Origin: a virus
Length of the DNA: 60,895 nucleotides
Reading direction: 5' to 3' (one strand)
IMG/VR virus record: IMGVR_UViG_3300049432_000039
Location: 1 to 60,895 of that record
Positions 1-60,895 of this stretch are shown here, in pieces; the first letter of the stretch is position 1, and the number at the start of each line of letters is the position of its first letter. The notes under the pieces were generated by a model that did no database searches, was not told the origin of the DNA, and worked only from the letters and a program-made list of their open reading frames with translations. The translations under genes were made by a program, and so were the position numbers.

Positions 1-17
1 GGGGCCCGCCGCCCCCC

Positions 18-143
18 CCGGCGGGGGGTCGTCGCACTGGGAGGTCGTGCTGCTGGACGGTGAGCCCGTCACGCTCGATGGTTCATGGCTGTACATGGAA
101 GTTTTGGACTGATGAGGAGGCGTGCTCGTGGCAACCCTGGCTG
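18..143. repeat. terminal overlap, left copy
   Basis: Bases 18-143 are identical to 60770-60895 (126 bases). The segment carries the last codons of the upstream tail-fibre gene, whose stop is at 110-112 here and at 60862-60864 at the other end, plus the ribosome binding site and first codons of the next fibre gene. The simplest reading is a circular assembly with an untrimmed overlap, giving a unit of about 60,752 bp. Short direct terminal repeats of a linear virion are less likely, because the repeat lies inside coding sequence. Confidence 0.93.
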
Positions 144-1741
144 AGGCGATTATGCGCGGGCTGCTGGCCGACCGCCCGGCATTTGGGTCGGCCGGACGGC
201 TCTACTACGCGACCGACGAGCTGATCCTGTACCGCGACTCTGGGGCCGCCTGGCAGGTCGTCGGGACCGGGCTCGCCTTCGATGACGGGGCGACACCGGC
301 CGCCCTGGCCGGCTCGGCCGCCACCGGCGACGACGTCTACCCCGCCCGGAGGGACCACGTCCACTTGGACCCGGTCGTCGCGCACGCGGCGGCCGGCAAC
401 CCCCACCCAACCTACACCACCGACGCCGAGGCCGGCACGATCGCCGATGCGTCCGTTGCCACCCATGCCGGGCTCTCCGATCCGCACACGGGGTACGTCC
501 TGGAGTCGTTACTGGACGCCAAGGGCGACCTGATCGCGGCCAGTGCCGACAACACCCCGGGCAAGCTTGGGGTTGGCACCAACGGTCACGTGTTGACCGC
601 TGATTCTGGTGAAACGCTCGGTGTGAAGTGGGCGGCAGCCAGCGGTGGGGCAGCGCTGACCGTTCAGGAGGTCGACGGCACCCCCATCGACACCGCTGTC
701 ACGATTATCCGGGTCACCAATGGCAAACTGACCGACAACGGCGCGGGAGACGTGACCCTCGACCTGAGCGGCGGCGGCGCGGCGTTCGACGACGGGGCGA
801 CGCCCTCGGCGCTGGCAGGGGCAGCCGCCACGGGCGACGACATCTACGCCGCGAGACGGGATCACGTCCACCTCGATCCGGTTGTGGCGCATGCGGCTGC
901 CGCCGACCCCCACACAGGCTACTTGCTCGAATCGCTGGTTGACGCCAAGGGCGACATCCTGGCGGCGACCGCCAACGACACCCCCGCCCGACTGGCGGTC
1001 GGAGCCAACGGACTCGTCCTGACCGCCGACTCCGGCGAGACGACCGGCCTCAAGTGGGCGGCCGGCGCCGGTGGCGAGGCGACCGACATCGACGTCTCAG
1101 ACTCAGCGCTCACGACCACCGAGGGCAAGATCCTCTGGCGGACCACCCGCAAGGTGCTCGATCTCTACGACGGCAGCCGTGAGCGGGCGATGTCGGCGGT
1201 CGGGTTCGCGCCGGTCGCCTTTGTGCATGGCTTCAACGCCCAGACCTCGGCCTCGGCCACGACCAACCTGGCCGCTGTCGGCGGGACGTTCCTGGTCGCG
1301 ATGCACGTCCCCACCCATATGCTGCTGCGGTCGCTGACCTGGCGCAACGCCGATACGACGCTGGCCCGGTCGATGGAATGGGCGCTCTATGAGGACCGCA
1401 ACAACGCTGCGAACGCGATCGACGCAATCACTGGAGCTGCCGGCTCGGCGTCGTGGACGGCGGCGGCTGCCGCAATCCGGGTGGAGGCCGCGACGGGGGC
1501 GCCGGTGTACCTGGGGCCGGGCCTGTACTGGCTCGCGATCAGGAACACCCATGCCACGAACACGCTCGGGATCTCGACGGTGGCGACCGGCATCCTGGCG
1601 GCGCAGATCAGCCAGACCAAGACCCTCGGCTCGGCCTTGGGCAGCACCCTCGATATCGTGGCGGCGACCTGGAGCAAAGGCACTACCGCGCCGGTCGTAG
1701 AGCTCCACGGCTCGATCGCGGGCCAGAGCACGGTGTTCTAA
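128..1741 (+). CDS. tail fibre protein with two repeat modules
   Basis: A 537-aa virion protein, probably a tail fibre that contacts the host surface. The N-terminus has the common fibre motif around [18 protein letters not shown]. Residues of about 55-185 and 215-320 are two copies of one module, marked by [24 protein letters not shown] and GVKWAAA. A third copy is in the preceding gene. The C-terminal 170 residues look like a beta-rich receptor-binding or jelly-roll domain. I chose the GTG at 128 because AGGAGG at 115-120 is correctly spaced for it and too close for the GTG at 122. It lies 15 bases after the upstream fibre gene in the circular map. Confidence 0.85.
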
Positions 1742-1852
1742 GGAAACCCATGATGATCGGGGGATGCGCGGCGGGGGATCGGGGGCAGCACCCGTTCACG
1801 AAAAGTCGGTCCGATGCTCCTCTCACGACTCTCGATGAGGAAACTCCACCAG

Positions 1853-2374
1853 ATGACAAACTTCCGCGTTGCCGTCCTGGCGACGATTGCGTTTCTCGCG
1901 GCACTGATCGCCCTCGTGGGTGCAGTAGCGGCAATCTTCGTGTCCTCGGACCGCGGCATGACGATCGTCTCCGTCGTCATCACGGGGCTACTGTCGTTGC
2001 TGCCCACCGTCATCGTCTACCTCAAGACCGATGCGATTGAGAGCAAGGTAGACGCTGCTGCCGATACGGCTATCACAGCAGCCAGACACGCGGCCCGAGC
2101 TGAGCGGAAGATCGACACCGTGCAGGAGTTCGTGGAGAACGGGGGGCTACGGCGCAACGTCGTGGGCGCCATCAAGGAGGCCGGCGATGACCCCGAGATC
2201 CGACGTCGGCGCATCGAGACAATCGCTGAGGGGGTGAAGGAGGACCGTCACGAGACGGGGAGCCGAGAGGCCGCCGCCTACGCGCGTGGTGTGGCTGACG
2301 CGATGAAACGGTGGGGTGGTGAGCACGGGGAGCCGGTAGAGGGAGAGGACGCAGATGACCAACGAGACGCTTGA
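1853..2374 (+). CDS. two-segment membrane protein, holin candidate
   Basis: A 173-aa protein with two hydrophobic segments in the first 60 residues (around AFLAALIALVGAVAAIFV, then a second near VVITGLLSLLPTVIVYL). A long charged helical tail follows. It sits between the tail fibres and the endolysin, where phages usually carry holins and other lysis accessories. The start is uncertain: ATG 1853 has GAGGA about 11 bases upstream, while ATG 1814 would add 13 residues. Its 3' end overlaps the next start by 20 bases. Confidence 0.6.
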   Translation: MTNFRVAVLATIAFLAALIALVGAVAAIFVSSDRGMTIVSVVITGLLSLLPTVIVYLKTDAIESKVDAAADTAITAARHAARAERKIDTVQEFVENGGLRRNVVGAIKEAGDDPEIRRRRIETIAEGVKEDRHETGSREAAAYARGVADAMKRWGGEHGEPVEGEDADDQRDA

Positions 2375-2693
2375 CCTGACACTGAAGGCCGTCATCGCAT
2401 TGGCTACTGTGGTGGCCGCGCTGCTCGGCGTGCTGAACAACCGCGCTATCAAGGCCAATACGTCGGCCGTGCAGAAGGTGGAAGTCAACCTTGACGGACG
2501 CCTGAGCCAACTCCTGGAGCAGACGGCGCACGCCTCCCGCGCTGAGGGCCGCGACTCCATGCGCGCGGGTGACGGACTCGACGCGGGGTCTATCGGCCCG
2601 GCTGGACCGGCTGGTATCCAAGGCCCCGTAGGACCACAGGGTCAGGTGGGGCCGGCGGGCGTCCAGGGCGCCACTGGTGAGCACTCGTTGTGA
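2355..2693 (+). CDS. membrane protein with collagen-like tail
   Basis: A 112-aa protein. An N-terminal hydrophobic helix (about residues 10-28) is followed by a polar helix and then, from about residue 78, by roughly ten consecutive Gly-X-Y triplets (such as GPAGPAGIQGPVGPQG), a collagen triple-helix signature. GAGAGGA precedes the ATG. Collagen repeats are common in phage fibres but unusual on a small membrane protein of a lysis cassette. It may trimerise in the membrane. Function is not known. Confidence 0.65.
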   Translation: MTNETLDLTLKAVIALATVVAALLGVLNNRAIKANTSAVQKVEVNLDGRLSQLLEQTAHASRAEGRDSMRAGDGLDAGSIGPAGPAGIQGPVGPQGQVGPAGVQGATGEHSL

Positions 2694-2806
2694 ATGCCCT
2701 GAGCCTGCTCGACGGCTTGGCAGAGAACGTCAAGCGCCTCCACTCGGTCGCGTTGGCCCGCCTCCAGCGCCTGATGGAGCCCCGAAAGATGAGGGCGACA
2801 GCGTGA
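2690..2806 (+). CDS. very small basic helical peptide
   Basis: A 38-aa reading frame starting GTG and overlapping the stop of the previous gene. It is amphipathic, leucine- and arginine-rich and has no membrane segment. Support is positional only: it fills the gap exactly and overlaps the next start as GTGA. The ribosome binding site is poor. Confidence 0.4.
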   Translation: MNALSLLDGLAENVKRLHSVALARLQRLMEPRKMRATA

Positions 2807-2889
2807 CGAGATGGCTGCTTGGACCCGGGTTGTTGCTGCTGATCCTCCTGTGGGTCGCTTTCGTGGTGTGGTGGATTACGCCGTCATGA
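2803..2889 (+). CDS. 28-residue single-pass membrane peptide
   Basis: Starts GTG at 2803 inside a GTGA overlap, with GAGGG 8 bases upstream. Almost the whole peptide is one hydrophobic helix (GLLLLILLWVAFVVWWI). Such minimal membrane peptides occur in phage lysis regions as holin or antiholin helpers. The stop overlaps the next ATG as ATGA, so translation is probably coupled. Confidence 0.55.
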   Translation: MTRWLLGPGLLLLILLWVAFVVWWITPS

Positions 2890-3089
2890 ACAAGATCCTG
2901 AGCACCCGAACGCAACTCATTATCTCGTGGGTTTTGCTGATCGGTTCCATCGTGGGATGGCCCGTCACGTCGTTGACCATCTTTGCTACTGAACCGCAGG
3001 GGATTCTGGGGCTCAGTTGGTTCGCGATCATCCTTGGCGCCTTCAACACGATCGTGACCGCCACAGTCAACGATGAGGTGACTCCATGA
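2886..3089 (+). CDS. two-segment membrane protein, holin-like
   Basis: A 67-aa protein with two hydrophobic helices (around LIISWVLLIGSIVGW and GLSWFAIILGAFNTIVTA). Size and topology fit a small holin or antiholin. It is joined to the previous and next starts by ATGA overlaps. Confidence 0.6.
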   Translation: MNKILSTRTQLIISWVLLIGSIVGWPVTSLTIFATEPQGILGLSWFAIILGAFNTIVTATVNDEVTP

Positions 3090-3115
3090 TAAACCTGCGT
3101 ATCGTCACCGCTGCG
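3086..3115 (+). pseudogene. 5' stub of the split holin gene
   Basis: ATG at 3086 overlaps the previous stop as ATGA and encodes MINLRIVTA. The intact holin gene at 3478 begins MVNLRIISIA, nearly the same peptide from diverged codons. The stub therefore looks like the original gene start, cut off by insertion of the antisense gene at 3119-3388. The reading frame runs on open but is only the shadow of that gene. Confidence 0.6.
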
Positions 3116-3118
3116 CGC

Positions 3119-3388
3119 TCATGTTCGGCGCGCAATGATGTGGCTGACCGTTGCCTGCGTAATGCCGTATTCAGAAGCAAGGCGGCGCTGCGTGATACCG
3201 CCGACCGAGCGCTTCAGGCAACCACACGACCGCGCACGGCCATGCTTCAAGGCCGATCCCTCGGCGGATCGAGTTGCCCCACAATCGCACTGACACAACC
3301 AGTACGCAGGGACAGTTGGGTCTTTTTCCAGAACGACCAGTCGGCCAAAACGCTGGCCCGGTTCGAAGCTGATAAGATTCGCTCGCAT
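3119..3388 (-). CDS. homing-associated zinc and HTH protein
   Basis: An 89-aa protein antisense to the lysis cassette. The first half has the FGRLVVLE motif followed by a cysteine pattern (CQCDCG, then SCGC) found in AP2- and HNH-type phage homing proteins. The end is a helix-turn-helix (GITQATVSHII). No HNH, GIY-YIG or LAGLIDADG catalytic motif is visible, so it may be a nuclease-less DNA-binding derivative or a partner of a nuclease elsewhere. It has its own TATAAT promoter and hairpin leader, shared with the HNH gene at 12496. It splits the 5' end of the holin gene. Confidence 0.65.
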   Translation of the reverse strand: MRANLISFEPGQRFGRLVVLEKDPTVPAYWLCQCDCGATRSAEGSALKHGRARSCGCLKRSVGGITQRRLASEYGITQATVSHIIARRT

Positions 3389-3407
3389 CGAGCCACACCT
3401 CGGTGTC

Positions 3408-3460
3408 GCCCCAGCGTGTTAGTCGCACGACTGGGGCATTCTTCTGCTCAGATTATACCA
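3408..3460 (-). promoter_or_regulatory. homing-gene promoter and leader hairpin
   Basis: On the minus strand TGG-TATAAT (3452-3460, extended -10) is followed by AGAATG and a stem GCCCCAG/CTGGGGC (3408-3437), then a segment ending GAGGTGTGGCTCGATG at the start codon. The same arrangement precedes the HNH gene at 12496. Confidence 0.7.
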
Positions 3461-3477
3461 CCCACTCGGAGGGCGGC

Positions 3478-3783
3478 ATGGTGAACCTTCGCATCATCTC
3501 CATCGCTGTAGCCGTCTGTCTGGGGATGCTCGGGGCTATCCAGCTCGCCTCGCCTGAGTCGCTCGGCATCTCGGCTGTTGCAGCTCGCTGGCTCGGGATC
3601 ATAGCCACAGGTCTGGGCATCCTTGCCGGCTTCCTGCCGAGAGTGCAGGGGCCCTCTGCCAATCCTGAGACCCTGGCCGACCGCGTCTGGGCACTGCCAG
3701 AAGATGAGCGGCAGCAGGTTGCCACTGATCTCGCGGCACGTGCTGAGCGCGCAGCTAGAGGGGTGAGCGTTCCGCATGGCTGA
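3478..3783 (+). CDS. holin-like two-segment membrane protein
   Basis: A 101-aa protein with two hydrophobic helices (residues of about 7-25 and 33-52) and a charged tail, directly upstream of and overlapping the endolysin by 8 bases. It is the best holin candidate by position. GGAGGG precedes the ATG. Its first ten residues match the stub at 3086, so this start region seems to have arrived with the inserted antisense gene and replaced the original end. Confidence 0.7.
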   Translation: MVNLRIISIAVAVCLGMLGAIQLASPESLGISAVAARWLGIIATGLGILAGFLPRVQGPSANPETLADRVWALPEDERQQVATDLAARAERAARGVSVPHG

Positions 3784-4831
3784 TCCGAAGACCCGCGCCG
3801 AAGTCATCGCTATCAGCAACACGGTTGCCGACGAGTTCCGCATCCCTCGGCTACTCCTACTCGCGTGCGGCATTGCCGAGGGTAATCTGGTCTGGAACGC
3901 ACGACGGCCAACCAGCGCCGCTCAGGACGCCGCGTTCTGGCCTGACGTGTCGGGAGGACCGTGGCAGCAGACCGTCAGATACGACCCCGACTATCACGGC
4001 GGGAGCGCGTATCCTGGCCCCGGTGAGGTTGCCCGGGTACTGGAGCTCCAGTACGACACGCAACGATCGGCACAACTAGCTGCCGGCCAACTCAAAGCAA
4101 AGTGGAACGGGCAGCAAACCGACGACGAAATGCTGAAAGCGATGTTTTTGTACAACTGGCCGGCGGGTGGCGGCAAGCCGTACACGCCGGCCCACGAGGC
4201 CAACTACAAGCGTGGCCTGACCGAAGCATGGGCCATCCTGGGAGCGACTCCTATGCCGACGATCAAGCTCTCCGACGTGCTCGCCCGTGGCCGCTCACGC
4301 ATCGGTGACCTGTACGTCTGGGATGGCGAGGTACCCGGCGGCTTTGACTGTAGCGGGTTCATCCGCTGGACTTACAACGGCGCCCTGACATCGTTTACGG
4401 ACTCGATCCTGGGGGAGACTGAACGGGTCGAGAAGCCAGCACCCGGCGACATCGTGCTCTACGAGTACCAGGATGCGAGCCAGCCGGGCGTCAGATTCCC
4501 GCACGTCGGCCTGTTCCTGTCCGACACGAAGACGCTGGATGCCAGGTTCGGCGCCGGCGTGGGCGAGCACGACCAGCTCTCCCGATCCACGGCGACGCGC
4601 TACTACCGCCGGATGCCGGGCGTCATCGTGGACACGGCCGGCGCGCCACCCCCACCATCGCCGCCACCTGACGAGCTGGCGACCCTCCGCGCCGAGAACG
4701 AACGCTTGAAGACTGTGCTCGGGTACGCGAGTCAAGATATCGGCGCCGCGCTCCAGAAGGAGGCCGATGCCATCGTCGCTCAGGTCGGCGCGCTGACCGC
4801 CGCCATCAACACACTACGGAGCCAGAAATGA
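3776..4831 (+). CDS. two-domain endolysin (lysozyme-like + NlpC/P60)
   Basis: A 351-aa peptidoglycan hydrolase. Residues 1 to about 155 resemble lytic transglycosylase-type domains, including a GIAEGN glutamate and a C-terminal YKRGLTEAWAILG helix. Residues of about 160-280 are an NlpC/P60 papain-like peptidase: GGFDCSGFIRWTY carries the catalytic Cys and FPHVGLFL the His. A proline-rich linker (APPPPSPPP) leads to a heptad-rich tail (about 298-351) that could trimerise the enzyme. The start overlaps the holin gene. No signal peptide is seen, consistent with holin-dependent release. Confidence 0.85.
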   Translation: MADPKTRAEVIAISNTVADEFRIPRLLLLACGIAEGNLVWNARRPTSAAQDAAFWPDVSGGPWQQTVRYDPDYHGGSAYPGPGEVARVLELQYDTQRSAQLAAGQLKAKWNGQQTDDEMLKAMFLYNWPAGGGKPYTPAHEANYKRGLTEAWAILGATPMPTIKLSDVLARGRSRIGDLYVWDGEVPGGFDCSGFIRWTYNGALTSFTDSILGETERVEKPAPGDIVLYEYQDASQPGVRFPHVGLFLSDTKTLDARFGAGVGEHDQLSRSTATRYYRRMPGVIVDTAGAPPPPSPPPDELATLRAENERLKTVLGYASQDIGAALQKEADAIVAQVGALTAAINTLRSQK

Positions 4832-4968
4832 CCGTTCTGACGATCACCGTTGACGAGATCCCGGATGTCGAGACGCGCTGCCGCCTCAAGGCTAGTCTGG
4901 CCACCGTCTACCGTGCGATTACGGGGACGGACGCAGATGTGGGAGTCGATATAGTCCCGTCACGCTGA
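4828..4968 (+). CDS. small hypothetical protein
   Basis: A 46-aa protein starting in an ATGA overlap with the endolysin stop. The peptide is balanced in composition, without membrane segments or known motifs. It is the last gene of the lysis operon. Downstream, 4969-4993 can form a weak CCCCGC/GCGGGG hairpin between the convergent operons. Confidence 0.55.
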   Translation: MTVLTITVDEIPDVETRCRLKASLATVYRAITGTDADVGVDIVPSR

Positions 4969-5000
4969 CCCCCGCGCTCCCGGCTCAGGCGGGGTGAGGG

Positions 5001-5303
5001 TTAGCGGTCCTCGTACTGGTGACACTCGATGACCCACTCCAGCACATCGGGGCGGACCGCGATCATCCGATACGGGGCAATCGAGGAAGGCATGCGCCTG
5101 GGGAAGAACCGCGTCGCCTCCTGATTCTCTCCGTGTTGTATCCAGAAGCCGTCACGTTCGATGTCATCCCAGGAGAAGACCTTGCAGCCGCACTCGATGC
5201 AGAATGACGATAGCGGCTGATGATAGAAATCCTGCGCGCCAATGGTGATCTTCACCGCGCCGGGATGCTTGTGTGGCACCCGCTCGTCGTCGTGCGTGGT
5301 CAT
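5001..5303 (-). CDS. hypothetical protein, Cys-containing
   Basis: A 100-aa protein, last gene of the leftward accessory operon. It contains SFCIECGCK, a possible metal site, and is rich in aromatic residues. No family recognised. It overlaps the upstream gene by 4 bases. Confidence 0.6.
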   Translation of the reverse strand: MTTHDDERVPHKHPGAVKITIGAQDFYHQPLSSFCIECGCKVFSWDDIERDGFWIQHGENQEATRFFPRRMPSSIAPYRMIAVRPDVLEWVIECHQYEDR

Positions 5304-5716
5304 CCTCCTGCCCCAGGATCGACGGTCACCGCCGTCGCCGTGTGTGACTTGAAGTGCTCAGCAGCCGTTGAGTCCTCGACGCACTCTGGGCAGACCGCTG
5401 GTGCGCTAGGCGACGGTGGGGCGGCGGCACGGTCGGCGGCGGCGAGGGCGGCATCAATGGCTGCGTTGTGCTTCACGGCGACGCAATTACACTGTGCATC
5501 TGCATAGTCTTCGGGATAGTCACTGTCCTCGCGCTGAGCGATGGGGCAGTCGAAATAGGGGTCACCCAGAACTCGAAAGTGTGGAATCCGCGCTGTTTCG
5601 AGCGCTGCTATCAAGACTGGCACAGCGCTCGCCACAGTCACGACATCGTCCTCGAAGTCGAGGAGCGATCCTTCGTTGCTCAGCAAGCGCTCTGCCGATG
5701 CTCTAACATCTTCCAT
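5300..5716 (-). CDS. hypothetical protein with Cys pairs
   Basis: A 138-aa protein with a helical N-terminus, several cysteines (DAQCNC, VCPECVED) and a low-complexity Ala/Pro stretch. The ATG at 5716 follows a TCTGTGAG leader that also precedes the ATG at 6282. A GTG at 5722 is the alternative. Function unknown. Confidence 0.55.
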   Translation of the reverse strand: MEDVRASAERLLSNEGSLLDFEDDVVTVASAVPVLIAALETARIPHFRVLGDPYFDCPIAQREDSDYPEDYADAQCNCVAVKHNAAIDAALAAADRAAAPPSPSAPAVCPECVEDSTAAEHFKSHTATAVTVDPGAGG

Positions 5717-5737
5717 GCTCACAGAAATCGTCCCAGG

Positions 5738-5760
5738 AAGCTGCCTGCTTTAGCTGGCAG
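5738..5760. repeat. hairpin repeat, copy 1
   Basis: A 23-base element, AAGCTGCC then TGCTTTAGC then TGGCAG, whose ends pair (CTGCC/GGCAG) around a TTTA loop. The same 23 bases recur at 6073-6095 and 6308-6330. Copies 1 and 3 also share the left flank CGTCCCAGG. On the minus strand this copy lies about 20 bases before the start of the gene at 5716. Confidence 0.9.
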
Positions 5761-6072
5761 AGGAATGGGACAGCCGATCTTGGATCGGCCCCGGATTGAG
5801 AACCGAGAATCAACCGCCACTCGGTACAATGAAAGGGATGAGTCCAAAGGCACCCACTGGGTCAAACAGTTAGGACTCAGCACCTTGACAACCAAATCTT
5901 GACGGTTGCTGGCAGGACTCTTTGCCAGCGTAAAAGGTTTGAAGCGGGGTCGGAGCATGTCTCTGGCCTGTCCTTCGGAGTAGCCTCGGGGCTACATGCT
6001 GGGGCGTCAGTCAATGCGCCTATGGTTGGGGTCGTTGATGTTGGAGATCGAAGCCCAACGGAGATCACTGAC
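5761..6072 (+). ncRNA. structured RNA or decayed mobile-element end
   Basis: No gene is evident here, but many perfect short stems are: CCGATC/GATCGG (5774-5788), GAGTCC/GGACTC (5840-5878), GCTGGCA/TGCCAGC (5908-5929), GTAGCC-TCGG-GGCTAC (5980-5995) and GTTGG/CCAAC (6040-6059). The segment is bounded on both sides by the 23-base hairpin. On the plus strand the right boundary (AAGC-stem-TTTAG-stem-GTCGTTGAC) resembles right ends of IS200/IS605-family elements, where TnpB guide (omega) RNAs end. No tnpA or tnpB gene is present. Alternatively it is a long leader of the gene at 5716 on the other strand. Strand and identity are inferred. Confidence 0.4.
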
Positions 6073-6095
6073 AAGCTGCCTGCTTTAGCTGGCAG
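6073..6095. repeat. hairpin repeat, copy 2
   Basis: Identical to 5738-5760 and 6308-6330. With copy 3 it shares the right flank TCGTTGACTC. The TAA in its loop serves as stop codon of the minus-strand gene 6085-6342. Confidence 0.9.
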
Positions 6096-6342
6096 TCGTT
6101 GACTCTCTCCTCTCGCGCCTCTCCCACTCCCTCCGCGCTCGGCGGTAGGCGTCGCAGCGGATGCACATACCACCAGCGGCGCTGAGTGGACAGGGGACGC
6201 CACTCGATCTGGCGTAGCACTCGCCGTAATCAACCCGACGCGGCGGCTGATTAGGATCACGGTATATCCGTTGTTCGTTCATCGTCTCACAGACCACCCG
6301 TCCCAGGAAGCTGCCTGCTTTAGCTGGCAGTCGTTGACTCAT
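6085..6342 (-). CDS. hypothetical Cys-rich basic protein
   Basis: An 85-aa protein starting at an ATG with a strong GGAGGAAACG site. Its codons 5-11 (LPAKAGS) are encoded by hairpin copy 3, and its stop lies in copy 2, so the repeats are embedded at both ends of the gene. The core has a Cys pattern (ECYARSSGVPC, CIRC) and a highly basic C-terminal helix, suggesting a metal-binding nucleic-acid protein. ATG 6282 is an internal alternative. Confidence 0.5.
   Translation of the reverse strand: MSQRLPAKAGSFLGRVVCETMNEQRIYRDPNQPPRRVDYGECYARSSGVPCPLSAAGGMCIRCDAYRRARREWERRERRESTTAS
6308..6330. repeat. hairpin repeat, copy 3
   Basis: Third identical 23-base copy. It joins the left flank of copy 1 (CGTCCCAGG) to the right flank of copy 2 (TCGTTGACTC), as expected of a version lacking the 335-base segment found between copies 1 and 2. 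Confidence 0.9.
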
Positions 6343-6401
6343 CGTTTCCTCCCTGCCCGCCTCGCGTCGTGCCGCTCAGGCGGCGTGGTTGGTGGTGGTG
6401 G

Positions 6402-6590
6402 TCAACCGTTCCAGTCGTCACCGTTCCGAAGGCGACGCTCAACATCGTTCAGTAGATTGACGGCGTTTTGGACTTGCTGCGCGCTCACGCGCCATCCATC
6501 CTCTCGAAGCTCGTGTGCATCGGTACTGAGGCGCGTAGCCATATCGGAGAGGCGGTTGGCGAGTCGTCGAGCGGACATGATCTCTGGCAT
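6402..6590 (-). CDS. small helical protein
   Basis: A 62-aa, strongly helical, charged protein (heptads around RLANRLSDMATRL) with no Cys or membrane segment. It lies in the leftward accessory operon. No family recognised. Confidence 0.6.
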   Translation of the reverse strand: MPEIMSARRLANRLSDMATRLSTDAHELREDGWRVSAQQVQNAVNLLNDVERRLRNGDDWNG

Positions 6591-6641
6591 GCGTTCTCAT
6601 CCCCTCGTGCCCGCCGCCAGTGATGGCGGCGTGGTCAGTCG

Positions 6642-6812
6642 TCAGTCGTCGGATTCTGGCTTATACGGGTCCAGCAACGCGGCGTGCGTCGGGCAGAAGT
6701 CGTCGTTGTCGATGTTGATCCCCCAATCAGCGGGAGGACCGTCCCCCTCGTCGGTCTCGACTTTGGCATCACAGCGATGACCGTCGCAGTACCAGATCTC
6801 TTTCATGCTCAT
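6642..6812 (-). CDS. small zinc-binding-like protein
   Basis: A 56-aa acidic protein with CDGHRC near the N-terminus and CPTH near residue 40, a plausible single zinc site. ATG 6812 is chosen because GGAGGAG lies 7 bases upstream. Function unknown. Confidence 0.6.
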   Translation of the reverse strand: MSMKEIWYCDGHRCDAKVETDEGDGPPADWGINIDNDDFCPTHAALLDPYKPESDD

Positions 6813-6868
6813 GGTGCTCTCCTCCATGCTCGCTCAGCGCCGGCCGTGCCTGCCGGACGGGTGGTGGG

Positions 6869-7072
6869 TCATTGTCCGAAAGTCTGGACTCGCTTTGCCC
6901 CACAGATGGGGAGTTCTGTAGTCGAGCCGAGAGCGATCGTCACGCCGTATTCGGCCTTGCAACCGTATTCGCAAATCAGCAGCAGTTCTCCGTCATTGCT
7001 GAGATACATCAGGCTCATCGGCTTATCGCAATGCGGGCAGACCATGCTGTTCCGTTGCTCAAGTTTCTGCAT
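6869..7072 (-). CDS. zinc-ribbon protein
   Basis: A 67-aa protein with VCPHCDKPM and, after a short beta stretch, ICEYGCKAEYG, a treble-clef or zinc-ribbon pattern. It overlaps the upstream gene by 14 bases. The partner, DNA or protein, cannot be told from sequence. Confidence 0.65.
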   Translation of the reverse strand: MQKLEQRNSMVCPHCDKPMSLMYLSNDGELLLICEYGCKAEYGVTIALGSTTELPICGAKRVQTFGQ

Positions 7073-7355
7073 CTTCTCGCTCTCTTCCTCGTGCCGTTCG
7101 CCACGGATGATCTAGGCCAACGATTCGTGTAGCAAACTCCACAAGCCCTCTGGACGGGTGCCTGTGATCGAGGCACTGGAGGATGGCGTCTACGGTGGAA
7201 GAATCGCCGCGTCTCTCAGCAAGCATCGCGAGTCGTTCTACGACGGCGATGTCCTCGCGATTCCAGCACGGGATACACAGGCCGCGTACAACCGTCCAGT
7301 CCCGAAGGGCGCAGGACCGGCAGGGCTCAGGATTCTCGGCCGCTAGCGCGCTCAT
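7059..7355 (-). CDS. small Cys-rich protein
   Basis: A 98-aa protein with CRSCALRD and CIPCWNRE at the N-terminus (zinc knuckle) and a helical remainder. The ATG overlaps the previous stop as ATGA, supporting this start over longer versions. Confidence 0.6.
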   Translation of the reverse strand: MSALAAENPEPCRSCALRDWTVVRGLCIPCWNREDIAVVERLAMLAERRGDSSTVDAILQCLDHRHPSRGLVEFATRIVGLDHPWRTARGREREDAET

Positions 7356-7549
7356 CGAGCGCGCCCGACCGTGGTCCAGGAGATGTACTCGGCCTCGACG
7401 TAGTGGCCAGTTGCGATGCCGAGTTGTGCGTCTAGCATGTTCATCCTGACCCAACGGAGCCGCGAGCACATGAATGACGAGCGGTACGCTATTGGCTTGC
7501 CGTTCTTGTCGGTCGTGAACGCTACTGCGGTGCCCTGTCGCCATTCCAT
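7352..7549 (-). CDS. small hypothetical protein, first gene of leftward operon
   Basis: A 65-aa beta-rich protein. ATG 7549 has AGGAGA 5 bases upstream, and the promoter at 7596-7624 lies just before it. It resembles short phage proteins of unknown function with a central GKPIAYRSS strand. Confidence 0.6.
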   Translation of the reverse strand: MEWRQGTAVAFTTDKNGKPIAYRSSFMCSRLRWVRMNMLDAQLGIATGHYVEAEYISWTTVGRAR

Positions 7550-7595
7550 GTCCGTCTCCTGTGCGCCGTGGTGCTTCGTTGTCTGCTCTGAGGTA

Positions 7596-7624
7596 ATCTT
7601 ATCAGTTCTTGTAGTTACTGTCAA
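7596..7624 (-). promoter_or_regulatory. leftward accessory promoter
   Basis: Minus strand: TTGACA (7619-7624), 17-base spacer, TAAGAT (7596-7601). It is a near-consensus vegetative promoter facing away from the one at 7643. TCTTGTAGT at 7607 recurs at 7671, possibly a shared operator. Confidence 0.75.
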
Positions 7625-7642
7625 GCGTTTTCAGGCAGGAAT

Positions 7643-7671
7643 TTGACGAATATTAGAAAGTCATGTATGAT
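7643..7671 (+). promoter_or_regulatory. rightward accessory promoter
   Basis: TTGACG (7643-7648), 17-base spacer, TATGAT (7666-7671). It drives the genes from 7705 and is divergent from 7596-7624, with 18 bases between the -35 boxes. Confidence 0.75.
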
Positions 7672-7704
7672 CTTGTAGTCGGAGGCATGATGGAGGGTGA
7701 ACGC

Positions 7705-7869
7705 ATGTACACGGTGCCGGAGGTGGCCGAGCGGCTCCGTCTGCACCAGCAGACCATCCGCGAATGGCTACGGATCGGGAAGATCAAGGGCATCCGTCTG
7801 GGCGGGACGAAGGCCGGCTGGCGCATCCCGGATAACGAGATCGCGCGATTGTTACGGGGTGAAGAATGA
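7705..7869 (+). CDS. MerR-like / excisionase-family DNA-binding protein
   Basis: A 54-aa winged helix-turn-helix of the helix_turn_helix_17 type: TVPEVAERLRLHQQTIREWL then the wing GWRIPDNEIARLL. Such proteins act as excisionases or local repressors. It is first in the rightward operon and next to a divergent promoter, so control of that promoter is likely. ATG 7705 has GGAGGG 7 bases upstream; upstream ATGs at 7687 and 7690 are in frame but less well placed. Confidence 0.75.
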   Translation: MYTVPEVAERLRLHQQTIREWLRIGKIKGIRLGGTKAGWRIPDNEIARLLRGEE

Positions 7870-8192
7870 CGGCCGGCGTCTACGCGATCAGGAACCGTGC
7901 AACCGGCAAAGTCTATGTCGGGACGTCGCTTGATATACCCACCAGGGTGCGCGGCCACCTATCAATGCTCAAGACCGGCTGGCACCACAACAGACGGCTT
8001 CAAGAGGATTGGGTCGCATTCGGGGCGTCGGCTTTCTCATTCTGCCTCTTGAATGCTACGTCTGCTGATGCAGACCTGATCGCAGCGGAGCGGCACTGGA
8101 TCGAAGTCTTACGGGCTCGCACGGGCGGGCTCTATAACATGATGTCACCCAGGGGCGGCCCGCGTGAAGCTCGACGCCGCAACTCCCGATGA
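7866..8192 (+). CDS. GIY-YIG endonuclease
   Basis: A 108-aa homing-type nuclease. The N-terminus has the family motif GVYAIRN then KVYVGTS, followed by the conserved Arg helix (RVRGHLSML) and a Glu-containing helix (AAERHWIEVLRA), close to a minimal GIY-YIG domain. No obvious DNA-binding extension follows, so specificity may come from a partner or the last 20 residues. It starts in an ATGA overlap. Confidence 0.85.
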   Translation: MTAGVYAIRNRATGKVYVGTSLDIPTRVRGHLSMLKTGWHHNRRLQEDWVAFGASAFSFCLLNATSADADLIAAERHWIEVLRARTGGLYNMMSPRGGPREARRRNSR

Positions 8193-8415
8193 TGGATGCA
8201 GAGACGTTCAAGGACATGCGATTCCGTCTCCAGATGAGCCAGACGACGCTCGCCAAGGCGCTCGGGGTTCATCCGTGACGGTCAACAAGTGGGAACACGG
8301 CGTGCGACCTATCACACGGGTCGTAGAGCTGGCGATGTGGGGACTCATCTTCTTTGACGAACGCGATCCCAGTCGCCGCCGCCCGCCATCGCCAGCCGCG
8401 CAGGAGGGGCCGTGA
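8189..8415 (+). pseudogene. XRE-type HTH gene with frameshift
   Basis: ATG 8189 gives MMDAETFKDMRFRLQMSQ and the start of a helix-turn-helix (LAKALGVHP) before a TGA at 8276. In the -1 frame the motif continues perfectly (VTVNKWEHGVRPI) to 8415. The joined protein would be about 75 aa with no residue missing, so one base (a G near 8275) seems to have been lost. This is either a sequencing error or real decay. Confidence 0.7.
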
Positions 8416-8708
8416 TGAGCGATCAATCCGACTATGCCGCCTACCTCATGCGTCACCTGGGGAAGTGCGTCGTCACCATCACGTTTGCGGGAATGGGGGT
8501 AGGATGGTTTGCTGCTGATATGCTCCGCTTCAGCGAGACGGGACAGTCCTACCTTCATCCGTGGTTGGCGTTCGTGATCCTGCTTGCTTGCGTGGGGCTG
8601 TTATTTATCGCAATGACAGCCGTCTACCAAGTCCAGGTCAACGTTGGCCAGATCGAGGCCCGCACGGCCCAGGCCGCTACGACGACGACGGAGGGCGAGG
8701 ATAGGTGA
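8415..8708 (+). CDS. two-segment membrane protein
   Basis: A 97-aa protein with two hydrophobic helices (about 19-37 and 52-72) and a Thr/Glu-rich tail. GGAGGGG lies 5 bases before ATG 8415, in a TGATG overlap. Function unknown; it may be an immunity or superinfection membrane protein, but nothing in the sequence proves this. Confidence 0.6.
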   Translation: MSDQSDYAAYLMRHLGKCVVTITFAGMGVGWFAADMLRFSETGQSYLHPWLAFVILLACVGLLFIAMTAVYQVQVNVGQIEARTAQAATTTTEGEDR

Positions 8709-8916
8709 GCAAGAGCCACCGCGATAATCATTCCGCGCGCGTGAAGCGAGGACCGTCGGCTTTTGCTAAGAAGGCTCGGCGCCGTGCCCCCCCCGTCTGG
8801 TTATCTGTAACCTCTGTGGCACTCATGCTCGCCCAAAACTGATTGAGAGTGGTCTTTGTGAACGATGTAGACATCAAGCCGCGCTAGCGGTCGGAGGGGA
8901 GAGAGGGAATGAGTGA
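8705..8916 (+). pseudogene. zinc-finger gene split at a C8 tract
   Basis: GTG 8705 (GTGA overlap) encodes a basic start VSKSHRDNHSARVKRGPS. At the run of eight C (8787-8794) the frame goes on to a stop at 8842. With nine C it would instead encode VICNLCGTHARPK and GLCERCRHQ, a clear zinc finger, ending at 8916 and overlapping the next gene. Either the homopolymer was miscounted or expression is length-dependent. Confidence 0.6.
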
Positions 8917-9121
8917 GTACAGCACGCTGCGGTGCGATGGTGGATGCGGCGTGGAGATCACCGAGCTAGGGTGGGCGCGCGTAGAGTTGCCCGCCGGCTG
9001 GACTCGGCATCCGTACGAGGTCGAGGATTATTGCCCCGGCTGTTCGGCCGACGATGACGCCCCAACCACGGCCACGGAGCAGGACCAGGCCCGCGCCGCT
9101 GCACAGCCTGGGGGCGAATGA
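8909..9121 (+). CDS. zinc-binding small protein
   Basis: A 70-aa protein with CDGGCGVEI and YCPGCSADD (two CxxC-type pairs about 30 residues apart), then an acidic, Ala-rich tail. It is one of four consecutive zinc-finger-like genes here, each joined by short overlaps. Confidence 0.65.
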   Translation: MSEYSTLRCDGGCGVEITELGWARVELPAGWTRHPYEVEDYCPGCSADDDAPTTATEQDQARAAAQPGGE

Positions 9122-9345
9122 TGCGTGAGACGTATCTGGTCACCGGAGTCGTCCCCGCTGACGGGAGATGCTCGGTCTGCACTGGCGCGGGTACACGCTG
9201 GCTCTGGCCTCCGCGTGGGCCAGTCTTGCGATACTGCGCTGATTGCCTGGACCGACTCAGGGCTACCGACCTGGCCGCTGGACAAGGACATCTGTGGCAG
9301 CAGCAGCCAGCCGCGCAGACTGTGGAGGTGACGGATGGCACCTAG
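9118..9345 (+). CDS. zinc-binding small protein
   Basis: A 75-aa protein with CSVCTGAGTRW and YCADCLDRL (zinc ribbon). ATG 9118 overlaps the preceding stop. The tail is Gln-rich. Role unknown. Confidence 0.65.
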   Translation: MMRETYLVTGVVPADGRCSVCTGAGTRWLWPPRGPVLRYCADCLDRLRATDLAAGQGHLWQQQPAAQTVEVTDGT

Positions 9346-9514
9346 AGGCGAGCAAATCCCCAACAATCAGCGATGCCGGCACTGGTTTACCCCGTTTCGT
9401 CGTTGTGCTCGCTATGTCGCAGTGCTCAATGGTGTCATCGTAAATGGCTATTGCCGGTACCACCGCGAGCCCCGTGCAGCACAGGCCGCGCAGGCGAAGG
9501 ACGGCGAGGGATGA
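9335..9514 (+). CDS. small Cys/His protein
   Basis: A 59-aa basic protein. CRHWFTPFRRC and YCRYH suggest a zinc knuckle. GGAGGTGA precedes the ATG, which lies inside the end of the previous gene. Confidence 0.6.
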   Translation: MAPRGEQIPNNQRCRHWFTPFRRCARYVAVLNGVIVNGYCRYHREPRAAQAAQAKDGEG

Positions 9515-9517
9515 GCC

Positions 9518-9829
9518 ATGACAGAACCGAGTAAGGTCCAGGCACTCACGCTGCGTACATTGGCCGAGGGCGGCGAACTGCGAACTGCCCGCTGGAACGA
9601 ATCGCGAGGGGGCGATCTGAGGCGAAATGGCTCTGTCTTTCGGCTCGTGCCGCGCAAGTCGATTCAGATCATGCAGTCACGCGGGTGGATCGCCCATGAG
9701 CCCGTTGCGTACGGCCAATCGATGATCGGATGGCACCTGACGGAGAACGGGCGCGCCCTAGCGGAGGCCGCCCAGGAGGCCGACAGCCGGCCAGCAGTGA
9801 CGAGCGACGAACGGGAGGCGAGGGGATGA
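9518..9829 (+). CDS. winged-helix-like hypothetical protein
   Basis: A 103-aa protein whose central part (SIQIMQSRGWIAHEPV then WHLTENGRALAEAA) resembles a winged helix with the typical LTxxGxxxL ending. A transcription-regulator role is possible but not shown. Confidence 0.6.
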   Translation: MTEPSKVQALTLRTLAEGGELRTARWNESRGGDLRRNGSVFRLVPRKSIQIMQSRGWIAHEPVAYGQSMIGWHLTENGRALAEAAQEADSRPAVTSDEREARG

Positions 9830-10052
9830 AATCTTCGAGCGCGGGGACATCGTTATCGCAAAGGCATACGGGGGCGAGTTGATTACTCGCCGCGTCTGGC
9901 AGGACGTTGGTCGCGGAGTCATGATCTGCACCGAAGAGACCTATCAAACTGCCATCCGTGACGGCTACGAGGTGTTCGCGGTGGGCTTTCCAAAGGAGGA
10001 TGTCGAACTGGCTGACACCGCCCCCGCAGCGGCGACCACGGGCGAGGACTAG
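9825..10052 (+). CDS. hypothetical protein without a usable start codon
   Basis: The frame from 9801 to 10052 encodes a normal-looking globular protein (FERGDIVIAKAYGG, then a helix) but has no ATG, GTG or TTG in the first 26 codons. ATG 9826 is one base out of frame. A one-base error near 9829, or coupling to the preceding gene by frameshift, would explain it. The next gene follows after a good ribosome binding site. Confidence 0.45.
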   Translation, partial: DEIFERGDIVIAKAYGGELITRRVWQDVGRGVMICTEETYQTAIRDGYEVFAVGFPKEDVELADTAPAAATTGED

Positions 10053-10060
10053 GAGGACTG

Positions 10061-10354
10061 ATGCCGCGCCCCCAGCCGGTCAATAAAATCGTCTGGGCCA
10101 CTGGGGCGAATTATGCTCGCGCCCGAGAACTCTTCGAGTATATCGAGGCGGGCCACATCGATATACCGAGTCGGTGGGGACAAGCCTACTTCAACCTTGA
10201 AGACGACGGCGTCACCATCGTGGGGTTCACAAACATTGGCTGGGAGCGCCTCGAAATTGCCGCATATCGGCTCGGGTGGGTACACATTCGATCGTTCATC
10301 GGAACGTATCTGCGCTGGGACTCAAAGCGGCAGAAGATCGTCATATCGACCTGA
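10061..10354 (+). CDS. hypothetical protein
   Basis: A 97-aa mixed alpha/beta protein with AGGAGGACTG before its ATG. It is the last gene of the rightward accessory operon. No motif recognised. Confidence 0.6.
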   Translation: MPRPQPVNKIVWATGANYARARELFEYIEAGHIDIPSRWGQAYFNLEDDGVTIVGFTNIGWERLEIAAYRLGWVHIRSFIGTYLRWDSKRQKIVIST

Positions 10355-10384
10355 CCCGCCAGTCCACCGCCAGCACCGGCGCTC

Positions 10385-10408
10385 GCTGTGGGACGGGTGG
10401 TTTATACT
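10385..10408 (+). promoter_or_regulatory. promoter-like repeat 1
   Basis: The 16-mer GCTGTGGGACGGGTGG is followed at once by TTTATACT. The same 16-mer at 10623 is followed by TAGAAT. TGG before the -10 box gives an extended -10, as in the homing-gene promoters. The following 200 bases hold no gene but contain a 16-base palindrome at 10493-10508 (CCCCGTGC/GCACGGGG), so an untranslated RNA is possible. Confidence 0.45.
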
Positions 10409-10622
10409 GTAGGTTCTCACGCCGCGTGTAGTGGGTACCGCCCGTAACAAGGTCAAGCTCGCTGGACGCATGGGCATCGGAGTCAGGGCACGCCCCGTGC
10501 GCACGGGGACCAACCGGGATAATCCAGTGCTCTGGCTCCAGGGTGCGACAGGCCACTCGGACGCCTGCGGTAGCGGGACTGGGCAACCCCGCGGTGCCCT
10601 ACTCAGCCAGCCAACGGCGCCA

Positions 10623-10644
10623 GCTGTGGGACGGGTGGTAGAAT
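10623..10644 (+). promoter_or_regulatory. promoter-like repeat 2
   Basis: Second copy of the 16-mer, followed by TAGAAT (10639-10644). It lies 65 bases before the tRNA-like cloverleaf and is suited to transcribe it. Confidence 0.5.
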
Positions 10645-10708
10645 CCTGATGCCTCGCGTACACTCAGATTCGACCATGGATAGCGATCTGTGGGTGCGCG
10701 GGGCTCCA

Positions 10709-10782
10709 GGGCCGCTAGCTCAACTGTGAAGAGCGCCCGCCGTATGCGCGGGAGGTTCGAGAATCACAAACTCGGTGGCCCA
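10709..10782 (+). tRNA. degenerate tRNA-like cloverleaf
   Basis: Exact tRNA geometry: acceptor GGGCCGC/GTGGCCC, TA, D stem GCTC/GAGC, anticodon stem CCCGC/GCGGG with 7-base loop, 5-base variable loop, then a 5-7-5 T-arm-like stem (one A-A mismatch), followed by A and CC. Consensus bases are missing: no GG in the D loop, G instead of T at position 33, and no TTC in the T loop. The anticodon positions would read TAT. It may be a decayed tRNA, a tRNA-like decoy, or part of an attachment site. Confidence 0.4.
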
Positions 10783-10985
10783 CCTTCGCTAGTTGAGACG
10801 CACGCACTCAGCTACCGGAGTGGAGGTTCCGGCAACGGGCCAGGGCCGGTCTCAGTAATGGGGCCGGTTTCTCTTTGCCCTGCCCCGTTGGCCTTTATTA
10901 CGCGCAACTGCCCATCGGCAACATACAGCCGCCCCACAGTCCCCGGTATGCCGCGAGCGCGTACTATGGCCCGTTGGCCGGCGGC

Positions 10986-11255
10986 TCAGATGGTGCGCTC
11001 CAGACGCTCCAACACGGCGCGTAGGGTGTAGTCCGTTGGCCTTGTCCGGTCCTGCTCCCAATTCTGGAGCGTCGGGCGAGGAATGCCGATCAGCTTCGCG
11101 GCTTGAGCCTGAGAGAGACCGCGCAACCGCCGCGCCATCTGGATCTGCCCAGCTGGGGTGAGCGGCTCCTCCGGGGGTACCTGACACTCTGGGCACCCCG
11201 GATCGTACGCGCCGGCCGCGCCGCAGGCGCCGCATGGAACGCCCCGACCGCTCAT
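10986..11255 (-). CDS. zinc-ribbon + XRE helix-turn-helix regulator
   Basis: An 89-aa protein: N-terminal CGACG and CPEC cysteines (zinc ribbon), then an XRE domain (MARRLRGLSQAQAAKLI, TLQNWEQDR). This order resembles MqsA/YgiT-type antitoxins and regulators. It is second gene of an operon whose promoter holds a perfect operator palindrome, so autoregulation is likely. No toxin partner is recognisable next to it. Confidence 0.75.
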   Translation of the reverse strand: MSGRGVPCGACGAAGAYDPGCPECQVPPEEPLTPAGQIQMARRLRGLSQAQAAKLIGIPRPTLQNWEQDRTRPTDYTLRAVLERLERTI

Positions 11256-11494
11256 CGGGAAGACCCTAGCGCGATAGCGATTGTCGCCATTGTCGCTGAC
11301 GTGAGCGTCTTGCCGCCGTGCTGCATCGTCTCGCCAGAGCGGACCCGCGCTGCCAGGGTCTCCGCGATCTTGAGCTGCTTCGACTCGGGAGCCTTCGATG
11401 CCAGGGCGACAAACTCACTGACGACTGCCTGATCGATCTGTCCAACTGCTGCGAAGTTCCGCATCGCGCTGATCTCTCGTGCTTCGAGTGCCAT
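11252..11494 (-). CDS. small helical hypothetical protein
   Basis: An 80-aa helical protein with a central VASEFVALASKAPES-like helix pair; the visible motif is AVVSEFVALASKAPES. It overlaps the XRE gene as ATGA. It is first after the strong promoter at 11522-11550. It might be a partner of the XRE protein; no toxin fold is evident. Confidence 0.6.
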   Translation of the reverse strand: MALEAREISAMRNFAAVGQIDQAVVSEFVALASKAPESKQLKIAETLAARVRSGETMQHGGKTLTSATMATIAIALGSSR

Positions 11495-11521
11495 GTCCGT
11501 CCCCCTCGCTGGTGTACCCTC

Positions 11522-11550
11522 ACTATACGCTATCAGCGTATACCTGTCAA
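11522..11550 (-). promoter_or_regulatory. promoter with perfect operator palindrome
   Basis: Minus strand TTGACA (11545-11550), 17-base spacer, TATAGT (11522-11527). The spacer and -10 are covered by TATACGCT-ATC-AGCGTATA (11524-11542), a perfect inverted repeat ideally placed for autorepression. ACCTGTCAATA at 11543-11553 also matches half of the CI-like operator at 15183-15216. Confidence 0.8.
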
Positions 11551-11633
11551 TAGGGTAAACGGCAATTCAGGCACCAATCCGGGAAACTCATCACCAGCTC
11601 GTTGGCCGGCGGCTGGTGCGCGGTGGTGGGTGG

Positions 11634-11811
11634 GGGTGACCAAAACCAGATGTCACCCTAAAGGTCCGAAGATGGCACCCGATTGGTACCGTTCGCGGCC
11701 GTCTGCGAAAGACCCACCAGATAGCCCAGGAGCCGACCCGATTTTGCATCAACTCGCTGAGTCTCACCCTCACTCGGAAGGACGAGTAGCCGAGTCACCC
11801 ATAAGTCACCC
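11634..11811. repeat. GTCACCC repeats in a gene-free stretch
   Basis: Between 11560 and 11843 no gene is seen. GGGTGAC/GTCACCC (11634-11640, 11652-11658) forms a hairpin, and GTCACCC recurs at 11794 and 11805, with GGCACCC at 11674. Short repeats in a gene-free region near an integrase may be integrase arm sites or regulator sites. Confidence 0.45.
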
Positions 11812-11843
11812 GTAGCGCGCTAGAATGTTCCCCCGGAGGCCAT

Positions 11844-12374
11844 ATGCGCTACTGGTTTGACACTGAGTTCATCGAGGATGGCAAGACCATCGACCTGATC
11901 TCCATCGGCATCGTGGCCGAGGACGGTCGCGAGTTCTACGCCCAGAACCTAGACACCCACTTCGATGGGGCGAGCGATTGGGTGCAGAAGAACGTTATCG
12001 CCCATCTGTCTAACATGGAGTATTGGCATCACCGTGACGGCGACCCGGTCGGATGGTTCACACGGGAGTCGATCAGTGCCGGCATACGGACGTTCTGCGA
12101 CCCGGTGGCCTACGGCAAGCCCGAGGTGTGGGCCTACTACGCTGACTATGACTGGGTTGTGCTCTGCCAGCTATTCGGGACCATGATGGATCTCCCAAAA
12201 GGCTGGCCGATGTACTGCCGGGACATCAAGCAGTGGGCCGACATGCTCGGGAATCCGAAACTTCCGAAGCAGGAGAGCGGCGAACATCACGCACTCGCCG
12301 ATGCTCGGTGGAACCGTCAGGCTTGGGAGTTCCTGCGCGATACGGCATCCTCATCGGATTCGCCAGATAGATAG
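11844..12374 (+). CDS. DEDDh 3'-5' exonuclease, RNase AS-like
   Basis: A 176-aa protein. FDTEFIED carries the first two acidic metal ligands, WAYYADYDW the third, and GEHHALADARW the final His and Asp of the DEDDh set. Size and motifs match the Rv2179c/RNase AS exoribonuclease family. It could mature or degrade phage or host RNA. GGAGG precedes the ATG. Its 3' end overlaps the stub of the integrase C-terminus on the other strand. Confidence 0.85.
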   Translation: MRYWFDTEFIEDGKTIDLISIGIVAEDGREFYAQNLDTHFDGASDWVQKNVIAHLSNMEYWHHRDGDPVGWFTRESISAGIRTFCDPVAYGKPEVWAYYADYDWVVLCQLFGTMMDLPKGWPMYCRDIKQWADMLGNPKLPKQESGEHHALADARWNRQAWEFLRDTASSSDSPDR

Positions 12375-12424
12375 GCGTCAACAGCACGCCTCACGGTCTG
12401 CTGGTCACCACTGGGCATGGAGTG
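12317..12424 (-). pseudogene. int: orphan 3' end of the integrase gene
   Basis: On the minus strand 35 codons encode HSMPSGDQQTVRRAVDAYL and a tail, then TGA. This aligns with the end of the present integrase (YIHASAEGREEVGKLIDQYL). It has no start of its own and begins exactly where the homing-gene promoter begins, so it is best read as the original integrase end cut off by that insertion. Confidence 0.6.
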
Positions 12425-12427
12425 AAC

Positions 12428-12477
12428 TGGTATAATTGACGCAAGAATGCCCCGGCACTGCTGAAACAGTCCGGGGC
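12428..12477 (+). promoter_or_regulatory. HNH-gene promoter and leader hairpin
   Basis: TGG-TATAAT (12428-12436), then AGAATG and the stem GCCCCGG/CCGGGGC (12449-12477), then a segment ending GAGGTGTAGCTCGATG at the start codon. It is the same layout as at 3408-3460. Confidence 0.75.
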
Positions 12478-12495
12478 TCACCGAGGTGTAGCTCG

Positions 12496-13215
12496 ATGCC
12501 TGTTCAGTGTACCTGCCTCCAATGCGGCGGCGCCTTTACTGTTCGGCCAAGTCGAATTCGCGTGGGGACTGGCAAGTACTGCTCCTATGCGTGCAGCGAC
12601 GCCGCGAAGTTGACGCTGGTAGAACGCCCGTGCGTCATCTGCTCCACGTCGTTTATGGTACGAGCGGCGAAGAAGCAAGAGTGTTGCGGCACGCGATGCG
12701 CCCTGCGACTCGTTCAGAACCGGAAGCGCACGCCGCTCAACGTTCGGTTCTGGTTGAAAGTCAGCAAAGACGGTCCGGTCCCCGCGCATCGCCCGGAGCT
12801 CGGCCCATGCTGGCCCTGGACTGGCAGAACGGGCAGCCACGGGTATGGCCTGATCCGCCGAGGCGAAGGGGACTACGCTAACCTTGAAGCCCACCGCGCA
12901 TCATGGGAACTCCATCGAGGGCAGATCATGGACGGACTCTGGGTGCTTCACCACTGCGACAATCGCCCCTGTGTCAGGCCGGATCACCTGTTCCTTGGTA
13001 CCTCGCCGGACAACCATGCCGATATGGTCAGTAAGGGTCGGCAGGCACGAGGCGAGAAGACGAACACGGCCCGACTGACTGAGTCTCAGGTATTAGAGAT
13101 CAGGCAGCGGCGAGCATCAGGTGAACGGCAGACGGATCTCGCCCGAGAATTCAGTGTCAGTGTCAACACCATCGGGAACATCTTCCGTCGAGAAACTTGG
13201 GCACACCTGCCTTAG
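12496..13215 (+). CDS. HNH homing endonuclease with zinc modules
   Basis: A 239-aa nuclease. Residues 1-75 hold several Cys pairs (CTCLQCGG, YCSYAC, CVICST, CCGTRC), that is zinc fingers. Residues of about 95-175 are an HNH domain (AHRASWELHRG, LHHCDNRPCVRPDHLFLGT). The end is a helix-turn-helix (DLAREFSVSVNTIGNIF) for DNA recognition. It is transcribed from its own promoter, and its stop overlaps the integrase stop on the other strand. It seems to have cut the integrase gene near the codons of the catalytic Tyr motif. Confidence 0.85.
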   Translation: MPVQCTCLQCGGAFTVRPSRIRVGTGKYCSYACSDAAKLTLVERPCVICSTSFMVRAAKKQECCGTRCALRLVQNRKRTPLNVRFWLKVSKDGPVPAHRPELGPCWPWTGRTGSHGYGLIRRGEGDYANLEAHRASWELHRGQIMDGLWVLHHCDNRPCVRPDHLFLGTSPDNHADMVSKGRQARGEKTNTARLTESQVLEIRQRRASGERQTDLAREFSVSVNTIGNIFRRETWAHLP

Positions 13216-14366
13216 CCTGACTGTTGCTCTTGCTCGCTCGTGTCGCTGAGGTACTGGTCGATAAGTTTTCCGACCTCCTCGCGACCCTCTGCTGAGGCAT
13301 GGATGTAGGTTTTGAGAGTGACCCCGGGGTTGGAGTGCCCCAAACGTTCGGCCACGGCCGCCGCCGAGGCGCCGCCTTCAAGTAACGCGCTCGCCAACCC
13401 ATGACGGGCGGCATGGGGAGTCAAGTCATCCAGTTTCAACTCAGCAACGAGTTTATGTAGGTCGTCGGTCACGATGAAGGCTGACCATGGCTGCGTTTCA
13501 CCCGTTCGCTTGCGCGGATAGGGTGACTGCATGACCAGAGTCGATCCCTCCGGCTGACTGTTACGGTGACGGATTAGGGCGCTGATCACCATTGGGGGAA
13601 GGTCTACCCACCGGGGAACCCTGGACTTCGGGAGCTCTCGCCATGCCGAACCTGTCCACTGCCGTTGAATCCAGGCCCGGCGTCCGGCCAGGTCAACGTG
13701 ACTCCACGACAGGCCGAGCACTTCCCCAATTCTTAGACCGCACCCTAGCAAAAGAGCGTAGGCAGCCTCGAACCTATGCCCGACGATGGCAGCACGCAAC
13801 AGTGCCGCCTCGGCTGGTGAGACGTGACGACGTGCCGTGCGGGGCGGGGTCTTTGGAAGCGTGAGCCGGCGCGCGGGGTTACGGGCGAGCCGCTCGTCAT
13901 CGACTGCGGCTTCCAGGCAGGCCCGCCAGACACCGACCGCCTGATGCACGGTGGCGGCGCCAATACGGCCACTCAGCGCTCCCACGATGCCCTGAAGCAT
14001 GGACGGCCTCACTTCGGCCAACAGCGCCTCGTACAGGGGCGCGAGCTGCTGAAGCAGATACAGATAGTGTCGGCTGGTGTTCGGCGCCAGGATCGGCGCG
14101 ACGTAGGTGTCCCACCAGGAGCCGACCCAGTAGCCGAGCGTGACCGTGGCCGGCGCGGGTGCAGATAGTATCTGCGGAAAAACGAAACTATCGAGCCACG
14201 CGATGGCCTCGTCTTCACAGCCGCGCGGAAACTCGCGCGCTGTCCGCTTCGGATCGACGGCCGCCGGTAGCCGAGCGCGCACTGTCCCCGTGGCCGGATC
14301 GACGCTGATAGATCCGGTGCCACGGCGCCGGCGTAGTGGCTTCTCGGGTTTCTTTCGACGGGGCAT
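13212..14366 (-). CDS. int: tyrosine-type integrase
   Basis: A 384-aa site-specific recombinase that inserts and excises the phage genome. The N-terminal arm-binding part is basic, followed by a SAM-like core-binding domain (about 75-165). The catalytic domain shows the family residues: Arg in CGLRIGEVLGLSW, the HAARHGL box, LGHSNPGVT and the nucleophile in KTYIH. The last 30 residues, after the Tyr, correspond to the orphan segment at 12317-12424 and may be a replacement end. ATG 14366 overlaps the upstream stop (TGATG); a GTG one codon earlier is possible. Confidence 0.93.
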   Translation of the reverse strand: MPRRKKPEKPLRRRRGTGSISVDPATGTVRARLPAAVDPKRTAREFPRGCEDEAIAWLDSFVFPQILSAPAPATVTLGYWVGSWWDTYVAPILAPNTSRHYLYLLQQLAPLYEALLAEVRPSMLQGIVGALSGRIGAATVHQAVGVWRACLEAAVDDERLARNPARRLTLPKTPPRTARRHVSPAEAALLRAAIVGHRFEAAYALLLGCGLRIGEVLGLSWSHVDLAGRRAWIQRQWTGSAWRELPKSRVPRWVDLPPMVISALIRHRNSQPEGSTLVMQSPYPRKRTGETQPWSAFIVTDDLHKLVAELKLDDLTPHAARHGLASALLEGGASAAAVAERLGHSNPGVTLKTYIHASAEGREEVGKLIDQYLSDTSEQEQQSG

Positions 14367-14614
14367 CACTCACACCAGAAGAGATACCCGTGCGCGCCTT
14401 CGGCCACGCGGGCGAGCGCCCATGCAATGGCTTCGTACTCGGCAGCCGTTCCAAGCAGTAACCGATTGAGCATGACCACCGGCGCGCCCTCACCGATCAG
14501 GACGGATGCCCGCACCGCTGGGTCTCCCTCGGCTACCCAAACCTGAATGCCGCCGGCTTCTCCAAAAAGCCAGGTAGATGGACGGGTTGGCCTTACCTGC
14601 GCAGCATGACTCAC
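14366..14614 (-). CDS. small hypothetical protein upstream of integrase
   Basis: An 82-aa protein starting GTG with GGGAGG 5 bases upstream; coupled to the integrase. It has a beta-rich first half and a helix ending HGYLFWCE. Possibly an excision or integration helper by position only. Bases 14615-14750 hold nothing I can assign. Confidence 0.5.
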   Translation of the reverse strand: MSHAAQVRPTRPSTWLFGEAGGIQVWVAEGDPAVRASVLIGEGAPVVMLNRLLLGTAAEYEAIAWALARVAEGAHGYLFWCE

Positions 14615-14750
14615 GGCCGCCTCCCCCGGTGGGCACCTTAGTCGCCGCATTGCGACGAAAAGCAGACGGTAGCACGATGATGCGTCCCTCGTCTAGAAGA
14701 AACGCGCAACACCGGCAACCGGATGCACCGGAGTAGTTACCCCTGTTAGG

Positions 14751-15164
14751 TCAATTCGTGCGCGCCAATCGCGCAGTGCGCGCAATCCCGACCGATTCGC
14801 GCAGCCATCGCAGAATCGTTTCAGCGACTTCAGGCGGCTCGTCGGCCAATTGACCGAGGATATCGGCACCTTCAGCAATCCGAATTTCCCGGGCAGCAAC
14901 GTCTCCGCAGATACCAAGACGGCTCGCGAGGGCGCCAGGTTCCATCCGGAATGCGACAGCCAGCGGAGCGAGAGCCGGCAGTGGCAACGGCGTTTCGCCG
15001 CGCTCCCAGGCAGAGATGGTCTTTGAGGACGACCCCGACTCCATCCCAGCCGCCTGAAGTCGAGCCGCAAGCTCAACCTGTTTTAGCTCATGGGATTCGC
15101 GGATCGCTCTCAGCTTAAGGCCGACCGACTTCACGATGTCAACGAATGGTCCGCTCGCTGTCAT
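14751..15164 (-). CDS. CI-like repressor, XRE family
   Basis: A 137-aa protein with an N-terminal XRE domain (LRAIRESHELKQVELAARL, TISAWERGE) and a C-terminal helical part without the LexA-type Ser/Lys protease motif. It is divergent from the early promoter, across an inverted repeat operator, which is the classic immunity-repressor position. ATG 15164 follows GAGGAAAG; a start at 15191 is in frame but less likely. Confidence 0.82.
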   Translation of the reverse strand: MTASGPFVDIVKSVGLKLRAIRESHELKQVELAARLQAAGMESGSSSKTISAWERGETPLPLPALAPLAVAFRMEPGALASRLGICGDVAAREIRIAEGADILGQLADEPPEVAETILRWLRESVGIARTARLARTN

Positions 15165-15182
15165 TCTTTCCTCACGAGAGTT

Positions 15183-15216
15183 ACCTGACAAAATCCTAGC
15201 ATGGGTATTGACAGGT
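15183..15216. promoter_or_regulatory. candidate immunity operator
   Basis: Inverted repeat with 14-base arms, ACCTGACAAAATCC and (reversed) ACCTGTCAATACCC, separated by TAGCAT; 12 of 14 positions match. It overlaps the -35 box of the early promoter and the region upstream of the repressor. The half-site recurs at 11543. Confidence 0.7.
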
Positions 15217-15237
15217 GTGACGCCGTGTGCATAGAAT
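15208..15237 (+). promoter_or_regulatory. early rightward promoter
   Basis: TTGACA (15208-15213), 18-base spacer, TAGAAT (15232-15237), directly upstream of the early operon and overlapped by the operator. Confidence 0.8.
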
Positions 15238-15268
15238 AGGTTCCAGGAATCCGAGACTTGGTGGTATC

Positions 15269-15460
15269 ATGGCCGCTGAATCCAGAAATCCTAGAGATGA
15301 ATCTTCCGATGCTGGAATGGTGCGGTCGTCGATCACGCTACCGCAGTGGCTCATTGACGAGATTGACCGGATCGTAGACCGCCGCCTGACCAATCGGTCC
15401 GCTGTGATTCGTGAGGCCATTCTGGCGTGGCTGCCGAGCCAAAAGGAGGAAGCAGCGTGA
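15269..15460 (+). CDS. ribbon-helix-helix regulator
   Basis: A 63-aa CopG/ParD-type protein: SSITLPQWLIDEIDRIV then RSAVIREAILAWL. It is first gene of the early operon, so it may be a Cro-like or toxin-antitoxin-type regulator. No toxin follows. The ATG is about 30 bases after the expected transcript start. Confidence 0.8.
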   Translation: MAAESRNPRDESSDAGMVRSSITLPQWLIDEIDRIVDRRLTNRSAVIREAILAWLPSQKEEAA

Positions 15461-15768
15461 CTACCGACACCCTCCTGACCGCGAAAGAGGCCGGCGCCAT
15501 CCTTCGGTGCGGCCGGACCTTCCTGACGGTCCACGCTGCCGAGCTGGGCGGGATCAAAGTAGGGTCGCGGCTCAAGTTCCGGTCTGACCGGATCGAGCGT
15601 TACATCGCTGAACGCAGCATCGTGGTGGCAGTACGCGGCGCGCAGACGGCGCCCGCTCGGCACCCCGTAGACATCGCGAAGCACCGCAGTCCGATGAACC
15701 CAGTTACGAAGGCTGCCTGGGGCGCACCCGCCGCCGTGTCATCGGGCAGGGAGGGACGGGGACGGTGA
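15457..15768 (+). CDS. HTH_17 / excisionase-like protein
   Basis: A 103-aa protein starting GTG in a GTGA overlap, with AGGAGG upstream. The N-terminal half (LTAKEAGAILRCGRTFLTVH, FRSDRIERYI) is a MerR-like winged helix. The tail is disordered. It could be the excisionase or an early transcription factor. Confidence 0.7.
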   Translation: MTTDTLLTAKEAGAILRCGRTFLTVHAAELGGIKVGSRLKFRSDRIERYIAERSIVVAVRGAQTAPARHPVDIAKHRSPMNPVTKAAWGAPAAVSSGREGRGR

Positions 15769-16064
15769 GCGGACGACTCGCGTGCTCCGACTGTGGCCGC
15801 AACTCGCCGCAAGGCCGTCATGCCAGCTGTCACGTGCTTGCCGAGCTGAAGGCAGCCCGCGAGCGTGGCTTGAGTGGCGTAGGACGCGGATTCCTTGTCC
15901 GGTCTGACTGGCTCAGCGGCGAGGTGTTCGGAGTTCACGACCTGACGCACGGTCGGCTGCATCGAACCATCGCGGCGCTACGGCGAGCAGGCCATGTGAT
16001 CGACACCATCGGCGGCGGCTGGTCTGGCTGCTCCTACCGTCTGCATCGGGAGGCCACAGCATGA
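15765..16064 (+). CDS. small zinc/winged-helix-like protein
   Basis: A 99-aa protein with CSDCGRNSPQGRHASC at the N-terminus (zinc knuckle) and a later region (LTHGRLHRTIAALRRAGH) that resembles a helix-turn-helix. GTGA start. Function unknown. Confidence 0.6.
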   Translation: MSGRLACSDCGRNSPQGRHASCHVLAELKAARERGLSGVGRGFLVRSDWLSGEVFGVHDLTHGRLHRTIAALRRAGHVIDTIGGGWSGCSYRLHREATA

Positions 16065-16240
16065 TCTCCCCCGCTCCCCGCCCACGGACGGCCGTGCTGG
16101 AGGCGGCACGAGAGGCGCAACGTGCCTACGTGCGGCATTTCGCGTGGTGTCAGGCAGCGGCCTATAGGCGTCCTTGCCGCGAATGTCGTGCCCTGGACCT
16201 GACTGTTTCAGCGCTGTACGCGCGGGCCGATGCCCAATGA
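16061..16240 (+). CDS. small Cys-containing basic protein
   Basis: A 59-aa protein, helical, with CRECRALDL. ATGA overlap with the preceding stop. No family recognised. Confidence 0.5.
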   Translation: MISPAPRPRTAVLEAAREAQRAYVRHFAWCQAAAYRRPCRECRALDLTVSALYARADAQ

Positions 16241-16291
16241 CCCGCCATCCGCCCCTCGCTGCCAGGCGTGCCACGGGAATGAGGAGGGAAG

Positions 16292-16510
16292 TTGACACAG
16301 CCAGCCAATCGCGTCACCCGATGGTGTCCCGTCCACGAGGACGAGATGGTCAAGCGGGGTACGGCACGGTGCCGGCGCTGCAAGGTCGATTTGAGCCTGC
16401 CACGACGACGGCGCATCGGCGTGCCGGCCGACCGACTCAAGCCGATGCGAAAGAAGGGGGAATCGACCCAACGCGCAGTGGAGCGATGGAAGAAGGGCAC
16501 GGCCCGCTAG
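16292..16510 (+). CDS. zinc-ribbon basic protein
   Basis: A 72-aa protein from a TTG with GGAGGG 5 bases upstream. WCPVHEDEMV and ARCRRCKVD form a zinc-ribbon-like pattern, followed by a very basic tail suited to nucleic-acid binding. Confidence 0.6.
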   Translation: MTQPANRVTRWCPVHEDEMVKRGTARCRRCKVDLSLPRRRRIGVPADRLKPMRKKGESTQRAVERWKKGTAR

Positions 16511-16525
16511 CCGAGAGGACCACGA

Positions 16526-16756
16526 ATGGAACCCGACGAGACTCCGGAGATTCACGAGGCATTTGTCTACCAGCAGCCGAACGCCGAGCACATCGCGGCG
16601 ATTCAGGCTGTGCGGAAAGCGCTGGGCCACGCGGCCAACGTCATCAAGGCGAGCGTGCCGGGATGCGCGGAGCAGACGCTAGCGATTCGGAAACTCGAAG
16701 AGGCGTCGATGTGGGCGAACAAGGGCATCGTGTTCGACGGCCGGCGCTACCTGTAG
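16526..16756 (+). CDS. Acb2/Tad1-domain cyclic-nucleotide sponge
   Basis: A 76-aa helical hairpin protein. The pattern AIQAVRKALGHAANVI, then AEQTLAIRKLEEASMWANKG, matches the short Acb2/Tad1 hairpin family (formerly DUF7681), in which LAxxKLEEAxMWANxxI is diagnostic. Members form oligomers that sequester cyclic di- and trinucleotides, and some gcADPR, blocking CBASS and Thoeris defence. Position early in infection fits that role. Ligand specificity cannot be read from sequence. Confidence 0.78.
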   Translation: MEPDETPEIHEAFVYQQPNAEHIAAIQAVRKALGHAANVIKASVPGCAEQTLAIRKLEEASMWANKGIVFDGRRYL

Positions 16757-16881
16757 CCGAACCCGACTGCCCGTCCACGCCGGCCAATCTCGCCTACCCC
16801 GAGTGCGGCCGGTGCGGCGCGGGCAGACATGAAGAGACGACTGCCAGTCGTTAGCTAGCAGCCGTCAAGAAGGAGACGCAC

Positions 16882-17187
16882 GTGACCAACGAATCTGCGC
16901 CACCCGTGAAGAAGACTACCACACTGCGCGACGCCCACATGGCGTACCTTGACCGACGCCTCGACATCGCCGAGCGCAACCTCGCGCTGCGAGAGCGGGA
17001 GCTGGCGCTCAAAGAGCAGGCGTTCGCCTTCCACCAGCAGCAGGCCGCCGACGAGAAAGAGGCCCGCGAGAAGGCGATGGCGGGCATGTCCGGCCTCCGC
17101 GAGCTGATGGCGACCATCCACGAGGACCACGAGGAAGAGAACGAGTTGTTGGACGCGGTCGCTCACCGCAAGGGAGGCCGGGCATGA
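16882..17187 (+). CDS. coiled-coil protein
   Basis: A 101-aa protein, almost entirely one charged helix with heptads (ERNLALRERELALKEQAFAF). GTG start with GGAGA upstream. Possibly a structural or scaffold helper; role unknown. The 125 bases before it hold an ACGACT-GCC-AGTCGT hairpin near 16845 and no clear gene. Confidence 0.6.
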   Translation: MTNESAPPVKKTTTLRDAHMAYLDRRLDIAERNLALRERELALKEQAFAFHQQQAADEKEAREKAMAGMSGLRELMATIHEDHEEENELLDAVAHRKGGRA

Positions 17188-17591
17188 TGGCCCACGCCGC
17201 AGATCCGCGACAGGCGGGGCCGTTGGGAGAGGGGGCTGTGGTGGCGAACTTCACCCCCGGCCCGTGGTCCTTCTACCTAGACCCCGAAGGCTACTACGCC
17301 ATCAAACACGAGTCCGAGGCGCACGAGCCGGGCGACGTTGCGCACATCTACATCCCGGGCAGTACCGACCCTGAGTACGACGACGGCAATGAAGGGCTCG
17401 CCAACGCTCAGCTGATCGCCGCCGCTCCGGCCATGTTCGAGGCGCTGAAAGAGATCGACCGTCTCGTCTCGGGCGGGATCTGCGTAGTCGGTCACAAAGG
17501 CAAGGACCGCTATATCCGTCTGATCGGGCAGCAGGTTGATGCTGCTCTGAACCCGCTCCCCGCTCCAGACACCAGCGCGGAGGGGCAGTGA
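17184..17591 (+). CDS. conserved phage protein (LIAAAP type)
   Basis: A 135-aa protein with the ANAQLIAAAPAMFEALKEID motif that is common in short phage proteins of unknown function, preceded by a FTPGPWSF start domain. ATG 17184 lies in an overlap; true start may be the GTG near NFTPGPW. Confidence 0.65.
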   Translation: MMAHAADPRQAGPLGEGAVVANFTPGPWSFYLDPEGYYAIKHESEAHEPGDVAHIYIPGSTDPEYDDGNEGLANAQLIAAAPAMFEALKEIDRLVSGGICVVGHKGKDRYIRLIGQQVDAALNPLPAPDTSAEGQ

Positions 17592-17593
17592 CG

Positions 17594-17779
17594 ATGGCGA
17601 GTAAGCGCGGACTCAAGATCACGGTCGAAGACCTGGAGACCGGCGAGATCGAGACGGTCGAGATGCCGATGGGCGAGTACTTCATTTTGGCTACTGAGCC
17701 GTGCCACGTGTCTCACACCCAGGTGTTCGGCGGTGGCAAGACCGTCCAGCTGACGATCAAAGGGCGGGTATTGCGATGA
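17594..17779 (+). CDS. small beta-rich phage protein
   Basis: A 61-aa protein beginning ITVEDLETGEIETVEMP and ending in a TVQLTIKGR strand. ATG 17594 is 8 bases from GGAGGGG. It resembles small conserved actinophage proteins, function unknown. Confidence 0.6.
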   Translation: MASKRGLKITVEDLETGEIETVEMPMGEYFILATEPCHVSHTQVFGGGKTVQLTIKGRVLR

Positions 17780-17862
17780 CGCTCATCCTGAACTTCGTCT
17801 CCCTGATCCTCGCCCTGCTCCTGCTCACCGTCGCGCTGATGCTCGGTGGGGGACTGGGATGA
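17776..17862 (+). CDS. 28-residue membrane peptide
   Basis: Start in an ATGA overlap. It is a single hydrophobic helix (LNFVSLILALLLLTVALML) ending GGGLG. Its stop overlaps the next ATG. Minimal membrane peptide, role unknown. Confidence 0.5.
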   Translation: MTLILNFVSLILALLLLTVALMLGGGLG

Positions 17863-18071
17863 AAGTCATCCGAGCACTCGTTCAACCCGCCCCGTACTGG
17901 CAGTCCGAAGCCAAGCGACTGTCACGGCACGGCTACTCGGGCAAGCGCCCCGATCTCGCTCAGGGCAGCGCCGCTGAGGCGTGCCGTCAGGCTGCTGCCA
18001 CCGCTCGGCTGTGGGGATTGCCAGTGGGTGTGGTGACCACGGTGGAGGTGCAGTCACATGGTACTCAGTGA
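17859..18071 (+). CDS. small hypothetical protein
   Basis: A 70-aa protein, helical in the middle (AAEACRQAAATARLWG). Overlaps both neighbours. No family recognised. Confidence 0.5.
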   Translation: MKVIRALVQPAPYWQSEAKRLSRHGYSGKRPDLAQGSAAEACRQAAATARLWGLPVGVVTTVEVQSHGTQ

Positions 18072-18588
18072 CCGCCAACTCTCCCTCATGTACCCCGATT
18101 CCAAGAGCATCGGTCCGGCCAGCATCAACCTGCACATCGGTAGCGTGTTGTGGTTCTGGCCGTCCAACGTACCCCGTGATCCACGATGCGATCAGTCAGA
18201 CATCTGGCAGCGAGTCCCACTGACGAGTTCGAACGGCACAGACCCGAACTGGATTCTGATACCCGATCTTCGCTATCTCGCGGCCACCCGCGAGCGTATC
18301 CGCATCCCGAACGACTGCGCCGGCCAGATTGGCGCACGGTCGAGTTGGGGACGTGACGGATTGGCCGTGATCTGCGGCCCTGCCGGCTGGTGCGATCCGG
18401 GCTACGTCGGGAATCCCACGCTTGAGCTGTCGGTGATCGGGTCCGAGTTGGTGCTGTGGCCAGGTGCCGCTATCTGCCAGTTGATCCTGCACCGACTGGA
18501 GACCGAGTGCGTGCGCCCGTACGCGGGCAAGTACAGCGGAGATACCGAGCCAACGCCGAGCAGGTTGTTTCAGGAGGCCCGGCCATGA
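18058..18588 (+). CDS. dcd: dCTP deaminase
   Basis: A 176-aa nucleotide enzyme converting dCTP to dUTP (and possibly on to dUMP in bifunctional forms), feeding thymidylate synthesis by the ThyX encoded 350 bases downstream. Visible motifs: GPASINLHIG, ARSSWGRDGL, GWCDPGYVGNPTLELSV with the catalytic Glu, and YAGKYSGDTEPTPSRLFQE. Slightly shorter than bacterial Dcd (about 190 aa). Confidence 0.85.
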   Translation: MVLSDRQLSLMYPDSKSIGPASINLHIGSVLWFWPSNVPRDPRCDQSDIWQRVPLTSSNGTDPNWILIPDLRYLAATRERIRIPNDCAGQIGARSSWGRDGLAVICGPAGWCDPGYVGNPTLELSVIGSELVLWPGAAICQLILHRLETECVRPYAGKYSGDTEPTPSRLFQEARP

Positions 18589-18935
18589 TCGAAGGCTTCT
18601 GCATCTCCGAGAAAACCGATGTGACCATCGACGCACATGGCCGCTGCCTCACGGACGGCTCGCTCGCCATCCCGCCGTCGTGGGGCAACAGTCAGCAGAC
18701 ATGGACGGGTACTGGCTGGCTCCCCGAGATCGCACGACCCGCCAACTACCAGTACAAGCCGAAGCAGTACGCCGTCGCTCAGGTCATTGCCGAGCCCGTC
18801 TCGGCCGAGTGCCAGCACTGTGACCTGACGTTCTCGTACCAGCCGAAGGGTGGCGATGCTCCGCGCTACTGCCGGCCCAAGTGCAAAGACGCAGCGGCAC
18901 GGGCACGGCGGAAAGCTGTGAGGTCGGCGGCGTGA
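18585..18935 (+). CDS. hypothetical protein with C-terminal zinc finger
   Basis: A 116-aa protein. The last 35 residues (CQHCDLTF, YCRPKCKDAAARARR) are a MYND- or FCS-like zinc knuckle with a basic tail. It lies between the two nucleotide enzymes, with ATGA and GTGA overlaps on either side. Confidence 0.6.
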   Translation: MIEGFCISEKTDVTIDAHGRCLTDGSLAIPPSWGNSQQTWTGTGWLPEIARPANYQYKPKQYAVAQVIAEPVSAECQHCDLTFSYQPKGGDAPRYCRPKCKDAAARARRKAVRSAA

Positions 18936-19594
18936 CAGTGCAACTGATCGACCACATGGGCACCGACGAATCCGTTGCCCGAGCCGCCTGGGTGTCCACG
19001 CAGCGGGAGCAGCGGGAGGCGACGCCGGAAGCCGTCGAGAAGCTGATCCGCTTCCTGCTGTCGAATCGGCCGGCGCACGCATCCCCGTTCGCCCATCCAC
19101 ACCTGACCGTCCTGGTTGAGTGCCCGATCTTCGTCTCGCGGGAGTGGATGCGCCATCGAGTGTGGCAGTTCTCCGAAGTCAGCAGCCGCTACAGCGACAT
19201 GAGCGGCGAGGCGTACCTGCCGCCGATTGAGGACTTCCGTACCCAGGTCGGACGACCGGGCGACTACCACATGGAGCCACTACCAGACTCGCGTGCGCGA
19301 GAGGATCGCGACACGATGGCCGATGCGTATGCCTACTCCTACAGGGCGTATGAGGAGATGCTGGTCGCTGGCCTTGCTCGCGAGGTCGCCCGCAACGTCC
19401 TGCCGCTCGGGACCATGACGCGGTTCTACGGGACCGTGAGCCTCAGAAATGCGCTGGCGTTCCTGGTGCTCCGCGACAGCCCTGCTGCCCTGCTGGAGAT
19501 CAGGAGAGAGGCCGTGGCCCTCCGCGCCATTCTGAACGATCTGTTCCCGATCACGATGGCCGTGTGGGCGGAGCAAGGAGAGCCATCGCTATGA
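18932..19594 (+). CDS. thyX: flavin-dependent thymidylate synthase
   Basis: A 220-aa enzyme making dTMP from dUMP with methylenetetrahydrofolate and FAD. The signature RHRVWQFSEVSSRYS (about residues 72-86) is complete, and the C-terminal NVLPLGTMTRFYGTVSLRN dUMP-binding region is present. GTG start overlaps the previous stop. With dcd it gives the phage its own route to dTMP. Confidence 0.93.
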   Translation: MTVQLIDHMGTDESVARAAWVSTQREQREATPEAVEKLIRFLLSNRPAHASPFAHPHLTVLVECPIFVSREWMRHRVWQFSEVSSRYSDMSGEAYLPPIEDFRTQVGRPGDYHMEPLPDSRAREDRDTMADAYAYSYRAYEEMLVAGLAREVARNVLPLGTMTRFYGTVSLRNALAFLVLRDSPAALLEIRREAVALRAILNDLFPITMAVWAEQGEPSL

Positions 19595-19944
19595 GCGTTG
19601 AAGCGATTTCGCCTGCCCTGCCGGATCTTCTTGCATGGGCCGAGTTGGACCCCGAAGACCGCATGTCGCCCATCGCGCAGCAGGCGTTCCGAGCCGGATG
19701 GGAAGCTGCCGGTCGCAGTGCTGAGCCGGTTCCCGCATACGAACAAGTCAATCACCCACAGCACTACCAGATGCCCGGTGGTATTGAGGTCATCGACGTG
19801 GCAGGACATATGTCTTTCTCTTTAGGCAACGTGATAAAATATGTATGCAGAGCTGACCTAAAGGGAAAAGACATTGAAGACCTCGAAAAAGCCGCTTGGT
19901 ACCTCCAATGGGAAATCGAGCGAAGAAAAAGGGTGCTTGGTTGA
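19591..19944 (+). CDS. DUF3310 protein with a replaced 3' end
   Basis: A 117-aa protein with the SaV/DUF3310 core: VNHPQHYQMPGGIEVIDV, GNVIKYVCRA, KGKDIEDLEKAAWYL. This family accompanies phage nucleotide-metabolism genes. From about 19805 the DNA turns AT-rich (ATATGTCTTTCTCTTTAGGC) and ends in a tail WEIERRKRVLG unlike the usual one. A GC-rich orphan tail, DRYIAREIERIGKQP, lies at 20457-20504 after the nuclease gene. Confidence 0.8.
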   Translation: MSVEAISPALPDLLAWAELDPEDRMSPIAQQAFRAGWEAAGRSAEPVPAYEQVNHPQHYQMPGGIEVIDVAGHMSFSLGNVIKYVCRADLKGKDIEDLEKAAWYLQWEIERRKRVLG

Positions 19945-20458
19945 TGGATGCCAACGGAAGCACTACGGCAGGGGCTTTTGTAATGCCCACTACCAGCAGG
20001 ATAGAGAGCATCGGTTGCGCCCCGGTATTCGATACAACCGGACGAATGGGGCCACCCTGCTCCGAGACGAGAACGGTAACAAGCAGTGCATCGCTTGCCG
20101 ACTCTGGCTACCCGAGAGTGCCTTTTCTACGCACAGTAAGACTAAGGATGGCTTCCAGGTTCGATGCCGCCCTTGTGTCTACGTTGCTCTCCGATTCACT
20201 ACCTACCGTCTTCGGCCCGAAGATATTGCCAGGATCATGCAGGAACAGAATCACACCTGCGCTATCTGTGGCAGTGACATCAGTGGTCGATATGTTGTTG
20301 ACCACGACCACGCCTGCTGCCCCAGCACGAAGTCATGTGGTTCGTGTCGTCGGGGTTTCTTGTGTGACTTCTGTAATCTCGGCCTTGGTGCCTTCAAAGA
20401 CTCTGAAGAACGTCTACGGCACGCCATCGAGTACCTCAAGCGATGGCGACGCGACTGA
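19874..20458 (+). CDS. recombination endonuclease VII-type HNH nuclease
   Basis: A 194-aa protein. The C-terminal half (CAICGSDI, VVDHDHACC, GFLCDFCNLGLGAF) is the treble-clef endonuclease VII fold of T4 gp49 relatives, often used by homing genes. The first part has extra zinc fingers (CLVDGCQRKHYGRGFC, CIACRLWL). Translation seems to begin at TTG 19874 inside DUF3310, since no ATG or GTG is available. Base composition is lower in GC than that of its neighbours, a sign of recent transfer. Confidence 0.75.
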   Translation: MKTSKKPLGTSNGKSSEEKGCLVDGCQRKHYGRGFCNAHYQQDREHRLRPGIRYNRTNGATLLRDENGNKQCIACRLWLPESAFSTHSKTKDGFQVRCRPCVYVALRFTTYRLRPEDIARIMQEQNHTCAICGSDISGRYVVDHDHACCPSTKSCGSCRRGFLCDFCNLGLGAFKDSEERLRHAIEYLKRWRRD

Positions 20459-20504
20459 TAGGTACATCGCTCGTGAGATCGAGCGGATCGGCAAGCAGCC
20501 ATGA
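20457..20504 (+). pseudogene. orphan 3' end of the DUF3310 gene
   Basis: Fifteen codons plus stop encode DRYIAREIERIGKQP with no start. In DUF3310 proteins the WYL motif is normally followed by such an amphipathic tail. The fragment resumes the GC-rich composition and lies just after the nuclease stop, so it is the displaced original gene end. Confidence 0.6.
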
Positions 20505-20671
20505 CCACCACCCCACCAGTCCCTCACCTCACCGACCGCGACCGAAGGCTCGCGCTCTACGGCGAGCCAGCCGAGCGGCCCGAGTACGTGAGCCCATTCG
20601 AGCGCAACATGCAGGAGTTGTTGGATCGCGGCGACAGGCTGGCACGTGGGCAGGAGGCGATGCGCCCATGA
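20501..20671 (+). CDS. small hypothetical protein
   Basis: A 56-aa charged protein (EPAERPEYVSPFERNM). Its ATG overlaps the orphan DUF3310 stop as ATGA, showing the original gene junction. Function unknown. Confidence 0.55.
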   Translation: MTTTPPVPHLTDRDRRLALYGEPAERPEYVSPFERNMQELLDRGDRLARGQEAMRP

Positions 20672-20904
20672 TCGACCTGGACCGCACACCACTGACCGAC
20701 TCGGAGACTCTGGTCGAACGAGCGAACCACGTCGCGATGGCCGTGCAGGCGTTACGCGAACGATCCGTCTGGGACGACATTGGCGACACCGGCCGCCGGG
20801 TGCTGGCAAAGAGATTGTTGTTCGCTCGCTTCCGCTGTGCAGATCGCATCGCTATGGAGCGGCAGGCCAACGCAGCACGGACCGGACGTTGGTGGCCCCG
20901 CTAA
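20668..20904 (+). CDS. small helical protein
   Basis: A 78-aa basic helical protein, ATGA start. No motif recognised. Confidence 0.55.
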   Translation: MIDLDRTPLTDSETLVERANHVAMAVQALRERSVWDDIGDTGRRVLAKRLLFARFRCADRIAMERQANAARTGRWWPR

Positions 20905-21113
20905 TGAGAACCATTGAAGAGTTGGTGTTCATTCGTGACCGTGTCCTCACCTGGATGGCCGAGAACCCGCCTCCACTCGGCTCCCTGCTCGGTGAGCCGG
21001 CACCACGGCTGTCGAAGCCCTGCAAGTGGGGGCACACCGAAGGACGACGGGCCGATTCCCACTGCATAGGCTGTGATGTGGACCGGAAGCGGAGGCAGCG
21101 CAATGGCCTGTAG
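20904..21113 (+). CDS. small zinc-motif protein
   Basis: A 69-aa protein. The end, CKWGHTEGRRADSHCIGCDV, is a CCCC-type knuckle that recurs in phage small proteins, with a basic C-terminus. TAATG overlap. Confidence 0.6.
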   Translation: MRTIEELVFIRDRVLTWMAENPPPLGSLLGEPAPRLSKPCKWGHTEGRRADSHCIGCDVDRKRRQRNGL

Positions 21114-21579
21114 TCACAGCGAAGACTGCGACGGTCGTTCGGCCACGTGCTCGGTCGTCCCCACTGGTGTGCCCATCAGGACGCGGGCCATCGTCGGGCC
21201 AGTCCTCACGATGCCCTGCAGCAACGACGACTGCCCCGGACTTGACGTGATCGAAGAGGACACCAGCCTTCAGCAAGTGCTGGCGGTTTACGAGAGGCGC
21301 CGCGTACGGATCACGATTGAACTGCACGAGGTCACGAAGGCAGCACTCGCCTCGCACTTCGAGCACTGCTCGTATCTCTGCACGACCAACCACATCAAAT
21401 GCCTGATTGGCCGGCGTCTCGTCACCATCGAAGAAACCGCCTGGTTTGCGGCGCGGATAGAAATATCCGGGACGAACGGGTCAACGGTGACCGACCCCCA
21501 ACCCGTTCCGCATGAGCCGTGCTGCACGAACGCGCGCGCCCCCGTGCCGCTGGTCGCGGATGGGGATGGTGAGCGGTGA
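21103..21579 (+). CDS. Cys-rich hypothetical protein
   Basis: A 158-aa protein. Repeated Cys/His groups (CSHSEDC, CSNDDCPG, CSYLCTTNHIKC) indicate zinc binding. A central helix (DTSLQQVLAVYERRRV) follows. ATG 21103 is in an 11-base overlap with the previous gene and has GGAGG upstream. Confidence 0.55.
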   Translation: MACSHSEDCDGRSATCSVVPTGVPIRTRAIVGPVLTMPCSNDDCPGLDVIEEDTSLQQVLAVYERRRVRITIELHEVTKAALASHFEHCSYLCTTNHIKCLIGRRLVTIEETAWFAARIEISGTNGSTVTDPQPVPHEPCCTNARAPVPLVADGDGER

Positions 21580-22070
21580 GTATCTACGCCACGCTGTTCA
21601 ACATCCAGGTTAAAGACGAGGATCACGGCGGATCGTGGGAAGACGCATGGATCGAGGTCTGGGGTCAGGGTGTCCCGAACCACATCAACGAAGAGAATGG
21701 CTACGGCGGCCCCGCGTGGGACGAGTGGCTGCCGGCGTTCGTCCACAAGCCTGACTGCAAGCGCTCGGAGTACGTCTACTTCATCAAGCCGGATCCTGAG
21801 CACGCCATGTTCTCGCAGCCATGTGAGTGCGACGATCCGGAGGCCCGTCGCCGGACCCAGATCACGTGCGACTGCGGCATGCGCGCGGTGTTCATCTGCG
21901 ACGACCTGACCAAGAAGGCCACCGAGCGCAACGGTCAGGAGTACGTCAACCCGGTGCTCGTGCTCACGGGGGCGGAGTATGACGCGCTGTCGTTCCCGGA
22001 CCTGTTGGAGCGCATCGAGTCGTCGGTAGCCGAACGGCGAGACCGCCCCGCGTGGTGGAGGAGACGGTGA
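21576..22070 (+). CDS. hypothetical protein
   Basis: A 164-aa acidic, Trp-rich protein with CECDDPEARRRTQITCDC near the middle. GTGA start. No family recognised. Confidence 0.6.
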   Translation: MSIYATLFNIQVKDEDHGGSWEDAWIEVWGQGVPNHINEENGYGGPAWDEWLPAFVHKPDCKRSEYVYFIKPDPEHAMFSQPCECDDPEARRRTQITCDCGMRAVFICDDLTKKATERNGQEYVNPVLVLTGAEYDALSFPDLLERIESSVAERRDRPAWWRRR

Positions 22071-22225
22071 AGGCGCGAGGACACAGTGCGGTTCCACTCG
22101 GCAAGCGGCGAACGTCCCACTGGACCGTCTGCAACCGATGCGGACTGCTTCGATTGAGGAACAAGGCCAGCGAGCGCGAATGGCAGCAAGGCTGCGCCGC
22201 CGATCGAGACCGGAGCCGCCCATGA
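22067..22225 (+). CDS. small zinc-knuckle protein
   Basis: A 52-aa basic protein with VCNRCGLLRLRN and a later Cys. GTGA overlap. Last gene before the antisense HTH gene. Confidence 0.55.
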   Translation: MKARGHSAVPLGKRRTSHWTVCNRCGLLRLRNKASEREWQQGCAADRDRSRP

Positions 22226-22263
22226 CCGCGCAGACCAGCCAGCACGGCCGAGGGGGCGCGGGG

Positions 22264-22440
22264 TCAGGTCTTTCGAGGTCGGCCTCGGTCTCGCGGGATC
22301 GCCTTGAAACGCTCGAAGTCCTCGCGCTTGATGCGCCAGTCGCGGCCGAACTTCTGAGCCGGCAGCCGGCCAGCTTGAATCTGCCGCCATACCACGGTCT
22401 TCGAGACGCCCATCTCGGCAGCAGCTTCGTCGGTCCTCAT
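22264..22440 (-). CDS. excisionase-like winged-helix protein
   Basis: A 58-aa MerR/HTH_17 protein: MRTDEAAAEMGVSKTVVWRQ then DWRIKREDFERF and a basic tail. It is the only leftward gene within the early operon, divergent from a strong promoter with three 16-bp-spaced repeats. It could be the excisionase or a repressor of that promoter. ATG 22440 has GGAGG 5 bases upstream. Confidence 0.75.
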   Translation of the reverse strand: MRTDEAAAEMGVSKTVVWRQIQAGRLPAQKFGRDWRIKREDFERFKAIPRDRGRPRKT

Positions 22441-22490
22441 CCATTCCTCCGGCATTCGGCCAGTGTAGTCAATCGTAGTGTACGACAAAA

Positions 22491-22530
22491 GTTATTCTTG
22501 GTTGACGTTACTGGTGAAAAACGTTATTAT
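22491..22530 (+). promoter_or_regulatory. promoter with 16-bp-periodic repeats
   Basis: TTGACG (22502-22507), 17-base spacer, TATTAT (22525-22530). GTTATT at 22491, GTTACT at 22507 and GTTATT at 22523 recur every 16 bases through the promoter, suggesting cooperative binding of a small HTH protein. Confidence 0.75.
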
Positions 22531-22577
22531 TCACTAGGTGTTGTCATAGAAGACGACGCCGAGGAGGTGAGAGTTCC

Positions 22578-22871
22578 ATGCCCGACCCACCGATCTCTGA
22601 ACGCGGCGTTTGGATCGCCTGGATGGACCGTGGGTACTGGTTGCGTGAGGAGGATGAGCGAATCCTGCTCTACAACGCGAACGGACGAAAGAACCCCAGC
22701 TTCCAGTTGTGCGGCATCGGGACTACGCCGACCTGCGACTTTGCCGCGTTCTCGCTCCGCACCGGCAAACGGATGCCGGGCGTCTTTCATCGCTACATGG
22801 TGCAGCAGAAAGGACCGCATCGATTCCCGAAAGTGCCGCGCTGGTACTCACCTGCCAGCTACCGAGACTGA
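22578..22871 (+). CDS. hypothetical protein
   Basis: A 97-aa Arg- and aromatic-rich protein with a very strong GAGGAGGTGA site. It is first gene after the promoter at 22502. Function unknown. Confidence 0.65.
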   Translation: MPDPPISERGVWIAWMDRGYWLREEDERILLYNANGRKNPSFQLCGIGTTPTCDFAAFSLRTGKRMPGVFHRYMVQQKGPHRFPKVPRWYSPASYRD

Positions 22872-22931
22872 TTCGTAACGCCTGGGCTACCGCCCTTTCA
22901 TCTGGCCTGACCTGGCCTGGAGTGACCTGAG

Positions 22932-23561
22932 ATGTTTGCACCTGTCACGAACATGACTGGCTTTATGCCCGACGAGGGCAAGTACACCGCCGAGTGCCTG
23001 CGGATCGAAGAGGCGCCCGACAACGGCTTCGGCGTTGGCGTCCGCTGGGTGCTCGCGTTGTACGAGGGGAACGAGCGCATCCTCCAGGGAGACGGCACTC
23101 CTATGGAGTTCTGGCAGACCACGTCAACCAATATGGGGCCGAAGGCCCGTGCTCGCGCCTACGTCGAGGCGTTCCTCGGGCGCCCACTTGACGAGGGCGA
23201 ACGGATCAACCCGAACGACATCCCCGGCAAGCGGCTGACCGGCATGGTCATCCACGAGGACTCCACCACGAAGGTGGGGCAGAAGGTCGCGAAGCTGGTC
23301 AGTGTCAAGCCACTGACCAATGGCGCCGCGAAGGTGGTCCCGCCACAGCGTCCTACCGCCTCCTCGGTCTCGGCTGACGCATCTGATGCGGATATCGACC
23401 GGGCCACCGTCGTCCTGTCCGTCGAGAAAAAGATCCGACAGGCCGAGCTGCTCGGTACCGCCAAGCATCTGGACTGGCTGGCGATGGACCTCACGTCGAT
23501 GGACGTGGGCGAATTGCAGGCGATCAAGGCCGCCGTGCAGCAGGACATCGACGCGGACTAG
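22932..23561 (+). CDS. probable ssDNA-binding/annealing protein
   Basis: A 209-aa protein. The N-terminal 130 residues are beta-rich (GKYTAECLRIEEAPDNGFGV, then GKRLTGMVIHEDSTT), as expected for an OB-type phage SSB. The rest is linker plus helices. It is the first of the replication genes. The assignment rests on position and general fold pattern, not on a diagnostic motif. Confidence 0.45.
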   Translation: MFAPVTNMTGFMPDEGKYTAECLRIEEAPDNGFGVGVRWVLALYEGNERILQGDGTPMEFWQTTSTNMGPKARARAYVEAFLGRPLDEGERINPNDIPGKRLTGMVIHEDSTTKVGQKVAKLVSVKPLTNGAAKVVPPQRPTASSVSADASDADIDRATVVLSVEKKIRQAELLGTAKHLDWLAMDLTSMDVGELQAIKAAVQQDIDAD

Positions 23562-23645
23562 CCGCGCCACTCTCCCCGTCCCGTCAAGCGGACACCGAGC
23601 GGCAGCGGCTCGGCGGGGAGCCAGAAATCGGGCAAGGAGGCGCGG

Positions 23646-24365
23646 GTGACGGTCCAGTTTGAACCAGCCTGGAACGATGATGGGCGAAGCTATACGCCCT
23701 ATTACGGACGGCCAGCCGAGCCCGTAGTGCCTCGGCGCTACGACACCGAGATCGACGCACGGGCGGAGCTCGAGACCTACCTTGCCCCGTACTTTGACCT
23801 GTACTCAGAAGTTCGGCTACTGGAAACCGGGCAGCCGTTCCAGTTCATCGACTACGTGGCCGTCTTCAAGGACGCCGATGCCCAATCGTCCCTACGCCTG
23901 ATCGGCATTGAGGCCAAGAGCGGATTCGATGAAGTCAAGGACGGCTGCGCTGTCATCAAACAGTGCATGCGATACCGCAAGGCGAAGATCTCCGACTCGC
24001 GCCTGACCCAATTCCTGGGTGACCGTATCCCGTACATCGCGGTCTGGCCCCGTATCGATTTTCAGAAAGACACGAGTTGGTGCGACAGTCGCCCGAACGG
24101 CGAGATCGTCCGCGCTGACTATCTCGGGGCTCGGCGCGGGGAGCAGCGAGCGCTGGAGCTCCTTGCGCAGCATTGGAACATCGGATTTATCCAGATTCGC
24201 CCGTGGTGGTCCCAGGTTCATGAGGAGTGGCACCCGAGCGTTACCCTGATGAACGGGCAGCAACAGGTCTGGACATCGCGGTACATCCAACAGATCGCTG
24301 AGGGCTTTCGTGGCGGCTTGAAGCTGGCGACCGACCCGAATCGCGGGCTCAGGTTTCTCGATTGA
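23646..24365 (+). CDS. PD-(D/E)XK nuclease
   Basis: A 239-aa protein. FIDYVAVF (Asp69) and LIGIEAKSGF (Glu89, Lys91) give the D...ExK active site, with Glu55 in the preceding helix. It resembles VRR-like or resolvase-like nucleases that act in phage recombination or replication. GTG start with AGGAGG; it runs directly into the primase-helicase gene. Confidence 0.72.
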   Translation: MTVQFEPAWNDDGRSYTPYYGRPAEPVVPRRYDTEIDARAELETYLAPYFDLYSEVRLLETGQPFQFIDYVAVFKDADAQSSLRLIGIEAKSGFDEVKDGCAVIKQCMRYRKAKISDSRLTQFLGDRIPYIAVWPRIDFQKDTSWCDSRPNGEIVRADYLGARRGEQRALELLAQHWNIGFIQIRPWWSQVHEEWHPSVTLMNGQQQVWTSRYIQQIAEGFRGGLKLATDPNRGLRFLD

Positions 24366-26344
24366 TGGCAACCGATCCCGTGAAGGACGAGCAGGAACGG
24401 TTCCTTGACGCCATATTCGGCCGCGAGTCCGGGTATCTGTTCATCAGTACGAAGGATCGTACGAAGGACGGCGGCTGGTCCGACCATGGCTTCGTGTACC
24501 CGCTCCAGATGGGCGACATCCTGACGTTCGCCAATCAACAGGACGCCCTCGGACTTGACGTGTACGTCGCCGCGCAGCTCTACAAAGAGCCGAACCGGCG
24601 CCTTGCGAAGAACGTCAAGACGTGCCCGTCCGCGTGGTCGGACCTGGACACGGCCTGCCCCTGGGGGATCAATCCCGAACCGACCGTAGTCCTCGAGACC
24701 TCACCCGGCCGCTGGCACGGCTTCTGGCGTACGCCCACGACGATGGAGCCGTCTCGAGCCGAGGAGATGTCCCGTCAGATTGCCTATGCCCACCATCGCG
24801 CCGGCGCCGATCTCGGCGGATGGGATCTGACCCAGATGCTCCGAATCCCCGGCACCCACAACCACAAGTACGAAGACGCCCCCGTCGTCCTGCTGAAGCG
24901 CTGCGATCCCAATCCTCTCCCGTGGGATGCATTCAAGGCGCTCCCCCCCGCTCCCAAGCGGGCAGACGGTTCCCGTACAGCAGCAGACGACGAGGGCGCT
25001 TCCCCGATCCCGCTCCAGGGATTCGACCTCGAGCACTGGATAAAGGAGGACGTATCGGACCGTTCAGCCTGGGCCATGCGTATGGTCTCCATCCTCAAGG
25101 AACACGGGCTCTCTGATCGACTCGTAGAGGTCGCCCTCGCCAACCACCCGATCTACCTTGCTAAGGCCCGGGAAAAGTGGGGGAACAAAGAGAGCCTGAT
25201 CTACGACGATATCCGCCGCTGCATCCAACACTGGCGGGATCACCCAGATCCGATCCTGGACATGAGCGCGCTTCGGCCCCCAGCCAGCGAGGCTGCGAAG
25301 ACGCCCACCGTGGCCGCGAGCACAGGCGAGATCCGGTACCCAATCCAAACGCTCGCCCAACTCGCCGCGATGGAACAGGAAGAGATCAAACACGTAGTGG
25401 ACGGCATCCTCTGGGGTCGCCGTACGCATTGGGTGTTCTCGGACCCGAACTCTGGCAAGACGCTATTCCTGCTGGCCGTCCTCATGCACGTGGCCGCTGG
25501 CCGCGACTTCCTGGGCCGACCCGTGGAACAGGCAGCCGTCCTCCTCATTGAAGAGGACTCACCGTTCAGCGTCATTGCCGAATACGTCGAGATGCTGGCC
25601 GACATTTACGACTTCGACCTCGAGACGATCCCGTTCTATGTGAACAAGACTCAGGGACTTCGGATCGTGAATGCTGAGGCCAGGCAGGCTGTCATCGACG
25701 CAATCAACTCGTGCCCTCAACGGCCCGGAGTGATCCTCCTTGATGCCTGCGAGCGGCTCGTACCGTCTGACAGATTCAACACGAAAGAACTGGACGAGCT
25801 GACGCTCCTGCTTCAGTGGATGTTGAACGAACACATGACGCCGATTGTGATCGATCACACGAACCGAGCGAAGGCAGAGAAAGGCAAGGAGGCCGACTAC
25901 AAAGCGAACCCGATGGAGCGTCTATTCGGTGCTCGAGCGAAGTCAGCTATCACGGACGTGATGATGTACTTCGACGGGTTCCTAAAGGCCGGGCCTGTTC
26001 AGGTCATCTTTGCCAAGTTCAGAGGGCAACTCCCGACTGGATTTACGATGACCTTTGACGCATCTGAAGGGTTCCATCTAACGGATAAGCCAGCCGCCGC
26101 CATTGGAGAGTCGGAGCAGCGTGTCATGCGATTCCTGAACAGCGCTGAGCGAGCCTGGTACTCCCCCGCCGACGTAGCCACCTTCGTCAACGAAGGACGA
26201 CGCGGAAAGGAAAGGGAGTTGCATGACCGCACGATTCGCCGCGCTTTGGCCGCATTGACAGAGCGGCGCTGGCTCCTGGTTCAGGGCTCAACGCAGGCCC
26301 GTGAGTACCGACTGAACCCCGCAACGCCCGGGTTATTCCAATGA
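24365..26344 (+). CDS. replicative primase-helicase
   Basis: A 659-aa protein. Residues 1 to about 200 resemble RepB/Prim-Pol-type primases (WSDLDTACPWG, ETSPGRWHGFW). Residues of about 320-560 are a RecA-like RepA helicase: Walker A SDPNSGKTLF, Walker B GVILLDACERL. The C-terminus is a winged helix (EQRVMRFLNSAERAWYS). It should initiate and drive phage replication. The iteron array begins 35 bases after it, a typical Rep-origin arrangement. Confidence 0.82.
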   Translation: MATDPVKDEQERFLDAIFGRESGYLFISTKDRTKDGGWSDHGFVYPLQMGDILTFANQQDALGLDVYVAAQLYKEPNRRLAKNVKTCPSAWSDLDTACPWGINPEPTVVLETSPGRWHGFWRTPTTMEPSRAEEMSRQIAYAHHRAGADLGGWDLTQMLRIPGTHNHKYEDAPVVLLKRCDPNPLPWDAFKALPPAPKRADGSRTAADDEGASPIPLQGFDLEHWIKEDVSDRSAWAMRMVSILKEHGLSDRLVEVALANHPIYLAKAREKWGNKESLIYDDIRRCIQHWRDHPDPILDMSALRPPASEAAKTPTVAASTGEIRYPIQTLAQLAAMEQEEIKHVVDGILWGRRTHWVFSDPNSGKTLFLLAVLMHVAAGRDFLGRPVEQAAVLLIEEDSPFSVIAEYVEMLADIYDFDLETIPFYVNKTQGLRIVNAEARQAVIDAINSCPQRPGVILLDACERLVPSDRFNTKELDELTLLLQWMLNEHMTPIVIDHTNRAKAEKGKEADYKANPMERLFGARAKSAITDVMMYFDGFLKAGPVQVIFAKFRGQLPTGFTMTFDASEGFHLTDKPAAAIGESEQRVMRFLNSAERAWYSPADVATFVNEGRRGKERELHDRTIRRALAALTERRWLLVQGSTQAREYRLNPATPGLFQ

Positions 26345-26601
26345 AGGGACGCATGAAACAGGGTTTTACGGCTCTAGCTTCGGACATGGCTTCGGACAAA
26401 TGGCCCCTTTACGGACAAACGCCAAAAATCTTCGGACATGGCTTCGGACATCCGAGTTTTGAGATTCCGAGTCACTTCGGACATCTTCGGACATGGCTTC
26501 GGACAAATGAGCCAGCTTCGGACACCATCCTCCCCCTAAAGGGGGAGGGAGGATGGTCTGTCCGAAGCTCTAGCGGGTCAGCGCATGAGGGCGCTCTATG
26601 A
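26341..26601 (+). CDS. open frame through the iteron array
   Basis: An 86-codon frame that starts in an ATGA overlap with the helicase stop and ends in an ATGA overlap with the nuclease start, so it may be translated. Its composition is dictated by DNA repeats that occur in all three frames, so a protein function is doubtful. Confidence 0.3.
   Translation: MKGRMKQGFTALASDMASDKWPLYGQTPKIFGHGFGHPSFEIPSHFGHLRTWLRTNEPASDTILPLKGEGGWSVRSSSGSAHEGAL
26379..26569. repeat. iteron array and long hairpin, probable origin
   Basis: TTCGGACA occurs eight times on the plus strand (26379, 26391, 26431, 26443, 26476, 26486, 26498, 26517), with TACGGACA at 26410 and one inverted copy at 26559. Copies fall in all three reading frames, so DNA is selected, not protein. 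The last copies flank CCATCCTCC/GGAGGATGG, forming a stem of over 20 bp (26514-26569). Location right after the primase-helicase fits a replication origin. Confidence 0.75.
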
Positions 26602-27341
26602 CTGGCTTCCGCCCTCGCCACCTCTCCGTGTCTTCCGTGGAGCTGTACGCCCGTTGTGCTGCGCAGTGGAAACGGCGCTACGTAAACGGCGTGATCGATC
26701 CCCCGAACCGGGCGATGGCCTGGGGCTCGGCGTTCCACTCGGCGCTCGAGGCCGGGCACAACGGCGACGATGCCGCCGTGGCCTGGCTCCATGCGTGGAA
26801 TGTTGGGCGCGACAAACTAGCGTTGCAGGGGTTGTCGTTCGGGCCAGGGAAGCCGCACGGCCTGGAGCTCCTTGACGAGTACGCGGAGCGGGGTCTCGAC
26901 GTGGAGTGCCCTGCCGAAGTGAAGTTCGTATTGCCGTTCCCGAGCGGCAATATCCCGGTCCCGTTGCTCGGCTATGTGGATGCGTTCGCGCCCAACGATA
27001 CCCGCGAGTACAAGACTTCGGCGGGCGGATGGTGGAGCCAGTTGCGCGCCGATATGTCCCACCAGGCTCAGGTCTATAGCTGGGTCAGGCAACGCATGCT
27101 GAACCACCGAAAGCCTGTCAGGATCGTGGTGTTCGGCACTCGGGCGGTAACGATTGATGAGTACATCGTAGAGACATCTCCGGATGGGATGCGCTTGTTT
27201 GAACGCCTTGCCGAAGGCGTTTGGGACGGCATCGTCAACGAACGCTTTGACGGCTGTGGCGACTGTTTCGTGTGCAAGCCGGGCAGCAAGAAGCGCGCGT
27301 CAAACGAGGCCAGTTTCGATTGGGGGGAAGCAGCATCATGA
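26598..27341 (+). CDS. RecB/Cas4-family exonuclease
   Basis: A 247-aa PD-(D/E)XK nuclease: SVSSVELYARCAAQWKRRYV, AMAWGSAFHSALE, LLGYVDAF (Asp), REYKTS (ExK-type Lys) and QAQVYSWV. A C-terminal CGDCFVC cluster, with the upstream Cys, suggests an Fe-S site as in Cas4 and AddB. Likely used in recombination-dependent replication. Confidence 0.8.
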   Translation: MTGFRPRHLSVSSVELYARCAAQWKRRYVNGVIDPPNRAMAWGSAFHSALEAGHNGDDAAVAWLHAWNVGRDKLALQGLSFGPGKPHGLELLDEYAERGLDVECPAEVKFVLPFPSGNIPVPLLGYVDAFAPNDTREYKTSAGGWWSQLRADMSHQAQVYSWVRQRMLNHRKPVRIVVFGTRAVTIDEYIVETSPDGMRLFERLAEGVWDGIVNERFDGCGDCFVCKPGSKKRASNEASFDWGEAAS

Positions 27342-27847
27342 CCACCGCGACCGCACCAGCCATCCACGTCCGCGTACCGCTGGAGGAACAGTTCGGGGGA
27401 GCCGACTTCATGCCGGCCCCTGAGCTGACGGCGCTCTACGAGCAGCTCATCACCGACTACCCCGAGACCCACGGCCATCTTCACTGGGTTGAGGTCAAGT
27501 TGGCCTGGAAACGCAAGGGTGGCAAGAAGAACGGGCAGAACAACCTCGCCTTCTGCCAGAAGCTGAGTGGCGCGGCGAAGTACTACGCCGATGCCGACTT
27601 CCTGATCTGGCTTGCTGCCGATGAAGTCCTGGCGCGAGAGATGACGGATCGGGAGATCCGAGCTTGCGTCTCGCATGAGATGCGGCACGTGGGTTGGGAC
27701 GTGGACGAAGAGGGCAACGGCAAGGCCGTCATCCTCGGTCACGATGTCGAGCTGTTCTTCTCTGAGGTCCGAGAGATCGGCGGATGGAACGAGATGCTCC
27801 GCGAGGCCGCCAGCGCTTTCGAGCAAGCTCCGCTGTTCGGAGAGTGA
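27338..27847 (+). CDS. putative phage metallopeptidase
   Basis: A 169-aa protein with ACVSHEMRHVGWD, a HExxH zinc site, in the context of the phage metallopeptidase family. The substrate is unknown. Such proteins appear beside recombination genes in many actinophages. ATGA overlap. Confidence 0.75.
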   Translation: MTTATAPAIHVRVPLEEQFGGADFMPAPELTALYEQLITDYPETHGHLHWVEVKLAWKRKGGKKNGQNNLAFCQKLSGAAKYYADADFLIWLAADEVLAREMTDREIRACVSHEMRHVGWDVDEEGNGKAVILGHDVELFFSEVREIGGWNEMLREAASAFEQAPLFGE

Positions 27848-27851
27848 CCGC

Positions 27852-27986
27852 ATGAACACCACCGAAACGCCATGCCGCTGCACGTCCACCGACCGCGAAG
27901 ACGATTCGTCGGACTGTCCGCGTCACGCGATTGATGAGCCGCTGATCCTTTCGCTTGCCTGTTTTTGGGACGGACCAGACGCATGA
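27852..27986 (+). CDS. small Cys/His peptide
   Basis: A 44-aa acidic peptide with CRCTSTDRE and DCPRH, a possible zinc site. Support is position and composition. Confidence 0.45.
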   Translation: MNTTETPCRCTSTDREDDSSDCPRHAIDEPLILSLACFWDGPDA

Positions 27987-28032
27987 CCGGCCAGCATGCA
28001 CCGCCAGGGTGTCTGGGAGATGGGAGAGGGTG

Positions 28033-28263
28033 ATGACACGAGAGGACGCCATCAAGGCACTGAGGCCGTGCGGCGCAGGTCATTGGCATACCGGGGCGAC
28101 GTGTGATTCGTGTTGGGTCAACGAGCACCGCTGCCCGCCCACGATGGTTGCGCTTGTGCCGAAGACCATAGCTGCGCTCAAGCGAGCTACGGAAATCGGG
28201 AAAGAAGCCGAGAAGATGCTCACCGAGATTAGGCAACTTGGCCTTGAGGCCAAAGCCCGATGA
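28033..28263 (+). CDS. small protein with Cys cluster and helix
   Basis: A 76-aa protein: CGAGHWHTGATCDSC and HRC (zinc), then a long helix. GGGAGAGGG precedes the ATG. Confidence 0.6.
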   Translation: MTREDAIKALRPCGAGHWHTGATCDSCWVNEHRCPPTMVALVPKTIAALKRATEIGKEAEKMLTEIRQLGLEAKAR

Positions 28264-28577
28264 CCGCCGACAGCTCTGCCAGGTCCGGCGGGGCGGGGGT
28301 GTGGGAGCCGTGGACCTTCGCGCCGGGGAATCACGTCGAGGTCCGCATCAGCACCGAATGCCCGCGCACAGGAGCCGGCCACTGGCTCGAAGAGAGCGGA
28401 GCTACGGGGTACGTCATGGCAGCCACACCGAGCGATGACCGTCACCCTTATTGGGTGTCCTACGACTCGCCGGTAGCAGTGCCAGAGTGTCTGGACGGTA
28501 TGCGGTGGGGATTCTACGCGGGGATCGAACTCTCCCCGCTCACCCAGGCCGCCGCCACGGACGAGGGGAGCCGCTGA
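28260..28577 (+). CDS. hypothetical protein
   Basis: A 105-aa, beta-rich, Trp-containing protein. ATGA start, TGATG end. No motif recognised. Confidence 0.55.
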   Translation: MTADSSARSGGAGVWEPWTFAPGNHVEVRISTECPRTGAGHWLEESGATGYVMAATPSDDRHPYWVSYDSPVAVPECLDGMRWGFYAGIELSPLTQAAATDEGSR

Positions 28578-28801
28578 TGTGCGTGCTTGACGGGGTGATG
28601 ATGCTGGTGCTCCTAGGCTCGGCCGGCGCTATGGCGGTGTTCGGGACGCTGATGTTCGTCTTGGCCCAACAGACCCGGCGCAAGATCGACCGCCTGATCC
28701 ACGAGGACAAGGGCCGGCATGCACAGTTCTGGAAAGACCTCCGTGCTTCGATGGACGATGGGGCCATTGCCGCCGCCGAGCGCCCTGGGAGCGAGTCATG
28801 A
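28577..28801 (+). CDS. single-pass membrane protein
   Basis: A 74-aa protein. It has an N-terminal hydrophobic helix (GVMMLVLLGSAGAMAVFG) and a charged cytoplasmic helix. TGATG start. Confidence 0.55.
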   Translation: MCVLDGVMMLVLLGSAGAMAVFGTLMFVLAQQTRRKIDRLIHEDKGRHAQFWKDLRASMDDGAIAAAERPGSES

Positions 28802-28980
28802 GGGGCGTCACGTGGTCCCACGTCACGGTCATCCTCGCCGGCTGGTATCTCGTTCAGTCGTACTCCCGCTATCCCGATCACACCGGCGTCAACCTGTTGG
28901 CGATGGGCATCGTCACGCTCGGCGTTGCGATGGTCGGATTCGCCTGCTACGCCATTGGCTACGAGCGGGGAAGCCGCTGA
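28798..28980 (+). CDS. two-segment membrane protein
   Basis: A 60-aa protein. It has two short hydrophobic helices and a charged end, YERGSR. ATGA start. Role unknown. Confidence 0.55.
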   Translation: MRGVTWSHVTVILAGWYLVQSYSRYPDHTGVNLLAMGIVTLGVAMVGFACYAIGYERGSR

Positions 28981-29543
28981 TGGCGGCCGCGCGGACGGGG
29001 CGAGGGAGTCAGACATCCACCCCAGTGGCTATCGTTGAATCTAAACCGATTCAGCAGGGTCAAATTTTGATCCTAGACGGGTTCCCATCGCCGTACATGG
29101 TGGCCCGACTCGGCCCGAACAGCGGAACGATCAACCGCTACGGGCTAGGACGGCTGCGCAAAGACGTGCAGGGCTTCGTCAAGGTCGCCGTGGATCGGCA
29201 GGGTATCCGTCCGGTGGCCCCGCCGGTTCGCCTGATTCTGCGCTACGTGTTCCCTGACGCGCGGCACAGGGACTCGGACAACTTCGCGGTGATCGGCAAG
29301 CCGGTGGTGGATGGGCTCGTCAGGGCGGGAATCCTGGAGGGCGACAACGCGGCGCGATTGATAGCGACGGTGGAGTTCGTGAAGCGGCCGAAGCAGCGCC
29401 GCCTCGAAGTCGTGCTCAATCCTGTCGACCAAAACGGCCATTCTGCCCCGGTTTCGGCGGCGCTGCCTTCGAGTCAGGGGCACCCGGAACCTGTCGACGC
29501 CACCGCGCACCAGCGACCCGCCAGGCGCGGGCGGGAGGAGTAG
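28980..29543 (+). CDS. rusA: RusA-family Holliday junction resolvase
   Basis: A 187-aa protein. RHRDSDNFAVIGKPVVDG and LEGDN match the RusA pattern (acidic pairs and DxDN then K near the active site). It would cleave four-way junctions during recombination and before packaging. The last 50 residues are disordered. Usual RusA length is about 120-140 aa. Confidence 0.75.
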   Translation: MAAARTGRGSQTSTPVAIVESKPIQQGQILILDGFPSPYMVARLGPNSGTINRYGLGRLRKDVQGFVKVAVDRQGIRPVAPPVRLILRYVFPDARHRDSDNFAVIGKPVVDGLVRAGILEGDNAARLIATVEFVKRPKQRRLEVVLNPVDQNGHSAPVSAALPSSQGHPEPVDATAHQRPARRGREE

Positions 29544-29546
29544 GGG

Positions 29547-29816
29547 ATGGCTGAGATTCAAGTGATCCACAGTGGGGCGTATCACCACTGGCCGGAGTCG
29601 CCGAGGATCATCGTCATATCGGACAGGTTGGCCGAGGCGCTAGATAACCTGCTCGAGGCCTGCGACGACGTTGCTCACGGTCACTCGCACGACATGGACA
29701 TCGGTCCGGCGCTTGAACGAGTGCGGCGACTCCATGACTGGCGCACGGTTCGGATTGGTGGTGAACTGATCGTGCCTGCTCTTGACCCGCCCGCCGTGGG
29801 CACTGAGGGAGGGTAG
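29547..29816 (+). CDS. small hypothetical protein
   Basis: An 89-aa protein. A helix (RLAEALDNLLEACDDVAHG) is followed by a His-containing stretch. GGAGGA lies upstream of the ATG. Function unknown. Confidence 0.55.
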   Translation: MAEIQVIHSGAYHHWPESPRIIVISDRLAEALDNLLEACDDVAHGHSHDMDIGPALERVRRLHDWRTVRIGGELIVPALDPPAVGTEGG

Positions 29817-29818
29817 GG

Positions 29819-30190
29819 GTGAGCAGGCTGACGGCTGAACGACTGGCTGAGATCAGGCTGTTGTTGACCGACCGCTCGTATCGAGATCGGCTCCAGATCG
29901 CAGCGGATAGCTGGACGAATACCGCCCGCTTCCTTTCCGAGATCGATGTGTTGACCGCTGAGCGGGATGCCGAACGCTCACGCGCCGATGCCCTCGCAGC
30001 GGAGGTTGAGCGGCTCAAGCGCGCGTGTCTGACTCCGAGTGGCCTTGCGTGTCGGCTTTGCACGGCGACATGGCTGGAAGGCGAGGAGGACCACCACCCA
30101 CGGTGTGTCCTGACCGGCCAGCAGCAGCGGGGAGCGGGGAGGCGTAGTGGAGACGATAGCTCTGATCCTGGCCGGAGTCCTGGCTGTTGA
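29819..30190 (+). CDS. coiled-coil protein with Cys pair
   Basis: A 123-aa protein. Residues 1-70 are helical with a heptad segment (ALAAEVERLKRA); then CRLCTATW and HHPRC look like a zinc knuckle. Its last 44 bases overlap the next membrane peptide. Confidence 0.55.
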   Translation: MSRLTAERLAEIRLLLTDRSYRDRLQIAADSWTNTARFLSEIDVLTAERDAERSRADALAAEVERLKRACLTPSGLACRLCTATWLEGEEDHHPRCVLTGQQQRGAGRRSGDDSSDPGRSPGC

Positions 30191-30257
30191 GCTGCTGATC
30201 GCCGCTCAGGTGGTGGGGTGGTATCGGGGGCAGGTTGAGGGGGAGGGAGAGGGGTGA
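30147..30257 (+). CDS. 36-residue membrane peptide
   Basis: GTG start with GGGAGG 4 bases upstream. It is one hydrophobic helix (IALILAGVLAVELLIAA) followed by a short Gly/Glu tail. It overlaps the next start as GTGA. Confidence 0.5.
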   Translation: METIALILAGVLAVELLIAAQVVGWYRGQVEGEGEG

Positions 30258-30451
30258 AGCGCCAGACCGGACCTGGAGGCGTGGCGTTCAAACGGTGTGC
30301 AGTCTGCCACCGTGAGGTGCTCTCTGCCTATCGCGGTGAGGTCACGGCCGTGGGCAAGGGTGAGATCGTGAGTGTTGCCAGGGACGGGACGGTTATCGGC
30401 AAGTGCAGTTGCGGAAAGTGCGTGACGTGGGAGCGGGAACCGGTTCAGTGA
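30254..30451 (+). CDS. zinc-ribbon protein
   Basis: A 65-aa protein with CAVCHREVL and CSCGKC, a zinc ribbon, and beta strands between. GTGA start. Last gene of the main early operon. Confidence 0.65.
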   Translation: MKRQTGPGGVAFKRCAVCHREVLSAYRGEVTAVGKGEIVSVARDGTVIGKCSCGKCVTWEREPVQ

Positions 30452-30615
30452 GGGTCCGCCTGATCGTGGCGTTCTTGATCTCGTATGGATTCTTCGAGCC
30501 TGAACACCACCTCGGCGTTGACGGATCGCCGGTTCCGATGTGCAAGTTCAGTGAGCCGCGCCAGGAGCGCCTTCGGCATGCGGATCAGGCGCGGGACGAT
30601 CTCTTCTTTCGCCAC
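30445..30615 (-). CDS. Arc-type ribbon-helix-helix repressor
   Basis: A 56-aa protein from GTG 30615: RLIRMPKALLARLTELAHRN then RRSVNAEVVFRLEESI, the Arc/Mnt pattern with the conserved RSxNAE. It is antisense to the end of the early operon and divergent from the ParB-like genes. An operator-like palindrome lies in the promoter just upstream. It likely represses that promoter and its own gene. Confidence 0.82.
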   Translation of the reverse strand: MAKEEIVPRLIRMPKALLARLTELAHRNRRSVNAEVVFRLEESIRDQERHDQADPH

Positions 30616-30663
30616 GCCGCATCGTAGACGATGCGATCACCCGGATTCTAGTGTGATATCAGG

Positions 30664-30692
30664 TTGATTACTGCATGTAGTCACCGTATAAT
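30664..30692 (+). promoter_or_regulatory. promoter of ParB-like genes with operator
   Basis: TTGATT (30664-30669), 17-base spacer, TATAAT (30687-30692). The spacer holds TGATTAC-TGCAT-GTAGTCA (30665-30683), a palindrome with one mismatched pair. CTAGTGTGAT and ATCACTTCTAG flank it as a second inverted pair. Probable target of the Arc-type protein. Confidence 0.72.
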
Positions 30693-30722
30693 CACTTCTA
30701 GGAGAAATGCACGGAGGAGCCG

Positions 30723-31589
30723 ATGGCGCTTGAGTTTCACCCGGCGGCAAATCTGTTCCCGTTGATTTCGGATGACAGTCAGGCGTTCAAGGATCTGGTC
30801 GAGGACATCCGGACGCAGGGGCAGATTGAACCTATTGAGTTGTTTGAGGGGAAGATCCTCGATGGCCGGCACCGCTATCGCGCTTGTGTCGCCGCCGGCG
30901 TCGAGCCGAAGACGGCCACTTGGAGTGGCGACAATCCGTACGCGTATGTCGTTTCGAAGAACCTCCACCGTCGCCATTTGACGGACGATCAGAGGGCAGC
31001 CGTGGCGTTCGATGCGATGCCGAAGATTGAGGAAGAGGCCGAGGCGCGGAGGCGCGCGAAGATCAGCGAATCTCAGACTGAGGCCAACTCGAAGGCGATT
31101 CAGACGCGGTTGAATTCAACCGCGTCTGAATCTGGAGGAGAGCACGTTTCCCGTAAGGAAGCCGCTGAGCAGTTCCAGGTTTCGCAGGACCGGATTCGGC
31201 GAGCGAAGGCGCTCGGAGCTGCTGACCGGAACGTACTTGAGGAGGTGAAGACGGGCAAGATCAGCTTGAAGAAGGCAGAGGATAAGGTCAAGAAGTCACG
31301 GCGACCGGTGCCGAATCCGAATGTCCATATCCCCGGACAAGTCGTTCAGGCACCACGCCCGCCACGGCAGATACCGGCGCTTCAGGATCGCTTGTACAAG
31401 ACGATTCAGAGCTTCCCGGATGAGCGCACGGCAAAGGCGTTGGCACGGGAGATCCAGACGGAGAATCTGGATCTCCCGCAGGATGCCATCCGAAAACTGA
31501 CTGACCATCTCAAGGAATCAGGCAGGGGCCGGACGGCTTTAGCTCGAGGGCTTATTGCCCTCGCGAACAGGGATAATCGTACAGCATGA
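30723..31589 (+). CDS. ParB-like protein 1
   Basis: A 288-aa protein. The N-terminal 90 residues are a ParB/sulfiredoxin-like domain (LVEDIRTQGQIEPIELFEG, ILDGRHRYRACVAAG), followed by a helix-turn-helix (SRKEAAEQFQVSQDRIRRAK) and a helical tail. ParB-like phage proteins act in DNA binding or as nucleases or transcription factors. No ParA is encoded, so plasmid-type partition is not supported. GGAGG precedes the ATG. Confidence 0.75.
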   Translation: MALEFHPAANLFPLISDDSQAFKDLVEDIRTQGQIEPIELFEGKILDGRHRYRACVAAGVEPKTATWSGDNPYAYVVSKNLHRRHLTDDQRAAVAFDAMPKIEEEAEARRRAKISESQTEANSKAIQTRLNSTASESGGEHVSRKEAAEQFQVSQDRIRRAKALGAADRNVLEEVKTGKISLKKAEDKVKKSRRPVPNPNVHIPGQVVQAPRPPRQIPALQDRLYKTIQSFPDERTAKALAREIQTENLDLPQDAIRKLTDHLKESGRGRTALARGLIALANRDNRTA

Positions 31590-32461
31590 GCGGATACCAG
31601 AACGGTGCGTGGGGCAGCCTGCTCCAGCGTTCCTCGGAAATGCGAGACCTCGGCCTTGAAGACCTTCGGGTCGATATGCGGTTTCAGCGGGCGATCAATC
31701 CGCATTCGCTGGAGCGTATCAAGGCCGAGTACCACCCGAACGGCATTGGCCATATCCTCGTGGCCGGTGTCCAGCCAGTGAATTCCGGTGAGCCACGGTA
31801 CGCCGTGATCGACGGGCAAACGCGTTATCGCGCGCTCTGTGACTTGATTGAGGATCAGCGCGAAGGGAAAGAAGTTCCAACGGGGCTGAGTCAGACGATC
31901 CGGGCTGAGGTCTTCCCGGATCTTTCGGTGCCCGAGGCCGCGTTGCTCTTCCGCCTGCGCAATACCCAGAAGCCGGTCCCGCCCGTGGATCGGAGCCGTA
32001 TTGCCGTTATCGAAGGCGATCCGGAGATGCGGACCGTCGTTGAGCAGTCACTTGAAGCGGGCTACGTCGTCTTCAGTGACAACGAATCCATCATTGCCAC
32101 GATGGAAAAGGGTGTCGAGGAGGCTCGACGTATCGTGAGATGGGGCGTCAAGTATGATCGCCCAAAACTTCTTGCTGAGGCATTGACGATTCAGGCCGAG
32201 GCGTTCCGGAACCCCGACTCGCCGGATCTGCGCGGTACGATCCACCCGAAGATCCTCCAGGCGACGGCTGATCTCTTGCGAAAAAATCCAAACCTCGTGG
32301 AGGCTGAGCTGTCGCGCGTCATGCGGACGATGAATGACCTCCTCTTCGATTCGGAGAAGATCGCCTCGAAGGATCGGATTCGGTTGCATAAGGCGATTCA
32401 GATCGTCCTCCGCGAGCGATATAACAAGGGCAAGGGGAAAGCGGAGCGCATCAAGGTCTGA
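31586..32461 (+). CDS. ParB-like protein 2
   Basis: A 291-aa protein coupled to the first by ATGA. It has a second ParB-type N-domain (RFQRAINPHSLERIKAEY, RYAVIDGQTRYRALCDL) and a long helical C-terminal region. Resembles DUF6551-type proteins. The pair forms its own operon between an Arc-type control region and a terminator. Confidence 0.7.
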   Translation: MSGYQNGAWGSLLQRSSEMRDLGLEDLRVDMRFQRAINPHSLERIKAEYHPNGIGHILVAGVQPVNSGEPRYAVIDGQTRYRALCDLIEDQREGKEVPTGLSQTIRAEVFPDLSVPEAALLFRLRNTQKPVPPVDRSRIAVIEGDPEMRTVVEQSLEAGYVVFSDNESIIATMEKGVEEARRIVRWGVKYDRPKLLAEALTIQAEAFRNPDSPDLRGTIHPKILQATADLLRKNPNLVEAELSRVMRTMNDLLFDSEKIASKDRIRLHKAIQIVLRERYNKGKGKAERIKV

Positions 32462-32524
32462 CCTCGCGTATACTGATCCTGAATTGCATACGGGCGAGCA
32501 TTCGCCCTGCTAGATGAGACTTCG

Positions 32525-32563
32525 AGAGCTCATCGCCGGTTGACGCCGGCGGTGGGCTCTTTT
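32525..32563 (+). terminator. rho-independent terminator
   Basis: GAGCTCATCGCCGG pairs with CCGGCG..GGGCTC around TTGACG, followed by TTTT. A smaller GGGCGA/TCGCCC stem precedes it at 32492-32507. It ends the ParB-like operon before the late genes. Confidence 0.8.
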
Positions 32564-32580
32564 GCGTTCCTGGAGGCCCC

Positions 32581-32784
32581 ATGGACCAGCACGACCGTCA
32601 CGTCGCCGTCGACTACGCCCGTCTGTTGCTGGGCGTCTCTGCCCTGATCGCCGCGATCTGCTTCGCGATCCTGGTGGGCTGGCTGGTGCTCTCCAAGCAG
32701 GACAGCAAGCTCTACGAGGCGGACAACACGGTGTGCGTCAGCCAGCCGCTCCAGGTCCAGTGCTTCGAGCGGAAGCCCCGATGA
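32581..32784 (+). CDS. single-pass membrane protein
   Basis: A 67-aa protein. A hydrophobic helix at about 15-38 (LLLGVSALIAAICFAILVGW) is followed by two Cys in a short outer part. GGAGG precedes the ATG. First gene after the terminator. Confidence 0.6.
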   Translation: MDQHDRHVAVDYARLLLGVSALIAAICFAILVGWLVLSKQDSKLYEADNTVCVSQPLQVQCFERKPR

Positions 32785-32963
32785 TCGTCGCCATCCTGGT
32801 AGCGCTGCTCGTGACCGTGATCGTGTACGGACTGACCAGAATGGCCTGCGACAAGGTGATCGCGGCCGAGTACCAGTGGATTGCGTGGCTGGTTGCCATC
32901 GTCCTGATCGTGGTCGCCTGGTGGCGGCTTGTCCTGGGCGAGCTGATCGGCCCGCTCCCGTGA
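32781..32963 (+). CDS. two-segment membrane protein
   Basis: A 60-aa protein. It has two hydrophobic helices (MIVAILVALLVTVIVYGL; WIAWLVAIVLIVVAWW). ATGA start. Possibly a second holin-like protein, away from the endolysin. Confidence 0.55.
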   Translation: MIVAILVALLVTVIVYGLTRMACDKVIAAEYQWIAWLVAIVLIVVAWWRLVLGELIGPLP

Positions 32964-33028
32964 TGCGCACACTCGCGGCGTTCTTCGCCGGCGCCCTGGC
33001 CGGCGCCCTGGCGCTGCTGGAGGCATAA
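32963..33028 (+). CDS. 21-residue hydrophobic peptide
   Basis: ATG in a TGATG overlap. The peptide is AFFAGALAGALALLEA-like throughout. Too short for confident assignment, but the overlap and composition match the other tiny membrane peptides. Confidence 0.35.
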   Translation: MRTLAAFFAGALAGALALLEA

Positions 33029-33033
33029 CACCG

Positions 33034-34662
33034 ATGGCTGCACCGCGATCACAACATACCACCCTGGCTGCACGACTGGCCGTCCTGGTCGCTGCCGTGG
33101 CGGTGTCGATCGTGGTGACCCATGCGCCCGACCGCCTGCCGATCGACCACCGCGCTCACGCCGCGCCGGCCGCACAGGCGACGCCCGGCCCCTGGACCGA
33201 GACCTTCAACCAGTACGAGGTCGGCGTCCCGATGCCGCTCACGTCTGGCCCCGGCCAGGACGTGTACGTCCACATGCGCGACCGCGAGAAATGGGCGAGC
33301 GGCCCCGACCCCATGCCGCTCGACCCGGTCGGCGCCCCGCAGTTCGGCATCTCGCACGGCGCGATGTGCCAGGCGCCGCCGGCCACGCACGCGAACCACC
33401 CCGGCACCACCGGCGCGTGGGGTGACTCGGTGTTCGTCTGCGGGTCGGCATCGACGCCGCACATGATGACGGCGATCAACGGCGGCAACTACGGCCTGCT
33501 CTACTACACCCCCGCGCAGATGATCGATTTCGACGGCACCGAGGCCGTTATCAGGTTCGACGTCTCGTCGCTGCATGCATCCGGCCGCGACTGGTGGGAC
33601 GTCTGGATCACGCCGTGGGACGACAACCTGCCGGCCCCGTTGGAGTGGTGGCTGCCGGCCCTGGCCGGCGAGCCGAAGAACGCCCTCCACATCAAGGTGG
33701 GCGAGCGCGGAAACCTGGAGCAGTCCATCTTTCGGGATGGCGTCGAACAGGGTTGGAGCTGGCAGAGCTGGGTACCCGCCGACACGCTGATGACCCCGTC
33801 GGCCAACCGTCGTGACACGGTCGAGATCACGGTATCCCCGACCCGCCTTCGGGCCTGTTGGCCGCCGGGCCAGCAAGCGGTCAATGGCGGCCAGGGCTTC
33901 TGCTACGCCTCGACGCCGGAGACCCCGCTCTCCCCGGCGCTGACCTGGAGCCGTGGGATCGTCCAAATCGGGCACCACTCCTACAACCCGGGCAAGGCCT
34001 GCGAGTGGGACGGGAGCTGCGGCCCCGGCACGTGGCACTGGGACAATTTCAGCCTCTCCCGCGCCGTGCCGTACACGATGATCCGCGCCAACGAGCGCGC
34101 GGCCATCGAGGCCACCCAGGGCGCACCGATGACCTTCACCTTCCCCGAGCCCGCCCCGGCAGACAGCTCCCTGCGCGTCTCCGCGTTCGGCCTGGGCTAT
34201 CAGTACAGCACCGATGGCGGGACGACCTGGGCGCCGTTGCGGCGTCAGCCATCCGGGCGCACGGACACCGGCGGCGAGATGGAGCCGTACTGGCAGGCCA
34301 TCCCGGCCGGTACGACCGCCGTCCAGTTGAAAACGACGGCGGTCAACCCGAACGGCCAGGGCGGGGTCGACTACGCGGCGATCTGGTCGCAGAATCCCCG
34401 GTCGGCGGCGCCGACCCCGGCGACCATGCCGCCCACCGCAACCCTCATCCCGACGCCCGCCCCGACTGAGACACCCATCCTCACCAGCACGCCGCTGCCG
34501 ACGATGACGCCGATCCCGCCCACGACCACGAAGGCGGCGACTGCCGTGCCGCCGACGAGCACCCCGATGCCACCGACCGCGACCGTCATAGCGGCGCCGC
34601 TCGGGGCCTGTTCGGTCACGGTCGCCCCGAACCGCAAGACCGGATCATGGAGTTGCCCCTGA
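33034..34662 (+). CDS. secreted protein with Thr/Pro linker
   Basis: A 542-aa protein. The N-terminus has a signal peptide or anchor (RLAVLVAAVAVSIVVTHA). Residues of about 50-330 are a Trp- and Gly-rich beta domain resembling lectin/glucanase folds (FDVSSLHASGRDWWDVWI, GTWHWDNFSLS). Residues of about 340-435 form a second beta domain, and 440-520 a Thr/Pro/Ala linker. It ends in a two-Cys segment. It may be a lysogenic-conversion product or virion decoration that binds surface glycans. The linker type is common in Chloroflexota exoproteins. Confidence 0.6.
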   Translation: MAAPRSQHTTLAARLAVLVAAVAVSIVVTHAPDRLPIDHRAHAAPAAQATPGPWTETFNQYEVGVPMPLTSGPGQDVYVHMRDREKWASGPDPMPLDPVGAPQFGISHGAMCQAPPATHANHPGTTGAWGDSVFVCGSASTPHMMTAINGGNYGLLYYTPAQMIDFDGTEAVIRFDVSSLHASGRDWWDVWITPWDDNLPAPLEWWLPALAGEPKNALHIKVGERGNLEQSIFRDGVEQGWSWQSWVPADTLMTPSANRRDTVEITVSPTRLRACWPPGQQAVNGGQGFCYASTPETPLSPALTWSRGIVQIGHHSYNPGKACEWDGSCGPGTWHWDNFSLSRAVPYTMIRANERAAIEATQGAPMTFTFPEPAPADSSLRVSAFGLGYQYSTDGGTTWAPLRRQPSGRTDTGGEMEPYWQAIPAGTTAVQLKTTAVNPNGQGGVDYAAIWSQNPRSAAPTPATMPPTATLIPTPAPTETPILTSTPLPTMTPIPPTTTKAATAVPPTSTPMPPTATVIAAPLGACSVTVAPNRKTGSWSCP

Positions 34663-34741
34663 TGCCGCTCCACACCTTCGACGCCCCACCAGCCACCGAT
34701 GCGCCAGCGTTGATTTCGATTGAAATCCGGTAGGGAATTCA

Positions 34742-35131
34742 ATGGCAGGCAAGGGCGGGGCCAGACCGGGTGCTGGACGCAAGCCGAAAGGCATCAAGCG
34801 CGTGATCCACGCGTCCCCGATTCAGGTGGTTGAGGCAAAGATCAGCGAGAAACTGCCGTGGCTGGCAGACAAGCTCTTTGAACTTGCCGAAGGCGTTCAG
34901 GTGCAGAAGACTGACCGTCGCGGTCGAACCAGGATCTACTCCGAGCCTCCCGACCGCCAGGCGATCGAGTACCTGATGGATCGGGTGATGGGCAAGCCGA
35001 CGCAGCCGATCAGTCTGGTAGACAAGGTCCGCGAGATGGCCGCTGCTGAGGGACTCACTGATGAAGAGACCGCCGCCGCTGTGACCGAAGCCGAGCGGAT
35101 CATGAAGGCGCCGACACGTGCTCGCAGTTAG
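34742..35131 (+). CDS. terS: terminase small subunit
   Basis: A 129-aa protein beginning GGARPGAGRKPKG, the common TerS/DNA-binding start, with helical centre and acidic tail. It overlaps the large subunit by 14 bases. It recognises phage DNA for packaging. Bases 34663-34741 hold no convincing gene. Confidence 0.75.
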   Translation: MAGKGGARPGAGRKPKGIKRVIHASPIQVVEAKISEKLPWLADKLFELAEGVQVQKTDRRGRTRIYSEPPDRQAIEYLMDRVMGKPTQPISLVDKVREMAAAEGLTDEETAAAVTEAERIMKAPTRARS

Positions 35132-36500
35132 CCCGATCGACGCTCAGGCCGCTGCGCTCCTTGCGGTGCGTACGGTCAAGGCGCGGCGCTCAGAATCCCC
35201 CGTGGCCATGCTTTCACCGCTTCAGTGGGCCGAGCAGAACGCGGTGATTGTCAGGCCCGGAATCGGCACTGAGCGTTGGCAGCCATATCCATTTCAGGCC
35301 AGACTGCTGGACGACACCAGTCCGCTTCGGATCGTGCTGAAGGCCCGGCAGACCGGCCTATCGACGGCGATCGCGCTGGAAGCGCTGTACTACGCACTCC
35401 ACAAACCGCATGATCGTACCCTGTTCGTCTCACGGAGTGAGAATCTGGCAGCGCTCTTGATTAGCTACGTTCGGGTCGCGATTGCCGGCCTGCCGATACC
35501 GATCAAACTGGTCTCTGAGAGTCAAAGTAAACTCGTGTTCTCCAACGGTTCGGAGATCGTCTCATTGCCGGCTAACCCGGCAACCGGACGCGGGTACCCA
35601 TCATCTCGGGTCTACCTCGACGAGGCGGCGTACATGCTGTACGCCGATCTGATCTTGCAGGGCGTGCTGCCGACACTGGCGCCCGGCGGTCAGCTCACCG
35701 TGTTGAGCACGCCGAAGGGTCGCACCAATCTGTTCGCTCGAACCTGGATGGGTTTTGCGGGCGGCGACTGGTCGCGTCACACCGTCCACTTCACGGACTG
35801 CCCGAAGTACGACGACGCATGGGAGGCACACACCCGAGCGACGATGACCGCGCAGGGATTTGCCGAGGAGTTCGGGTGCGACTTCATCGCGTCGAGCGGT
35901 GCGATAACCTGGTTACGTGAGTGGTGTCAGCAGCGGTACGACATCACCGATGAGGCGATGGCAAAGGCTGTGATCGCCCGCTTCCTGTCATATGACACCG
36001 CCTCGAAGGACAAGGATACCAACGCCTATTCCGCATGCGTCGTCGGTGAGCTTCTGGGTGACTACCGGCTGCGGATTCGGTACGTCTGGCGTGAGCGCCT
36101 GCTGATGCCGGAGCTGGTCGCTCGGATCGAGCAGGATGCTGTCGCATGGGATACGGACGAGAAACTGCACGAGGTCATCATCGAAGATCGGGCATCCGGT
36201 ATCGGTGCCTACCAGACGCTCATGGCATCGGGATCTGTGCGTCTACGCGCTGCCCTGCGCGCCTTCAACCCAACGACGAGCAAAGAAGAGCGGTTCGGCA
36301 CGGCCGGCGTCTGGGTAGCGAACCAGTCAGTGATCCTGCCGTCGCCATCGCCGGCGTCCCCCTGGCTCATGCCGCTGGAGTCGGAACTGTTCGAGGAGAG
36401 CGAGTTTGTCGACCAGCGCGACGCCGTGGCCCAGTTGATCCTCTTCAAAGAACCGTACCTCTCGCAGGGCTGGCGTGCCCGGCAAGGACAAGCAGCGTGA
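35118..36500 (+). CDS. terL: terminase large subunit
   Basis: A 460-aa packaging motor. ATPase: Walker A-like KARQTGLST, Walker B RVYLDEAAYM, coupling motif LSTPKG. RNase-H-like nuclease: YDTASKDKD, IIEDRASG and DQRDAV. GTG start. Length and motifs are typical. Confidence 0.92.
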   Translation: MLAVSPIDAQAAALLAVRTVKARRSESPVAMLSPLQWAEQNAVIVRPGIGTERWQPYPFQARLLDDTSPLRIVLKARQTGLSTAIALEALYYALHKPHDRTLFVSRSENLAALLISYVRVAIAGLPIPIKLVSESQSKLVFSNGSEIVSLPANPATGRGYPSSRVYLDEAAYMLYADLILQGVLPTLAPGGQLTVLSTPKGRTNLFARTWMGFAGGDWSRHTVHFTDCPKYDDAWEAHTRATMTAQGFAEEFGCDFIASSGAITWLREWCQQRYDITDEAMAKAVIARFLSYDTASKDKDTNAYSACVVGELLGDYRLRIRYVWRERLLMPELVARIEQDAVAWDTDEKLHEVIIEDRASGIGAYQTLMASGSVRLRAALRAFNPTTSKEERFGTAGVWVANQSVILPSPSPASPWLMPLESELFEESEFVDQRDAVAQLILFKEPYLSQGWRARQGQAA

Positions 36501-36616
36501 GCAGATCATGGCGGGATGACTTCGAGGTCTTCATAGCGCTGTATATCGTCATGCCCATCAGCGTCTATCTTGGCTTCAAGCTCTACGTCGTACTGCGATT
36601 GGCAGGTGTTCTTTGA
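36497..36616 (+). CDS. 39-residue membrane peptide
   Basis: GTGA start on the terminase stop. A hydrophobic helix (VFIALYIVMPISVYLGFKLY) fills most of it. It overlaps the portal start as TTGA. An unusual membrane peptide between TerL and portal. Confidence 0.5.
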   Translation: MSRSWRDDFEVFIALYIVMPISVYLGFKLYVVLRLAGVL

Positions 36617-38229
36617 GCCTCCTCAGTGGGATCAGCCGGTTCTTCGGCACCAGCGCGCCTGCCGTCAACGGCAGCGCCGTCGATTACCGCGCCCAGGTCA
36701 CCCGGCGCACCCGGCTCGATGCCGCCGAGCAGCGCGACATCTACGCCGTCCTGCGAGCCTTTTACCTGAATTCTGATCTCTACGAGTACCTGCGCTCCGA
36801 GCGGTTCATGGTGACCGCCAACACGCCCAATCTCAAACCCCTGCGCAATCCAATTCCAGCAGCGATTGACTTTTTTAGTGTGAAGTCGTGGCCGGAGCCG
36901 CTAGAGCTCACCTCCCCGAGAGAGACGACCGACGAGACATCCGAAACGACCGACCCCGTGCTGGCCGCCATCGAGCAGGTCTGGCAATGGTCGAACTGGC
37001 CCCGTCGCCGCGAGATGGTCGCGCACTGCGCCGCGTTGTACGGGGAATGCTATCTGAAGGTCGTGGCCGACCCGATCAGGGGCCGCGTCTGGTTCGAGGT
37101 CATCGAGCCACAGTATGTTCAGGATTTCGAGGACGACGAACGCGACTATCTGACATGGCTGCGCCTCGACGTCCCGAAGTGCGACATCAACCGCGAGACC
37201 GGCGAGACGCGCGAGTACACCAGGACCGAGGTCTGGTCGAAGGACGACGGTACCTATCGCGTCTGGCACACGGACGGCGACCAGTACGGCAAGCCATTGA
37301 ACAGCCTGGGCGCGGTCCGGGTTGAAGAGTCCGGTACGCTGGCCGAGCTTGGCATCGACTTCCTACCGTTTATCAGGATCGTCTTCAAGGACGTCGGGCA
37401 GAAGCGCGGGCTCGGCGCTGTGCAGGGTGCCATTGAGCCGGTCGTCGAGGCTGACTTGATGGCGACCCACCTCCACGGGACATTATTTACCTCACTGGAC
37501 GAGACGACCGTCATCACCCGAGATGGCACCGACGCCAACGGCCGCACGTTACCGGCCGTCCAACTGCCCAACGCAACACCCGCCTTCGACGCGCTCGGCC
37601 GAGAATTGCGCAGCCCGGGTGCCAATGCTGATGGCAGCGTCACGATCGGCAATTCGACGCTCATGTCGTTGCCCGGCGGCGCACACGTCGAGTTCCTGGT
37701 GCCGCCGATTGCCTATGAGGCGGCGCTGAACATCCAGCAGGATCATGATGCCCACATCGAGCATCTGGTGCCGGCGCTCGCCTACAGTCGTCTCGGTGAG
37801 ATGGGCACTGCTGAACTGAGCGGTCGAGCGATTCGCTACCGGCTCTCGGCTGCGATTGACCAGATCCTCATGGTGCGTGCGCACCTCCTAGCCGGCCTGA
37901 AACAAGCGGATGAGATCGCCCTGACACTCGGCCAAGTCAACGGTATTTTTCAGTTGCCCGGGTCTTTTGACTCCGGAGCCTTCGAGCATGGTTTCGCCGA
38001 ACGCGACGTCATCCCTATCTCGGATTTCGAGGACAGTCAGACGCTCGCTCAGAAAGCATCGGCATTCTCATCCTTTGCTGCTGCGGGCTTGCCTCTGGCC
38101 GAAAATCTGAAGCTTCAGGGCTACGCCGATGACGTATGCGGCGGTCGTCGTCGACATGGCGGCACAGGAGCAGGAAGCAGCCTTCGAGCAGCAGCAAGAG
38201 TTGGCAGCAGCATCGGCAGCGCCGGCTGA
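36613..38229 (+). CDS. portal protein (C-terminus frameshifted?)
   Basis: A 538-aa dodecameric portal candidate that forms the DNA channel. It lies directly after TerL, with typical features: LRSERFMVTANTPNLKPLRN, AHCAALYGECYLKVVADP, LPFIRIVFKDVG, and the stem/wing region around LVPALAYSRLGEMGT. TTG start. From 38132 the frame turns into a Gly/Arg-rich tail, whereas the +1 frame encodes an acidic Gln/Glu-rich tail (MAAQEQEAAFEQQQELAAAS) ending at 38257, as portals often have. One extra base near 38131 is suspected. Confidence 0.85.
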   Translation: MSLLSGISRFFGTSAPAVNGSAVDYRAQVTRRTRLDAAEQRDIYAVLRAFYLNSDLYEYLRSERFMVTANTPNLKPLRNPIPAAIDFFSVKSWPEPLELTSPRETTDETSETTDPVLAAIEQVWQWSNWPRRREMVAHCAALYGECYLKVVADPIRGRVWFEVIEPQYVQDFEDDERDYLTWLRLDVPKCDINRETGETREYTRTEVWSKDDGTYRVWHTDGDQYGKPLNSLGAVRVEESGTLAELGIDFLPFIRIVFKDVGQKRGLGAVQGAIEPVVEADLMATHLHGTLFTSLDETTVITRDGTDANGRTLPAVQLPNATPAFDALGRELRSPGANADGSVTIGNSTLMSLPGGAHVEFLVPPIAYEAALNIQQDHDAHIEHLVPALAYSRLGEMGTAELSGRAIRYRLSAAIDQILMVRAHLLAGLKQADEIALTLGQVNGIFQLPGSFDSGAFEHGFAERDVIPISDFEDSQTLAQKASAFSSFAAAGLPLAENLKLQGYADDVCGGRRRHGGTGAGSSLRAAARVGSSIGSAG

Positions 38230-38249
38230 GGGGAACGGGGGAGGCTTCG

Positions 38250-38438
38250 GTGTCTGAGCGCGAGCACGTCCTCTCGACGCAGTGCTGGTGCAAACCAGTC
38301 GTTGATAGCTTCGGTCCGAACCGCGTGACCAGGTTGCCGTGCGCAACTGGCAGCCACCGCTTCCACTGGTCCTCCGTGCAGGCTCGCGCATGTCAGGAGA
38401 TCGCAGCACAATCCCCCCAGGAGGATGACAGCGCATGA
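38250..38438 (+). CDS. small Cys-containing protein
   Basis: A 62-aa protein from GTG 38250 with GGGGGAGG 5 bases upstream. It has CWCKP and other Cys/His/Trp residues. The start would overlap the +1-frame portal end, which supports that reading. Function unknown. Confidence 0.55.
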   Translation: MSEREHVLSTQCWCKPVVDSFGPNRVTRLPCATGSHRFHWSSVQARACQEIAAQSPQEDDSA

Positions 38439-38689
38439 AAACCTGGGTTGTGCTTGGGGTTGCTGAGAACAACGCGCTCACGAACTCTTTCGTCTATCTC
38501 TTCAGTACGCGGGATCGAGCTATCGATTTTGTCGAGCGCCGTCTCGTTGACCGCGTTTTTACATGGTCGGGAGATGCGACGGAGACCGGCGGCATCTTGG
38601 ATGCGCACCACCACCAGGAGTACGGCGGTCGCAGCGTTTACCAGATTTGGTATGCGCGGATCGACGACGAGGACGACGATGCCGAGTAG
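38435..38689 (+). CDS. hypothetical protein
   Basis: An 84-aa mixed alpha/beta protein with an acidic end (DDEDDDAE). ATGA start. No family recognised. Confidence 0.55.
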   Translation: MKTWVVLGVAENNALTNSFVYLFSTRDRAIDFVERRLVDRVFTWSGDATETGGILDAHHHQEYGGRSVYQIWYARIDDEDDDAE

Positions 38690-38891
38690 ATTGGTCGCCT
38701 CTATGTTCAGGATGGCCCGAGCAGAACAGCGTTTGCGTCGCGCGAAGCTCGGCCCGCCGTTGTCACTTGAGGATGCCGCGTTGGCCGCGCTGTCCATCGT
38801 CGACAAAGTCGACCTCCCGATGGTCGAGGCGTTTGTCCGCGACGCTGCCGGACAGAAGGGCGTTGATCTGTTGAGGGCGACCCGTGGCTGA
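38679..38891 (+). CDS. small helical protein
   Basis: A 70-aa protein, helical, with a basic first third. It overlaps both neighbours. No motif recognised. Confidence 0.5.
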   Translation: MPSRLVASMFRMARAEQRLRRAKLGPPLSLEDAALAALSIVDKVDLPMVEAFVRDAAGQKGVDLLRATRG

Positions 38892-39222
38892 CATGCCAGC
38901 GTCTATCAAGGTCGGGCCGTTCGTGTACGCCGTGATCCAGGATGCGGCAAAGCTCCAGGCGTGGGAGCGCGAGAAGAAGGGTGCATACAGCGGCTTCTCG
39001 GACCATAGTCTGATGAGGATCGTCATCGGCCCCGATGAGGCGACATGCTCGCAGCGAGAGACGCTCTGGCATGAGGTCAAGCATTGTGTCGTTCACCTGT
39101 TTGGCGAGTACGGAAACCAAGACGACGAGACGTACATTCGCCGTACCGCTCCAATGGAGTTGGCAGCGCTCCGGGAGAACCCCGACCTTGTGGCGTACCT
39201 CTTGGCCGAGGATGTGGCCTGA
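38884..39222 (+). CDS. HExxH metallopeptidase-like protein
   Basis: A 112-aa protein. QRETLWHEVKHCVVHLFG contains HExxH and follows a beta hairpin (IKVGPFVYAVI), the layout of small phage zincins near ImmA/IrrE. GTG start. Located among head genes, so a role in head maturation is possible; not proven. Confidence 0.7.
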   Translation: MADMPASIKVGPFVYAVIQDAAKLQAWEREKKGAYSGFSDHSLMRIVIGPDEATCSQRETLWHEVKHCVVHLFGEYGNQDDETYIRRTAPMELAALRENPDLVAYLLAEDVA

Positions 39223-39839
39223 TGGCCGACATCCGATGGAACGAGATGGCCGGCCGCTTCGTGAACGAGCGAGGACAGTTCGTGTCCGACGCCTCAGTCC
39301 GTGCCGTCGTGGATGCTGTGGCCGACCAGGCCAGTGCCCGGCTCGCTGCATCAGCTCAGGCCATGCTCGACGGGACCAAGAGCTTAGCCAGTTTCCAGGC
39401 CGAAGCGATGCAGATCATCAAGACCTCGCACGTCGCTACGGCCACGCTCGCACACGGCGGCGCTGCGCAGATGACGTTCGCGACGTACGGGGCAGCCGGC
39501 CGATCTATCAGAGACCAGTACGACTTCCTGCGTGGGATGGCCCAGGACATCGCCAGTGGCCGCCAGCCGCTCAATGGTAGCCTCGTCGCTCGCGCCCGTC
39601 AGTACGGGCAGGCCGCCCGTGTGACATTCGAGAGAGCCTACGGCCGAGACCAGCAGCAGCGCGGGTACCGTTTCGAGCGGTCGCTGCTCTCGGTGGCCGA
39701 GCACTGCGCGCAGTGCGTGTCGGAGGCCCGCAAGGGTTGGGCCCCTATCGGGACGCTCATCCCCATCGGCCAGCGCACCTGTCGCGGGCAGTGTCGTTGC
39801 TCGATCCGCTATTCCCGCGCTCTGGAGGTTGCCGTGTGA
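39222..39839 (+). CDS. MuF-like head morphogenesis protein
   Basis: A 205-aa minor head protein. The end, HCAQCVSEARKGWAP then CRGQCRCSIRY, matches the C-terminal Cys box of phage head morphogenesis (MuF/SPP1 gp7) proteins. The first part is helical. It follows the portal, the usual order. Confidence 0.75.
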   Translation: MADIRWNEMAGRFVNERGQFVSDASVRAVVDAVADQASARLAASAQAMLDGTKSLASFQAEAMQIIKTSHVATATLAHGGAAQMTFATYGAAGRSIRDQYDFLRGMAQDIASGRQPLNGSLVARARQYGQAARVTFERAYGRDQQQRGYRFERSLLSVAEHCAQCVSEARKGWAPIGTLIPIGQRTCRGQCRCSIRYSRALEVAV

Positions 39840-40510
39840 GCGAGGGCAAACTGGTCAGCGTCATCACCGGGACGTGGCAACGACACGACGAACTTATGGC
39901 CGCCATCGAGAACGTCAGGGCTCAAACATATCGGCCGCTGGAGCACGTGATCGTCAGCGACGGGAGAGACCAGGGGCTCGCCAATCTGATCGCATCTCAA
40001 CGAGAGGACCGTGAATCCTGCTCGCATGAGGTGTTGCCGTTCGGCAGTGATGTCCCGATCCGGTTCGTGGAGCTCGGTCGCAACTGGTCGACCTACCTGA
40101 CCGGCAGCTACTCCTGTATCCCGTTCATGGTCGCGAACTATCTCGCGGCCGGCGAGTACCAATGCTGGATGTCGGACGATGAGAGAATGGCGCCCGACCA
40201 CATCGAGTCGCTGGTTGACCTGCTCGAAGAGAAAGACGTGGACTTCGTCTACTCGCTGACCGACTGCTACCACGCCGACACGCCCGAGCAGCGCTGGATC
40301 GTCGGGACCGACCCGCCCGAGCAGGGCACCGTCACCAACGTCCTGCACCGCACCAAACTGCTCGACATCGGCGGGTTCCGCCCGCACGTCGGCACCGGCA
40401 GCGACTGGGATCAAGCGGAGCGGTGGATGGACGCCGGCGCTACCTGGGCCTGTACCGGGCGGGCCACGTTCACCCATAAGGGCGATAAGCGCCCGTGGCT
40501 GGAGGCGTGA
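39836..40510 (+). CDS. family 2 (GT-A) glycosyltransferase
   Basis: A 224-aa enzyme. It has the GT-A start SVITGTWQRHDELMAAIENV and the nucleotide-sugar Asp motif CWMSDDERM, with the acceptor side GGFRPHVGTGSDWDQ. It may glycosylate virion proteins or the host surface. GTG start with GGAGG upstream. Inserted among head genes with two GT-B enzymes. Confidence 0.78.
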   Translation: MSEGKLVSVITGTWQRHDELMAAIENVRAQTYRPLEHVIVSDGRDQGLANLIASQREDRESCSHEVLPFGSDVPIRFVELGRNWSTYLTGSYSCIPFMVANYLAAGEYQCWMSDDERMAPDHIESLVDLLEEKDVDFVYSLTDCYHADTPEQRWIVGTDPPEQGTVTNVLHRTKLLDIGGFRPHVGTGSDWDQAERWMDAGATWACTGRATFTHKGDKRPWLEA

Positions 40511-40767
40511 TGCTTGACGCTAGGCCGGCGTCGTGCGTGAGGTACCCACTCGGCTTCGATCCTCGCGGTCGTGACTGCGCCCCCGGCGCGTTCGGCACGG
40601 TGCATGGCCCCGAGTGCGACTATCACCCGGAGAATCGTCGCCGCATGCCAGCGTCCTGTCTGTCTGGTACATACGGCAGGGGATGCGACCCGTGGGAGTT
40701 TGGCACCCTCCACGGTCCTGAATGTGGCTATCACCCGAAGAACCAGGGGAGCAAGCCCGATGCTTGA
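40510..40767 (+). CDS. tandem Cys/His repeat protein
   Basis: An 85-aa protein with two copies of one unit: CAPGAFGTVHGPECDYHPEN and CDPWEFGTLHGPECGYHPKN. Each has two Cys and two His, probably one zinc ion per unit. No known family. Its first codons (MLDAR) match those of the next gene (MLDAS), suggesting local duplication. Confidence 0.6.
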   Translation: MLDARPASCVRYPLGFDPRGRDCAPGAFGTVHGPECDYHPENRRRMPASCLSGTYGRGCDPWEFGTLHGPECGYHPKNQGSKPDA

Positions 40768-41839
40768 CGCCTCGCCGATCACTCCGCTGGCCGTCATTGG
40801 TAGCCCTAAATATCCCCCAGATCACTGGAGAATCTGTCGTCCGTTTACGCGCCTGCGGCAGTCCGGCATGGACGCGCAGTACATCCACGGCGCCGACCAG
40901 AACGCGCCGGTCAATCCCGAGAATACCCTGCTGGTGCTACCGCACCTGACGGGCCAGGACGAGGTGTCGCTGTCCGAGTGGCTGGCCGAGCGCCGGCCGA
41001 TGGTCCGCAAGATCGTCTACGAGACCGACGACGACGTGTTCACCGAGGACCGTCTCCAGCACCTCAAGGACGCCAATTTCTTGCAGGGCAAGACCGAGGA
41101 TGAGATCCGGGCCGAGCAGCGTGTCGCTCGTTGGCTGGTCACCCAGGTCGACGCCGTGACCGTCTCCACCGAACCACTAGCCGCGCTGGTCCGCACCCTG
41201 ACCAACCGGCCCGTCCACTGCATCCCGAACGCGCTGGACGTCAGATGGTTCCGGGCGCACATGACCTATCGCACACCGTGGGCCGACACGCTCACCATCG
41301 GGTGGGCCGGCGGCCGGCGCTCCGAGCGCGACATCGTCCCGATGGCCCGCGCCTGGGGCAAGATCGCCAAACGGTATCCTGAGGTCCGCTTCGTGACGGC
41401 TGCCCCGACGACGCTGACGGCGATCTACCGCTACGTCCCCGAGAACCGGGTGCTTCGCCTGCCGTGGCTCGGGTTGGACGATTATCCGATCGCATACCAA
41501 ACTTCGATAGGCTGCTGTAGCGTCAGGGACACGCCGTTCAACCGCTGCCGGTCACCCATCAAAGCCTGGGAGTACGCCATCGCCGGGGCTGCCGTGGTGG
41601 CGACGCCCACGGTGTACGGCGATTGCATGCGGGGTGGTACTGCGGAGCCAGAGATTGCCGAAACCGCTGATGACTGGGAAGCCGCGCTATCGCGCCTTAT
41701 CGAGGATGAGTCGCTTCGTGCTCAGGTGCCGGTGTTTATGCGTGAGCACGTGATGGCACATCACGACCTCGACGCCCAGGTCACCCGCTGGTCGGATACG
41801 TACCGGGAGATCGCACTCGGCTCGGCGGTGACGGCGTGA
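40760..41839 (+). CDS. GT-B glycosyltransferase 1
   Basis: A 359-aa protein. HWRICRPFTRLRQSGMDAQY starts the N-domain. TLTIGWAGGRRSERD and SPIKAWEYAIAGAAVVATP are the nucleotide-binding C-domain of GT4-like enzymes. It is paralogous to the gene at 46815. Probable target: capsid or tail proteins. Confidence 0.8.
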   Translation: MLDASPITPLAVIGSPKYPPDHWRICRPFTRLRQSGMDAQYIHGADQNAPVNPENTLLVLPHLTGQDEVSLSEWLAERRPMVRKIVYETDDDVFTEDRLQHLKDANFLQGKTEDEIRAEQRVARWLVTQVDAVTVSTEPLAALVRTLTNRPVHCIPNALDVRWFRAHMTYRTPWADTLTIGWAGGRRSERDIVPMARAWGKIAKRYPEVRFVTAAPTTLTAIYRYVPENRVLRLPWLGLDDYPIAYQTSIGCCSVRDTPFNRCRSPIKAWEYAIAGAAVVATPTVYGDCMRGGTAEPEIAETADDWEAALSRLIEDESLRAQVPVFMREHVMAHHDLDAQVTRWSDTYREIALGSAVTA

Positions 41840-42051
41840 CACCGATCGAGGCAGCCGAGATCGAGGTCCGCGCCGAGTTGACGGCATTGGCCCGCCGGCT
41901 GGGTGCGTCCACGGTCCCGGATGCCATCACCGTGCGCGTTGAGTTCGACCGTGAGACGGGCATGCCGCGCACCGTGGACTGCCAGGAGGAACGGCGCCGA
42001 CGATTATTAGGTCCAGGCAGTAGTAACGCCTCACGATCTATGCTAAAGTAG
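41836..42051 (+). CDS. small acidic hypothetical protein
   Basis: A 71-aa protein, GTGA start. It has an N-terminal helix and a beta strand (ITVRVEFDRETG). Last gene before the terminator at 42101. Confidence 0.55.
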   Translation: MTPIEAAEIEVRAELTALARRLGASTVPDAITVRVEFDRETGMPRTVDCQEERRRRLLGPGSSNASRSMLK

Positions 42052-42100
42052 GGCAACGCGCCTAACAAGGGCACATCAGAAGCTCAGCCGACGAGAACCA

Positions 42101-42141
42101 AGGGCGGCAATCCCAGATCACTGGGGTTGCCGCCCTTTTTT
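42101..42141 (+). terminator. strong rho-independent terminator
   Basis: AGGGCGGCAA-TCCC pairs with GGGG-TTGCCGCCCT, followed by TTTTTT. It divides the portal/glycosyltransferase block from the capsid block. Read-through or an unseen promoter must serve the capsid genes. Confidence 0.88.
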
Positions 42142-42174
42142 GCGTTCTACGCCGGCCACGAAGGGTCAGGCGAG

Positions 42175-42792
42175 ATGCCAGACGCAGACGACAAGGCGAC
42201 CGAGACGGGCGCCACCGACGACGCGGGCAAGGCGACGGAGGCCGGCAAGGACGGCACGCCCTTCGATGCCACGCGAGCGCAGGCCACCATCGAGGCCCTG
42301 CGAGCCTCCGAGAACGACCTGAAGAAGCAGCTCAAGGACGGCGGCAAGAAGCTGTCGGACATCGAGCAGCGGCTCCAGGCATTCGAGGACAAGGACAAGT
42401 CCGAGGTCGAGAAGGCCGCCGGCGAGCGCGACAAGGCCAAGCAGCAGCTCTCCGAGACGGAGACGCGACTGCGCGCGATGGCGATCCGGGTATCGGTCGC
42501 TGAGACCGCGAGCGCGGCCGGCATCGCCCCCGAGAGCTTGCGGGCCGCGATGCGACTGCTGGACGCCGCCGGCATCGAGTTCGACGAGGACGGCGAGCCG
42601 ACGAACACCGAGGCCGCGCTCAAGGCGCTGGTCAAGGAGTTCCCGATGCTCGCTGCCGACAAGTCCGACGAGGGCGCCGGCAAGCGCGGAGTACCGCCTA
42701 CCGGCCGGGCCGCCAGCAACGGCAACGCACCCCAGGACATTGACCAGCGAGTCGCTCAGGCACGCGCAAGTGGCGCATACCCGCGCTTCTAG
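42175..42792 (+). CDS. capsid scaffolding protein
   Basis: A 205-aa acidic, coiled-coil protein (LRASENDLKKQLKDGGKK, EVEKAAGERDKAKQQLSE), just before the decoration and capsid genes. It would guide procapsid assembly and leave before DNA filling. ATG 42175 has AGG-rich sequence upstream. Confidence 0.75.
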   Translation: MPDADDKATETGATDDAGKATEAGKDGTPFDATRAQATIEALRASENDLKKQLKDGGKKLSDIEQRLQAFEDKDKSEVEKAAGERDKAKQQLSETETRLRAMAIRVSVAETASAAGIAPESLRAAMRLLDAAGIEFDEDGEPTNTEAALKALVKEFPMLAADKSDEGAGKRGVPPTGRAASNGNAPQDIDQRVAQARASGAYPRF

Positions 42793-42834
42793 CCGCCCCC
42801 TGCCCGACTCGCATACGGAGAAGGAGATCGCCGT

Positions 42835-43230
42835 ATGGCGACCGTAGCCAAGTCGGGCGTGCCCAGTCTCTCGACGACTGTGCCCTGCCCCAGCAATCAC
42901 ATCTCGGGCCTGCTGGCCGGCGAGGCCCTCGCCGCCGGCGACCTCGCGTACATCAAGTCGGACGGCAAAGTCTGGAAATCCGTTGGCACCACCACCAACG
43001 CGGCCGCCAAGGTCGACGGAATGGTGCTCGTGGCCGCGCAGAGCGGCGAGGCGGCCAGCCTGTACTTCGACGTCAACGTGCGCTACGGCGCGTCACTGAC
43101 GCCCGGCACTCGCCTCTATTTGGCGACCACGGCCGGCCTGATCGTGGACGCCGCCTCAGTTGGCGGCACCGCGCCGATCGGCTTCGTGATTGATGCCACG
43201 CGCGTGCGCATCTTCCAGTCGAAATACTAA
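42835..43230 (+). CDS. head decoration protein
   Basis: A 131-aa beta-rich protein (LLAGEALAAGDLAYIKSDGK, YGASLTPGTRLYLAT). It matches the DUF2190-like decoration proteins that bind the capsid exterior. Precedes the capsid gene. Confidence 0.72.
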   Translation: MATVAKSGVPSLSTTVPCPSNHISGLLAGEALAAGDLAYIKSDGKVWKSVGTTTNAAAKVDGMVLVAAQSGEAASLYFDVNVRYGASLTPGTRLYLATTAGLIVDAASVGGTAPIGFVIDATRVRIFQSKY

Positions 43231-43244
43231 GGGAGGGCTGACCA

Positions 43245-44318
43245 GTGGCATACGGAACCCATTCGGCCCTCGATACCCTGGCCTCGATCAACAACACCAA
43301 CGTCGCGGCGTACGGTGAGGATCGGGTCTTCGCAGAGATCGAGCGCTCACTCGAGATCCACAACCGCATCACGACCGAGATGATGCGCGACTTCGTTGAC
43401 GTCACCACGGATCGACAGCGTCGCTACGGCGGCACCGACTCGATGCAGATGGACGAGCTGGACGAGTATGGCCGCGCGGACGCCCAGAAGATCACCGCAG
43501 GGGCCACCGTCGGCTTCCCGCTCCGGAAGTACGGCCTGTCCCTTCAGTGGACGCGCACGTACATGCTGAACGCGACGCCGGCCGAGATCGCAGCATCGGC
43601 CATTGCCGCGATGGACGCCGACGTGAAGGCACTCCAGCGCGAGGTCAAGCGGGCGCTGTTCTACGCCGGCAACCTGACGTTCACCGACCGTCTGGTCGAC
43701 AGCATCAGCCTGTCGGTCAAGCGGCTGGTCAACGCCGACTCCCAGGTCATCCCGCAGGGGCCGAACGGCGAGTCCTTCACGGCCTCGACCCACAGCCACT
43801 ACCTGTACACCGACGCGACCACGCTGGCAGCGGCCGACGTGACGGCGCTGGTGCTGGCGGTCGCCGAGCATTACAGCTTCGGCCAGATCGTCATCAACAT
43901 CAACGCGGCGCAGGAGGCGGCCATCCGCGCGCTGACCGGGTTTACGGCGATCACCCCGGTGTTCGTGACCCCGGCCAATACGGCCGCCGCCATCGTGGAG
44001 CCGTACGACACCCGCAACCTGGGAGATCGCAAGATCGGGTATTGGGGTGGCAATTACGCGGAAATTTGGGTGAAGCCGTGGGTACCAAGCGGGTACCTCC
44101 ACGCCTTCAATAACGCGGCACCGAAGGCGCTGGCGATGCGCGAGCGTTCCGGTGGCAGCGGCGCCTTCCAGCTCGTCTTTGAGGACGAAGTGCATCCGTT
44201 GCGCGCCCGTGGCTGGGAGCGCGAGTTCGGAATCGGTGTGTGGAACCGGACCAATGGCGCAGTCCTGTTCGTCGATGCCGGCAACGGCGACGTCTACGCC
44301 GATCCGACCCTCGCGTAG
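43245..44318 (+). CDS. major capsid protein
   Basis: A 357-aa protein. Position after scaffold and decoration proteins, length, and HK97-like features (long N-terminal helix, a basic EREFGIGVWNRTNGAV P-domain end) fit the shell subunit. GTG start with AGGGAGG upstream. Confidence 0.85.
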   Translation: MAYGTHSALDTLASINNTNVAAYGEDRVFAEIERSLEIHNRITTEMMRDFVDVTTDRQRRYGGTDSMQMDELDEYGRADAQKITAGATVGFPLRKYGLSLQWTRTYMLNATPAEIAASAIAAMDADVKALQREVKRALFYAGNLTFTDRLVDSISLSVKRLVNADSQVIPQGPNGESFTASTHSHYLYTDATTLAAADVTALVLAVAEHYSFGQIVININAAQEAAIRALTGFTAITPVFVTPANTAAAIVEPYDTRNLGDRKIGYWGGNYAEIWVKPWVPSGYLHAFNNAAPKALAMRERSGGSGAFQLVFEDEVHPLRARGWEREFGIGVWNRTNGAVLFVDAGNGDVYADPTLA

Positions 44319-44325
44319 TCACCAT

Positions 44326-44347
44326 CGGGGCGGCTTCGGCCGCCCCG
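44326..44347 (+). terminator. TTCG-capped hairpin after the capsid gene
   Basis: CGGGGCGGC-TTCG-GCCGCCCCG, a perfect 9-bp stem with a stable tetraloop, and no U-run. Likely it stabilises the 3' end of the abundant capsid mRNA or attenuates downstream expression. Confidence 0.75.
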
Positions 44348-44364
44348 TTCCTGGAGGTTGAGCT

Positions 44365-44589
44365 ATGGCAGAAGCACCGAAGAACACCAGCCAGGCCGCA
44401 GACAACGACGCCCGACGCATCCGTCCGATGACGCCGGAGGAACTCCGCCTCGCGAATCAGCTGGCCGAGAACGAGATCCTGGAGCAAGTCAAGGAGCGCA
44501 ACGCCACCGACTTGCACGAGGGCGGCCGCTATCTCGTCAACGGGCAGTTGGTCGACGCCGAGGGGCGCCCCATCAAGGGCAAGGACTAG
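44365..44589 (+). CDS. small hypothetical head protein
   Basis: A 74-aa charged helical protein with a C-terminal beta hairpin (GGRYLVNGQLVDAEGRP). Located between capsid and head fibre. GGAGG upstream. Confidence 0.6.
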   Translation: MAEAPKNTSQAADNDARRIRPMTPEELRLANQLAENEILEQVKERNATDLHEGGRYLVNGQLVDAEGRPIKGKD

Positions 44590-44595
44590 ACGACG

Positions 44596-45315
44596 ATGTC
44601 GACGCCGCCGCAGTACTTCATCCCGGATGGCTCGCCGTCCGCACCGGGGATGCCGTTCGCGGACAACCACGAGGACGGCATCTACCACCCGGCCGGCGGC
44701 GTCTTCGGGATTTCCGTCAACGGGGCGAGAGGCGTCGAGGTCGATGACGACGGCAACCTGAAACTGATGGTGGCCGATGCCGAGGTGCTCGACGCGAACG
44801 GCGACCCCATCGGCGGCGGGGGCGGTGCCTCGCTGACCGGCTGGGAGACCGACGAGGACGGTAACCTTGTCTGCACGGGCACCGGCGCGATCCAGTCCAG
44901 CGCCGAAGGGACGCCGATCATCATCAACAACCCCCACGCGGCCCCCTCGAACTCGAACGAGGGGACGTGGTTCGCTCTGAAGTCGACCAACTGGGGCGCC
45001 GCGCCGTTCCTCGGCATCGACGACTACGAGGGCGAGCTGTTCCTGCTCTCGTCGGTCCCGTTCGTCTGGCGCGCCCCGATCGACGGCAGCGAGGTGGCGC
45101 GTATCAACGCGGGATTCGACGGCGACGATCCATTCCTGGGCTTCGGGGTGGACGGGTCGTTCAACAACTGGAAGATCAAGACGGGCGGTCAACTGGTGTC
45201 GTCCATCGCCCATGCGGTGACCGGCGCTCGCGACGAGTCCGAGGGCGCCCTGGCGTCGCTACTCACGATCCTGGCCAACCTCGGCCTCATTACCGACTCG
45301 ACGACGGCCTCGTGA
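44596..45315 (+). CDS. head fibre-like protein
   Basis: A 239-aa protein, Gly-rich and beta-rich. The end, SLLTILANLGLITDSTTA, is the typical C-terminus of phage head-fibre proteins. It would project from the capsid surface. TGATG at the end. Confidence 0.65.
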   Translation: MSTPPQYFIPDGSPSAPGMPFADNHEDGIYHPAGGVFGISVNGARGVEVDDDGNLKLMVADAEVLDANGDPIGGGGGASLTGWETDEDGNLVCTGTGAIQSSAEGTPIIINNPHAAPSNSNEGTWFALKSTNWGAAPFLGIDDYEGELFLLSSVPFVWRAPIDGSEVARINAGFDGDDPFLGFGVDGSFNNWKIKTGGQLVSSIAHAVTGARDESEGALASLLTILANLGLITDSTTAS

Positions 45316-45515
45316 TGGCCGATGCCCTGACGTCCGACGAGGTGGCCCGCCTGACGATGGCCCGCTGCCTGGTCGCCCGAAAAGAGGCCGAACTGCGGGC
45401 CGCGAAGGCCGCGCTCGACCTCTGCCTGATCGACGTCCAGGAGGTGTACGGCCTCGGTCAGGGCGACGCGCTGACGCCCACGGGTGAGATCCGGCGGGCG
45501 GGAGTAGCCGACTGA
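45315..45515 (+). CDS. small helical protein
   Basis: A 66-aa coiled-coil-like protein (ARKEAELRAAKAALDLC). Overlaps both neighbours as TGATG. Function unknown. Confidence 0.55.
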   Translation: MADALTSDEVARLTMARCLVARKEAELRAAKAALDLCLIDVQEVYGLGQGDALTPTGEIRRAGVAD

Positions 45516-45937
45516 TGGCCTACACGACCGGCACCCTCGCGACGTTCATGGTGACCAAGCTCGGCGCCGCCGTGGCATCCGCGCTGAGTCTGACGACGGC
45601 CTCGCTGCCGATCGTGGAGGCCGTCAACGACGTCGCCTCGCTCCTGGATACCGCCATCGCGGATCTGACCGACGACCAGAAGACGCGGGTGATCGCCGAA
45701 TGGCGGGTATGGCTGGTGGCCGAGGCCGAAGCGATCGCGCTCATCGACCTCAAGTCAAGCGGCGACGAAATGAAGCTCTCGCAGCTGTGGGACCACATCC
45801 GGGCACGACTCCTCGCGGCCGAGACGGCGGCGATGGTCTACGACGAGGTGCTCGCGGCAACCGGCGCCGGCGGCGTCATGGTCATCGCCTCCGTCGGCGG
45901 CACCCAGCAGCCGTACGGCTGGGCGTCGGAGTTCTGA
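45515..45937 (+). CDS. head-tail connector-like protein
   Basis: A 140-aa helical protein in the position of the gp6/gp15-type adaptor. Helices around DDQKTRVIAEWRVWLVAEAE are followed by a short beta end. Identification is positional. Confidence 0.55.
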   Translation: MAYTTGTLATFMVTKLGAAVASALSLTTASLPIVEAVNDVASLLDTAIADLTDDQKTRVIAEWRVWLVAEAEAIALIDLKSSGDEMKLSQLWDHIRARLLAAETAAMVYDEVLAATGAGGVMVIASVGGTQQPYGWASEF

Positions 45938-45966
45938 TGGACTGCCCCAAGGTGGTCGCGCTCAGG
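45937..45966 (+). pseudogene. 5' stub of the split glycosyltransferase gene
   Basis: ATG in a TGATG overlap encodes MDCPKVVALRS. The intact gene at 46815 begins MTMQDLRVVALV. The stub is cut by the antisense HNH gene at 45967-46620, as in the holin case. Confidence 0.5.
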
Positions 45967-46620
45967 TCAGGTGACGTGTCTCCAAGACTCGCCACTCAGC
46001 ACGCGCTGAATAGTGCTTCTTCCGACACCGAATATGACCGCGATCTTGCCGGGCTTCATGCCGGTCTCAGCGACTGCTCTGATCGACCGGACGGCGTCTT
46101 CGGTGAGTTTCGCGAAGGGGCTGGTCTCTCCCCGGAGAAAGTAGTCGGGTCGCGTTTTCGACGGGTGAGCCGCGCCCCGCAGATAGGTTTCGGGATGCAA
46201 GCGCGATCTATGGCGCTCACCGCGTGCGAGCCGCTCAGGGTGCAGCCTTGCTGGATTCCGAGCGCCTGTGAGGGAACGCCCCTTGATGACCATATCGCGG
46301 GAGTTCTGAAGGGGTGTCCCCGCAAAGAGATGTCCCCAGGTTGGGATAAGCACGCCGCCGACTTCGTGAAAACGGGGCGCATCGTTTCTGACACAGAGCT
46401 TGACATCGCAGGTATGGCAGGCCAAGCGACCATCTATCAGGGTGCCGCTGGCCAATTCGTAGGCGACTTGATGGGCGGCAAAGACGGGACCGCGGTAGGT
46501 GGTGGATATTCGGCCGTAGCCATTTCTGGGACGGTCGATCCACAGCCAGCAAGTCTCGGTCTTTTCGACCTTCGACCAGAAGCGAGCCAGGAAATCAGCG
46601 GTATACTCAGGACGCAGCAC
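45967..46620 (-). CDS. HNH homing endonuclease
   Basis: A 217-aa protein. FWSKVEKTETCWLWIDRP and AHQVAYELASG, then LACHTCDVKLCVRNDAPRFH, give an HNH-type core. The C-terminus is a helix-turn-helix (KIAVIFGVGRSTIQRVLSG). GTG 46620 is preceded by GGAGGT. It is antisense within the late operon and has its own promoter at 46784. The His-Asn part is slightly divergent, so activity is uncertain. Confidence 0.8.
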   Translation of the reverse strand: MLRPEYTADFLARFWSKVEKTETCWLWIDRPRNGYGRISTTYRGPVFAAHQVAYELASGTLIDGRLACHTCDVKLCVRNDAPRFHEVGGVLIPTWGHLFAGTPLQNSRDMVIKGRSLTGARNPARLHPERLARGERHRSRLHPETYLRGAAHPSKTRPDYFLRGETSPFAKLTEDAVRSIRAVAETGMKPGKIAVIFGVGRSTIQRVLSGESWRHVT

Positions 46621-46682
46621 GGGTACCTCCGTGATGTCGTGCCTCCGGCCGTTCGTAGCGGCGCGGAGGCTTCGTGTTGTCG

Positions 46683-46792
46683 GCTGAGCAGTCCGGGTTC
46701 CCCAACCGGCACCCTGCCTGAGGGCTTCGCAACCTCCACCCCGGCAATGCAAACCACGACCGGAGTCGCCGCTCAGCATTCTAATTATACCG
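46683..46792 (-). promoter_or_regulatory. HNH-gene promoter and leader hairpin
   Basis: Minus strand CGG-TATAAT (46784-46789), then AGAATG, then GCTGAGC pairing with GCTCAGC (46683-46777). Same order as the leaders of the two other homing-type genes, with a longer loop. Confidence 0.6.
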
Positions 46793-46814
46793 CTTCACTT
46801 CGAGTGGAGGCGGC

Positions 46815-47921
46815 ATGACGATGCAGGATCTTCGGGTTGTTGCGCTTGTTGCTGATGATACGCGCGCCGATGCCCACTGGCGCATCGTGCGGCCCTTCAC
46901 GCGCCTGCGCGAGCGGGGCATTGACGCGCGGTGGTGCTGGCTGGACGCCGACGAGCTGCCGGCCCTCCCCATCGGCGGCGCCGTCGTTGTCCTCCAGCGC
47001 GTCACCGTCAAGGGGCGCAACCGCCGCCAGGTCAATGCCTGGGTGGATCGGCTCCGAGCCGCCGGCGCGCTGGCGGTTGTGTACGAGGCCGATGACGACA
47101 TTTGGAGCCCGGCCTACCTGGAGTACCTGACCGCGAGTGGGCGGATCTACTCGGGCGACTACGGCCGCGTCCAGGCGGAGGCCCAGGCGCAGATCTGGGC
47201 CATGCAGGCGTGCGACGCGGTCACGGTCAGCACAGATCCACTGGCGGCTGTAGCGCGGCAGTACACCGACGCGCCCGTCTACGTGATCCCCAACGCCATC
47301 GACACCGAGTGGTTCATGGACCATCTCATGCCGCGCCCTGAGTGGCACGACACGGTGACGATTGGGTGGGCGGGTGGCCGGCGGCCGGAGTCGGACCTGG
47401 AGTCGATGGCCGTGGCGTGGGGACGCATCAGCCAGCGCTACCCGAAGGTCCGCTTCGTGGTCGCGGGCTGGCAGCACGACGTCATCTACCAAGAAATAGC
47501 AGACTTGGATCGAATCATCCGTCTCCCCTGGCGCGAGGTGCCCGACTACCCGCCGGCATTCCAAACTACGATCGGATGTTGCGCGGCCCCGTCTAACGCA
47601 TTCAGTTGCTGTAAATCGCCCATCAAGGCGTGGGAGTACGCGCTGGCGGGTGCTGCGGTCGTGGCGAGCCCGGTGCCGTACGTGGACTGCATCTTCGGAC
47701 GGAGCATCAACGCGGTCTCCACCGAGCAGTGGGAATGGCACCTCGCAAACCTGATCGAGCAGATCGACGTTCGGCACGCGGTCGCGTCGAACCTCCGTCG
47801 GCACGTCATGGCCGAGCACTCCCTGACCGGCAACCTGCGCGTCTGGACCAATGTCTACAGCAGCATAGCGAACCGAGAGGGGGCGCGCAGTGGCAGCACT
47901 GATCTCGTCGTCGCTCGCTAG
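46815..47921 (+). CDS. GT-B glycosyltransferase 2
   Basis: A 368-aa paralogue of 40760-41839: HWRIVRPFTRLRERGIDARW, TVTIGWAGGRRPESD, SPIKAWEYALAGAAVVASP. Its first codons are less GC-rich and lie beside the promoter of the antisense HNH gene. They seem to replace the original start, now stranded at 45937. GGAGG precedes the ATG. Confidence 0.8.
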   Translation: MTMQDLRVVALVADDTRADAHWRIVRPFTRLRERGIDARWCWLDADELPALPIGGAVVVLQRVTVKGRNRRQVNAWVDRLRAAGALAVVYEADDDIWSPAYLEYLTASGRIYSGDYGRVQAEAQAQIWAMQACDAVTVSTDPLAAVARQYTDAPVYVIPNAIDTEWFMDHLMPRPEWHDTVTIGWAGGRRPESDLESMAVAWGRISQRYPKVRFVVAGWQHDVIYQEIADLDRIIRLPWREVPDYPPAFQTTIGCCAAPSNAFSCCKSPIKAWEYALAGAAVVASPVPYVDCIFGRSINAVSTEQWEWHLANLIEQIDVRHAVASNLRRHVMAEHSLTGNLRVWTNVYSSIANREGARSGSTDLVVAR

Positions 47922-48297
47922 TCTCGTCAGGGGCAAGCTTGGCCTGTTCCGCGTCCACACGTGCAGCATAGTGCCAATCACGCAGGGCGCCGAAGACGCC
48001 TACGGCGACACGGCCGATACCCCGGGCACGGCCAGAACGTCGGTCGCCTGCAAGTACCTGCCGGCCGACACGCTGCGGGTGGACGACGATGGCCGGGTGA
48101 CGAGTCGCGTACCGACGCTGACCGTGGCCTATGACGACGCGCTGGCGGTCGGTGACCGTGTCTCGAACATCGTGGACGCGGACGGGACGGTGCTGGCCGC
48201 GGGGCCGATGACCGTGCAGTCGATCATCCCGTCCGCTGGCCTGGGGTACACGCTCAAAAAGACGGCCGTGTTGGCCGGCGCGGGAGTGGCGGAATGA
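47890..48297 (+). CDS. head closure / head-tail joining protein
   Basis: A 135-aa beta-rich protein in the connector position between the head genes and the gp10-like tail protein. GTG start overlapping the glycosyltransferase by 32 bases. Identification by order and size. Confidence 0.55.
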   Translation: MAALISSSLASLVRGKLGLFRVHTCSIVPITQGAEDAYGDTADTPGTARTSVACKYLPADTLRVDDDGRVTSRVPTLTVAYDDALAVGDRVSNIVDADGTVLAAGPMTVQSIIPSAGLGYTLKKTAVLAGAGVAE

Positions 48298-48464
48298 GCG
48301 ACGACGCCATGACCGTCGAGATCGAAAAGGGACAGGTTGTCGTGCGCGGACGATCTGCCGGCGTCGAGCCTTTCGTGCTGGTCATGCCGCCCGATATGGC
48401 GGCACGCCTGAGCGTTCTGCTCAACAAGGCCGCGCGTGCTGCCGGTCATAAGGTGTGCCGCTAA
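48294..48464 (+). CDS. small hypothetical protein
   Basis: A 56-aa protein, beta hairpin then helix (PPDMAARLSVLLNKAARAAG). ATGA start and TAATG end. Function unknown. Confidence 0.55.
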   Translation: MSDDAMTVEIEKGQVVVRGRSAGVEPFVLVMPPDMAARLSVLLNKAARAAGHKVCR

Positions 48465-48829
48465 TGGCCGTCCTCCGCTCGTCAGGCGGCCCCGGGCGCG
48501 CCTTCAAGCTCACCTGGCAGGGCGCCACGGTCCTGAAGCAGCTTGAGGCCGCCGTGCTGACGGCATTCGATGACGAGGCCGAGGAGATCGCGGAAGACTT
48601 GAAGGCCACGCTCCACAAGGTGACGGAGCAGATGGCGAACGAGTCGTTCGCCCGAGTCACGGTCAGCGGGACGAAGCGACAACTGGCACTGGGATCTGAC
48701 GCGCCGCACACGGCCTACCACGAGCTTGGGACGTCGAACTTCAAGGGCCACCCGCAGATTCGGGCCATCGCGGACAAGCACGTCTCCCACATCACGCCAC
48801 GGCTCAAGGCCGCGTTGGGGGGCCGCTGA
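48464..48829 (+). CDS. HK97 gp10-like tail completion protein
   Basis: A 121-aa protein. YHELGTSNFKGHPQIRAI matches the GTxxxxAxPFxRPA-type end of the HK97 gp10 family. It connects head completion to the tail terminator. Confidence 0.72.
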   Translation: MAVLRSSGGPGRAFKLTWQGATVLKQLEAAVLTAFDDEAEEIAEDLKATLHKVTEQMANESFARVTVSGTKRQLALGSDAPHTAYHELGTSNFKGHPQIRAIADKHVSHITPRLKAALGGR

Positions 48830-48830
48830 G

Positions 48831-49262
48831 ATGGTCGTGGCTGCTCGGCCCGACGAACTGGCCGCCGTGCTGGCGCATCTGCGCGCCTCGACCGACATCG
48901 CGGCGCTCGCGTCTACCCGGATCACGTCGCGGCTCCAGCCGTCCTGGTCGGGCATGCCGACCTACGCCGTGATCGTCAGGCGGGCAGGCGGGCCGCCCGG
49001 GAAGCGCCAAATCAACGTCATGCGGACCCGGATGGACGTCTTCTGCTACGGCGCCACCGAGGCGCTCTCCGTCGCGCTCTGGCGACAGGTCGACGCCGTG
49101 TTCTGCCCCGGCCAGGAGCGCCTCGTCTCATTCACGGCGAGCGGGTGTCGGGTCTACAGCGTCGATCCCGAGGCGATGCCGGCGAGCGACCTGGAGCCGG
49201 GCACCGAATGGCCCAGGACGACCTGCTCCTACATCGTCTCCTGGTGCGGAGTAAGCGTATGA
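48831..49262 (+). CDS. tail terminator-like protein
   Basis: A 143-aa protein in the order gp10-like, terminator, tail tube. Helix (DELAAVLAHLRASTD) then beta strands, as in DUF3168-type terminators that cap the tail. Confidence 0.6.
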   Translation: MVVAARPDELAAVLAHLRASTDIAALASTRITSRLQPSWSGMPTYAVIVRRAGGPPGKRQINVMRTRMDVFCYGATEALSVALWRQVDAVFCPGQERLVSFTASGCRVYSVDPEAMPASDLEPGTEWPRTTCSYIVSWCGVSV

Positions 49263-49834
49263 ACGGGAAACTGATGCTGCCCCACTGGCTGCCGACGCAC
49301 GCCGAGCGCGACGATCGCGAACGCTGGCTGTCCAAGAGCTACCTCCTGGTCAAGATCGGCGGCAACGATGGGTACGACATCATGCGCTGCAAGCGGTGTC
49401 GCCAGAAGCACCCGTACTTGACCCTGATGTGCATCGAGCAGCCATTCGACGGCGCGACTCGCGGGATCTACGCCTTCTACCATGCCCTCGGTGTGGCCGG
49501 CGCGGAGATGTGGCTCTCGCCCATCGAGCGCGCCCGCTTCAACAAGGCGGCGCGGCTGTTCGGCCCGTCCAAGGGTCTCCCGCACCTCGCCACCAGCCAC
49601 CCGCAACTAGCGCGGTCCCTCAAGACCGAGGAGGACGCGGCCGATATCGGTGCCTTCCCTTTGGGCAAGCTGGAGCCGATCCCGCGCACGATGGCCCAGA
49701 AGCTCCTGGACAAAATCAACGCTACGGGCCTGCAACCACCGCTGGTGGTGCCGGGCCTACTCACCAACGGTAAGGTCGGCGTCCTTGCGCCGCTTTCAGG
49801 AGGACATAGCGATGCGCTACTTGGGTCCGGCTGA
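49259..49834 (+). CDS. hypothetical tail-region protein
   Basis: A 191-aa protein with CKRCRQKHPYLTLMC near residue 45 (zinc knuckle) and a helical body. No family recognised. It overlaps the next gene by 23 bases. Confidence 0.55.
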   Translation: MNGKLMLPHWLPTHAERDDRERWLSKSYLLVKIGGNDGYDIMRCKRCRQKHPYLTLMCIEQPFDGATRGIYAFYHALGVAGAEMWLSPIERARFNKAARLFGPSKGLPHLATSHPQLARSLKTEEDAADIGAFPLGKLEPIPRTMAQKLLDKINATGLQPPLVVPGLLTNGKVGVLAPLSGGHSDALLGSG

Positions 49835-50018
49835 CACGCTCATGCTCGAAGAGGGTGGCAAGGTCTACCGCCCCGGCGACAATGTCCCGATCTCGAAGGC
49901 ATCGGCCGAGCACATGGGCAAGGTCGAGAACGGCGGCCACCTGTTCGAGGGCATGGCCGCACCGGAGCGGCCGGCTGCGTCAGACATCAACGTCGCCAAG
50001 GCGCAGGCCGAGAAGTAG
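49812..50018 (+). CDS. small tail-region protein
   Basis: A 68-aa protein. YRPGDNVPISKASAEHM resembles short phage proteins next to the tail tube. AGGAGG lies upstream. Confidence 0.55.
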   Translation: MRYLGPADTLMLEEGGKVYRPGDNVPISKASAEHMGKVENGGHLFEGMAAPERPAASDINVAKAQAEK

Positions 50019-50020
50019 CA

Positions 50021-50119
50021 GTGTCCCGTCCGACGCGCACCTTGCACGAGTCGCTGATCCGACTGGCGAAGGGCGCGATTACGGCGTGGGAGGCATGGCT
50101 CAAGGCCCAGGCAGAGTAG
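50021..50119 (+). CDS. 32-residue helical peptide
   Basis: GTG start. The peptide, with ESLIRLAKGAITAWEAWLK, is an amphipathic helix of a type common in phage tail regions. The 130 bases up to the tail tube hold nothing else clear. Confidence 0.45.
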   Translation: MSRPTRTLHESLIRLAKGAITAWEAWLKAQAE

Positions 50120-50250
50120 AATATCGAGGACAACCGAAGACACGTCAGGCTCGCCGCGAGGAACGCTGGACCGCCGCCCTCGCCTGAACGCCACCCTGGC
50201 CCGCCGACCCGTGCCGCTGAGGCATCGGGTCGAGGAAAAGGGTTTGACCC

Positions 50251-50865
50251 GTGGCGTTCAACGCAGCCGCCGTCTTGTTCGGGAGAGACTTTAAAGTCTT
50301 CAGCGTGGCGTGGTCTTCGACCAACGTCATCCCCGCCAACACCGTCCTCTACGGCACCGACTGGGGCACCCCGGCCGGGCAGACCAACCCCTGGGTCGAG
50401 GTCGGCTACACCGACGGCGGGTTGAACTTCGGGATCGAGATCACGCGCGGCGAGATCCGGGTGGACCAGAGCCTCGACCCGATCGCGCGCCCGGCCACCG
50501 GGCGGAACATGACGCTCTCGACCCAGATGGCCGAGTTCACCGCCGCGAACATCCGCGCCGCCGCCGGCCAGGGCACGGTCAATGCCGTTGCTGCGACAAC
50601 CGCAGCACGTGGATACAACGACCTCGACATAGACCCGACGATTACGGACAACTACCGCTCGATCGGGTACGACATCCAGCACCCCGGCGACTCGGAGGCG
50701 TTCCGCATCATCGGCTGGAAGACCATCCCAAGCGGCGGCGTCACCGGCACCATCAACCCCGAGGACAACGCCACCATCGGGCTCGATGTGACGTGCTTCC
50801 CGGACACGAGCGTCACCCCGAACAGGGTCCTAAAACTGCGCGACATCGTGGCCATCGGCGCCTAA
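50251..50865 (+). CDS. major tail tube protein
   Basis: A 204-aa protein. Position directly before the tail chaperones, and a beta-rich tube-type sequence (TNPWVEVGYTDGGLNFGIEI, IGYDIQHPGDSEAFRIIGWK). GTG start. Confidence 0.8.
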   Translation: MAFNAAAVLFGRDFKVFSVAWSSTNVIPANTVLYGTDWGTPAGQTNPWVEVGYTDGGLNFGIEITRGEIRVDQSLDPIARPATGRNMTLSTQMAEFTAANIRAAAGQGTVNAVAATTAARGYNDLDIDPTITDNYRSIGYDIQHPGDSEAFRIIGWKTIPSGGVTGTINPEDNATIGLDVTCFPDTSVTPNRVLKLRDIVAIGA

Positions 50866-50935
50866 TCCGCACGAGCGAATTGCAACGGGTGGGCCGGGGC
50901 ACTGAGTCTCGGCCCACCGGGGGAACACCAGCGCG

Positions 50936-51451
50936 ATGAGTGCGAACGAGACGAACGGCACGGGCGGCTTCGTACGCCCACTTCTGGACCTGGGCGACCT
51001 CACGCCGGAGAAGCAGGCCATCGCCACGGTCCTACGCGACGGGCAACCCGTCACGCTCTGGGGTTGGGTCGACGGCCGACGCTGCCCCGGCTACGTCAAG
51101 TCGGCGGTTGCGGCCCATCGGCGCACCTACCGCGACGCCGTCTACCAGCCGGGCGAGCCTGACGAGCTCGGACAGCACGTCGAGGTCTTCACCCACTCGC
51201 CGCTGGCCTACGACGACTACAAGCGGGACGTGCTGCTCGCGGTCATCGAGGGGCTGGAGTACACCGAGGCCGCCGTCCTCGCCGGCAACGACGACACCGC
51301 CATGACGGTGCTGCGCCGTCTTCGCTGGGTCGAAGATGAGGAGGAGGCGACCGACTCCCCGGAAGCCGAGGGGGCGCCGGCGACGCCCCCGACTACGCCG
51401 GACTCTTCGCCGACCTCGCTTCCATCGGCATCTCGCCGGACACGGCGCTGA
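50936..51451 (+). CDS. tail assembly chaperone (gpG-like)
   Basis: A 171-aa protein between tail tube and tape measure, with an acidic Pro/Thr-rich end. It is the zero-frame product of the chaperone pair. GGGGGAACACC precedes the ATG. Confidence 0.75.
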   Translation: MSANETNGTGGFVRPLLDLGDLTPEKQAIATVLRDGQPVTLWGWVDGRRCPGYVKSAVAAHRRTYRDAVYQPGEPDELGQHVEVFTHSPLAYDDYKRDVLLAVIEGLEYTEAAVLAGNDDTAMTVLRRLRWVEDEEEATDSPEAEGAPATPPTTPDSSPTSLPSASRRTRR

Positions 51452-51765
51452 GGCTGCCCGAATGCTTCATGATCGCCCTCTACCACGAGGTGCCACGCCT
51501 GACGGCCGCCCGCCGGCTGGATGCCGCGACGGCCGCCGACTATCCGGGCTGGAAGCCGGCGACCCGCTCGCGCTGGTGGAAGGAGCAGGCGGCGCTGATC
51601 TCCGGCCCGCGCCGCTCCGCGCGGCGTTCGGCCCGTCGGAGACAGGCCGGGCAGGATGTCCCGTATCGGCGGACGGCCGCCCTCTTCTGGAACAGCGCAC
51701 CGATTGGCGGGGGCGGCCTCAAGCGCGAGCTGGCGGGCGCGCTGGGCGGCGGGTTCTCAGCGTGA
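50936..51765 (+). CDS. tail assembly chaperone fusion (gpGT-like) by -1 frameshift
   Basis: At 51385-51391 the sequence G-CCC-CCG lets ribosomes slip by -1. The -1 frame is open from there to 51765 and encodes a second domain (LFADLASIGISPDTALRLPE, FMIALYHEVPRL). It has no start of its own before 51469. This is the standard architecture that sets the chaperone ratio in long-tailed phages. The first residue of the heptamer is imperfect for the P-site. Confidence 0.72.
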
Positions 51766-51770
51766 CGATG

Positions 51771-52106
51771 CTACAGGTCCAGCGCGGCCAGCGTCCAGCG
51801 ATTGCCCCCGGACGGACGGACGGTGCATGCGTAGCGGGTGCGAATCTGCGCACCGAAACCGTTCTGGGAGTCGACGGCGGCCCGGACGGACACGCTGCCA
51901 TCGGCCAGTCTGACCGCCGAGTCCGTCGCCTGGCGCGGGAACACGGCGGTCGATGGCGCCTTCAGGCGCTCGCGCACGAAGTCGCGGCAGACGACCACGG
52001 CGCCCGTCTCGTCCTGTGTGCGTGGACGGCGGTCGTCCCAGGCCACGAGCACGATCGTCGCCAGGATCGCCAGCGGCAGCACCCCAAGCAGCACCACCAT
52101 CTTCAT
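51771..52106 (-). CDS. membrane-anchored moron protein
   Basis: A 111-aa protein antisense within the tail operon. N-terminal anchor MVVLLGVLPLAILATIVLVA, then a globular domain: CRDFVRERLKAPSTAVFP, VDSQNGFGAQIRTRYACTV and a final Trp-containing strand. This domain is shared by small exported phage and bacterial proteins of unknown function. Independent strand and upstream repeats suggest expression in the lysogen. Confidence 0.72.
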   Translation of the reverse strand: MKMVVLLGVLPLAILATIVLVAWDDRRPRTQDETGAVVVCRDFVRERLKAPSTAVFPRQATDSAVRLADGSVSVRAAVDSQNGFGAQIRTRYACTVRPSGGNRWTLAALDL

Positions 52107-52157
52107 CGGCCATATTCCCCCAAGCGCGGAGCGTACGTTCATCCGCTCGCGCCGCGC

Positions 52158-52215
52158 CGTAACAGATCCGTACGCCCGGCGTACAGCCCGCCGACCAGGC
52201 GTAACAGTTCCGTAC
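52158..52215. promoter_or_regulatory. direct repeats and palindrome upstream of the moron
   Basis: CGTAACAGATCCGTAC (52158-52173) and CGTAACAGTTCCGTAC (52200-52215) match at 15 of 16 positions, 42 bp apart (four helical turns). Between them is GTACGCC-C-GGCGTAC (52170-52184). A regulator-binding region for the minus-strand gene is likely. I see no clear -35/-10. Confidence 0.6.
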
Positions 52216-52237
52216 AGACGACACCCGGGGGCGCCTG

Positions 52238-55200
52238 ATGGTGGTAATTGGGAGCGCCGAGTATCAGCTCCTCGTCAACATCCCGGCCCTGAAGGCCGCC
52301 TTCCAGCAGGCCGAGAAGGAGGCTGCGGCCGGCGCGGCGAAGGTCGCCTCGGCCGTCGATGCCGGATCAGCGAAGCTCGACGCCGCCGCCAAGAAAGCAG
52401 CCGATGCGCAGGTCCGCGAGGCTGCCCGTGCCTCGGCCGCCGTCGCGAAAGAGGCCAAGAAGTCCGCCGACGCGCAGGCCCGCGAGGCAGCACGAGCAGC
52501 CTCCGCTGCCGCGAGCGAGGCGAAGAAAGCGGCCGATGCGCAGATCAGGGAGGCCAACCGCGCGGCAGCGGCCCAGGAATCGGCCGCACGGAAGGCGGCG
52601 GCGACGCGGCTCTCGGTTCAGCGCGTCGTGGGCGGTGCGGTTGGATCTGTCGCCGGTGTCGCCGGCGCCGGCACGCTGGCGGGCGCCGGCCCGGCCGGGT
52701 TCGCCGCCGCCGGCGTGCTTGCCGCGACCGCCGGCTTCAGCGAGGCCGTCAAACAGACGACGGAGTTGGAGCAGGCCCAGCGCAAGGTCAACGTCCTCTA
52801 CGCCGAGGGCGCTGCCGCCGTCACCGCGTTCGCCAAGGCGCAGGCCGCCGCCTCGCCCGGCCAGACCACCAAGGACTACCTCGAAGCCGCCGCCGTCGTC
52901 AAAACGCTGGCCGCCAACTACGGCCTGTCTGCCGACCAGCTCAAGCAGGTTATCAAGCTCGGCGCCGACTACGCGGCCGTCACCGGCACCGACGTCGCGG
53001 ACGCCACTAAGCGGGTCTCGGACGCCATCCGGGGCGAGGCCGAGTCCGCCGAGGCACTCGGGCTGACGCTGAACTCCGACGCCATCAAGGCGATGGCGCA
53101 GATGACGGACGAGCAGCGCAAGAACTGGGAGACGCTCGACCCGCTCATCAAGGCCCAGATCATCCTCCGTGAGGCGCTCAAGCAAGGCGCGGTCGTCCAG
53201 GGCGAGGCCGCCAAGGGCGCCGACGGCATGAGCGGCGCCTTCGAGAAACTGAGCAAGGCCGGGAACGAGCTCGGCACCGCCATCGGTGGGAGTGCGACCG
53301 TCGGCGTGGCCGACTTCGTCTCGGGGGTGGCCGACGGCATCACGGTCGTCGGCCGGTTCGTGAAGAGCCTCGATGAGATCCCCGGCAAGATCGCCGCGAT
53401 GAACGAGGCGGTCCGGAACGCGCCGTCCGTGCAGGGCGGCATCCCCCGCGCCGGCAGCTTCGACGACCCGGCCACGGCGCCCCGTCCCCAGTTCGGGCCG
53501 ACCGCCGAGGAGGTCTCTGCCGCGCAGGCCGCGCAGAAGGCCATCGCCGCCGCCGCCCAGGATGCGGCCAACGTCGCCAAGCGCGCCGCCGCCGAACGCA
53601 AGGCCGCCGCCATCGACGCGGCCGAGGCCGAAGTCGCCGCCGCCAAGCGGGTCGCCGATCTCGCCTCGGACGTGCATACCGGGCAGGCGTCGGCCGCTCG
53701 TGAGGCGGCGGCCACGGCGCAGGACGCCATCGAGGCGACCAGAGACAAGGACATCGCCGCCGCCCAGGACCGCAAGGAGGCCGACCTCGCCGCGTTCGAC
53801 GCGAGGGCGCAGGCGTCCAGCGACTACTTCCGGGGGCTCATCGCCGACGCCGAGGCGGCCAGGGATGCCGAGATCGCGGCCGTCAATGCCCGCAAGGAAG
53901 CGGCGCTCTCGGCCATCTCCGCCGAGCGGTCGGCCCAGTCCTCAACCCGCCGGACCGAGGATCGGGCGCTGGCCGACTCCAGGCGGGCCGAGGATCGGGC
54001 GCGCTCGTCGTCCGGTCCCGCCTTCGGCGGCAGTGGCGGCGGGGGCATCGTCCTGGACCCGAAGGCTCACGAGCACGCCGCCGCGTCGGCGTCCAAGGGG
54101 GCTGCCGAGGCCAGAGACGCCGGCCAGGTTGCCGCCGCCGACATCCTGGGCATCGCCGAGGCCACGGCCAAAGCCGCCGCCGACCGTTCGGCCGCCGTCA
54201 TCAAGGGCTTCGAGGCCGAGGCCGAGGCCGCCAGACGGGCGGCCGATGCCACCATCCGGGGGATCGAGCAGGAGGAGCAGGCCGCCCGCAAGCAGGCGGA
54301 CGCCGCCATTCGGGGGATCGCGGACCGCGAGCGCGCCGAGAACGAACGGCACGATCAGGCGACCCGCAACCTCGACGCCGAGGCGCAGCAGGCGTTGGGC
54401 GCCATCGATGACCAGCTCGAGGCGCTCGACGAGGAGCAACGCGCCCGCGACCGCGCCCGGACCGACCGCGACCTGGCCGAGAACCTCCGCTCGGCGCGGA
54501 CCCTCAGGGAGCGGCAGGCGGCGGCCAGGGCCATCGCCGATGAGAAGGCTCGCCGCGCGTTCGAGGACAAGCGCGCCGACCTCCAGGGCCAGAAGCAGGA
54601 CATCCAGGACGATGTCGCTAAGAGACGGCAGGCCGAGGACGAGCGCCACGCCGCCGAGCTCGACAACCTGGCCCAGGAGAAGCAGGCCGTCGCCGACCGT
54701 CTGGCCGCGACCCTGGAGGGGCTGGCCGCCGAGAAGCAGGCCGTCGCCGACACGCTCCAGGCGACGCTCGACGGCGTCCAGGTCCGGATCGAGGCCGAGC
54801 AGGCGCGGTCCAAGGCCGAGATCGACGGCATCGAGCGCGCCGCCGTCATCGCCGCCAGCACGGCGGAGTACGCAGCCGCGCAGCGGGCGGATATCGCCGA
54901 CGCCGAGGCCGCGCACGAGCGGATGCTGGCCGAGAAGAACGCCCAGGCCGCCCAGGGCGCCATTGACGACCGGCGGGCCCTTGAGGACCAGGCTCTCGAA
55001 GACCGGCGCCTCGCCGAGGACCGGGCGATCGAGGACCGCAGGCGGGCCGAGGACGATGCGCTGGACGCCCGCGAGAAGCAGATCGAGGACGAGGCCAAGG
55101 CCCAGATCGACGCCATCAAGGAAGTCTACGACGGCCCCGGCGGGATCATCCCGAGCCTCCGCCAGCGCGAGCAGGAGGAGGCTCGCTCGATCGCCCGCCT

Positions 55201-56065
55201 CAAGAAGGCGCGCGAGGACGCGGCCGACGACGAGATCGCGGATATTCGTCGGATCGCCAAGCAGCGCATCGACGACGGCGCGAAGGCGCTCAAGGCCCGG
55301 CTCGACCAGATCAACCGAGAACAGAAGCGCTGGGAGGCATACGTCGAGCGCGTCCTCAAGGATTTGGAGCGGATCAGGCGGGGGCAGTCGGCGCTCTCCG
55401 GCACCGGCCTGCCGCCCGGCACCGGCGCCCTGGGCGGGCAGGGCGGCCTCTCCGGCGGCCGCAGCTACCCGCTCCCGACGCTGCTCAGGGCGCAGATCCC
55501 CGGCGCCCTCGCTGGCGCCTGCGGGGGCGGCAAGTGCTGCTGCTGCTGCTCCTGCGACGAGGGCGGGGGCGATGCCGACCCCTCGCCGCCCGGGGGTGGC
55601 ACGGTTCCGACCGTGGCCTGGTACAAGAACGTCAACCCCACCATAGGGCCGGTCGGGACCTGGACACGGACCCTGCCGGACGGGACGAGGGAATGGGGCG
55701 GCACGGGCCCGAGCTCCCCGCCCGAGACGTACGCGCGGGGCACCGACTTCGTGCCGCGCGACCAGCTCGCCTATCTGCACAAGGGCGAGGCGGTGCTGAC
55801 CGCGACCGAGAACGCCGCTCGGATGGCGCGGGCGCCAGCCCTCCGCCTGGGCAGCGTAGCGGGCGCTCGCCCGGCCGTGATGACGATGCCGGGCGCCAGC
55901 ACGAGCAGCAGCCACATCGGCCCGGTCCACATCACCATCAACGGCGCCGACAAAGACCCGATAGCGATAGCGACGGCCGTCATGGACGAGTTCGCGACCG
56001 TCCTGGATAACGCCGAGCGGAAGGCTCCACGCCGCGCCTCCCCGCGATTGGCGGGCGCCCAATGA
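52238..56065 (+). CDS. tape measure protein
   Basis: A 1275-aa protein setting tail length. Long Ala/Arg/Glu-rich coiled-coil regions run through residues 20-125 and 420-1060, with hydrophobic stretches at about 130-180. No lysozyme or peptidase domain is visible. Near residue 1095 is an odd cluster, GKCCCCCSCDEGG. The last 100 residues carry a DUF-like end (YARGTDFVPRDQLAYLHKGE) seen in tape measure and distal tail proteins. Confidence 0.88.
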   Translation: MVVIGSAEYQLLVNIPALKAAFQQAEKEAAAGAAKVASAVDAGSAKLDAAAKKAADAQVREAARASAAVAKEAKKSADAQAREAARAASAAASEAKKAADAQIREANRAAAAQESAARKAAATRLSVQRVVGGAVGSVAGVAGAGTLAGAGPAGFAAAGVLAATAGFSEAVKQTTELEQAQRKVNVLYAEGAAAVTAFAKAQAAASPGQTTKDYLEAAAVVKTLAANYGLSADQLKQVIKLGADYAAVTGTDVADATKRVSDAIRGEAESAEALGLTLNSDAIKAMAQMTDEQRKNWETLDPLIKAQIILREALKQGAVVQGEAAKGADGMSGAFEKLSKAGNELGTAIGGSATVGVADFVSGVADGITVVGRFVKSLDEIPGKIAAMNEAVRNAPSVQGGIPRAGSFDDPATAPRPQFGPTAEEVSAAQAAQKAIAAAAQDAANVAKRAAAERKAAAIDAAEAEVAAAKRVADLASDVHTGQASAAREAAATAQDAIEATRDKDIAAAQDRKEADLAAFDARAQASSDYFRGLIADAEAARDAEIAAVNARKEAALSAISAERSAQSSTRRTEDRALADSRRAEDRARSSSGPAFGGSGGGGIVLDPKAHEHAAASASKGAAEARDAGQVAAADILGIAEATAKAAADRSAAVIKGFEAEAEAARRAADATIRGIEQEEQAARKQADAAIRGIADRERAENERHDQATRNLDAEAQQALGAIDDQLEALDEEQRARDRARTDRDLAENLRSARTLRERQAAARAIADEKARRAFEDKRADLQGQKQDIQDDVAKRRQAEDERHAAELDNLAQEKQAVADRLAATLEGLAAEKQAVADTLQATLDGVQVRIEAEQARSKAEIDGIERAAVIAASTAEYAAAQRADIADAEAAHERMLAEKNAQAAQGAIDDRRALEDQALEDRRLAEDRAIEDRRRAEDDALDAREKQIEDEAKAQIDAIKEVYDGPGGIIPSLRQREQEEARSIARLKKAREDAADDEIADIRRIAKQRIDDGAKALKARLDQINREQKRWEAYVERVLKDLERIRRGQSALSGTGLPPGTGALGGQGGLSGGRSYPLPTLLRAQIPGALAGACGGGKCCCCCSCDEGGGDADPSPPGGGTVPTVAWYKNVNPTIGPVGTWTRTLPDGTREWGGTGPSSPPETYARGTDFVPRDQLAYLHKGEAVLTATENAARMARAPALRLGSVAGARPAVMTMPGASTSSSHIGPVHITINGADKDPIAIATAVMDEFATVLDNAERKAPRRASPRLAGAQ

Positions 56066-56418
56066 GCAGCAGTTTCGGCAGCCTCGCCTTCCGCCCGTCG
56101 CGCGAGGACGTGCTGGTGCCGCTGCCGGCCCAGGACTATCTCGCCCCGGAGCGCGCCGTCCCGTACGCGCCGGGCGGGGGCCTCCTGGTGGTCGACCTGG
56201 GCGGCCTGGGCGCGCGCCACTACGACGACGTCATCTACGTTCTGCCTGCCGACGCCGCCAACTGGCGGTCGGCGCTGGGGACGACCGCCGCGCTGACGGT
56301 GGCCGACGTCTCCTACGGCTCGGCCGTCCTGGTCACCCTGGCCGACGAACAGGTCACGTTCGGGCGCGATCTGTACGCCTTTTCGGCTCGCTTCGTGATC
56401 GGTGCCGTGGCGGCCTGA
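56062..56418 (+). CDS. distal tail-type protein, short copy
   Basis: A 118-aa protein, ATGA start. It is homologous along its whole length to the first 115 residues of the next gene (SSFGSLAFRPSREDV versus SSFGALAFRSVRDDV). Likely a tail-tip component. Confidence 0.6.
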   Translation: MSSSFGSLAFRPSREDVLVPLPAQDYLAPERAVPYAPGGGLLVVDLGGLGARHYDDVIYVLPADAANWRSALGTTAALTVADVSYGSAVLVTLADEQVTFGRDLYAFSARFVIGAVAA

Positions 56419-57908
56419 TGGCATCATCGTTTGGCGCGTTGGCCTTCCGGAGCGTCCGCGACGACGTCTGGGTGGCGCTGCCGGCCCGCGACTCCCTCGC
56501 AACCGAGCGCCCGGTGCCGAACGGCGGCGGCGGCGGCTTCGTGGCGGTCGACGCGGCCGGCCTGGGCGCGCACCACTACGACGCCCTCATCACCGTGCTG
56601 CCGGCCGTCGTCGCCGCGTGGCGCGCAGCGCTCGGGACCATCGATGCCCTGACGGTCGCGGACGTGGCCTACGGCGACGCCGTGCTGGTGCAGCTCTCCG
56701 ACGAGCAGGTATTGCTCGACCGCAGCCTGCACACGCTCCAGGCCAGGTGGTTGCTGGACGCGGAGGCCTACGCCCTGACCGACGGGGACGGCGGCGGCGC
56801 CGGCGGCGGGGCCGGCAGCGGCTTGACCGGCGGCGGGGGCGACGACGGGACCGGGGCCGATGGCAACGCCTCGGACGGCACCTACTCCTTCCCGTGCTGG
56901 CCGGCCGAGCCGATGGTCCTGCTGCACGCCGACACCGGGTACTACGGCTACTCATCAGCCGGCGACTGGCTCTACCCGGCCGGGATCCGCCTCGGCACGC
57001 CCCTCCAGCAGAGCCGCTGGCGCTACGGCCGCATCGAGGGCGCCACGACCACGGGCGCCCACGTGCCGACGATCGTCTGGTCGTGGGAGAGCGGCTGCAA
57101 GGTCTATTCGAACGACCCCACCGGCCAATGGCCGGTTGGCGTCCTGCCCCTCGACTCGATGCAGACGACCGCCCGCACGCTGTTCTACGCGGCCCCGGCC
57201 GGGGTCGGGCTGTCCCTGCACGGGCTCTATCGGTGCGGGGCGCACGGCGTCTGGCTCAAGATTTGGGACGCGCCGTCATTGGGCGCCTTCTCCTTCGGGG
57301 CCGGCGGGCTTGAGTTCGACGGCCTCGGCGGCTTCTTGTCAGACGACACGGTCTGGGTCGCCATCGAGGACGGGAGCCTGATCCGCGTCTGGATGTACAA
57401 CCCGATCCTCCCTGAGTCGCCGTCCGGGATCGGCACGTCGGTCGCCACCTTCGCGACCGTGGGATCGAACGTGCCCGCTGTCGGCCTGATGCGGGGATCT
57501 GAGGACGGGACGTTCTGCGTCGTGGTCGCCCGCGTCGACGCCGTCTGGGGCATGTACGTGGTCACGGCCTCGGGCGCCACGGCCGCGACCGGAGCCGCCT
57601 TCTCCGCCTCCATGACCGAACTGTTGCAGCGCGGGACGACCTGGGTCGGGATGGTCCCCGGCGACGGCCTCTATCGCTCGTCGGACGACGGCGCGACCTG
57701 GGCGCAGGTCTACACGGGCGACTGCCTGCGCGCGACGCCGGGCGACACCGACGAGTGGTGGTCAGCTCGGGCCGACGAGGCGACCCTGCTGCGCTCGACC
57801 GACGACGGCGCGACGTGGACCGAGATCCCGTACGCGACGGCGCTCGGATCGAGCCCGCCGACCCCGACGACGTTCGACGCCATCCTCGGACAGGAGATGG
57901 TGTATTGA
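56418..57908 (+). CDS. tail tip protein with Asp-box repeats
   Basis: A 496-aa protein. N-terminal domain duplicated from the preceding gene, a Gly-rich linker (about 125-150), then a beta-rich region with Asp-box motifs (YRSSDDGATWAQ, LRSTDDGATWTE) typical of sialidase-like propellers. Probably contacts host glycans. TGATG start. Confidence 0.65.
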   Translation: MASSFGALAFRSVRDDVWVALPARDSLATERPVPNGGGGGFVAVDAAGLGAHHYDALITVLPAVVAAWRAALGTIDALTVADVAYGDAVLVQLSDEQVLLDRSLHTLQARWLLDAEAYALTDGDGGGAGGGAGSGLTGGGGDDGTGADGNASDGTYSFPCWPAEPMVLLHADTGYYGYSSAGDWLYPAGIRLGTPLQQSRWRYGRIEGATTTGAHVPTIVWSWESGCKVYSNDPTGQWPVGVLPLDSMQTTARTLFYAAPAGVGLSLHGLYRCGAHGVWLKIWDAPSLGAFSFGAGGLEFDGLGGFLSDDTVWVAIEDGSLIRVWMYNPILPESPSGIGTSVATFATVGSNVPAVGLMRGSEDGTFCVVVARVDAVWGMYVVTASGATAATGAAFSASMTELLQRGTTWVGMVPGDGLYRSSDDGATWAQVYTGDCLRATPGDTDEWWSARADEATLLRSTDDGATWTEIPYATALGSSPPTPTTFDAILGQEMVY

Positions 57909-59950
57909 GCCCGCGAGTACAGCGTGGGCGGTACACCATCGACCTCGACTGGACGCGGGAGGTCGATGGTGTCTGGTCGACGGCGGTGATCCGGATCGAG
58001 AACGCCCTGTCGATATCCGTGTCGCACGGATTCGACCAGGATATCTCGCAGGCCACCATCGTCGTGCCGTACCCGATTGACGAGCGCATCACGCTCCGGA
58101 TGAGCGGCCGTATCTACATGGGCACGTCCGATGTCGGAGGGGTCGCATACGACGGCCACTGGTATCAGCTCTCGCGATTCTCGGGCTACATCACCGAGAT
58201 CGACTACGCATTCGCCCCGGGGACGGCGGCGATCACGTTCTCGGACACCCTGGTGGTCGCCCAGTATGTCTATCCCCGCAATGTGCTGAGCCGGCAGATC
58301 GACCCGAGTTGGCCGAGCGAGGACTTCGCCGGCCTGACGGATCAGGAGGTCGTCGTCGCCGTCCTGCAAGACTGTAGCTTCTTCTTCGACCCCGCCTTGA
58401 TCCAGGGCACCGGCGCGGTGATGTCGCCGGACCCGCTGATCTGGCCGGAAGTGGAGTCGGCGTTCGACGTGATCCAGGAGACCGACGCCTGGGCGTTCCT
58501 GGAGGACGGATCGGGCTATCGGACGTTCGTGACCGCCAACGGCGACATCGTGCGCCGGCTCCTGACGCCGCTCCCGCCGGCCGACGCAGTGCCCGACTTC
58601 GTCTTCACCGAGGGCGTGGACATCTTCGACGCCGCCCGCCAGCACGCGGTCCCGCCGCCGACCGACACGGGAGCGCTGACGGCATCCTCCGAGGAGCTCG
58701 ATCCGGAGTCGCCGCCGGCCTTCGTCTCGAATCCGTTCTACGACCCCGAGACCGACCACCCCAGCATCCAGCAGGCGACGCTCACGACCTACCGCGAGGA
58801 GCTGTTCCCGCCGAACAGCGTCGTTGCGATCACCAGCACCCGCCTCGACGTCACCACCACGACCCTGTTCTGGCTCCAGGCCGTGACGACCGCGATCGAC
58901 GAGCAGGGGGCATTCACCCAGCAACTCCAGTTGATTATCGGTGAGGAGATCTCCGGCACGGGCGACACGGGCACGACCGCCGACGTCTTCTACATCGACA
59001 ACTTCGGCCAGTGGTGGGGCATCACCGCCACCACGCTCGGCAAGCTCGGCACGAGCCCCTACTTCACCGGTATCCACTCGTTCGACGTGCCGTGGGCGAC
59101 GTCCGAGACGGCCTGGCACGTCCTGCCGTTCGACGTCACGCTCGGGCAGGATATCCACGCGAGCGCGGATGCCGGCGCCGCCTGGACGGTGCCCGGTGTC
59201 ACCGGCGGTACCGTCGCGGTCCAGACCAACAGCGAGATCATCCGGCGCTCGGGGGGGCTGTACTACCAGGCCGAGGGCGGCATCTACACCTCGGACGACG
59301 GCGGGCTGTCGTTCTCGCTGTTGACGGCGACGGACGCCGGGGCCAACCACGCCCAGTCCGGCACCATGTCCGGCACGACGCCTGTCTGGCTGGTGGTAGC
59401 AAGCGGCGGGCGACTCGAGGCGCACTGGAACAGCGGCACCGGGATGGCCCTGCCGTGGAGCGATCCGCTGCCGCCGACCGGGGCCATCACGACCGAGCAC
59501 CTGGCCGGTGCCGTCGTCGGGGCCGTCGCCATCGCCGTGGTGAATCGCAACTGGACCGGTGGCCGGCACCTCCTGCGGATCACGGCGTCGGGGGTGACCG
59601 ACCTCGCGATCAGCGGCGTTTCGCCGACCGACGATTCGGATTGGAGTCTCGCCTACAGCGCCGACGGGACCACCTGGCTGCTCGGCTGGACCGACGGCGA
59701 CTTCACGACCTCGCGGATCTACCGATCGACGGACGGCGGCCTTTCCTGGTCGGTCGTCCGCGAGTGGAGCGGCAGCGGCGGTCGGACGGCGGAGTTCGTG
59801 CGCTCGTTCACCGATGCGACCGCGTTCTATGGCATCGCCGGCGACCCGATCATCTCCGTCGACGGCGGCGACACCTGGACGGTGCTCACGCTCGACGACG
59901 ACCTGTCGCCGGCGTCGGCGTTCGCCAGCATGGCCGGGGCGGGCTGGTAG
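57905..59950 (+). CDS. tail/baseplate protein with Asp-box propeller
   Basis: A 681-aa protein from TTG 57905 (TTGA overlap). Residues 1 to about 330 resemble tail-hub proteins (GYITEIDYAFAPGTAAITF, WPSEDFAGLTDQEVV). Residues of about 345-680 contain Asp boxes (YTSDDGGLSFS, YRSTDGGLSWS, SVDGGDTWT), again a beta-propeller. Likely the central tip hub with a glycan-recognition part. Confidence 0.7.
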   Translation: MSPRVQRGRYTIDLDWTREVDGVWSTAVIRIENALSISVSHGFDQDISQATIVVPYPIDERITLRMSGRIYMGTSDVGGVAYDGHWYQLSRFSGYITEIDYAFAPGTAAITFSDTLVVAQYVYPRNVLSRQIDPSWPSEDFAGLTDQEVVVAVLQDCSFFFDPALIQGTGAVMSPDPLIWPEVESAFDVIQETDAWAFLEDGSGYRTFVTANGDIVRRLLTPLPPADAVPDFVFTEGVDIFDAARQHAVPPPTDTGALTASSEELDPESPPAFVSNPFYDPETDHPSIQQATLTTYREELFPPNSVVAITSTRLDVTTTTLFWLQAVTTAIDEQGAFTQQLQLIIGEEISGTGDTGTTADVFYIDNFGQWWGITATTLGKLGTSPYFTGIHSFDVPWATSETAWHVLPFDVTLGQDIHASADAGAAWTVPGVTGGTVAVQTNSEIIRRSGGLYYQAEGGIYTSDDGGLSFSLLTATDAGANHAQSGTMSGTTPVWLVVASGGRLEAHWNSGTGMALPWSDPLPPTGAITTEHLAGAVVGAVAIAVVNRNWTGGRHLLRITASGVTDLAISGVSPTDDSDWSLAYSADGTTWLLGWTDGDFTTSRIYRSTDGGLSWSVVREWSGSGGRTAEFVRSFTDATAFYGIAGDPIISVDGGDTWTVLTLDDDLSPASAFASMAGAGW

Positions 59951-59952
59951 CC

Positions 59953-60864
59953 GTGCCGCCGACGCCGCCACCGGGCCGGGGCCTCGGGAAGAGGGGCGCA
60001 TCTCCCGAGGCCGAGCGGGTCTTAGAGCGAATGTTTATGCGCCTCCAGCGCCGCATCTTCGACGAGGTCGCCCGGATGATCGCGCGAGCGCTCGGACAGG
60101 TGACCTCGGTCCCGCAGCCGCCCCTCGGCGTGGCGGTCATCCCGCCGCTCGGTGGTGACGTCACTGGCAGCATCAGCGCCACCACGGTTGAGCATCTCCA
60201 GGGCATCCCGGTCAGCGCCACCGACCCGACCGAGGGCCAGGTGCTCAAGGCCGTCTCCGGGACGTGGATGCCGGCCGCCGATGTGGGATTCGCCAACCCG
60301 ATGACCACGGCCGAGGATCTCATCAAGGGCGGGGTGAGCGGAGCGCCCGCACGGCTCGCGGTGGGAACTACCGGCACCGTCCTGAAGGTGGTCGCCGGCG
60401 TCGTTGCCTGGGCGGCCGAGATCGTCTCGGCGCTCGCCTCGTCGGTCGTGACCGAAACCGCGTTCGGGCAGTCCTCGGCGGTCGGTGTCGCAACGACGGC
60501 AGCCCGAGGCGACCACACCCACGGCACGCCGACGAATCCGATCACGGCGCACGAGGCGGCGGCCAACCCACACCCAGATTACACGACGACGGCCGAGCTG
60601 GCGACGGCCGTGGCGCTGTTGCTCGCCAAGTCCCTGATCGACGCGAAGGGCGACCTGATCCTCGGTACGGCCAACGACGTACCGGCCCGCTTAGCTGTCG
60701 GCACGGACGGGCAGATCCTCTACGCTGACAGCACCCAGGCGGCCGGCGTCCGCTGGGACGACGCGCCGACCGGCGGGGGGTCGTCGCACTGGGAGGTCGT
60801 GCTGCTGGACGGTGAGCCCGTCACGCTCGATGGTTCATGGCTGTACATGGAAGTTTTGGACTGA
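59953..60864 (+). CDS. tail fibre protein with one repeat module
   Basis: A 303-aa protein from GTG 59953. Helical N-terminal stalk (EAERVLERMFMRLQRRIFDE), a middle GGDVTGSISATTVEHLQG segment, then one copy of the fibre module (RGDHTHG, HEAAANPHPDYTTTAEL, SLIDAKGDLILGTANDVPAR) found twice in the next fibre gene. The stop at 60862 is also present at 110 in the left overlap. Confidence 0.8.
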   Translation: MPPTPPPGRGLGKRGASPEAERVLERMFMRLQRRIFDEVARMIARALGQVTSVPQPPLGVAVIPPLGGDVTGSISATTVEHLQGIPVSATDPTEGQVLKAVSGTWMPAADVGFANPMTTAEDLIKGGVSGAPARLAVGTTGTVLKVVAGVVAWAAEIVSALASSVVTETAFGQSSAVGVATTAARGDHTHGTPTNPITAHEAAANPHPDYTTTAELATAVALLLAKSLIDAKGDLILGTANDVPARLAVGTDGQILYADSTQAAGVRWDDAPTGGGSSHWEVVLLDGEPVTLDGSWLYMEVLD

Positions 60865-60895
60865 TGAGGAGGCGTGCTCGTGGCAACCCTGGCTG
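60770..60895. repeat. terminal overlap, right copy
   Basis: Identical to 18-143; see that entry. The 17 bases before it (60753-60769) differ from 1-17 only by changes to C or G at the left end. Confidence 0.93.

Follow-up and report, generated by a model that had tools for sequence, protein, structure and literature searches.

The window analysed here, a 60,895-nucleotide stretch of viral DNA that makes up IMG/VR virus record IMGVR_UViG_3300049432_000039, carries an imperfect terminal direct repeat (7-143 and 60759-60895, 97% identical); the record may be near complete. A stem-loop-rich stretch with no Rfam match (5731-6340) is flanked by the repeats GTCCCAGGAAGCTGCCTGCTTTAGCTGGCAG (5731 and 6300) and CTGCCTGCTTTAGCTGGCAGTCGTTGACTC (6073 and 6308). 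At the locus of interest, a tyrosine integrase gene and an HNH endonuclease gene lie antisense to one another (Table 1). The integrase is intact, with an uninterrupted reading frame and all of its catalytic residues (R213, H319, R322, H345 and Y355) in invariant columns of the integrase alignment. Its C-terminus reads ...TYIHASAEGREEVGKLIDQYLSDTSEQEQQSG*, and we refer to the end past the catalytic Tyr as tail A. The stop codon of the integrase falls within the final bases of the HNH gene, which is also intact, encodes a zinc-finger N-terminus and a C-terminal HTH, and is flanked by the integrase end on one side and by an orphan minus-strand frame, tail B, on the other. A sequence-only reading of this DNA had described the integrase end, the HNH gene and the orphan frame; all three exist.

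Table 1 Features of the integrase locus (cassette 1) and of two further cassettes in the window.
Feature	Position	Strand	Evidence
Tyrosine integrase P0001	13212..14369	-	Pfam Phage_integrase 3.6e-22
Tail A, working C-terminal end past catalytic Tyr	13212..13304	-	integrase
HNH_3 endonuclease gene P0002	ATG 12496 to stop 13215	+	Pfam HNH_3 1.8e-10; PHROG endonuclease families
CACC (conserved) and Shine-Dalgarno GAGGTG (12483-12488) ahead of ATG	12478..12495	+	
Leader hairpin of cassette 1 (7 bp, bulged C, 4 bp, 6-nt loop)	12449..12477	+	
Extended -10 promoter box TGGTATAAT of HNH gene	12428..12436	+	sequence; equal position in other cassettes
Tail B, orphan integrase-like C-terminal end	12317..12427	-	frame and similarity statistics
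Cassette 2, HNH-family relic (zinc finger and HTH, no nuclease domain)	3119..3388	-	PHROG 374 8.8e-16
Cassette-2 leader hairpin	3408..3437	-	
Orphan gene start MINLRIVTAA, cassette 2	3086..3118	+	window rank 1 (34 vs 23); exceeds all 1,999 null pairs
Working gene with replaced start MVNLRIISIA, cassette 2	3478..3783	+	
Cassette 3, HNH gene located via leader motif	45967..46620	-	PHROG 826 4.1e-17
Cassette-3 leader hairpin	46641..46670	-	covariance model, 52.8 bits
Possible orphan start MDCPKVVAL, overlapping upstream stop (TGATG), cassette 3	45937..45966	+	weak

The HNH gene is free-standing, with no intron or intein signature; searches of the window with Rfam, up to E=1, matched neither a group I or II intron nor any other RNA. 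Judged from its sequence, the region is, on balance, a free-standing putative HNH homing-endonuclease cassette that comprises a promoter, a leader hairpin, a Shine-Dalgarno site and an HNH gene antisense to the integrase, and a mobile-like character of that gene is supported.

Tail B reads VHSMPSGDQQTVRRAVDAYLSGESDEDAVSRRNSQA* and lies beyond the HNH promoter. Codons 12424-12317 had been claimed to be homologous to the integrase end. Aligned with tail A, tail B gave a Smith-Waterman score of 42, the highest among the window's ~1,460 stop-to-stop frames (the runner-up scored 32); of 20,000 shuffles, 2 reached this score in one run and 5 in another. With the leading VH removed, tail B still ranked first (37 versus 32; 33 of 20,000 shuffles). 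When gene ends neighbouring cassettes were paired across loci with leader-side frames, the tail A/B pair came top of 40 loci (p=0.0027), and its score was reached by 0 of 112 and 0 of 39 false pairs containing one or the other partner. Tail B is also about as similar to 88 independent integrase ends as tail A is (top-10 mean, p=0.005 versus 0.012). The tail A/B similarity depends on ~20 residues. Short integrase-tail profiles, which are too short even for the working end, found neither tail, and the tail B frame had no match in the phage collection. The claimed homology therefore holds as the first-ranked likeness in the window, tempered by modest statistics and by the first codons of tail B: cassette 3 likewise has AGTGAA ahead of its -10 box, so GTT CAC may be part of the promoter. 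From its sequence, tail B is probably a second, diverged integrase end, with a likeness that is real but modest.

The last 58 bases of tail B are antisense to a 3'-5' exoribonuclease gene (11844-12374). This gene encodes ~10 extra C-terminal residues compared with its relatives, antisense to tail B (12317-12374), and most relatives align over residues 1-164/166 only. The integrase relatives that were found reach at most ~37% identity, and no uninterrupted locus turned up among them; terminase and exoribonuclease relatives, tried as a route to such a locus, gave nothing useful.

In the conserved element to which the leader of the HNH gene belongs, TGGTATAAT comes first, then a hairpin (7 bp, a bulged C, 4 bp and a loop of 6-7 nt), after which GRCACC and a Shine-Dalgarno site lead up to the start codon. 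The first 13 leaders share features for which they were not selected, namely the bulged C, an A in the loop and CACC; they had been selected by base pairing alone, which inflates covariation. In a covariance model with 36 members, 97.7% of cells are paired and both sides have changed in 9 of 11 pairs, a covariation score reached by none of 500 shuffles. A feature-based motif matched 15 entries in 3.7 Mb, three of them duplicate records, all ahead of HNH genes, and a sequence-constrained motif occurred 13 times in 1.84 Mb versus 0-1 times in resampled DNA. The covariance models of Rfam 15 gave no match at the leaders of the window, phage or Chloroflexota loci. A search of IMG/VR with the exact leader pattern, which is too strict, returned nothing, blastn found no cultured phage with the leader, and inspection by eye showed no consistent pairing between the two flanks of the hairpin. 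The element, conserved and common to several mobile nuclease families, is apparently undescribed: a limited literature search turned up no account of it.

The leader also revealed further cassettes, some of them with a comparable scar, that is, a diverged copy of a gene start or end at either side of an antisense HNH cassette. The sequence-only reading had overlooked the leader as well as cassettes 2 and 3. A leader matching that of cassette 1 led to cassette 2 (3086-3478), where it is a gene start that is present twice. In an anchored test that used start codons as anchors, with 113 HNH loci and 1,999 null pairs, the top two scores belonged to a locus of an unrelated phage (L008; 35) and to cassette 2 (29), compared with a null maximum of 26. 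L008 has MPARVNQL, eight identical residues, on both sides of its cassette. The two copies differ only by synonymous changes, suggesting that they diverged as working genes in separate lineages and not as a decaying duplicate. Cassette 3, a previously unnoticed HNH cassette, was revealed by its leader hairpin; its stub (45937-46815) is weak (KVVAL versus RVVAL), with a score of 12 in the anchored test, within the null. It is located at the start of the gene at 46815-47921, which is related to another ~6 kb away (40571-41839; DNA repeats D7 and D17). A gene-end stub is absent from most leader cassettes examined. In about two-thirds of 24 leader cassettes, an antisense-strand gene stops -7 to +34 bases from the nuclease stop, and other leader cassettes have the start of the downstream gene on the leader side. 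That the scar recurs is consistent with insertions in which a gene end was substituted.

Further leader copies were found outside the window with a covariance model (R1). Because the 48 phage records searched had been picked for HNH genes, the informative point is what lies directly downstream of each leader. Of 15 new phage copies, 13 stand ahead of nuclease-like genes (the exceptions being L334 and L341); for several (L332, L337 and L253), the call comes from visual reading of motifs or from PHROG labels. These genes include HNH genes of other subfamilies (L267:1482, L073, L336, L339, L342 and L344) and a GIY-YIG gene (L340, 2.1e-8). Among 400 Chloroflexota genomes, which were not chosen for HNH genes, there were 11 copies: three ahead of HNH genes, two directly upstream of cas1 (L321, PF01867 2e-36; L320 similar) and six cellular copies without a gene (L315-L318, L322 and L323). 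Five of these stand-alone copies (L315, L316, L317, L318 and L323) are followed by no open reading frame and then by an apparent intrinsic terminator; the leader lies at position ~1501 in L315, L316, L317 and L323 and at 1415 in L318. They are candidate small RNA genes, and the geneless copies show that the hairpin is more than a nuclease leader and suggest a role beyond nuclease genes. The single copy in 111 Deinococcota genomes precedes tnpB (L347, HTH_OrfB_IS605 6.6e-12).

Tail B might not be an integrase end at all, with the cassette merely lying between two genes and the frame representing a promoter-proximal spacer plus exoribonuclease antisense, or what is left of a short gene downstream that began at ATG 12418. 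Only ~56 bases of tail B lie outside the exoribonuclease gene, AGTGAA before the -10 box in both cassettes 1 and 3 could make GTT CAC cassette sequence, and other leader cassettes sit at co-oriented gene junctions with the gene start on the leader side. When all frames in 500-base flanks are compared without restriction, GC-rich low-complexity matches dominate and a score of 42 is also common. We nevertheless regard this reading as unlikely, if a serious competitor, given that the likeness survives without VH and tops the cross-locus test, that tail B resembles independent integrase ends, that ATG 12418 has no preceding ribosome site and that the frame has no database match. Ordinary mosaic recombination is improbable as an explanation; here the whole integrase gene and its HNH neighbour would have been swapped for the resident, with tail B left over and no nuclease-driven event. 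Phage genomes are mosaic, and both tail A and the integrase body could be foreign, but an equal scar beside HNH cassettes at other sites points to the cassette as the driver.

IS200/IS605 elements carry subterminal hairpins, and the leader hairpin could likewise be a signal for single-strand DNA transposition, with the nuclease genes as passengers mobilised in trans. As at the ends of those elements, the hairpin has a bulged base and lies near a boundary (~20-25 bases from the apparent left one), and one leader copy precedes a TnpB gene. However, none of the 16 phage records searched contains a Y1 transposase, none of the three cassettes in the window has a partner hairpin of the leader architecture close to its 3' end, and the hairpin is placed between promoter and ribosome site. 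On these grounds transposition is less likely than RNA-level control, and we consider it quite improbable. In our analysis, the leader is most simply, and most likely, read as controlling a harmful nuclease at the RNA level. T4 nucleases use RNA hairpins for such control, and in seg43(25) of an Aeromonas phage a stable hairpin is placed just ahead of the ribosome site (PMC2988022), as in the leader described here.

The earlier proposal that the HNH gene had inserted into the integrase and left the old end behind draws support from the free-standing, mobile-like gene, the probable integrase end and the recurrence of the scar at other cassettes; this support does not extend to the direction, to the cut site that it gave, at the His next to the catalytic Tyr, or to cutting of the integrase gene by this HNH enzyme. 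Since the integrase stop lies inside the end of the HNH gene, as in other family members, the integrase body and present end could be native and tail B incoming. We infer homing, and consider one-sided repair after it to be the likelier account, and the best one, of the scars. A break near the integrase end would have been repaired from a cassette-carrying donor, by homologous recombination inside the integrase body and, on the other side, by illegitimate joining where donor and recipient had no common sequence, so the working and orphan ends would come from different phages. An equal one-sided event at gene starts would have produced the stubs at 3086 and in L008. T4 homing provides a documented precedent for one-sided illegitimate repair of this kind, with joints at microhomologies (PMC2988022). 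The leader, as RNA, may tune the expression of the toxic, selfish nuclease.

A comparable arrangement is known from fungal mitochondria, where nuclease genes carry in a replacement gene end and the native end is displaced (PMC3630166). In the C-terminus-replacing mobile ORFs of Allomyces (atp6) and Glomus (atp6, atp9, cox2 and nad3), an endonuclease gene likewise lies between a working foreign end and a displaced native end. Those ORFs carry LAGLIDADG or GIY-YIG genes and their native end was identified by relatives (PMC3630166), whereas the phage cassettes carry HNH genes, are antisense and affect gene starts as well as ends. The evidence for a second, diverged copy beyond the nuclease, as seen in fungi, is modest for the integrase and strong at the two duplicated gene starts (cassette 2 and L008). 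In T4-like phages, free-standing homing endonucleases (seg and mob) also sit at gene junctions, some with RNA hairpins upstream, but these hairpins are not described as one shared family (PMC2988022), whereas a single covarying leader serves several unrelated nuclease families here. HEARO and the IscB omega RNA similarly place an RNA beside an HNH gene; the leader is much smaller, a single hairpin, and has no Rfam match.

Tentatively, and with some doubt, we propose that a single promoter and structured-RNA leader module is found across unrelated selfish nucleases (HNH subfamilies, GIY-YIG, Cas1 and TnpB) in phages and some bacteria. The module would be kin to the terminator-ended stand-alone RNA genes of Chloroflexota and would act as a control or mobility signal exchanged by nuclease genes, and the diverged gene-end scars left by their cassettes would be a record of donor and recipient. 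The shared, covarying leader offers a concrete handle on why unrelated families of homing nucleases all thrive in the same phages and on what restrains their toxicity. It also locates hidden nuclease genes, one in this window and others of families that had not been searched for. The gene-end scars would show homing making hybrid genes in phages, as it does in fungal mitochondria.
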